The notes under the pieces are model-generated. The model ran no database searches, was not told where the DNA came from, and saw only the letters and a list, made by a program, of their open reading frames with translations. 33,874 nucleotides of DNA from Actinomycetota bacterium. GTDB taxonomy: Bacteria; Actinomycetota; Acidimicrobiia; Acidimicrobiales; BP-101. The stretch lies in assembly GCA_030838265.1 (NCBI GenBank), contig JAUTXA010000245.1, positions 1 to 33,874 of the forward strand, in the 5' to 3' direction. Positions 1 through 33,874 of the stretch are shown here, piece by piece. The translations under genes were made by a program, and so were the position numbers. Within the stretch, counting starts at the first letter, position 1. Each line of letters begins with the position of its first letter.

Positions 1-301
1 CCACGTGAGCCCGCCGCTCAAGGGCTACATCGTCGATCTGGCCACGGCCACGCGCGGCCACGCCGGGCTGGCGTTGGGCATGTCACCGCGCGCCGCCCTG
101 GCCCTCCAGCGCGCCAGCCGGTCGCGAGCCGCCTCGCTGGGCCGCGACTACGTCCTCCCCGACGACGTGAAGATCCTGGCCCGCCCCGTGCTGGGCCACC
201 GCCTGCTTCTCACTCCCGAGGCTGCCCTCGGCGGCACCGAGGTCGACGAGCTCGTCGACGAGGTCCTGGCGTCGGTGCCGGTGCCCGCCGGCCGCACCTA
301 G
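1..301 (+). CDS. MoxR-family AAA+ ATPase, C-terminal end (5' truncated by window edge)
   Basis: ORF open to the window edge; C-terminal text 'RAALALQRASRSRAASLGRDYVLPDDVKILARPVLGHRLLL' is typical of MoxR lid domains; followed directly by DUF58. Confidence 0.85.
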   Translation, partial: HVSPPLKGYIVDLATATRGHAGLALGMSPRAALALQRASRSRAASLGRDYVLPDDVKILARPVLGHRLLLTPEAALGGTEVDELVDEVLASVPVPAGRT

Positions 302-304
302 GCC

Positions 305-1513
305 GTGCTGACCCGGCGCGGCACGTTCTTCGCCGTGGCGGCGGTCGTCCTCATGGTGGCCGGCCGCCTCCTCGGGGTCTCCGAGCTCTACGCCCTGGCC
401 GCGGCGGCGGCCGCCACCGTCATCAGCTCGCTCATCTACGTGCGGGCCGCCAAGGTCGACCTCGTGACCCATCGCTCGCTGCACCCGGCCCGGGTCCACG
501 CCGGCTCCGACAGCCGGGTCGACCTCGCCATCACCAACCGAGGGACGCGGCGCACGCCCGTCCTCGCCGTGCGCGATCCCTTCGACGGTGGCCGGCGGTG
601 GGCCCGCTTCCTGATGGCCCCGCTCAACCCGGGCGAGACGGCGCGCGCCGCCTACCGTCTCCCCACCGACGACCGCGGCGTGTTCGACCTCGGGCCGCTG
701 CGCTTGCACCTCACCGACCCGTTCGGGGTGGCGAGCAAGGCCACCGACGGGGCCTCACCGACCAAGCTCACCGTGTATCCCCGGGTCGATCCCGTCGAGC
801 CCCTGCCCGAGACCCTCGGCCACGATCCGTTCGCCGGGGCCGAGCACCCCACCGCTCTCGGCCGGGGCGGCGAGGACTTCTACGCCCTGCGCGCCTACGA
901 GGTGGGCGACGACCTGCGCCGGGTGCACTGGCCCGCCTCGGCCAAGGCCGACGACCTCATCATCCGCCAGGACGAGATGCCCTGGCAGGGACGGGCCACG
1001 GTGGTCTGCGACCTGCGCCGGGGAGTGCACAACCGCCAGTCGCTCGAGGTCGCGGTGTCGGCCACGGCCAGCATCGTCACCGCCTGCTGGCGCCGTCAGG
1101 CCTTGATTCGCATGGTGACGACGCAGGGCCTCGACTCCGCCTTCGGGTCGGGCCAGGCCCACGGCGAGATGCTGCTCGAGCAGCTGGCGGGCGCGGCCAT
1201 GAGCTCGAGCGGCAACCTCGCCCTCTCGCTCGCCATGCTGCACCGCGAAGGCAACGGGGGGGCGGTCGCCGTCGTGACCACCGAGGCGGCGTCCGACACC
1301 GACCTCGAGGCTGTCGCCCGCTTGCGCGGCCGCTTCGGGGCGGTGGTGCTCGTCCTTCTCGAGCGCGGGTCCTACGAGCACGGGGGCCCGAAGACCTCGA
1401 CGCCGGGTCGGCCCCTGCCCCGGGCCACGGCCGTGCGCGTCACGTCACCACGAGGGTTCGCGGCGGCCTGGAACCAGGTCGTGGCGCCCAAGCGATCGGG
1501 CGCCTACCGGTGA
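305..1513 (+). CDS. DUF58 domain-containing protein
   Basis: N-terminal hydrophobic segments, 'GRGGEDFYALRAYEVGDDLRRVHWPASAKADDLIIRQDE' DUF58 signature; GTG start 4 nt after the MoxR stop. Confidence 0.9.
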   Translation: MLTRRGTFFAVAAVVLMVAGRLLGVSELYALAAAAAATVISSLIYVRAAKVDLVTHRSLHPARVHAGSDSRVDLAITNRGTRRTPVLAVRDPFDGGRRWARFLMAPLNPGETARAAYRLPTDDRGVFDLGPLRLHLTDPFGVASKATDGASPTKLTVYPRVDPVEPLPETLGHDPFAGAEHPTALGRGGEDFYALRAYEVGDDLRRVHWPASAKADDLIIRQDEMPWQGRATVVCDLRRGVHNRQSLEVAVSATASIVTACWRRQALIRMVTTQGLDSAFGSGQAHGEMLLEQLAGAAMSSSGNLALSLAMLHREGNGGAVAVVTTEAASDTDLEAVARLRGRFGAVVLVLLERGSYEHGGPKTSTPGRPLPRATAVRVTSPRGFAAAWNQVVAPKRSGAYR

Positions 1514-3837
1514 CCACCACGGCGACGCGATCGCGTCCTCAGGTCACGCCGCGCCGCCCTGCGCCATCTCCACCCGGCACAGGCCGGACGGGGCCGTCCG
1601 CCCTGGCCTCGCCGGCCGCGGCCGCTTCACTGGCCCTCCTCACCATCGTGGCCGCCCTCACCATGGGCCGGCTCTACGGCGGCGTCACCCATCTCGGCCC
1701 CGTCGTGATCGTCGCCCTGCTGGCCCACGGCATTGCCTTCGAGGGCCGGCGGCGAAACCTCTCCACCCTCGTGTCGACGCTCGTGGCCGCCGCCGCGGTG
1801 GCCGTCGTGACGGCCTGGCTGGTCCTCCCCCACTCCACCTTCTACGGGATCCCGGCCGGTCACACCTGGCGCATCGCAGGCCGCGACCTGCGTGACGCGG
1901 TGGCGCAGTTCCGCGACGTCGTCGCTCCGGCCAAGGCCAACCCGGGCTTCATCCTGGCGTCCATCCTCGGGGTGACGATCACCGCCCTGCTGTCGGACTG
2001 GGCCGCCTTCCGGATGCAGGCCACGTTCGAGGCCGCCATCCCCTCGTTCACCATCTTCCTCTTCACCGCCCTGCTCGGCACCGACACGGGCGAGGTGCTG
2101 GCCGTGGCGACCTATGTCGCGGCCCTGCTGCTCTTTATCGCTGTGCATCAGGCCGACACCCTGACCAGGAGCACGGCGTGGTTCACGGGCCGACGGCAGG
2201 GGACGATCACCCCCTTCCTTCGTCATGCCGCGGCGTTGGGCCTCGTCGGCGTCATGGCCGCCCTGATCGCCGGACCCCACCTTCCGGGGGCCAAGTCGGC
2301 CGCTGTCCTCGACTGGCGCAAGAAGGACGCGACGGGCGGAGGTGGCGGCAACCGGGTGACGGTGAGCCCCCTGGTCGACATCCGGGCCCGGCTGGTGAAC
2401 CAGGCCAACGTCGCCGTCTTCGACGTCACCGCCACCGGCCGGGCGTACTGGCGGCTGACCTCGCTCGACGTCTTCGACGGATCGATCTGGTCCTCGAACG
2501 GCGTGTACCGGCCGGCCAAGAAGCGCCTCACTGCAGTGGGCGACAGCTCGGTGGCGTCGACCAGGGTGACGCAGAAGTACGCGATTCTCGCTCTCAACTC
2601 GACGTGGCTACCGGCCGCCTATGAGCCGGCGCACGTGGCCGGGCTGACCGGCGTCGGCTACGACGCGGAGTCGGGCTCGCTGCTTCCGACGGAGCCCACG
2701 TCAGACGCCCTGAGATACACCGTCGAGTCCGACGTGGCGGCCTCGCATCTCACCCCCGGCCTGCTCGAGGCGGCCGGTGGCGCCCAAGTCCCGTCCAACA
2801 TCGCCAAGCGCTATCTGCCCCTTCCCAACATCCCGCCCTCGGTCGCGACCGAGGCGCAGCGGGTAGCGGGAACCGGGTCGCAGTACGCCAAGGCCAGGGC
2901 GCTCGAGGACTACTTCCGCTCCGGCCGCTTCACCTACGACCTCAATGTCCCGGCCGGCCACGACGACCGAGCCATGGAGCGCTTCTTGTTCCGAACCCGT
3001 CGCGGGTTCTGCGAGCAGTTCGCCGGCACCTACGCGGTGATGGCCCGCGCCGTGGGCCTGCCGACTCGGGTTGCGGTGGGCTTCACCCCTGGCGAGCAAG
3101 GGACCGACGGCAGCTATCACGTGTTCAGCCTCAACGCCCACGCCTGGCCTGAGGTCTGGCTGGGCACCGCAGGCTGGGTGGCGTTCGAGCCCACCCCAGG
3201 GAGGGGCGTGCCCGGCGGCGAGGCCTACACCGGCGTACCGGAGGCGCAAGCCGTCCCCCAGGCCCCGGCCACGGCCAGCACCCTCGCCCCCACCAACACC
3301 ACGGCGGCGAGCAGCCAGACCACCCAGACAACCGAGCGCCGCACCGGAACCGCCACGTCGACCACCAAGCCCAAGGCCGGAACGAGTGGGCTCGTCTGGC
3401 TCGGCCTCGTCCTCGCGGTCGCGGCCGCCTTGTGGCTGGCCATCGTCCCCGCCCTCCATCGGCTCCGGCGCCAGCAGCGCCATCGGGGAGCGCGCTCGCC
3501 GCGCCAGCGAGTCATCGTGGCCTTCGACGACGCCGACCTGGCCCTCGGCCGCCTCGGCGCGGGCCGACGGCAGGCCGAGACGCCGGCCGAGTGGGCCCAT
3601 CGAGCCGCGCGCAAGGCCAGCCTGCCCAACGATGTGGCCGCTGCCCTGGCCCGATTGGCCACCGCGACCGGGGCGGCGTGGTTCAGCGGCGGCGAGCTGC
3701 CCGCGGAGATGGCGACGGGTGCCTCGTCCGCCGCCGCCGCCATCGAAGCCCACGTCGTGCGCCGCACGACGCGCCTGCAGCGTCTGCGCTGGGCAGTCGA
3801 CCCTCGCCCGCTGCTGGCCCGGCCCGCGACCGCCTGA
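1510..3837 (+). CDS. Transglutaminase-like TgpA/DUF3488 membrane protein
   Basis: GTG start overlapping the DUF58 stop (GTGA); several TM segments, then transglutaminase core 'RRGFCEQFAGTYAVMARAVGLPTRVAVGFTPG', 'NAHAWPEVWL', 'AFEPTPG'; further TM and DUF4129-like tail. The track ORF begins at 598 but that part is out-of-frame DUF58 sequence. Confidence 0.9.
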   Translation: MTTTATRSRPQVTPRRPAPSPPGTGRTGPSALASPAAAASLALLTIVAALTMGRLYGGVTHLGPVVIVALLAHGIAFEGRRRNLSTLVSTLVAAAAVAVVTAWLVLPHSTFYGIPAGHTWRIAGRDLRDAVAQFRDVVAPAKANPGFILASILGVTITALLSDWAAFRMQATFEAAIPSFTIFLFTALLGTDTGEVLAVATYVAALLLFIAVHQADTLTRSTAWFTGRRQGTITPFLRHAAALGLVGVMAALIAGPHLPGAKSAAVLDWRKKDATGGGGGNRVTVSPLVDIRARLVNQANVAVFDVTATGRAYWRLTSLDVFDGSIWSSNGVYRPAKKRLTAVGDSSVASTRVTQKYAILALNSTWLPAAYEPAHVAGLTGVGYDAESGSLLPTEPTSDALRYTVESDVAASHLTPGLLEAAGGAQVPSNIAKRYLPLPNIPPSVATEAQRVAGTGSQYAKARALEDYFRSGRFTYDLNVPAGHDDRAMERFLFRTRRGFCEQFAGTYAVMARAVGLPTRVAVGFTPGEQGTDGSYHVFSLNAHAWPEVWLGTAGWVAFEPTPGRGVPGGEAYTGVPEAQAVPQAPATASTLAPTNTTAASSQTTQTTERRTGTATSTTKPKAGTSGLVWLGLVLAVAAALWLAIVPALHRLRRQQRHRGARSPRQRVIVAFDDADLALGRLGAGRRQAETPAEWAHRAARKASLPNDVAAALARLATATGAAWFSGGELPAEMATGASSAAAAIEAHVVRRTTRLQRLRWAVDPRPLLARPATA

Positions 3838-3863
3838 GGTCAGCGGCTCAGCGGCTTAGAGGC

Positions 3864-4247
3864 TCAGCGGTCGCGGCGGTCGCGGCGGAAGCGCTCGCGC
3901 AAGCGCTTGCGGGTGTCGCCGAACATGTCGTTGATGTTGTGGCCCCGCACGGCTGGGCCCATCGAGGGCCAGCCACCCCGGCCCAGCTTGCGCAGGTTGG
4001 TGATGAAGCCCAGGGCGCTGCCCAGCATGAGAAGGAAGCTGAGGGCACCGAGCCACAGCACCGAGGCGAACGAGAAGACGAGCACGACCAGGCTGACGAT
4101 GAAGGTCAAGGCCGCGATCTTGCAGTTGCGCGCTGCCATGCGGGTCAGGCTGGCTCCCCGCACCTCCCGAGCGAAGGCGGGGTCGTTCTCGTAGAAGCTG
4201 CGCTCGATCTCGTGAAGGATGCGCTGCTCGTCTTCGGAAAGCGGCAA
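3864..4247 (-). CDS. DUF3040 membrane protein
   Basis: '(M)PLSEDEQRILHEIERSFYENDPAFA' N-terminus and two TM segments; TTG start at 4247 preceded by GGGGAGG ribosome-binding site. Confidence 0.8.
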   Translation of the reverse strand: MPLSEDEQRILHEIERSFYENDPAFAREVRGASLTRMAARNCKIAALTFIVSLVVLVFSFASVLWLGALSFLLMLGSALGFITNLRKLGRGGWPSMGPAVRGHNINDMFGDTRKRLRERFRRDRRDR

Positions 4248-4311
4248 AACCCTCCCCTTACGCCTACGCAACGCCGTCGCTGCTTCGAGTCATCTTCGCG
4301 CACCGAGGGGC

Positions 4312-5379
4312 CTACAACAACGCGATGCTGACCGGGTCCATACCCGCTCGGGCCGAGCGGTAGGCCGCCTCGGCCACCCGGTGGGCCCGGAGGGCGACGG
4401 TGAAGTCGGGGTGGGGCGGGCGCCCGGCGGCCACGGCGTCGAGAAAGGCCCGGTCGGCGGCGGCGTAGACGGCCAGCGGTTCCCGCAGCTCGGGGGCCAC
4501 GGCCAGCCGCTCGAGCCAGTCCGCCGCCGTCGGCGCCTCGACGGCGAGCGAGGCATCGCTGCGCTCGATGTGCAACGGGCCCATGTCCTCGTCATCGAGC
4601 CAGAGGAAGGCCTGCTCGCAGAACACCTCGAGGCGCCGGACCGAGCCCCTCGACAGGACCTGGTGCCAGACACTCACCAGGCTGGACGTGGCTCCGCCGG
4701 CGTGGCGCATGGTCAAGGCGGCGACGTCCTCGACCCCTTCGTGGCCGGCGAAGTTCGAGGTGGTGGCGGCCACCTCAGTGATGTCGCCCAGGAGCCAACC
4801 CAGGACGTCGAGGTCATGGATGGAGTGCTCGATGAGGGCGCCGCCACCGCTGACCGCGACGTCGGCCCGCCAGGTGCCGCTGGCGTAGCGGCCCTGGATC
4901 GGGAAGTACTGGTCGTCGCGAAGGACCGCCGCCATGGGCCGGCCCTCGGCGCCGCTCGCCACCATCTTCTGCATCTCGGCCAGCGGTGCGGCGGACCGCA
5001 GCACCAGGCCCACCTGGTTGGCCACCCCGGCCGACTCGACGGCGGCCACCATGGCCTCGACGTCAGGGAGGGTCGGGGCCAGCGGCTTCTCGCAGTAGAC
5101 GGCCACGCCGGCCGCGGCGGCCCCCTCGACGAGTTGGCGGTGCGTGCCGGTCGGCGTGCAGATCCACACGGCGTCGACGGCGGCGAAGACCTCGGCCGGA
5201 TCGGACGTGGCCAACGGTGCCCGGTGGGCTCGGGCGAACGTCTGCGCCGAATCGAGCACCGGGTCGGCGAAGGCCACCACCTGGGCGTCGACCAACCCAC
5301 CATCGATCAGTCCCTTGAGGGCGCGGGAGTGGGCGCTGCCGATCCAGCCGCAGCCCACCAGCCCGACCCGGATCGTCAC
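4312..5379 (-). CDS. Gfo/Idh/MocA family oxidoreductase
   Basis: N-terminal Rossmann 'TIRVGLVGCGWIGSAHSRAL', 'EKPLAPTLPDVEAMV'; GTG start overlaps dinB stop (GTGA). Confidence 0.88.
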   Translation of the reverse strand: MTIRVGLVGCGWIGSAHSRALKGLIDGGLVDAQVVAFADPVLDSAQTFARAHRAPLATSDPAEVFAAVDAVWICTPTGTHRQLVEGAAAAGVAVYCEKPLAPTLPDVEAMVAAVESAGVANQVGLVLRSAAPLAEMQKMVASGAEGRPMAAVLRDDQYFPIQGRYASGTWRADVAVSGGGALIEHSIHDLDVLGWLLGDITEVAATTSNFAGHEGVEDVAALTMRHAGGATSSLVSVWHQVLSRGSVRRLEVFCEQAFLWLDDEDMGPLHIERSDASLAVEAPTAADWLERLAVAPELREPLAVYAAADRAFLDAVAAGRPPHPDFTVALRAHRVAEAAYRSARAGMDPVSIALL

Positions 5380-6656
5380 CGATCCGTCCGGCCCCGCGCC
5401 CCGGGCCCCCACTGCTGGGCGCCCCGGCGCTTCACCTTCAGGCCCTCGGCATCGACCAGGGCGGCGGGACCGACCGCCTCGTCGCCGAAGCGCTTGCGGA
5501 CGGCGTCGATGGCCGCCGAAGCGTCGCTCCAGAGGGCGTCGTCACCCACGTCTTCGAGCGACAGCTGCCGGGCCCCGCCCGCTACCAGGTTGGTGACGCT
5601 GACGCCGAGCAGGCGCACGCCGGGCGTGACGTCGACCTGGTCGAGCAGCGAGGCGGCGGCCCGGGCGATGGCCGGCCCAGTGTCGACGGCCGAGGGCAGG
5701 GTGTGGGAGCGGGTGATGGTGTCGAAGTCGTGGAATCGCACCTTGAGGACGACGGTCCGGCCCGCCAGGGCGTGGGTCCGCAGCCGCTGGGCCACGGCAT
5801 CGGCCATGCGCACCGCCTCCTTGTGGAGGGTCTCGTGCTCGTGGTGGTCGTGGGCGTAGGTCTCCTCGTGGCCCACCGACTTCACCGCTTGGACGGGCTC
5901 GACCGAGCGTGGGTCGCGTCCCCACGACAGCTCGTGCAGGTGCCGGCCCGACTGGCCCAGCGTCCGGCTGAGCTGCTCGGCGGGGAGGTCGGCGAGATCG
6001 CCGACGGTGAGGGCGCCCATCCTCTTCAAGCGGGCGGCCGTGGCCGGGCCGACGCCCCAAAGGGCTTCGACGGGCAGGGGACGGAGGAAGTCGAGGACAC
6101 CTTCGGGCGGCACCACCAGCACACCGGCCCCCCGCTTGATCTCCCGTCCCTCGACCTTGGGCTTGGCTGCTTTGGAGGCCAGCTTGGCCACGAACTTCGA
6201 GGGCGCCACCCCGACCGCGCACCACAGGCCGAGGTCTTCCTTCACCTGGGCCCGGATGGCCCAACCGATGGCCTCACCATCGCCAAGGAGGCGGCGGGCG
6301 CCGGACACGTCGAGGAACGCCTCGTCGAGCGAGATGCCCTCGACCAGCGGCGTGAAGGACTCGAAGATGTCGTGCAGCCGGCGGCTGTAGTCGCTGTAGA
6401 GGTCGTAGTGGCCGTGGACGAAGGTGGCATGGGGGCAGAGGCGCCGGGCCTGGGCCGAGGGCATGGCCGAGTGGATGCCGAAGACCCGCGCCTCGTAGCT
6501 GCACGACGCCACCACCCCGCGATCGCCCGCGCCCCCGACGATGACGGGCTTGCCGGCCAGCGACGGGTCGACCAAGACCTCGACGGCCGCGAAGAAGCTG
6601 TCCATGTCGACGTGGAGGATCGTGCGCTCGAGGGCAGCCGGCCCCGTCGCGCTCAC
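5376..6656 (-). CDS. dinB: DNA polymerase IV (Y-family)
   Basis: 'ILHVDMDSFFAAVEVLVDPSLAGKPVIVGG', 'YSRRLHDIFESFTPLVEGISLDEAFLDVSG', 'VGVAPSKFVAKLASKAAKP'. GTG start at 6656 overlaps the NUDIX stop; upstream part of the track ORF is the NUDIX gene out of frame. Confidence 0.95.
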   Translation of the reverse strand: MSATGPAALERTILHVDMDSFFAAVEVLVDPSLAGKPVIVGGAGDRGVVASCSYEARVFGIHSAMPSAQARRLCPHATFVHGHYDLYSDYSRRLHDIFESFTPLVEGISLDEAFLDVSGARRLLGDGEAIGWAIRAQVKEDLGLWCAVGVAPSKFVAKLASKAAKPKVEGREIKRGAGVLVVPPEGVLDFLRPLPVEALWGVGPATAARLKRMGALTVGDLADLPAEQLSRTLGQSGRHLHELSWGRDPRSVEPVQAVKSVGHEETYAHDHHEHETLHKEAVRMADAVAQRLRTHALAGRTVVLKVRFHDFDTITRSHTLPSAVDTGPAIARAAASLLDQVDVTPGVRLLGVSVTNLVAGGARQLSLEDVGDDALWSDASAAIDAVRKRFGDEAVGPAALVDAEGLKVKRRGAQQWGPGARGRTDR

Positions 6657-7150
6657 AACCGGATCACGGTCAGGTCGCGGCTGGGGCCGCCCTTGCCTTC
6701 GACCCGGTAGCTGTACGCCCGTCGATCGTCCCATCGCTCGGCCAGCCAGGCGGCCAGGGGCTCGTGGGTGGGAAGCCAGGTCGATGCGATGTGGTCGTGG
6801 ACGTCGTCGAGGGCGACGAAGCGGGCGTCGATGACGATGCCGTCGGGATCGGCGATGGCGATGTCGCCCTCGAAGGCCAGGGCCCGGTGCACCTCGACGC
6901 GCAGGTGCCAGCCCATCTCCTCGGCCACGGCGTCGACCTCGTAGACCGGGCCCAGCCACTCCGAGACGATGATGCCCGTCTCCTCTTGGACCTCACGGGT
7001 CAGGCCGTCGACCACGCTCTCGCCATCGGCCACCTCGACCACGCCGCCGGGTGGCGACCAATCGAGCCGGCCGTCCCGGCGCTGGTTCTGCACGAGGAGG
7101 AGGCCGTCAGGGCTCTCGACGATGCCGCTGGCGACCAACCACTCGCGCAT
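6653..7150 (-). CDS. NUDIX hydrolase
   Basis: Nudix box variant 'GGVVEVADGESVVDGLTREVQEETGI'. Confidence 0.9.
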   Translation of the reverse strand: MREWLVASGIVESPDGLLLVQNQRRDGRLDWSPPGGVVEVADGESVVDGLTREVQEETGIIVSEWLGPVYEVDAVAEEMGWHLRVEVHRALAFEGDIAIADPDGIVIDARFVALDDVHDHIASTWLPTHEPLAAWLAERWDDRRAYSYRVEGKGGPSRDLTVIRL

Positions 7151-7187
7151 CGCGGCATTGTGTCAGCCCGGTGCGACAAGTGCCGGG

Positions 7188-7910
7188 CTAGCCCCTCCGC
7201 CTCAGGACCCGGTCCCGCAGGCCCCACCACGTCACCAGCAACAGGGCCTCGACCACGATGCGGCTCGACATCTTCGACGTCCCCCGCACCCGGTCGACGA
7301 ACTGGATGGGGACTTCGACGATCTTGCCGTCGGCCCGGGCCAAGCGGTGGGTCATCTCGATCTGGAACCCGTAGCCCTCGGCCCGCACCCGACTCAGGTC
7401 GATGGCCTCGAGGGCGGTGGCCCGGTACGCGCGGAACCCGCCGGTCGCGTCGCGCACATCGAGGCCCAGAACCGCGCCGGCGTAGCGGTTGCCCCAGCGC
7501 GAGAGCAGCCGGCGGTGCAGCGGCCAGGCGGGGATGGCGCCGCCGGGCACGTAGCGGGAGCCCAACCCGAGGTCGGCCCCGCCGTCGACCGCGGCCAGCA
7601 GGCTGGGGAGGGCGCCCGGGTCGTGCGAGAGGTCGGCATCCATCTCGACCATCACCTCGTAGCCCCGCTCCATGCCCCACCGGAACCCGGCTCGGTAGGC
7701 GCTGCCCAGGCCCGCCTTCCCCGGTCGGCGCAGCACGTCGATCTGGCCCAGCTCGACGCCGAGGGCGTCGGCCATGTCGGCCGTCCCGTCCGGGCTGCCG
7801 TCGTCGACCACGAGAACGTCGGCCGCGGGCACGGCGGCGCGCAGCCGATCCAGGACGACGGCGATGTTGGTGGCCTCGTTGTAGGTCGGCAGCACGACCA
7901 GGGTCCGCAC
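7188..7910 (-). CDS. Family 2 glycosyltransferase, polyprenol monophosphomannose synthase-like
   Basis: 'RTLVVLPTYNEATNIAVVLDRL', 'DVLVVDDGSPDGTADMA', 'EMDADLSHDPGALPSLL', 'GSRYVPGG' Dpm1-family motifs. Start taken as GTG 7910; the track start is 7943. Confidence 0.88.
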   Translation of the reverse strand: MRTLVVLPTYNEATNIAVVLDRLRAAVPAADVLVVDDGSPDGTADMADALGVELGQIDVLRRPGKAGLGSAYRAGFRWGMERGYEVMVEMDADLSHDPGALPSLLAAVDGGADLGLGSRYVPGGAIPAWPLHRRLLSRWGNRYAGAVLGLDVRDATGGFRAYRATALEAIDLSRVRAEGYGFQIEMTHRLARADGKIVEVPIQFVDRVRGTSKMSSRIVVEALLLVTWWGLRDRVLRRRG

Positions 7911-7935
7911 GGGCGGCGAGCCTACGATGCGCCGC

Positions 7936-8226
7936 GTGGCCAACAGTGGTCAGCGACGGCTCTCCGCCCTTCCCTCGGCCAAGGCCAGGGCCGTCGCCTT
8001 CGTCGCCATCATGGTGGCCGGCATCTCCGGCGCGTTGATCGGGTCATCGTTCGTCAAGCTCCAGTGCCACGGCCCGTGTGGCGGGCCAGCGGCCGCCGGC
8101 GGGCTGGTCGGCGCCCTCCTCGGCGCCGGCGGGGTGGCCGTTGTCGCCGTGCTCGCCCTGCGGGCCATGGGCGAGTGGCGCACGATCGCCGAGGACGCCG
8201 AGCGCGACCTCAACGCCGATCGCTGA
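7936..8226 (+). CDS. Small membrane protein, hypothetical (two predicted TM segments)
   Basis: ORF with two hydrophobic stretches (AVAFVAIMVAGISGALIG; AAAGGLVGALLGAGGVAVVAVLAL); start GTG 7936 (or ATG 7927). Confidence 0.6.
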   Translation: MANSGQRRLSALPSAKARAVAFVAIMVAGISGALIGSSFVKLQCHGPCGGPAAAGGLVGALLGAGGVAVVAVLALRAMGEWRTIAEDAERDLNADR

Positions 8227-8239
8227 CCGCTGACCTCGG

Positions 8240-8962
8240 TCAGTCCGGGCTGGGGGGCGCCAGCACGATGCGCCGGAACGCCTCGGCGTAGCGGACGCCG
8301 GTGGCCCGTCCCGCCTCCTCGGCCCGCTCGCTGACGAAGGCCCGCAACCACTCGCCCGGCTCGTTGAGCTGGGAGGCGTGGCAGGCCAGGGCCTCGGCTT
8401 TGACATCGAGGGTGTCGCCGATGTCGACGAAGGCGTTGGGCTCCAGGGTCCCCGACAGGTAGAGGGCGTGGACGGCGTGAGGCGGCCCCGAGCCCGGGAA
8501 GTAGTGAGGGCTGGCCGCGGCGGGCGACACGGCGTCGAGGATGGCCCAGCCCACCACGCGGTGGTCGCGGTGGTTCACGTAGGTCTGGCCGAAGAAGGTG
8601 GCGGTGGGGTCGGGCCCAACCACGACGTCGGGCTGGATCCGGCGGATGAGCTCGACGAGCTGGCGACGCAGGGCGGGGTCGTTCTCGACCTCGCCGTCGC
8701 CGTGGTCGAGGTGGTGCACGACGTCGACGCCGGTGATCCGCCGAGCCGCCTCGACCTCGTCGCGGCGGAGGGCGGCGAGGGCGACGGTGTCGATGGCGGG
8801 ATCAGACGAGCCCTTCTCGCCGCGCGTGCACAGCGCGACATGGACGTGACAGCCGGCCGCCGCCCAGCGGGCGAGGGTGCCACCGCACGACACCTCGGGG
8901 TCGTCGGGGTGGGCGTACACGGCCAGGGCGATGCCGGGCACCTCGTCGATAAGCTCAGCCAC
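8240..8962 (-). CDS. PIG-L/LmbE family deacetylase (MshB/Mca-like)
   Basis: 'ALAVYAHPDDPEVSCGGTLARWAAAGCHVHVALCTRGEKGS', 'NHRDHRVVGWAILDAV'; GTG start at 8962. Confidence 0.88.
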   Translation of the reverse strand: MAELIDEVPGIALAVYAHPDDPEVSCGGTLARWAAAGCHVHVALCTRGEKGSSDPAIDTVALAALRRDEVEAARRITGVDVVHHLDHGDGEVENDPALRRQLVELIRRIQPDVVVGPDPTATFFGQTYVNHRDHRVVGWAILDAVSPAAASPHYFPGSGPPHAVHALYLSGTLEPNAFVDIGDTLDVKAEALACHASQLNEPGEWLRAFVSERAEEAGRATGVRYAEAFRRIVLAPPSPD

Positions 8963-9023
8963 GGTCCGCCACGAGATGCGAGCGTAGCGAGCCTCGCCCG
9001 CGGGGCGACCGCCTGAACCCCGG

Positions 9024-10049
9024 CTACGGGGCGGTGGCGAGGGCCTTGCGGGCCCGCTCGATGCCGTCGTCGTCGACATCGACGTGGGTGACGACCCGCA
9101 GGACTCCCGGGGCGATGGTGCCGGCGGCCACGCCCTCGCCCGCCAGGTGCGCGAGCACGGCGCCGGGATCCGGGTGCCGCCACGTCACCACGTTGGTCAG
9201 CACCTCGGCCGGGTCGAGGCCGGCGTCGGGCCAGCGCTCGGCGATGGCGTCGGCGAGCAGTCGGGCCTTGACGTGATCGTCGGCCAGCCGGTCGATCATC
9301 GACTCGAGGGCGACGAGGCCGGCGGCGGCGATGATGCCGGCCTGGCGCATGCCGCCGCCGAGGCGCTGGCGCTCGGCGCGGGCCGCGGCCATGACATCGG
9401 CGGGCCCGGCCAGCATCGACCCGACCGGCGCGGCCAGCCCCTTCGAGAGACAGCACATGACCGTGGTGGCCTCGGCGGCCATGGTGGCGGCGGGCACTCC
9501 GGTCGCCACCTCGGCGTGAAAGAGACGGGCCCCGTCGAGGTGGATAGGAAGGCGGGCCGCCTCGGTGACCGACCGCAGCCGGCGCAGCTCGTCGAGGGGC
9601 CAGCAGGCGCCGTTGGCCGGCATGTGGGTGTTCTCGATGCAGACCAGGCTCACCGCCGGGTAGTGGTGATGAGCGGCCTCGATGGCCCAGGCCACGGCGT
9701 CGGCGTCGATGACGCCGCGACTGTCGTCGACCGAGGTGAACTGCACGCCGGCGTTGCGACCCCCGGCGCCGTTCTCGTAGATGACGACATGGGCCCGCTC
9801 GGGCGCCACGACCGTCGTCGCCGGCTGGGCGAGCAGCCGGAGGGCGAGCTGGTTGCCCATCGTCCCGCTCGGGACGTAGAGGGCGGCCTCCTTGCCGACC
9901 CGTTCGGCGAAGGCGGCCTCGAGGGCGTTGACCGTCGGGTCCTCGCCATAGACGTCGTCACCCACCTCGGCGTCGGCCATCGCCTTGCGCATGGCGGGCG
10001 TGGGGCGGGTGACGGTGTCGGAGCGCAGGTCGACGGAGGCCTGAGGCAT
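9024..10049 (-). CDS. Low-specificity L-threonine aldolase / beta-eliminating lyase
   Basis: 'VDLRSDTVTRPTPAMRKAMADAEVGDDVYGEDPTVNALE', PLP-lysine region 'VMCCLSKGLAAPVGSML'. Confidence 0.92.
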   Translation of the reverse strand: MPQASVDLRSDTVTRPTPAMRKAMADAEVGDDVYGEDPTVNALEAAFAERVGKEAALYVPSGTMGNQLALRLLAQPATTVVAPERAHVVIYENGAGGRNAGVQFTSVDDSRGVIDADAVAWAIEAAHHHYPAVSLVCIENTHMPANGACWPLDELRRLRSVTEAARLPIHLDGARLFHAEVATGVPAATMAAEATTVMCCLSKGLAAPVGSMLAGPADVMAAARAERQRLGGGMRQAGIIAAAGLVALESMIDRLADDHVKARLLADAIAERWPDAGLDPAEVLTNVVTWRHPDPGAVLAHLAGEGVAAGTIAPGVLRVVTHVDVDDDGIERARKALATAP

Positions 10050-10067
10050 GGCGCTTACGCTACCGGC

Positions 10068-10868
10068 GTGGCCGACGTCGACGACTTGCTCAGCCTGGCC
10101 ACGACGACGGCCCATGACGCCGGGCGCCTTCTGCTCGACGGTCAGCGCCGGGCCCGGACCACGATCGAGACCAAGACCACGGCCACCGACATGGTCACCG
10201 AGATGGACCGGGCCGCCGAGGCCTCGATCCTGTCGGCCCTGACCTCGGCCCGACCCGACGACGGCTTCCTCGGTGAGGAGGGCACCGACCGCCCGGGGAC
10301 GACGGGGTTGCGCTGGGTCGTCGACCCCCTCGACGGCACGACCAACTATCTCTACGGCTTCCCGGCGTGGTCGGTCTCGATCGCCGTCGAGGACGGAGCG
10401 GGCGCCCTCGTCGGCGTGGTCCACGACCCCGTCCGCCACGAGACGTTCACCGCCGTGCGCGGGGCCGGGTCATGGTGCGACGGCCTTCGGCTCACCGCCG
10501 GACAGCCCGCCTCGCTGGCCGCATGCCTCGTCGGCACCGGCTTCGCCTACCAGGCCGATCGCCGGGCCTGGCAGGCAGCCGCCCTGGCCCACGTGCTGCC
10601 GCGCGTGCGCGACGTGCGGCGAGCCGGAAGTGCGGCTCTCGACCTGTGCTGGGTGGGGGCGGGCCGCCTCGACGCCTACTACGAGCGGGGCATCCAGCCC
10701 TGGGACTCGGCCGCCGGCCTGCTGGTGGCAACCGAGGCCGGCGCCGTGTCAGCACCGCTGCCCGCCGCCACCCTCCCCGAAGGTTTGGCCGTTGCCGCCT
10801 CGACGGTGGCCACCGACTTCTTCGCCCTCATCGCCAAGGCCGAGACCGAGGCCGACGCGGCGCGTTAG
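10068..10868 (+). CDS. Inositol monophosphatase family protein
   Basis: 'GEEG', 'WVVDPLDGTTNYLYGFPAWSVSIAVE', 'WDSAAGLLVATEAGAVSAP' IMPase motifs; start GTG 10068. Confidence 0.92.
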   Translation: MADVDDLLSLATTTAHDAGRLLLDGQRRARTTIETKTTATDMVTEMDRAAEASILSALTSARPDDGFLGEEGTDRPGTTGLRWVVDPLDGTTNYLYGFPAWSVSIAVEDGAGALVGVVHDPVRHETFTAVRGAGSWCDGLRLTAGQPASLAACLVGTGFAYQADRRAWQAAALAHVLPRVRDVRRAGSAALDLCWVGAGRLDAYYERGIQPWDSAAGLLVATEAGAVSAPLPAATLPEGLAVAASTVATDFFALIAKAETEADAAR

Positions 10869-11692
10869 AGGCCGAGGAAGAGTCGCGTGACGCGGTCCTT
10901 CACCATCGTCGGCGTGAGCTGCTCGACCAGGTTGAGGGCCTGGGCGTCGACGCCGACGAGGTAACGGGCCCGCGGCAGCCGGCTCTCGAGGGCGGAGGCG
11001 ATGACCTGGGCGCACCCCGCGGGGTCGCCCATGAAGCGCTCGATCAGGTGGGTCCCCTGCAACGACCGTCGATAGGCCGCCTCGAAGCGCGACCCGGCTC
11101 GCTTGGCGATGTCGCGCTCGGTGTCCTCCCAGATGTTGGTCTTGAAGCCACCGGGCTCGACCAGGACCACCCGGATGCCGCCGCCCGCCACCTCGATCCG
11201 CAGCGCGTCGGACAAGGCTTCGAGGGCGTGCTTGGCGCCCGAGTACCAACCCACGAAGGGGGCCGTGGTCCGTCCCGCGATCGAGGAGATGTTGATGATG
11301 CGACCCTCGCCGACCTCCCGCATCGCCGGCAGGGCGAGGCGGGCCAGCCGCATGGGGGCCATCACCATGGTGTCGATGAGGGCCTGCGCCTCGTCGTCGC
11401 CCACATCCTCGATCGCTCCGGTGAGGGCATAGCCGGCGTTGTTCACCAGGCCGTACAGCCGCAGCCCGCTCATGGCTCGCTCGCACTGCTCGGGGTCGGC
11501 CACGTCAAGGAGGATGGTGTGGACCTCGACACCGGCGTCGGCCGCCGCCTTGTGCACCACGTCGGCCTTGGCCTCGGAGCGCACGCTGCCGATGGAGCGA
11601 TAGCCGCGGCGGGCCACCTCGAGCACAGTGGCGAGCCCGATGCCGGAGTTGGCACCAGTGGTGAGGACGGCTTGGGCGCGACGGTCGGTCAT
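10865..11692 (-). CDS. SDR family NAD(P)-dependent oxidoreductase
   Basis: 'TTGANSGIGLATVLEVARRGY', 'NNAGYALTGAIED', 'GWYSGAKHALEALSDALRIE' (YxxxK). Confidence 0.92.
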   Translation of the reverse strand: MTDRRAQAVLTTGANSGIGLATVLEVARRGYRSIGSVRSEAKADVVHKAAADAGVEVHTILLDVADPEQCERAMSGLRLYGLVNNAGYALTGAIEDVGDDEAQALIDTMVMAPMRLARLALPAMREVGEGRIINISSIAGRTTAPFVGWYSGAKHALEALSDALRIEVAGGGIRVVLVEPGGFKTNIWEDTERDIAKRAGSRFEAAYRRSLQGTHLIERFMGDPAGCAQVIASALESRLPRARYLVGVDAQALNLVEQLTPTMVKDRVTRLFLGL

Positions 11693-11741
11693 GTCCTCAT
11701 CATTCCCGGTGCCGCGCCCACGCACCCATCTCGCCCTGTCG

Positions 11742-12245
11742 TCAGGTGGCGGTGGCGCACGACTCGAGGCCGATGGCGTTGGCCCGCTGGTTGAGCGAGG
11801 TCTGCAAGGAGCGGATGCGATCGGACGCGTCGAGGATCTTGTTGACGTCGTTCTGGGGGCCGGCTTCGACCTGGACGGTGAGGTTCCGCAAGAGGGCGTT
11901 GAAGAGGTCGTTGATGGCCAACATGTCGGGGCGGAGCGTCGGCGGCACGGGAATCGCCTCGATCTGCCGGACGTGAGGGCCCAGGACCTGGCGCAGCTGC
12001 TGGGCGTACAGGCCGGCGTCCTCGGATGTCGCTTTGGCCCCCGGCGCGGCGATGGTCGACACCAGGTTGGCGGCATCGGCGCAGATGCGGTTGACCTTGG
12101 CCTTGTACTGCTCCGGGGTGAGCTGGGCTGCGGTGCGCTTCGACTGGCACGCGGCCAATCCGCAGACGGCCAACGCCATGGCCACGGCCACGGCCGTCGA
12201 CCGTCGACAAGCCAAGGCCGCCCGCCTCGCTGTCGTCCACCTCAA
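11742..12245 (-). CDS. Putative lipoprotein, hypothetical
   Basis: Signal peptide with lipobox-like 'AVCGLAAC'; TTG start overlaps pfkA stop (TTGA). Confidence 0.65.
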   Translation of the reverse strand: MRWTTARRAALACRRSTAVAVAMALAVCGLAACQSKRTAAQLTPEQYKAKVNRICADAANLVSTIAAPGAKATSEDAGLYAQQLRQVLGPHVRQIEAIPVPPTLRPDMLAINDLFNALLRNLTVQVEAGPQNDVNKILDASDRIRSLQTSLNQRANAIGLESCATAT

Positions 12246-13270
12246 CCGAAGAAGACCTCGGCCACATGGACGAGGTCGGGGTCGACGGTCTTGAGCTGAC
12301 CGACGGCCGCCTCGAGGGTCACGCGCACGATCTGGCCTCCCTGGAGGGCGACCATCTGGTCAAAGGCACCGTCATGCACGGCGTCGATGGCGGCGACACC
12401 GAAGCGGGTCGCCAGCACGCGGTCAAACGCGGTCGGGGTGCCGCCCCGTTGGATGTGACCCAGGATGGTGACGCGGGTCTCGAAGCCGGTGCGCTTCTCG
12501 ATCTCCTCGGCCAGCACCGTGCCGATCCCGCCGCGGCGGACGTGGCCGAACGCGTCCTTCTCGCCCGAGGCCAGGGCGAGGGTGCCCTCCTTGGGCTTGG
12601 CCCCCTCGGCCACCACGACGATCGAGGCGAAGCGACCCTGCGAATGACGGCGCTTGAGGAAGTCGCACACCTCGTCGATGTCGAACTCCTCCTCGGGGAC
12701 GAGAACCTCGGCCGCGCCGCCGGCGATGCCGGCGTAGGTGGCGATCCAGCCCGCATGGCGACCCATGACCTCGCAGACCATGACCCGGTCGTGGGACTCG
12801 GCGGTGGTGTGGAGGCGATCGATGGCGTCGGTTGCGATCTGCACCGCGGTGTGGAAGCCGAAGGTCACCTCGGTGGCCGAGAGGTCGTTGTCGATGGTCT
12901 TGGGCACCCCGACGACCTTCACCCCCGAGGACTCGAGCTTGTGGGCGACCCCAAGGGTGTCCTCACCACCGATGGCGATCAGGGCGTCGACCTCGACACG
13001 CTTCAGGGTGGCGACGACCTCGTCGACCGCGCCGTCGAGCTTGTAGGGATTGGTGCGCGACGAGCCCAGGATGGTGCCGCCCTTGGGCAGGATGCCCCGG
13101 CAGGCCTCGACGTCGAGGGTCTGGGTGTTGCCCTCGATCACGCCCTTCCAGCCGTCGCGGAACCCGATAAGGCTGTCGCCATAGTGGCGTTCGGCCCGGC
13201 GCACCACGGCGCGGATGACGGCGTTGAGGCCCGGGCAGTCGCCGCCACCAGTCAGCACTCCCACTCGCAT
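12242..13270 (-). CDS. pfkA: ATP- or PPi-dependent 6-phosphofructokinase
   Basis: 'MRVGVLTGGGDCPGLNAVIRAVVRRAE', 'IGGEDTLGVAHKL', 'PKTIDNDLSATEVTFGFHTAV', 'EVMGRHAGWIA'; GGGGAG ribosome-binding site upstream. Confidence 0.93.
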   Translation of the reverse strand: MRVGVLTGGGDCPGLNAVIRAVVRRAERHYGDSLIGFRDGWKGVIEGNTQTLDVEACRGILPKGGTILGSSRTNPYKLDGAVDEVVATLKRVEVDALIAIGGEDTLGVAHKLESSGVKVVGVPKTIDNDLSATEVTFGFHTAVQIATDAIDRLHTTAESHDRVMVCEVMGRHAGWIATYAGIAGGAAEVLVPEEEFDIDEVCDFLKRRHSQGRFASIVVVAEGAKPKEGTLALASGEKDAFGHVRRGGIGTVLAEEIEKRTGFETRVTILGHIQRGGTPTAFDRVLATRFGVAAIDAVHDGAFDQMVALQGGQIVRVTLEAAVGQLKTVDPDLVHVAEVFFG

Positions 13271-13324
13271 TCGGGATCTCCCCAAGGTCGAAACCGGTAG
13301 GAACCGTTCAGCGTTGCGGCTCCT

Positions 13325-14389
13325 GTGCCGACAACCCTAGCGATGCCTCGCGCCCGCGCTTCCGTCGCCCTCGCCTGCCTCGTCGCCCTCGCGACCGTGG
13401 CCGCCGCGACGGGCTTTGGCGCGCCGGCGGCCGGGGCGGCGGGGGCGAGCGAGGCGCGAGTCGCGCGCCAGGCGTTGCTCCTGCGCATCGGGACCCTGAC
13501 CGACCGGCTCGACACGGCCCAAGCCGAGGTCTTGGCCGCCGAGCTTCGCCAGGACGGAGCCGAGCACGGCGTGCGGCTGGCCCGGGCCCAGATGAGGGAG
13601 CGGGCCGTCGCCGCCTACGTGTACGGCAAGGTGGGGGCCACGCCCCAGGCGGGCACCTCGGCCGTCTACCTCAATGTGGCGGTGCGCAAGGACCGGGCTG
13701 TCCTGGCCTCGGCCCAGAAGGCGATGGGCGAGGCCGACCGCCTGCGGGCGAGCAGCGAGCAGGCGCGCGACCACCTCCGCAACGACCAGGTCGAGCTGAG
13801 TCAGGCCCGGCGGCAGCTCGATGCCCTCGTGGCCGCCGACGACGCCCGCCGCGCCGCGGACCAGGAGGCCGCCGACGCGGCCCGAGCCCGAGCCATGGCC
13901 GCTCGATCGGCCGACCTGGCGGCGCAGCGAGGACGGTCGCTCGTCTCCATCCCCTCCGGCCCCGGCTACGCGCCGAGCCCGCTCGACCCCAACCTCATCA
14001 CCCCGCGCCACCGGGCCGCCACCCAGGCCCAGCTCGAGCTGATGGCGCGCTATCCGTTCGGGCCGCTCGCGGGCACCGGCGTGCCGTCCGGCCTCCGCGC
14101 CACGGGGCAGGTGTTGAGCGGCAAGGCCTCGTGGTACGGCCCCGGCTTCAACGGACGGGCCACGGCGAGCGGCGCCATCTACGACCAGGAGGCGTGGACG
14201 GCGGCCAGCCGCGACCTGCCGCTGGGCACCCTGCTCATCGTCTCCAAGGGCGATCGGCGCGTGCTCCTGCTGGTGAACGATCGCGGCCCCTACGTCTATG
14301 ACCGCATCCTCGACCTGAGCCACGGCGTCGCCACCTACCTCGGCGTCGGAGTCAACCAGGTCACTGCTGAGGTGGTGACCCCGCGCTGA
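13325..14389 (+). CDS. Secreted RlpA-like double-psi beta-barrel protein with N-terminal coiled coil
   Basis: Signal peptide, Ala/Arg-rich helical region, C-terminal '[67 protein letters not shown]'. Start GTG 13325 or ATG 13343. Confidence 0.85.
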
Positions 14390-14398
14390 CAGCAGACG

Positions 14399-14866
14399 TC
14401 AGCGGCGCTTGGGCTCGGTCGCCTTGGTGAGCAGGCCGACCTCGCGCTCGAAGTCCTCGGCGTCCTCGAAGCCCTTGTAGACGCTGGCGAACCGGAGGTA
14501 GGCGACGTCGTCGACCGTGCGCAGTCGCTCGAGAACGGCCCGGCCCACCACCTCGCTCGGAACCTCGGGCCCCTCGATGCGCACCAGCTCCTCGACGTCG
14601 GCGGCGAGGGCCTCCATCTGGTCGTCGCTCACCGGACGGTTCTTGGTGGCGGCCCGCAAGCCGGCGACCACCTTGGCCCGGTCGAAGCCCTCGCGGTGGC
14701 CGCTGCGCTTGACCACGACGAGGGGCGCCTCCTCGACCCGCTCGAACGTGGTGTAGCGCCGGCCACAGGCCAGGCACTCGCGACGGCGCCGGATCGCCCC
14801 ACCGTCATCGGCGGTGCGGGAGTCGACGACCTTGTCGTCCTGACTCGCACACCACGGGCACCGCAC
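14399..14866 (-). CDS. nrdR: Transcriptional repressor NrdR
   Basis: '[45 protein letters not shown]' zinc ribbon plus ATP-cone '[22 protein letters not shown]'. Confidence 0.97.
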
Positions 14867-14907
14867 GCCGCGACCGTACCCGAGGGTGCGGCCCCGATCG
14901 GCCCCGA

Positions 14908-15294
14908 TCAGTCGAGGTGCAGGCGGGTGCCCGGGACCAGGACGGCGCCGCGGAGCTGGGCCTGGAGGCGGTCGACCAGGGGCCGGATGTCGCCCGAGGG
15001 CTGCACCCGCCGGGCGATGGCCCAGACCGTGTCGCCCGCCTGCACGACGTAGGTGGTGGCGCCGATGGGCTGGGTGGCAGGCGCCGGCGACCCAGGAGCG
15101 GAGAGGGGTCCGCTCCTGAGCCAGGCCGGCGCGGCCCGCAGCCCGAGGACGAGGCCGGCTGCGAGCACGAGGGCGGCGACCCGGCGCCGCCAGTAGACGA
15201 AGCGCATGGGCTGCCGGGCCCGGCCCCCTGCGACCAGGCGCAGGGCCGGCCGAGCGGTGGTGTGCTGCCTGTTCGGGTAGGCGATGGCGGCCAT
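14908..15294 (-). CDS. LysM-domain protein divergent from lexA (positional analogue of ChiZ/Rv2719c and YneA)
   Basis: Start ATG 15294 with AAAGGA ribosome-binding site; one TM segment; C-terminal 'TTYVVQAGDTVWAIARRVQPSGDIRPLVDRLQAQL' LysM; shares LexA-box-bearing intergenic region with lexA. Confidence 0.85.
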   Translation of the reverse strand: MAAIAYPNRQHTTARPALRLVAGGRARQPMRFVYWRRRVAALVLAAGLVLGLRAAPAWLRSGPLSAPGSPAPATQPIGATTYVVQAGDTVWAIARRVQPSGDIRPLVDRLQAQLRGAVLVPGTRLHLD

Positions 15295-15351
15295 GGCTGT
15301 CCTTTCCTTCAAGCTTCCTTCACCCTGATCGTTCCCACTTCGGATCACTTT

Positions 15352-15365
15352 GGAACGGGTGTTCG
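15352..15365. promoter_or_regulatory. LexA (SOS) box 1
   Basis: GGAACGGGTGTTCG versus actinobacterial/Bacillus-type consensus CGAACnnnnGTTCG (1 mismatch). Confidence 0.8.
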
Positions 15366-15380
15366 GCCACTACCCAACCA

Positions 15381-15394
15381 CGAACGAACGTTCC
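15381..15394. promoter_or_regulatory. LexA (SOS) box 2
   Basis: CGAACGAACGTTCC (1 mismatch to CGAACnnnnGTTCG). Confidence 0.85.
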
Positions 15395-15410
15395 CCGTCA
15401 AGGGGAAGTT

Positions 15411-15424
15411 CGAACGAATGTTTG
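15411..15424. promoter_or_regulatory. LexA (SOS) box 3
   Basis: CGAACGAATGTTTG (matches CGAACnnnnGTTYG). Confidence 0.88.
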
Positions 15425-15458
15425 CCACCGGTCGACCGACCTGGTACGTTCCCTGCCT

Positions 15459-15472
15459 GGAACAGACGTTCG
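15459..15472. promoter_or_regulatory. LexA (SOS) box 4
   Basis: GGAACAGACGTTCG (1 mismatch to CGAACnnnnGTTCG). Confidence 0.8.
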
Positions 15473-15531
15473 TCATCTACGTCGGCCGAAATCGGTCGCA
15501 CGAGGCAGCCGAGAGGCAAAGGGGAGGCACC

Positions 15532-16161
15532 GTGACCGAGACGCTCACCGGGAAGCGGCGGGAGATCCTGGACTTCATCGAGACCCACATGCGCGAGCGC
15601 GGCTACCCGCCGTCGGTCCGCGAGATCGGCACGGCCGTCGGCCTGGCCTCCCCGTCCACCGTGCACTCCCACCTCGCCACCCTCCAGAAGCAGGGCTACC
15701 TCAGGCGGGACCCGACCAAGCCCCGCGCCATCGAGGTGCACTTCGACCCGTCGTCGGGTGGCGTCGCAGAGCGCCGTCCCGTCCGCCACGTGCCGTTGGT
15801 GGGCGACGTGGCGGCTGGCACCGACGTCCTGGCCCAGGAGAACGTCGAAGAGGTCTTCCCCCTGCCCGAGGACTTCACCGGCGACGGGCAGCTGTTCATG
15901 TTGCGGGTGCGCGGTGACTCGATGATCGAGGCCGGCATCATGCCGGGCGACTACGTGGTCGTGCGCCAGCAGGCCGAGGCCCGCAAGGGCGAGATCATCG
16001 TGGCCGGCATTCCGGGCGACGAGGCGACGGTCAAGACCTTCAGCCGCGTGGGCAACAAGATCGTGCTCCTCCCCTCGAACTCCCGCCTCTCCCCCATCGA
16101 GCTCGACCCGGCCGACGTCACCATCTACGGCAAGGTCGTCACCGTCCTGCGCCGCACCTGA
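15532..16161 (+). CDS. lexA: SOS repressor LexA
   Basis: GTG start after GGGGAGG; wHTH 'KRREILDFIETHMRERGYPPSVREIGTAVGLASPSTVHSHLATLQKQGYLRRDPTKPRAIEV', A-G cleavage site 'GDVAAGTDV', Ser 'VRGDSMIEAGI', Lys 'DEATVKTF'. Confidence 0.98.
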   Translation: MTETLTGKRREILDFIETHMRERGYPPSVREIGTAVGLASPSTVHSHLATLQKQGYLRRDPTKPRAIEVHFDPSSGGVAERRPVRHVPLVGDVAAGTDVLAQENVEEVFPLPEDFTGDGQLFMLRVRGDSMIEAGIMPGDYVVVRQQAEARKGEIIVAGIPGDEATVKTFSRVGNKIVLLPSNSRLSPIELDPADVTIYGKVVTVLRRT

Positions 16162-16192
16162 TCCCGGCCTGAGGCGACGGTCGCTCGGTCCG

Positions 16193-17593
16193 TCAGCCGG
16201 CCCGCGAGGCGCGGGCTCGCTGCCACGTGAGGCGGGTGACATAGCCCACGCCGATCAGCCCGCCGAGGGCCACCACGCTGAGGACGAAGCCGCCGACGGT
16301 CGGGCCGTGCCCCTCACCGGCGGGGCGAAGCTTGTCACCGCCGACGTCGAGGGCGATCTTGGGCGTGGCCGAACGCGGCGTGCCGCCGGAAGAGCCGGTG
16401 GGCGACGGGCCGGTCGACGAACCCGACGCCGATGAAGAGCCGGACCCGGAGCCAGCGCCGCCGCTGGACGACCCTGACGCCTGGCTGGCGCCGGACGAAC
16501 CCTGCTTCCCGCTCGAGCCCGACCCGCCGCCGCCCCCCGAGCCCGAGCCACCGCCGGTCGTCCCTCCGCCCGGGCCGGCCGACGCCCCCATGGCCTTGGC
16601 CAGGTCGAGTCGGCCCTTGCAGCCCGAGCCGCACGAGGCCGGGGCCAGGGTCGACAGGATGCGATTGACCACCTGATCGCGGGAGAGGCCGTGCGACATC
16701 AGGGCGGCCGCCGCTCCCGAGACGAAGGGGGTCGCCATCGACGTGCCCTCGAGCCAGGCGTACCGGTTCTGGGTGTAGGTCGACAGGATGCAGCCCCCCG
16801 CCGGGGACCCGTTGCAATCGGCCTTGCCGTTGGCGCTGACGTCGCCGCCGGGGGCGGCGAGGCCCCACTTGGCGCTCCCCACCTGGCTGGCGTAGCCGGC
16901 CCGGTTGTCCTGCTGGTTGGTCGCCGTCACCACCAGAGCGTCGAGGTTGCCGTAGTCGGTCGATCCCAGCAGGGTGTTGGCCGCGTTGCCGGCGGCGATG
17001 ACGGCGATGGCGCCGTGGCTGTAGGCGTATTCGATGCCGGTGCCGAGGCTGCTCCCCAACACGTCGGCCACGACCGTGTTGTTCTCACCCAGGCTGAGGT
17101 TGACGACCTTGGCACCGTGGTCGACCACCCACTCGACGCCGGCGTTGATGTCGTTGACGCTGGCGGTCGGGTTGCCACTCGAGTCCTTGGTGAAGACGGC
17201 GGCCGCCAGCAGGCGGGCGTCGGGTGCCGCGCCGGCTCCCCCCTTGCCGTTGTCGCCGATGGCGGCGGCGATGCCGGCCACGTGGGTGCCGTGGCCGTCG
17301 ATGTCGGCGCCCGACCCCTGGCACTTCGAGGGGGCCCCGCCCGTGCCGACACAGCGGGTGTTGCCCAGCAGGTGGCCGGCCAGATCCTCGTGGCCCAGGT
17401 CGACGCCCGTGTCGACCACGCCGATGGTCACCCCTGCCCCGCGCCCCAGCGTCCACGCCGCCGGCGCCCCGATCTTGGCCAGGCCCCACTGCCGGGACAG
17501 GTACGGGTCGTCAGCCGCCCGGGCCGGGCCGGCGGCGACCGGCGCCGCGGCCAGTGACAGGCCCAGGGCGAGCAGCAGGCGGGTCCGGCGCAC
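16193..17593 (-). CDS. S8 (subtilisin-like) serine protease with Gly/Ser linker and C-terminal TM anchor, mycosin-like architecture
   Basis: Signal peptide; catalytic 'VTIGVVDTGVDLGHEDL' (Asp), 'DGHGTHVAGIAAAIGDN' (His), 'LEGTSMATPFVSGAAAALM' (Ser); low-complexity GS linker; 'GFVLSVVALGGLIGVGYVTRLTW' TM. Confidence 0.92.
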   Translation of the reverse strand: MRRTRLLLALGLSLAAAPVAAGPARAADDPYLSRQWGLAKIGAPAAWTLGRGAGVTIGVVDTGVDLGHEDLAGHLLGNTRCVGTGGAPSKCQGSGADIDGHGTHVAGIAAAIGDNGKGGAGAAPDARLLAAAVFTKDSSGNPTASVNDINAGVEWVVDHGAKVVNLSLGENNTVVADVLGSSLGTGIEYAYSHGAIAVIAAGNAANTLLGSTDYGNLDALVVTATNQQDNRAGYASQVGSAKWGLAAPGGDVSANGKADCNGSPAGGCILSTYTQNRYAWLEGTSMATPFVSGAAAALMSHGLSRDQVVNRILSTLAPASCGSGCKGRLDLAKAMGASAGPGGGTTGGGSGSGGGGGSGSSGKQGSSGASQASGSSSGGAGSGSGSSSASGSSTGPSPTGSSGGTPRSATPKIALDVGGDKLRPAGEGHGPTVGGFVLSVVALGGLIGVGYVTRLTWQRARASRAG

Positions 17594-17625
17594 CCCACCA
17601 TGCTGGCACCCGCGGGCGGCCTCGC

Positions 17626-18696
17626 CTATGCGCCCTCGGTGAGCAGGGCGGCGAGGGTGGTGTGCACGGACTCGAGCTGCGACCGCTCGACCCGCTCGTC
17701 GGCCGAGTGGGCCACGGTCGGCTCACCGGGGCCGAAGTTCGTCGCCGGGATGCCGGCCTGGGCGAAGAACGACACGTCGGTCCAGCCCAGCTTCGCTCGG
17801 GGTGGTTGCCCGGTGCGCCGGACCAGGCCCGACAGCAGCGGGTGGTCGAGCGAGGGAGGCGCGGGGGCAGCGTCGTCGAGCAGCTCGACTCGGTCGCCGC
17901 CGGCCTCGTCGAGGTCGGGCACCAGCACGTCGAGGACGTGAGCCAGGGCGGAAGCGGCGTCGCGGTCGGGGGCGTAGCGGTGGTTGACCTTGAGGACGGC
18001 CCGGTCCGGCACCACGTTGCCGGCCACGCCCCCGTCGATGGCGACGGCCTGCAAGGCCTCGCGGAACTCGCAACCGTCGATGACGGGGCGGCGCTCGTCA
18101 TAGCGGGCCAGCCGCTCGAGGATGGGAGCCAGCCGGTGGATGGCGTTGCGCCCCATCCACGGTCGCGCCGTGTGGGCTCGCGCCCCGGCCAGGGTGATGG
18201 CGACCCGCATGGCGCCCTGGCACCCAGCCTCGACCACGGCGCCGGTGGGCTCACCCAGGATGGCGGCGTCGCCGGCCAGCAAGTCGGGGCGTTGGGCCAG
18301 AAGCTTGGGCAGGCCATTGAACTCGGTGGCGACCTCCTCGCACTCGTAGAAGACGTAGGTGACGTCGACGGCGGGCTCGGGGATGGTCTCGGCCAGCAGA
18401 CAGAACACGGCCAGGCCCGCCTTCATGTCGGCCGCGCCCAGTCCCCAGAGGACATCGCCGTCGACCCGGGCCCGATCGTTCCCGTTGACCGGCACGGTGT
18501 CGGTGTGGCCGGCCAGGATCAGCCTCGATGACCGGCCGAGCTGGGTGCGGGCGACCACGTTGTTCTCGAGACGTGTGACCTCGAGCCCGGGCAGGCCGCG
18601 CAAGAAGGCCTCGAGGTGATCGGTGATGGCTGCCTCGTGGTGGCTGACGGAGGGGATGTCGACCAGGGCGGCGCAGCGCTCGAGCAGATCGGTCAC
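17626..18696 (-). CDS. dapE: Succinyl-diaminopimelate desuccinylase
   Basis: M20 peptidase motifs 'LILAGHTDTVPVNG', 'LWGLGAADMKAGLAVF', 'YECEEVATEFNGL'; overlaps dapD. Confidence 0.9.
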   Translation of the reverse strand: MTDLLERCAALVDIPSVSHHEAAITDHLEAFLRGLPGLEVTRLENNVVARTQLGRSSRLILAGHTDTVPVNGNDRARVDGDVLWGLGAADMKAGLAVFCLLAETIPEPAVDVTYVFYECEEVATEFNGLPKLLAQRPDLLAGDAAILGEPTGAVVEAGCQGAMRVAITLAGARAHTARPWMGRNAIHRLAPILERLARYDERRPVIDGCEFREALQAVAIDGGVAGNVVPDRAVLKVNHRYAPDRDAASALAHVLDVLVPDLDEAGGDRVELLDDAAPAPPSLDHPLLSGLVRRTGQPPRAKLGWTDVSFFAQAGIPATNFGPGEPTVAHSADERVERSQLESVHTTLAALLTEGA

Positions 18697-19514
18697 GAGA
18701 CGCTGACGCCACTCTCCCGGAGAACCTCGTTGAGGTGGTCGCGGTCACCGGGCTCGAGACGGCGCACGATGAGGGCGCACGGCAGGAAGAACTCGCCGCC
18801 GGCGAACTGCCGCTTTCGCTCGGCTCGCATCACGAGGCAGTTGGGCGGGATGACACCGCGGCTCACCTCTTCACCGGACTCGGCGTCGATGACCGGGATG
18901 CCGGGGTTGAGCAGTGTCCCCTCGCCGAGAATGCTCCCGTCGCCCACCCTTGCGCCCTGGGTGATGACCGTCCGGCTGCCCACGAGGCAGTCGTCGCCCA
19001 CGATCACCGGCACGGCGTTCGGCGGCTCGAGCACGCCACCGATCCCGACCCCGCCCGACAGGTGCACGTTGGCGCCGATCTGGGCGCACGAGCCGACGGT
19101 GGCCCACGTGTCGACCATCGTGTTGGCTCCCACCCGGGCGCCGATGTTCACGTAGCTGGGCATCAGGACCACACCGCGATCGAGGAACGAACCCCACCGG
19201 GCCGACGCACCTGGAACCACGCGGACCCCCGCGGCGGCATAGTCCTTCTTGAGCGGGATCTTGTCGTGGTACTCGAAAGCACCAACCTCGGTCGTCTCCA
19301 TCGACGAGAGCTTGAAGAGAAGGAGGATGGCCTCCTTCAGCCACGTCCGGACGGTCACGGCTCCGGTCGCAGCGTCGATCTCGGCCACCCGCGCCTTACC
19401 CGTGTCGAGCAGGTCGATGGCCTGGGCGACCGTCTCGAGGGCGGCGTGGTCGCCGGCCGGGATCTCGGCCCGGTGCTGCCACAGCTCCTGGATCGCACCC
19501 TCGAGATCAGCCAT
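18693..19514 (-). CDS. dapD: 2,3,4,5-tetrahydropyridine-2,6-dicarboxylate N-succinyltransferase
   Basis: 'MADLEGAIQELWQHRAEI' start; left-handed beta-helix hexapeptides 'VLMPSYVNIGARVGANTMVDTWATVGSCAQIGANVHLSGGVGIGGVLEPPNAVPVIVGDDCLVGSRTVI'. Confidence 0.93.
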   Translation of the reverse strand: MADLEGAIQELWQHRAEIPAGDHAALETVAQAIDLLDTGKARVAEIDAATGAVTVRTWLKEAILLLFKLSSMETTEVGAFEYHDKIPLKKDYAAAGVRVVPGASARWGSFLDRGVVLMPSYVNIGARVGANTMVDTWATVGSCAQIGANVHLSGGVGIGGVLEPPNAVPVIVGDDCLVGSRTVITQGARVGDGSILGEGTLLNPGIPVIDAESGEEVSRGVIPPNCLVMRAERKRQFAGGEFFLPCALIVRRLEPGDRDHLNEVLRESGVSVS

Positions 19515-19598
19515 GCCGGCGACATTACCGGCCCTCTCAGGCGTCGATTCGGTACGGTGAACGCCCGAGGTACCAACGCGGGCGCTCGAGGAGGGCAT

Positions 19599-22500
19599 AT
19601 GGCCGACGACGAGGATCTGGAGGCCAGGCTCAATGCGGCGATGGGCACCGGTGATCCCGAGACCCGACGACCAGTGAGCCTGACCGAGGCCCTCTACAGC
19701 CGCATCGTCGAGGTCACCCGCCAAGAGGTCTCCCAGACGACCGAAGTCCTGGGCGAGCTGGTGATCCAGATGGGCCGCCTCGACCGCCGCATGGGCGACA
19801 TCGCGGCTCGCATCGACTCGGCGGCCGAGGCGCCGGCCGTTCAGGGGGACGGACCGGCACCAGCCACCGTCGACCTCGGCGGCATCGAGTCGCGGCTCGA
19901 CCGGCTCGAGTCCCTGCTGGGCGAGCTCCCGGAGCGGGTGGCACCGATGGTTGCGACGAGCGAGCCCGCTCCGGCCGTCGACCTCGATGCCGTCACCAAG
20001 GCCATCGACACCCGCCTGATCGAGATCCGCACCGCCATCCTCACCGGGCAACCCGACCTGGCGTCGGTGACCGACGCCGTGGCTCGCGGCCTGGGCGACG
20101 TGCGCACCGCCATCCTCACCGGCCAGCCCGACCTCTCCCCCGTGACCGACGCCGTGGCCGAGCTGCGCCAGATCGTCGCCGAGCGGCCGGAGACCGGGCC
20201 GACCACCGAGCCTGTCGACCTCTCTCCCGTGACGGCTGCGTTGGCGGACCTTCGCCAGATAACCAGCGCTCCGCCCGATCTCACGCCGGTGACCGACGTC
20301 GTGACCCAATGGCTGGCCGACGTCCGCACGACGCTCTCCTCGCGACTCGACGAGCTTCAGCGGCGACTCGACCAGCCCGCCGACCTCACCTCGGTCTCCG
20401 AAGTCATCGCCGATCGGTTGGCCGCCATGGAAGGCGCCACCAATGCCCATCAGGCCGTGCACACCAGCCGTCTCGACGACCTCGCCACCGCCCTCAGCCA
20501 GGCCACCCAGGGGCTCCACACCCGGCTCGATGAGGTGACGGCCACGCCGACGTCCGAGGTCAGCGAGGTGACCCCCGCGGTGCAGGCCCTCGAAGCCGCC
20601 CTCGACAGCCTGCGGGTCGAGCTCGCCAGCAGGGACGAGCGGCTGGGGCAACATCTCGATCGCGTCGAGCAGGCCGCGTCGGAGACGCCGATGCCACCCG
20701 AGCTCGAGGCCCTGGCCACCGACCTGGCCAACCGGCTCGACGCCGTGCACGCCGCGGTGAGCGATGGGCCCGACGTCGCCGCCGTGGTCCGCGGCGCGGT
20801 GGCCGGTGGCAACGACAACGTGGCCGCCGAGCTCGAGAACATCAAGGCGGCGGTGGCGGCCACCGGGGCCCGGTTCGCGGCTCGTCTCGACGAGTTGCGC
20901 AGCGAGCTGGCGGGCGACGCCGATGCCAACATCGCTCGCCTCGAGGCCGGCCTCTCGGCCCAGACGGCCCCGCCGGTCGAGATCGACCTGGCCCCGATCC
21001 AGACGTCGCTCACCGAGCTTCGATCGCGGCTTGCCGATCTGTCCGACCAGGCCGTGGCCACCGAAGAGTCCTTGGCCACCGGGCTGGCCAACCTGCACGC
21101 CTCGATGGGGCAGGCGCCCGACCTGTCGGCGGTGACGACTGCGGTCGAGGACGTGGCCCAGCGGGTCGAGCGCTTGGCGACGGGCGTAGCCCACGACAAC
21201 GAAGCCCTGGCCGCCCGCCTCGACGCGGCGCGGACCGAGCTGCAGGCCTCGCTGGACGGTGTCGAGATCGGCCCGCCGCTCGAGGCCGCGGTCGCCGGCG
21301 TGCTCGCCCAGCTCAGCGACCTGGCTGTCGCCCAGTCGCAGTCCCACCAGGTCGTCACCGCCCGCCTCGACGAGCTGCACCAGGCCGCGGGCGGCGCCAC
21401 CGACCTCAGCCCGGTGACCGAGGCGCTGGCCGAGGCCGTGGCCTCCCTCGGCGGACAGCTCGACGCCATCGCCCTGGCCAGCAGCCAGCCGCCCGATCTG
21501 TCGGTCATGGCTGAGCGGGTCGCGACCGGCCTGGCCGACACCCGCGATCAGATGGTGAGCGCCCACGAGGCCATCCGGTCGGAGGTCGAGGGCCTCGGTC
21601 ACGCCCTCGCCGAGGTCGCCGGGCAAGTCGGCGCCGCCCCGTCCGCGGTCGAGGCGTTGGGGGCTCGCCTCGACTCGATCGAGCGGCTGGCCAGCCAGGT
21701 GCAGGCCGACGCCCGGCAGACGAGCACCGACATCGCCGCCGGCCAAGCCAGCACCACCACGGCGGTGCAGGCCGTCGTCGACGGCTTGACCGACCAGCTC
21801 ACCCGAGTCACGACCGCCCTCGACGACATCCGCGCCACCCCACCCGACACCGAGGTGGTCGACGCCAAGCTCGAGCAGCTGCGGGTCCTGGTGAGCAACC
21901 TGGGCGAGGGGGTGGCAGCCATCGAGGCCAGGAGCGGCACCGAGGCTCTGGGCGCCCTTTTCGACGAGCACGCGGCCGACGCCCTGGCCCGGCTCCAAGA
22001 GGTCACCGAGGGGATGCTCACGCGGATGGAGCGGCGAGACAGCCAGCTCTCGTCCATCAGGGTCGACATCGAACAGGCCCTGGGCCAGACGCTCAATCAC
22101 TTGCAGGGCGACCTCACCACCGTGCGCGAGGCGGTCACCGCCGGCGAGCAGCAGGGCAACCGCCGGTTCGAGCGCCTCGACAGCGAGCTGGCCGAGCTGC
22201 GCACCGAGCTGGCCGGCGTGGGCCGGCTGCAGCAGAGCCTCTCCGACGTGGGCGGTGGCCTCGACGCCCTGCGATCGCTGGTGGCCGAGCAGGGCGAGGC
22301 CGACGCCAGCGGCCGGCTGATGTCGGGCCTGGCCGACATCACGCGCGACCTGGCTGCCACCCGCGAGCGCGTCCTCGAGGTCGACCGCAGCATCGCCGCC
22401 ATGAAGGGAGACCTGGCCGGGTCGACCGAGGCGGCCCAAGCCAGCTTCCAGGCCGCCGACGCGGTGGCGACGCTCGTGCAGGGCGTGACCCGGCTCGAGA

Positions 22501-22757
22501 GCAGGCTGGGCATCGAGGTCGATGACATCACCCGCCGCCTCGACGCCGTGGCCGCCGCCCTCGAGGCCATGGCCACCCGCGAGACCTCGACGAACGCGGC
22601 GTCGACCGCGTCGCGCCAGCGGATGGCGAGTGGCATGTCCGATCGCCTCATCGCCATCCGTGAGGTGGCGGCCGGTGTGAGCGAGGCGGTCCGCAACGAT
22701 GCTCGACGGCGCCGGGAGCGCCGGGCCATTGAGTCCGGGCATCGTCCGTCGGAGTGA
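19599..22757 (+). CDS. 1052-aa repetitive coiled-coil protein of unknown function
   Basis: ATG 19599 after GAGGAG; long Ala/Leu/Glu/Asp/Arg-rich heptad-like sequence without signal peptide or TM; recurrent 'xPDLSxVTxAVxxxLxxxR' units; stop overlaps the downstream methyltransferase start (GTGA). Confidence 0.8.
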   Translation: MADDEDLEARLNAAMGTGDPETRRPVSLTEALYSRIVEVTRQEVSQTTEVLGELVIQMGRLDRRMGDIAARIDSAAEAPAVQGDGPAPATVDLGGIESRLDRLESLLGELPERVAPMVATSEPAPAVDLDAVTKAIDTRLIEIRTAILTGQPDLASVTDAVARGLGDVRTAILTGQPDLSPVTDAVAELRQIVAERPETGPTTEPVDLSPVTAALADLRQITSAPPDLTPVTDVVTQWLADVRTTLSSRLDELQRRLDQPADLTSVSEVIADRLAAMEGATNAHQAVHTSRLDDLATALSQATQGLHTRLDEVTATPTSEVSEVTPAVQALEAALDSLRVELASRDERLGQHLDRVEQAASETPMPPELEALATDLANRLDAVHAAVSDGPDVAAVVRGAVAGGNDNVAAELENIKAAVAATGARFAARLDELRSELAGDADANIARLEAGLSAQTAPPVEIDLAPIQTSLTELRSRLADLSDQAVATEESLATGLANLHASMGQAPDLSAVTTAVEDVAQRVERLATGVAHDNEALAARLDAARTELQASLDGVEIGPPLEAAVAGVLAQLSDLAVAQSQSHQVVTARLDELHQAAGGATDLSPVTEALAEAVASLGGQLDAIALASSQPPDLSVMAERVATGLADTRDQMVSAHEAIRSEVEGLGHALAEVAGQVGAAPSAVEALGARLDSIERLASQVQADARQTSTDIAAGQASTTTAVQAVVDGLTDQLTRVTTALDDIRATPPDTEVVDAKLEQLRVLVSNLGEGVAAIEARSGTEALGALFDEHAADALARLQEVTEGMLTRMERRDSQLSSIRVDIEQALGQTLNHLQGDLTTVREAVTAGEQQGNRRFERLDSELAELRTELAGVGRLQQSLSDVGGGLDALRSLVAEQGEADASGRLMSGLADITRDLAATRERVLEVDRSIAAMKGDLAGSTEAAQASFQAADAVATLVQGVTRLESRLGIEVDDITRRLDAVAAALEAMATRETSTNAASTASRQRMASGMSDRLIAIREVAAGVSEAVRNDARRRRERRAIESGHRPSE
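20028..20177 (+). repeat. Near-identical 75-bp (25-codon) tandem duplication inside the coiled-coil gene
   Basis: 'cgcaccgccatcctcaccgg[g/c]ca[a/g]cccgacct..' begins at 20028 and again at 20103; translates to RTAILTGQPDLASVTDAVARGLGDV / RTAILTGQPDLSPVTDAVAELRQIV. Confidence 0.85.
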
Positions 22758-23392
22758 TCCGCCACCTCGAGCGTGTCATCCCCGCCGCGCCCGGCAAGCC
22801 CGAGCGGGGCTCGGCCGAACACCCCATGCGCAAGGTGACCGAGGCGGTGGCGTCGGGTGCCGCGACGGCATGGACGACCGAGCAGGCAGCCGAAGTCGAG
22901 TCCTTCTTCGACGACCTGGCCGACGAGTGGCACACCCGGTCTGATCCGCATCGCGACGAGCCCCTGCGCGACGCCTTCGACCGAGGCGGCATCCCGAGCC
23001 ATGGCGTAATGCTCGAGGTCGGATCGGGCACGGGCCTGCTCACTCCGTCCCTCTTCGCCCGGGGTGCGGCCGTGATCGCCCTCGACCTGTCCTTCGAGAT
23101 GCTCAAGTTCGCTCCCGCCGAATTGGCCCCGCGGCTGCAAGCCGACGCCGCCCGCCTGCCCTTCCCCGACCGCTCGATCACCTCGGCCGTCTTGATCAAT
23201 GCCTTCCTCTTCCCCGACGAGACCGACCGGGTGCTGACCGACGACGGAGCCTTGGTGTGGGTCAACACCTCGGGCGACAAGACCCCGATCTACCTCAGCG
23301 CCGACGACGTCGACGCCGCCCTGCCAGGAGCATGGACAGGTCTGGCGGCCGAAGCCGGATGGGGGACGTGGGCGGTGCTGCGCCGAGCCTGA
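22754..23392 (+). CDS. Class I SAM-dependent methyltransferase
   Basis: 'VMLEVGSGTGLLTPSLFARGAAVIALDLSFEMLKFA', 'LQADAARLPFPDRSITSAVLINAFLF'; GTG start overlapping the upstream stop. Confidence 0.9.
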   Translation: MIRHLERVIPAAPGKPERGSAEHPMRKVTEAVASGAATAWTTEQAAEVESFFDDLADEWHTRSDPHRDEPLRDAFDRGGIPSHGVMLEVGSGTGLLTPSLFARGAAVIALDLSFEMLKFAPAELAPRLQADAARLPFPDRSITSAVLINAFLFPDETDRVLTDDGALVWVNTSGDKTPIYLSADDVDAALPGAWTGLAAEAGWGTWAVLRRA

Positions 23393-23395
23393 AGG

Positions 23396-24511
23396 TCAGG
23401 CCACGCCGAGACGCCGGGCGACGAGGTCGAGGCGGGCCGCGGGCTGAACCAGGGCGACGCGGACATGTCTCGCACCGGCCGGCCCGTATGTGTCTCCGGG
23501 ACTCACGAGAACACCCCCGTCGGTGGCCAGTCGGTCGGTGAGCCCCCACGCATCGCCGTCGGGCACGGGCACCCAGAGGTAGAAGCCACCGCCCGGGAGC
23601 TCGGCCTTCAAGCCGATGGCGGCGAGGATGTCGCGGAAGCGCTCGAGGCGATCGAGGTACCGGACCCGTTGCTCGTCGACGTGGACGTCATCGCCGAGAG
23701 CCGCGGTGGCCGCCGCCTGGCTGGGACCCGGCACCATCATCCCGACGTGCTTGCGCGTCTCGGCCAGGTAGTGGACGAGGTCGGGATCGCCGGCGTAGAA
23801 GCCGACTCGCACGCCGGCCAGGTTCGAGCGCTTCGACAGCGAGTGCAGAGCCACCACCCCGTCGAGGCCGTGCTCGAGGATGGTGTGGCGCGGGCCGTCC
23901 CACGTGAACTCGACGTAGCACTCGTCGCTGAAGACGGGCACGCCATGGGCGCGGCCCCAGCCGGCGGCGGCGGCCAGGTCGTCGATCTGGCCCGCCGGGT
24001 TGCCGGGGGTGTTGACCCAGAGGCACAGGGCGCGCGACGCGTCTTCGTCGCTCACCGCGCTCAGATCGAGACGCCATTGGTCGTCGACCGGAACGGGAAC
24101 GGCCCGGCAGCCGGCCAGGATGGCCCCCATCTCGTAGGTCGGGTAGGCCAGCTCGGGGTAGAGCACGGTGTCGCGCATCGGGGTCCGCAAGCGGAGCCAC
24201 TGGGGCAAGGTCCCCACCATCTCCTTGGTACCGACGCACGCGGCCACCGCGTCGACCGGCACCTCGACCCCGAGGCGGCGCTCCATCCAGCGGCGCGCCG
24301 CGTCGCGGAAGGCCGGGAACCCGACCGACGCCGGGTAGCCCCGCTCGGTGTCGGACGAGGCGAGAGCGTCGACGACGAAGGGCGGCGGCGGGTCACAGGG
24401 GGTGCCGATGGAGAGGTCGACGATGCCCCCCTCGTGGGCCTCGGCCTTGGCCCGCGACCCGGCGGTCTTCTCGTAGGGGTACAGCGGCGGGACGAAGCCT
24501 TGGGTGCTCAC
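23396..24511 (-). CDS. dapC: Succinyldiaminopimelate transaminase (class I/II aminotransferase)
   Basis: 'FVPPLYPYEKTAGSRAKAEAHEGGIVDLSIGTPCDPPP', 'FSDECYVEFTWDG', 'LHSLSKRSNLAGVRVGFYAGD'. Confidence 0.92.
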   Translation of the reverse strand: MSTQGFVPPLYPYEKTAGSRAKAEAHEGGIVDLSIGTPCDPPPPFVVDALASSDTERGYPASVGFPAFRDAARRWMERRLGVEVPVDAVAACVGTKEMVGTLPQWLRLRTPMRDTVLYPELAYPTYEMGAILAGCRAVPVPVDDQWRLDLSAVSDEDASRALCLWVNTPGNPAGQIDDLAAAAGWGRAHGVPVFSDECYVEFTWDGPRHTILEHGLDGVVALHSLSKRSNLAGVRVGFYAGDPDLVHYLAETRKHVGMMVPGPSQAAATAALGDDVHVDEQRVRYLDRLERFRDILAAIGLKAELPGGGFYLWVPVPDGDAWGLTDRLATDGGVLVSPGDTYGPAGARHVRVALVQPAARLDLVARRLGVA

Positions 24512-25794
24512 GACACCTCGAACTGGGCAAAGCGATTGGCGCCGGCGTCGTCGAGACGAGCGCGCAGGCGGGTGCCCGTGGCCTCGTGAGCCTCGGTGAT
24601 GACTTCGCCCTCGCGGTGGACGGCCGCCACCACATCACCCCGATCGAACGGGACGAGGAGCTCGATCACCCGGTCGAGGGCGCGCAGCCGGTCGCCGACC
24701 GTCTCGAGCAGGCCCTCGATGCCCTCACCGCTGAGGGCCGAGAGGTAGACCGAACCGGGTTGGCGGCCGGCCAGGCGCTTGGCCTCGGTGGTGATGTCGG
24801 CCTTGTTGTAGGCCAGCAGCTCGGGCACGTCCTGCGCCCCGATCTCGGCCAGCACGGCCCGCACGGCGTCGATCTCGGCTTGGGGATCAGGGGCGGCGGA
24901 GTCGACGACATGGACCAGAAGATCGGACTCACCCACCACCTCGAGCGTGGAACGGAAGGCCTCGACCAGCTGGTGGGGCAGCTTCCGGATGAAGCCGACG
25001 GTGTCGGAGAGGACGACGCTCTCGCCACCGGGCAGGTCGAGGCGCCGGGTACGCGGGTCGAGGGTGGCGAAGAGGCGGTCCTCGACGAGGACGCCGGCGT
25101 CCGTGAGCCGGTTGAGCAACGTCGACTTGCCGGCGTTGGTGTACCCCACCAGCGACACCGTGCGGTGCCGCGACCGGGCGCGGGACTTGCGCTGGGTTCG
25201 GCGGGTCAGGGTCAGCTGCTTGAGGTCGGCCTCGAGCTTGGTGACCCGGCGCAGCAGCCGCCGGCGATCGATCTCGAGCTGCGTCTCGCCCGGCCCCCTC
25301 GACCCGATCGGCGCCCGGGCCGCGCCGGCACCCATGGCGCCGGCCTGCTGGGAGAGCTGCTTGCCCCGGCCCCGCAGGCGGGGCAGGCGGTGACGGAGGA
25401 GGGCCAGCTCGACCTGGGCCTTGCCCTCTTGGGTCCTGGCGTTCTGGGCGAAGATGTCGAGGATGACGTCGGTGCGGTCGATGGCCGTGCGGCCCAGGAT
25501 CTTCTCGAGGTTGCGCTGCTGGGCGGGGCTCAGCTCGTCGTCGAACACGACCGTGTCGGAGTCGACCTCGAGCGAGAGCTCGTGCAGCTCTTGGGCCTTG
25601 CCCTTGCCGACGTAGGTGGCGGGGTCTGGGCGGTCGCGGCGCTGCAACACCCGACCCACCACGTCGGCGCCGGCGGTGTCGACCAGCAGGGCCAGCTCGT
25701 CGAGCGACTCCTCGACGTCGTCGGGACGCAGCGGAGGGATCACCACGCCGACCAGCACGATGCGCTCCCGGAAGGTGCGCTCGATCAGCGTCAT
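24508..25794 (-). CDS. hflX: GTPase HflX
   Basis: 'GDRDPATYVGKGKAQEL'-type N-terminal domain, 'SRGPGETQLEIDRR', 'VSLVGYTNAGKSTLLNRLTDAGVLVEDRLFATLDPRTR', 'LSDTVGFIRKLPHQLVEAFRSTLE'. Start ATG 25794. Confidence 0.96.
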   Translation of the reverse strand: MTLIERTFRERIVLVGVVIPPLRPDDVEESLDELALLVDTAGADVVGRVLQRRDRPDPATYVGKGKAQELHELSLEVDSDTVVFDDELSPAQQRNLEKILGRTAIDRTDVILDIFAQNARTQEGKAQVELALLRHRLPRLRGRGKQLSQQAGAMGAGAARAPIGSRGPGETQLEIDRRRLLRRVTKLEADLKQLTLTRRTQRKSRARSRHRTVSLVGYTNAGKSTLLNRLTDAGVLVEDRLFATLDPRTRRLDLPGGESVVLSDTVGFIRKLPHQLVEAFRSTLEVVGESDLLVHVVDSAAPDPQAEIDAVRAVLAEIGAQDVPELLAYNKADITTEAKRLAGRQPGSVYLSALSGEGIEGLLETVGDRLRALDRVIELLVPFDRGDVVAAVHREGEVITEAHEATGTRLRARLDDAGANRFAQFEVS

Positions 25795-26561
25795 GGCGTC
25801 TCGACCTCGACCATGGCCACCCATTGGGTGGGGCCACTGAGGACGACGGTCTCGCCCACCTCGACGGTGAGGTCGCCGCCGGGGTTGTGAACGACAACCG
25901 GGCTGTCGACCAGGCCCCAGCCCACGGCGGCGGCCGCCACCGCGCACGAGCCCGTCCCGCAGGCCTCGGTGAGGCCGACCCCGCGCTCCCACACCCGCAT
26001 GGCGAGATGACCGCGGTCGACCACGCGAATGATCTCGACGTTGTGGTCGGGGCGCTGGTGACCGAGCGCCTCGAGGTCGAGGGCCGCGCTGCCGTCGTCG
26101 ACGAGCACGAGGTGGGGGTTGGCGATGGCGACCTCGGCCGACTGCGGGACGGGTCCGTCGCCGAGCGGCTCGACCTTGGCCGGACCCATGTCGACGCTGG
26201 CCCACCGCAGCCCGGGCGCCGTCTCGTGGCCGATGCGCACGGACCGAACGCCTTCGACCGTCGCCACCTCGAGCTCGGGCCCGGTGGCCACGCCGGCGTC
26301 GACCACGGCTTGGGCTACGCAGCGCATGCCGTTGCCGCTCATCTCGGCCTCGCCTCCGTCGGCGTTGCGCAGCTCGAAGCTCACGGCCGCACCGCCGCGG
26401 CCCCGCCCCACGCGGATGAGGCCGTCGGCGCCGACCCCGAGGTGGCGATCGCACAACGAGCGCGCCAGCTCGGCGGTGAGCGGGCGGCTCTCATCGAGGT
26501 CGAGATAGACGAGGAAGTCGTTGCCCAAGCCGTGGTGCTTCGACAACGTCAGTCGTGACAT
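25791..26561 (-). CDS. dapF: Diaminopimelate epimerase
   Basis: 'LTLSKHHGLGNDFLVYLD', 'RNADGGEAEMSGNGMRCVAQ', 'ERGVGLTEACGTGSCAVAAAA'. Confidence 0.97.
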   Translation of the reverse strand: MSRLTLSKHHGLGNDFLVYLDLDESRPLTAELARSLCDRHLGVGADGLIRVGRGRGGAAVSFELRNADGGEAEMSGNGMRCVAQAVVDAGVATGPELEVATVEGVRSVRIGHETAPGLRWASVDMGPAKVEPLGDGPVPQSAEVAIANPHLVLVDDGSAALDLEALGHQRPDHNVEIIRVVDRGHLAMRVWERGVGLTEACGTGSCAVAAAAVGWGLVDSPVVVHNPGGDLTVEVGETVVLSGPTQWVAMVEVETP

Positions 26562-27490
26562 CGGGCCCAGTCTCCCAGGAGGGCGGGAAGGAGGGCGACA
26601 GGATTGTCACCGGTGGCGTACCACCGGATGCGGGGGTCGCGGCGGAACCACACGCGCTGGCGCCGGGCGAAGGCCCTGGTGCGGCGGATCGTCTCGTCGA
26701 CCGCTTCGGACTCGCTGATCTCGCCGTCGAGATGACGGAGCAGCTCGTGGTACCCGAGGGCCTGGCGGGCCGTGCGCGACAGCCCGCCGTGGCGCTCGAC
26801 GACCGCCTGCACCTCGTCGAGCAGCCCGGCCGCCATCATCACCTCGACCCGTTCGGCGACCCGCTGGTTGACCACCGGACGGGGCAGCCACACCCCGGCC
26901 ATGCGGAACCGAGTGCCTCGGTGGGCCGACAGCCCCGGACCGTACGACGAGAAGGGCCGACTCGATCCCTCGGTCACTTCGAGGGCACGGATGATCCGGC
27001 GCCGGTTGGCGGGCTCGATCTTGGCCGCCGCCGCGGGGTCGGCCGCGGTCAGGCGACGGTGCAGCGCCGACGTGTCAGCCTCGGCCTCGAGGGCGGCCTT
27101 CACGTCGGGGTACTGGCCGGGGACGTCGAGATCGTCAGTGACCGCCCGCAGGTAGAGACCGGTGCCGCCCACCAGCAAGGCTCGGTGGCCCCTGCCCTCG
27201 ATCTCGGCGATGACGGCGGTCGCCTCCCGCTGGAAACGGCTGACCGAGTAGTCCTCGGTCGGGTCGGCGACGTCGAGCAGGTGGTGGCGCACCTCGGCCT
27301 GCTCGGCGGGCGACGGCTTGGCCGTGCCGATGTCCATCCCTCGGTAGACCTGCATCGAATCGACCGAGACGAGCTCGATGTCGGGGTGGCGGCGGGCCAC
27401 TTCGAGGGCCAGGGCCGACTTGCCCGATGCCGTGGTGCCGACGAGGGCGAGGTGAGTCGTGGTGGTGGTCGTCGTCTCGAAGGGCCTCAG
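26549..27490 (-). CDS. miaA: tRNA dimethylallyltransferase
   Basis: 'HLALVGTTASGKSALALEVARRHPDIELVSVDSMQVYRGMDIGTAKPSPAE', 'ALLVGGTGLYLRAVTDDLD'. No in-frame ATG/GTG/TTG near the P-loop; nearest plausible start is CTG at 27490 overlapping the miaB stop. Confidence 0.93.
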   Translation of the reverse strand: MRPFETTTTTTTHLALVGTTASGKSALALEVARRHPDIELVSVDSMQVYRGMDIGTAKPSPAEQAEVRHHLLDVADPTEDYSVSRFQREATAVIAEIEGRGHRALLVGGTGLYLRAVTDDLDVPGQYPDVKAALEAEADTSALHRRLTAADPAAAAKIEPANRRRIIRALEVTEGSSRPFSSYGPGLSAHRGTRFRMAGVWLPRPVVNQRVAERVEVMMAAGLLDEVQAVVERHGGLSRTARQALGYHELLRHLDGEISESEAVDETIRRTRAFARRQRVWFRRDPRIRWYATGDNPVALLPALLGDWARCHD

Positions 27491-28866
27491 CCGGCGGCCA
27501 CGGCGAGGGGGATGCGGGTCTTGTGCCGGGGGCGGGCCGTGACGGCGACGAGCTCGCCGACGAGGTGGTGCGGCGCCGCGCCCGTGATCACGACATCGGC
27601 GTAGGTGCCGGGCGCCAGCGGCTCGGATGGGAAGTGCACCAGCTTGTGCTGCCTCGTCCGGCCCGTCATCTGGGTGGCGTCGCGCCGGCTGGCGCCCTCG
27701 ACGACTACCTCCTCGGTGCGTCCCACCCGCCCACGGTGCTTGGCGAGGGCCGATCGTTCGAGGACGATCTTGAGGCGCTCGAAGCGCTCGGCGGTGACGT
27801 CGGCGGGGACGAAGCGGTCGGTGAAGGCGGCGGCCTCGGTGCCGGGCCGGGGCGAGAAGATGAACGTGTAGGCCGAGTCGAACTCGGCGGCGGCCGCCAC
27901 CTCGAGGGTGGCCTCGAAGTCGTCGTCGGTCTCGCCCGGGAAGCCCACGACGATGTCGGTGGTGACGGCCAAGTCGGGGGCGGCGGCCCGGGCTGCGGCC
28001 AGCTGGCGCAGGTAGCGCGAGGCCGTGTAGCCGCGGTGCATGGCGGCCAGGATGCGGTCGCTGCCCGACTGCAGGGGGTAGTGCAGGTGCTCGCACACGT
28101 TGGCCACCTCGGCCATGGCCGCGATGGTCTCGGGCCTCAGGTCCTTGGGGTGCGGGCTGGTGTAGCGCACCCGGCGGATCCCGTCGATCTGGCCCACGGC
28201 CCGGAGGAGCGATGCGAAAAGGGGGCCGCGCTTGGTCAGGTCCCGCCCATAGGAGTTGACGTTCTGGCCCAGGAGGGTGATCTCGGTGACCCCCTCGTCG
28301 GCCAGTGCCTTGATCTCGTCCACCAGCTCGTCGAAGGGCCGGCTGATCTCGACACCCCTGACGGCGGGGACGATGCAGAAGGCGCACTTGTTGTCGCACC
28401 CGATCTGGATCGTGACCCACGCCGACCATGTGGTGTCGCGGCGGACGGGCAGGGCGCTGGGGAAGGCCTCGGACTCCTCGAGGATCTCCATGATCGGGCC
28501 CTCGAGCTGTGATCGCCGCAGCAGGTCGGAGGCCGACGCCACGTTGTGGGTGCCGAACACGAGGTCGACAAAAGGCGCCCGTTGCTGGATCAGGCCCCGG
28601 TCCTTCTGGGCCATGCACCCCGCCACCGCGATCTGCAGGCCGGGCTTGGAGTCCTTCAGGGATTTGAGGTGGCCGAGGGTGCCGTACAGACGGTTGTCGG
28701 CGTTCTCCCGGATGGTGCAGGTGTTGAGCACCACCACATCGGCGCCGTCGACGCTCTCGGCCGAGACGTAGCCGTCGGCCTCGAGCAGGCCGGCCAGGCG
28801 CTCCGAGTCGTGCTCGTTCATCTGGCACCCGAAGGTGCGGATGAAGTAGGTGCGGGCCGGGCTCAC
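27487..28866 (-). CDS. miaB: tRNA-2-methylthio-N6-dimethylallyladenosine synthase
   Basis: 'YFIRTFGCQMNEHDSERLAGLLE', radical-SAM 'IQIGCDNKCAFCIVPAVRG', TRAM-like C-terminus. Confidence 0.96.
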   Translation of the reverse strand: MSPARTYFIRTFGCQMNEHDSERLAGLLEADGYVSAESVDGADVVVLNTCTIRENADNRLYGTLGHLKSLKDSKPGLQIAVAGCMAQKDRGLIQQRAPFVDLVFGTHNVASASDLLRRSQLEGPIMEILEESEAFPSALPVRRDTTWSAWVTIQIGCDNKCAFCIVPAVRGVEISRPFDELVDEIKALADEGVTEITLLGQNVNSYGRDLTKRGPLFASLLRAVGQIDGIRRVRYTSPHPKDLRPETIAAMAEVANVCEHLHYPLQSGSDRILAAMHRGYTASRYLRQLAAARAAAPDLAVTTDIVVGFPGETDDDFEATLEVAAAAEFDSAYTFIFSPRPGTEAAAFTDRFVPADVTAERFERLKIVLERSALAKHRGRVGRTEEVVVEGASRRDATQMTGRTRQHKLVHFPSEPLAPGTYADVVITGAAPHHLVGELVAVTARPRHKTRIPLAVAAG

Positions 28867-28914
28867 ACCTTCAGGATAGGCGGCGGCCGACCCGGGTCCG
28901 CCCGTCGAAACCGC

Positions 28915-29310
28915 TCAGAGAACAGCAGCAGCGGGGCCGTCGACCGACGCCGCGATGGGCAGAACCGACTCTTCGTCGTCGACGGCGGCGGCGAGAGGCA
29001 TGCCGCCGTCGCGCACGTCGACCGTGATGCGGGTGGGCCCGGAGCGATGGTCACGGCCCTCGATGAGCAGCCGGATGGCGGTGCGGCTCTCGCCGTCGAT
29101 CTCGATGTCGGCGAAGGTCGGCACGCAGATCAGGTCGACGCCCGACGGGGCGACGTAGCCGCGCGCGATGGCGATGGCCTTGACGGCCTGGTTCAAGGCG
29201 CCGGCTCCGACGACCTGGACCTCGACCGAGCCGGACTGGCGAACGACGCCAGCCATGGCCCCGGCCACGCTGTTTGGGTTGGACTTGCTCGAGACTTTGA
29301 GGGTTTCCAC
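28915..29310 (-). CDS. SpoVS family protein with C-terminal extension
   Basis: GTG start 29310: '(M)ETLKVSSKSNPNSVAGAMAGVVRQSGSVEVQVVGAGALNQAVKAIAIARGYVAPSGVDLICVPTFADIEIDGESRTAIRLLIEGR' matches the SpoVS family; ribosome-binding site GGAAGGA. Confidence 0.92.
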   Translation of the reverse strand: METLKVSSKSNPNSVAGAMAGVVRQSGSVEVQVVGAGALNQAVKAIAIARGYVAPSGVDLICVPTFADIEIDGESRTAIRLLIEGRDHRSGPTRITVDVRDGGMPLAAAVDDEESVLPIAASVDGPAAAVL

Positions 29311-29428
29311 CGTGCGGGGTCCTTCCGGATCGCCTATGTGAAGGTTCGACGCGGCGTGCGTGGGTTCCTCCCTCGACCTCGTCGCTTTCCGGCAAATCGG
29401 TCGTATCTGCAATACGCGGCTCAGCGCG

Positions 29429-29468
29429 CCGACACCACCCCTCCACATCAACGGAGGGGTGGTGTCGG
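29429..29468 (-). terminator. Perfect 16-bp inverted repeat downstream of recA, probable intrinsic terminator or 3' hairpin
   Basis: CCGACACCACCCCTCC - ACATCAAC - GGAGGGGTGGTGTCGG; no T-tract follows, as is common for high-GC actinobacterial hairpins; lies between recA stop (29521) and the SpoVS gene start (29310). Confidence 0.75.
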
Positions 29469-29520
29469 ATCTCGCGCTTTTCGTCGGATTGGCTGGGGTT
29501 CAGCCGGAGTTGACCCGGTG

Positions 29521-31671
29521 TCAGTCGAGGCTGATGGGGGCGTCGAGGTCGATCTCGGACTCGATCGCCTCCCCTGCCCCCGCCGCCACCGTGGCTTCGT
29601 CGCCGGACCCCTTCAGGCCGGAGGCCACGCAGATGCGGTCGTACAGGGCGACCATCAGCTCGGGGTTCTCGAAGAGGAACTGCTTGGAGTTCTCCCGGCC
29701 CTGGCCCAGCTGCTCACCCTCGTAGGTGTACCAAGCCCCCGACTTCTTGATGATGCCCATGTCGGTGCCGACATCGAGGACCGAGCCCTCGCGGCTGATG
29801 CCCTTGCCGTACATGATGTCGAACTCGGCCTGCTTGAACGGGCTCGCTACCTTGTTCTTCACCACCTTGGCCCGGGTGCGGTTGCCCACCACCTCGACGC
29901 CGTCCTTGATGGACTCGATGCGACGGATGTCGATGCGGACCGACGAGTAGAACTTCAAGGCCCGACCACCCGGCGTTGTCTCGGGTGAGTTGTGGACCAT
30001 GACGCCGTCGACGAAGTAGTTGTGCGTGCCCTCGACCTCGATGTCGAAGCGGTGGGTGGCCCGTGACGGCGGCCGCACACCGATGGCGGTGATGGGCAGG
30101 GCCACAAGCTCCTGTCGCTCAGGGGCGAAGATTGGCTCGACCTTGAACTGGCCCCGGAACCGCGGCAACAGCTTGTAGTCCATCGACGGATGGATGAACG
30201 GAGCCACCAGGGCATGGAGCTTGGCCGTCTCGTCCTTCGGAAAACTGAGCACCGCCTTGCCGCCCCGGATGACGAGCTTCGGGCGGAGGTCCCACGTGTC
30301 GGCCAGGTAGTCGACCAGCCGCTGACGGGTCGTGGGTTCCATGGCCTCGATGCAGATCTCGGAGCGACCACTGCCGTCCTTGGTTCGTTCCTGCACGCCC
30401 TTGGCGCGCAGGGTGAAACCTCCGTCGTCCATGTACCAGATGGCGAGGGAGAGCGGCGTGAGCTGCTTGAGATAGTCGTGGCTCAAGACCTTCTTGCCCG
30501 CGACGTAGACGGCGTGGCGCAGCGCGGCCAGCTCAGGAAGCGGCTGGACGTCGAAGAAGACATCGCTCCTGGCGTTGGTCGAACGGCTCACGTGCACGTT
30601 GGCGAACAGCGACGCCTTCCAGTCGCCATAGGCGGTCTGCTTGACGCAGTGGCCCCAACGGAATCGTGCCCCGTGGCCACTCCGACTGGGCGACAGCGCA
30701 CCGTCACCCATGAGGCCGCCGTAGACCACCTCACGCTGGAAGTCGGAAAGTCGATGAGTCACCGACTGCAGCACGCGATCGCCGACTGCCAGCTCGCCGG
30801 CCTCCCGCCAGCCGCCGGGTGTGCGGATCTTGTGGTTGGGCGTGCACGCGAACTGGGCGCGCCCGTTGCCATTGGGCTTGGCCACGGTGAGCCGGAGGAA
30901 CTCGTCGGTGCGGCCGTTGTCGAACCAGTTGACGATCCTCTTGGGGACGACAGCGTCGAGCTTCGGGTCGTACGACAGGACCTCGACATCCATCTTCTGG
31001 TTGACGATCTTGCCGATCTTCTCTTGCGTGCCGTCGGCCAGGGTCACTCGGGTCTCATAGGAGAAGCACCCGAACATCACCCCTATCTTTTCTCGCAGCT
31101 GGTTGATGAAGATGCAGATGGTCGAGGACTTCGAGATGCTGCCCGTCAGCTTGCGCAGAGCCTGGGACATGAGGCGGGCCTGCAGGCCCATGTGGGAGTC
31201 GCCCATCTCGCCTTCGATCTCGGCCCGGGGTGTGAGGGCGGCGACCGAGTCGATGACGACAATGTCGAGCGCACCGGAGCGGATGAGCATGTCGGTGATC
31301 TCGAGGGCCTGCTCGCCCGTGTCGGGCTGGGAGATGAGCAGCTCGTCGATGTTCACGCCGATGGCGGTGGCATAGACCGGATCCATGGCGTGCTCGGCGT
31401 CGATGTAGGCGCACACACCGCCGTTGCGCTGGGCCTCGGCCACGGCGTGCATGGCGAGGGTCGACTTGCCTGAGGACTCGGGGCCGTAGATCTCGACGAT
31501 GCGCCCCCGAGGGAGACCGCCGATGCCGAGCGCCAAGTCGAGGGAGAGCGCCCCGGTGGGGATCGCCTCGATGTTCATGTGCAAGTTGTCGCCCATCCGC
31601 ATGACCGAGCCCTTGCCGAACTGCTTGTCGATCTGGCCCAGTGCTGCTTCGAGTGCCTTCTCTCGCTCCAT
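29521..31671 (-). CDS. recA: Recombinase RecA, intein-containing precursor
   Basis: '[27 protein letters not shown]', Walker A 'GPESSGKST', '[13 protein letters not shown]' then intein then '[23 protein letters not shown]'; acidic C-terminus. Exteins of 201 + 155 aa. Confidence 0.98.
29989..31068 (-). mobile_element. RecA intein (360 aa) with embedded LAGLIDADG-type homing endonuclease domain
   Basis: Block A '[14 protein letters not shown]', block B '[15 protein letters not shown]', endonuclease motifs '[12 protein letters not shown]' and '[13 protein letters not shown]', block F '[17 protein letters not shown]', block G 'VMVHN' with +1 Ser; interrupts the RecA '[13 protein letters not shown]' sequence exactly. 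Confidence 0.97.
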
Positions 31672-31758
31672 CGGGAGCTCCCCTCTATCTCTGTCGGTTG
31701 GTTCGAGGTCCACCCTATGGAGGGGGTGTGACAAGAACGACGCTGCTGTACTTCCAGG

Positions 31759-31787
31759 AGTGTAATTCGAACGGTTGTTCGTGACAA
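31759..31787 (-). promoter_or_regulatory. Candidate recA promoter with LexA box in the spacer
   Basis: Minus strand: TTGTCA (31787-31782) - 17 nt - TACACT (31764-31759); the spacer contains the perfect palindromic box CGAACAACCGTTCG (31781-31768). Confidence 0.82.
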
Positions 31788-31803
31788 CGATCCTCGTCGA
31801 ATT

Positions 31804-32376
31804 TCACCCAGGAAGCCACAGCGGCAGGCGCTCGATGACCTCGTAGCGGGCGCCACCGGTTGACCCGGCGCCGAGGTGGGAGGCCACCAACGTGAGCTCG
31901 GTGACGAGCCAGGAGGCGGCGAGAGGGATCCCGCAGAGGGGACGGAGGTCGACGTCGCCTTCGTGTCGCCCTCGGGATCGGGCCAGCGTCAGGTGGCCGG
32001 CGAAGGGCCGAGGATCGGGGGGCTCCCCCATCGCGGCCGTGGCGGCGACGGTAGCGGCCGCCAACCCGTCGAGTCCAGAGATCGGCACCTGCAATATCCG
32101 CGACCCGAACCGGCCGGTCGTCGGCCCCATCACCGCCTCGACCTCTCCCCCACCAGCCGACTCGACGCCCCTTGTCGCCGATTCGATGTCGATTCGGTGA
32201 CACGCGGCCCGCACCGATTCGACGGCGGGGACAGGCACGGAGCCGAAGAAGCGGAGGGTGACGTGCCACTGATCCGGTGACGTCCATCGCAAGCCGTCGA
32301 TCGGCGGACGCGGCAAAGCGGAGACCGCGTCGAGCACCGTCGAGGGCGGCCACACGGCGACGAACAGCCTGACCAC
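31804..32376 (-). CDS. thpR: RNA 2',3'-cyclic phosphodiesterase (LigT/ThpR family)
   Basis: Two HxTx motifs: 'WHVTLRFFGSVP' and 'FAGHLTLARS'; 'RLFVAVWPP' N-terminus. Confidence 0.92.
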   Translation of the reverse strand: MVRLFVAVWPPSTVLDAVSALPRPPIDGLRWTSPDQWHVTLRFFGSVPVPAVESVRAACHRIDIESATRGVESAGGGEVEAVMGPTTGRFGSRILQVPISGLDGLAAATVAATAAMGEPPDPRPFAGHLTLARSRGRHEGDVDLRPLCGIPLAASWLVTELTLVASHLGAGSTGGARYEVIERLPLWLPG

Positions 32377-32395
32377 GGGCGAGCCAACCAGACCG

Positions 32396-33256
32396 CTAGT
32401 TGAGGCCCCGGCTGTCCTGCTTCAAGGCCGTGTCGACCGACAGGGCGGCTGACACCACCAGCGACCGCAGGGGGTCGTCGAGCTGGCGGTGAAGCTGCAC
32501 CACGTAGTTGTCGGCCGTGGTGAACATGGTCTTGGCCAGGCCCTCCCACGTCTTGGTGATGCGGGCCACCTCGGTGCCGGCCTCGTCCTCGATGCGGAAG
32601 TTCCAGGCCCGCCAGTTCTCGGCGTTGATCGACCCGACCCGCTGGCCGCCCGCCTCGAGGGCGAAGCGGATCTTGCCCACCATGTTCTCCTGCACGATGC
32701 GGCCGATCTCGCCGCGGCCTGGCGCGCTCACCACGATCGTCGACTTGAACACCTTGGCCGGCCGCACCAGCTCGAGCAGCACCGAGCCGTCGGCGTCGCA
32801 GACCTCGAGCTTGGTGGTGAGGAACTGGTCGACCGACGTGAGCACCCGCAGCACCTTGCGGGCCGCCGACTGCCCGGTCTGGCGCACCACGCCGATCAGC
32901 TGGCCCGAGCCGTCGTGGACGGCGTACTCGTTGTTGATCTCGACGATCTTGGCCTTCTGATTCACCACCAGGATCGGCTCGGTGAAGACAGTGCCTCCGC
33001 CCTCGAACGCCACCGACGACGGGTCGATGCCGGCCCGCTTGGCCACCTGGTGCTGCACCCGGGCGGGATCGTTGCCGGCGATGGCCGACGGGCCGGCCGT
33101 GAACGACGGCGGAGGAGGAGGCGGGCCGAGGGCGTCGGTCGACTGCACTCCCCCGTCGGACACATGGTCCGTCCAACGGGTGCCGTCCCAGTAGCGCAGC
33201 TCGTGGCGGCCGCCGGGGTCGGGGTGCCACCCGCCCGGGGATCCGGAGTCGCTCAT
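32396..33256 (-). CDS. DUF2510 plus scramblase/LURP-one-like protein
   Basis: N-terminal 'PGGWHPDPGGRHELRYWDGTRWTDHV' DUF2510; C-terminal 'FTEPILVVNQKAKIVEINNEYAVHDGSGQLIGVVRQ...VRPAKVFKSTIVVSAPGRGEIGRIVQEN' scramblase-like. Confidence 0.85.
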   Translation of the reverse strand: MSDSGSPGGWHPDPGGRHELRYWDGTRWTDHVSDGGVQSTDALGPPPPPPSFTAGPSAIAGNDPARVQHQVAKRAGIDPSSVAFEGGGTVFTEPILVVNQKAKIVEINNEYAVHDGSGQLIGVVRQTGQSAARKVLRVLTSVDQFLTTKLEVCDADGSVLLELVRPAKVFKSTIVVSAPGRGEIGRIVQENMVGKIRFALEAGGQRVGSINAENWRAWNFRIEDEAGTEVARITKTWEGLAKTMFTTADNYVVQLHRQLDDPLRSLVVSAALSVDTALKQDSRGLN

Positions 33257-33369
33257 CGGCGTGGTCCTCTCTGCCCCTTGCGGCGGCGGAAGATGGCTTC
33301 GACGATCGTAAGCAGCAGACCGCCGAGCCCCTTGCGCGGCTGGCCGCCGGAATCCGACGAAGGGCTCAC
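33253..33369 (-). CDS. Small ORF (38 aa), unannotated in the supplied track
   Basis: GTG 33369 to TGA 33253: (V)SPSSDSGGQPRKGLGGLLLTIVEAIFRRRKGQRGPRR; start overlaps cinA stop (GTGA) and stop overlaps the next gene start (ATGA). Confidence 0.55.
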   Translation of the reverse strand: MSPSSDSGGQPRKGLGGLLLTIVEAIFRRRKGQRGPRR

Positions 33370-33874
33370 CGCTGCGGCCTCTCGAGCAGCCGACGGCGCA
33401 GCAGGTCGAGCAGTGAGATGCAGGCGAACTGCCGCACCCGCTCGCGGTCACCGGGGAGCTTCACTTGCACCGCCTCGCTCGAGTCGTCCATCGCCAGGCC
33501 GAAGAACACCGTCCCGGGCGGATGGCCGTCCTGCTCGGCCGGGCCGGCAACCCCCGTCACCGCCAGCCCGACGTCGGCCCCCAGCACCTTGCGGGCCCCG
33601 GCCGCCATGGCCTGGGCCGCCTCGGACGACACCACGGGGCCCTCGGGCACATCGAGCAGGTCGAACTTCACCTGGCTGTCGTAGGCCACCACCGACCCCT
33701 TGAAGAACCCGCTCGACCCGGCCACGTTGGTCAGCCGTGACCCCACCATCCCGCCGGTCACCGACTCGGCCAGACCCAACGTGAGGCCATGGGCGTTGAG
33801 CAGGGCGGCCACCGCGTCCTCCATCGTCGTGTCGTCGACGCCGAAGACGATGTCGCCGAGCAGGGCCCGTAGCT
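33366..33874 (-). CDS. cinA: CinA C-terminal (nicotinamide-nucleotide amidase) domain; 5' end outside the window
   Basis: 'LGLAESVTGGMVGSRLTNVAGSSGFFKGSVVAYDSQVKFDLL', 'GLAVTGVAGPAEQDGHPPGTVFFGL'; the frame stays open to the edge ('LRALLGDIVFGVDDTTMEDAV'), so this is probably full-length CinA. Confidence 0.93.
   Translation of the reverse strand, partial: LRALLGDIVFGVDDTTMEDAVAALLNAHGLTLGLAESVTGGMVGSRLTNVAGSSGFFKGSVVAYDSQVKFDLLDVPEGPVVSSEAAQAMAAGARKVLGADVGLAVTGVAGPAEQDGHPPGTVFFGLAMDDSSEAVQVKLPGDRERVRQFACISLLDLLRRRLLERPQR

Follow-up and report, generated by a model that had tools for sequence, protein, structure and literature searches.

What kind of protein is encoded by the long, repeat-rich gene that stands between dapD and dapC in this member of the Acidimicrobiales, and does it have relatives that could tell us how it came about? 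We analyzed the whole 33,874-nucleotide stretch of DNA (here called the window) and compared the gene's product, which we call the rod protein, with genomes of the same order and class.

A coding frame outside the named families

The start, length, and stop given in the sequence-only reading were correct (Table 1), and several lines of evidence indicate that the frame is genuine. The GC contents at the three codon positions (0.773/0.503/0.913) resemble those of the adjacent dapC and dapE, codon log-odds trained on seven genes of the window stay above 0 on the plus strand over the full length of the gene, and synonymous codon usage scores higher on the plus strand (0.49) than on the minus strand (0.27). 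The start codon is preceded by a likely ribosome-binding site, and a homologue exists in another genome (G172, described below). The residues A, L, V, E, R, D, and T are abundant in the product, whereas Cys is absent and there are just four Lys and one Trp. The codons of the 1,349-aa antisense open reading frame (ORF) align with those of the rod gene, and its frame is also that of dapD. Outside dapD, this ORF is a by-product of high GC content and no gene; we infer from the codon register that it is so long because each stop in it would call for a TTA, CTA, or TCA codon on the sense side, and such codons are rare when the genome has ∼72% G+C.

This antisense overlap, together with a very patchy distribution and a scarcely conserved rod section, could suggest that the rod ORF is itself no gene or is drifting without a selected function. 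Against this stand the codon usage, the codon-position GC, and the ribosome-binding site, as well as the conservation of both ends in G172 and a dN/dS below 1 between two short dapD-linked proteins (both given below), and we regard it as very improbable.

Table 1. Coordinates of the features discussed, in the window unless a locus is named
Feature	Position	Strand	Remark
Coiled-coil rod protein gene	19599..22757	+	1052 aa; ATG at 19599, stop ends at 22757
GGAGGG, likely ribosome-binding site	19590..19595	+	3 nt upstream of the rod-gene ATG; read from sequence
Conserved N-terminal head, aa 1-75 (MADDEDL...TTEVLGELVIQMGRLDRR)	19599..19823	+	alignment with G172
First cluster of degenerate DLxxVxxxV repeats	19872..20408	+	aa 92-270
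Second, sparser DLxxVxxxV cluster	20985..21521	+	aa 463-641
Conserved C-terminal coil and basic tail, aa 913-1041	22335..22721	+	alignment with G172
Tail motif SDRLIAIRE, [ST]DRLxx[ILV]R[DE]	22638..22664	+	confined to four proteins
Class I SAM methyltransferase	22754..23392	+	4-base overlap (GTGA) with rod-gene stop
dapD	18693..19514	-	divergent from rod gene, 84 bp between
Antisense ORF, 1349 aa	18693..22742	-	codon-aligned with rod gene, in frame with dapD
G172 homologue, 559 aa	L278:5591-7270	-	

The protein had been described as fitting no named family, and our searches bear this out. Neither Pfam, NCBIfam, PHROGs, nor PADLOC gave a credible domain or an enzyme domain, all library matches being either below the cut-off or summed coiled-coil matches, and a sequence search of the PDB returned no match. 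A Foldseek search of the structure model against the PDB yielded nothing with an E value below 0.001, and the whole protein had no match in 60 relatives, in GTDB contigs, or in viral contigs.

Conserved ends around a repeat-built middle

When 367 genomes of the order were searched with the last 112 aa, one clear relative emerged (E = 7e-13), a protein of genome G172, which belongs to another family of the order. At the N terminus, the alignment of the first 110 aa scored 136 (best of 2,000 shuffles, 63), with 28 of 70 residues identical (40%); at the C terminus, the last 140 aa scored 210 (best of 2,000 shuffles, 88), with ∼58% identity. The family as defined with G172, by a conserved head and a conserved tail carrying SDRLxxIRE, thus includes the 1,052-aa protein.

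Other matches were rejected. The sole match to the N-terminal 115 aa among 396 genomes of the class (in G436) runs antisense to recA and was attributed to chance, and C-terminal matches in G304, G049, and G168 fall in unrelated frames. Matches on a Sinorhizobium plasmid (23% identity) were not accepted as relatives because they cover the repeats only; the protein concerned, a hypothetical protein of a Sinorhizobium chiapasense plasmid (L282, 2701-3738), is weakly similar to the G172 repeat array alone.

The middle of the G172 protein consists of 13 fresh repeat units of 21 aa (for example, VDLEPVHTKLDEIASRPMPEP), with 11 of the 12 spacings exactly 21 aa. At the DNA level this is a 63-bp coding array of ∼11 copies (10.9) with higher-order periods of 126 and 189 bp (L278:6174-6860), where copy-number change is likely. 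A weight matrix built from the G172 units found 10 sites in the rod protein, compared with a mean of 0.63 and a maximum of 5 in shuffled sequences, the best sites including those at aa 206, 91, 462, 601, and 177. The rod-protein motifs are therefore most simply explained as eroded remnants of an array of this type.

All the PDLSxVTxAV-type motifs listed in the sequence-only reading are present. We counted 12 instances of D[LV]xx[VIM]xxx[VIL] in the rod protein (mean in shuffled copies, 0.5) and eight of the strict form DLxxV[TS]xx[VIL] (0.035 in shuffles). The claim that a Pro-Asp motif interrupts the helices also stood, but not that it does so periodically: the motifs lie 20 to 205 residues apart, in two clusters (Table 1), although the G172 units are strictly spaced at 21 aa. 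A single-sequence AlphaFold2 model shows the rod protein as entirely helical, with the helices interrupted, but at low confidence (pLDDT 50; the other of the two models made, also of low confidence, has 46). Of the 12 motifs, 11 lie within 0 to 2 residues of a predicted helix start, the helices beginning 1 to 2 residues after the motif's Asp (random mean, 0.8; maximum, 5; 20,000 draws). The motif thus looks like a helix cap (Pro/Val-Asp-Leu) that would break a rod, rather than itself being a filament-forming module.

Hydrophobic autocorrelation peaks at lags of 7, 4, 11, 14, and 18, and the Fourier spectrum of the whole protein peaks at exactly 3.50 with a power of 22.9 (shuffled 99% point, 4.3), the signature of heptads; together with the long predicted helices, this indicates an extensive heptad coiled coil, as is required (80 or more residues) of intermediate-filament-like coiled-coil-rich proteins, in line with the heptad-like segments noticed before. 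The absence of a signal peptide and of transmembrane segments was likewise upheld: the N terminus is not hydrophobic, and the best 19-residue Kyte-Doolittle mean is 1.33. As read from sequence and prediction, the architecture comprises a ∼75-aa head, a middle of repeat helices and longer heptad coils, and a C-terminal coil with a basic SDRLxxIRE tail, the repeat helices of the middle consisting of tandem units of 21 to 25 aa, each combining a Pro/Val-Asp-Leu cap with an amphipathic helix.

The C terminus is the sole net-positive stretch of the protein and includes RRRRERR, which would suit an SMC-like or other DNA-organizing coiled-coil protein whose Arg-rich tail binds DNA. An archaeal SMC-related model of NCBIfam (NF045487) does match the coil (E = 2.5e-14), weakly over aa 650 to 931, and shares with the rod protein its long coil. 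The score of 52.8 is, however, far below the cut-off of 300; head domains are lacking, and neither a Walker A motif ([AG]xxxxGK[ST]) nor an LSGG signature is present, which makes a DNA-organizing role of this type improbable.

Neighboring genes and short proteins beside dapD

In the window, dapE, dapD, a dapC-like transaminase, and probably dapF (judged by its start) are grouped with hflX (17629-26558); with the actinobacterial model, the score of the dapC-like protein is 335, somewhat short of the cut-off (355.65). In G172, the rod gene is not beside dapD and lies just before rimP-nusA-infB, with cdsA ∼4 kb off on the other side (cdsA, rimP, and nusA were assigned by Pfam, and infB was read from its start alone). 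The differing neighborhoods give no functional clue. The length, the helical content, and a weak PHROG tape-measure match (E = 1e-4) might point to a tape-measure protein of a phage or to a protein of some other mobile element. Against this, the gene is set between the housekeeping genes dapD and dapC (neighbors dapE, dapD, methyltransferase, dapC, and hflX), its relatives are likewise chromosomal, and searches of 50,697 phage records, of 72,556 plasmids, and of viral contigs gave no match. We give this explanation hardly any credence.

A synteny search for a pair formed by the coiled-coil gene and the methyltransferase gene that overlaps its stop had been suggested, and a check across 397 genomes of the order and 57 GTDB loci did not support such a pair. 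The methyltransferase occurs in 99 of the 397 genomes; in the loci read, it lies mostly away from dapD, adjoining for example serS or purH, and in G055, G007, and G001 it lies directly against dapD without a rod gene. These 99 genomes do not include G172. The rod gene is kept in G066, but the methyltransferase that follows it is degenerate, covering only residues 4 to 77 with a broken frame (L205:3991-4209), unless this is an assembly error. The two genes therefore do not form a conserved unit.

Two genomes of one genus, G009 and G066, encode coiled-coil proteins of 189 and 308 aa that are divergent from dapD, as is the rod gene here. Their ends are near-identical, the difference being an inserted helical middle of ∼120 aa, and dN/dS between them is 0.57. 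The short and long proteins alike begin with MADD and carry [ST]DRLxx[IL]R[DE] in the tail, a motif chosen post hoc, which among the 1.92 million six-frame residues of all loci analyzed is restricted to the rod protein, G172, G009, and G066. Profiles built from the ends of the long proteins did not match the short ones; nevertheless, position, start, and post hoc motif suggest that these are probably members of the family. Length would then range from 189 to 1,052 aa, while the two clear members span 559 to 1,052 aa as translated. Matches of the short proteins in G161 and G395 were due to chance. In a census of 60 further dapD-upstream regions, dapC lay within 300 bp in 33 and a coiled-coil ORF was recognized in one (G046) and in none of the others. 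This ORF (MAEGEFDDRPGAVGPALDRL...), in the last 360 bases of L214, is divergent from dapD and cut by the contig end, a possible further member.

A probable spacer or scaffold of variable length

On balance, and with moderate confidence, we read the rod protein as a soluble cytoplasmic spacer or scaffold of an undescribed family in the Acidimicrobiales, with a conserved head and basic tail around a rod that gains length as its repeats are duplicated. This fits two conserved ends, a variable and barely conserved rod, the absence of enzyme domains and transmembrane segments, and the basic tail. The coils would self-associate, and the Pro-Asp breaks may form joints or hinges. The middle would serve as an adjustable spacer, lengthened by DNA duplication of 63-bp units that subsequently decay, while the two ends may bind partners that need to be separated or clustered.

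The protein had been proposed to be a cytoplasmic coiled-coil filament or scaffold. The cytoplasmic coiled-coil part held, and "scaffold or spacer" is safer than "filament." Filament formation is possible, but it cannot be claimed; in a survey, coiled-coil content alone was no predictor of polymerization (PMC7002697).

This point weighs also against a cytoskeletal role, as for Helicobacter pylori Ccrp, in which the protein would help to set cell shape or polar growth. Such a role would agree with a long segmented coiled coil that has no enzyme domain and is lineage restricted and variable in sequence, with the strong variation of coiled-coil-rich bacterial proteins between strains (reviewed in PMC3296230), and with the position of the gene among genes for diaminopimelate, a cell wall precursor. 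However, the clear homologue in G172 is found outside the diaminopimelate genes, and the genome of the rod protein itself already encodes, at other locations, DivIVA as well as two MreB-like proteins and a fragment of one more. A cytoskeletal role thus seems unlikely, if worth keeping in mind.

The rod protein is one of the coiled-coil-rich proteins, a kind already known, while the family itself is rare and undescribed. The intermediate-filament-like members of this kind (FilP and Scy of Streptomyces, RsmP of Corynebacterium, crescentin, and H. pylori Ccrp) similarly lack enzyme domains, are restricted to particular lineages, and have heptad coils that are long and segmented and sequences that are poorly conserved (PMC3296230). 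No sequence relation to the rod protein was found, and its own traits are a tandem-repeat middle between conserved end regions and Pro-Asp caps where helices begin. DivIVA/Wag31 likewise combines a conserved end region with coils of very different size across species (PMC3296230), but the rod protein has no DivIVA domain (PF05103, Pfam) and the DivIVA of this genome is separate, on contig C230.

The Acidimicrobiales are widespread and known mostly through metagenomes, and a literature search found no coiled-coil structural proteins described from them. A more far-reaching possibility, which we hold to be rather improbable, is that the protein is a length-tunable internal ruler or filament of the order, with its ends on fixed cell structures and with selection setting the distance via expansion and contraction of the 63-bp coding repeat. 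If a distance-setting or filament role were true, a major bacterial order would gain a structural protein not known before; otherwise, the protein would be another unexplained coiled coil. An array that is still recent in one species but already degraded in a second, between fixed ends, offers a clean case of how a long coiled coil originates. Coiled-coil molecular spacers (reviewed in PMC5082667) similarly consist of a divergent rod that keeps two ends apart, but their length is usually kept, whereas that of the rod protein varies.
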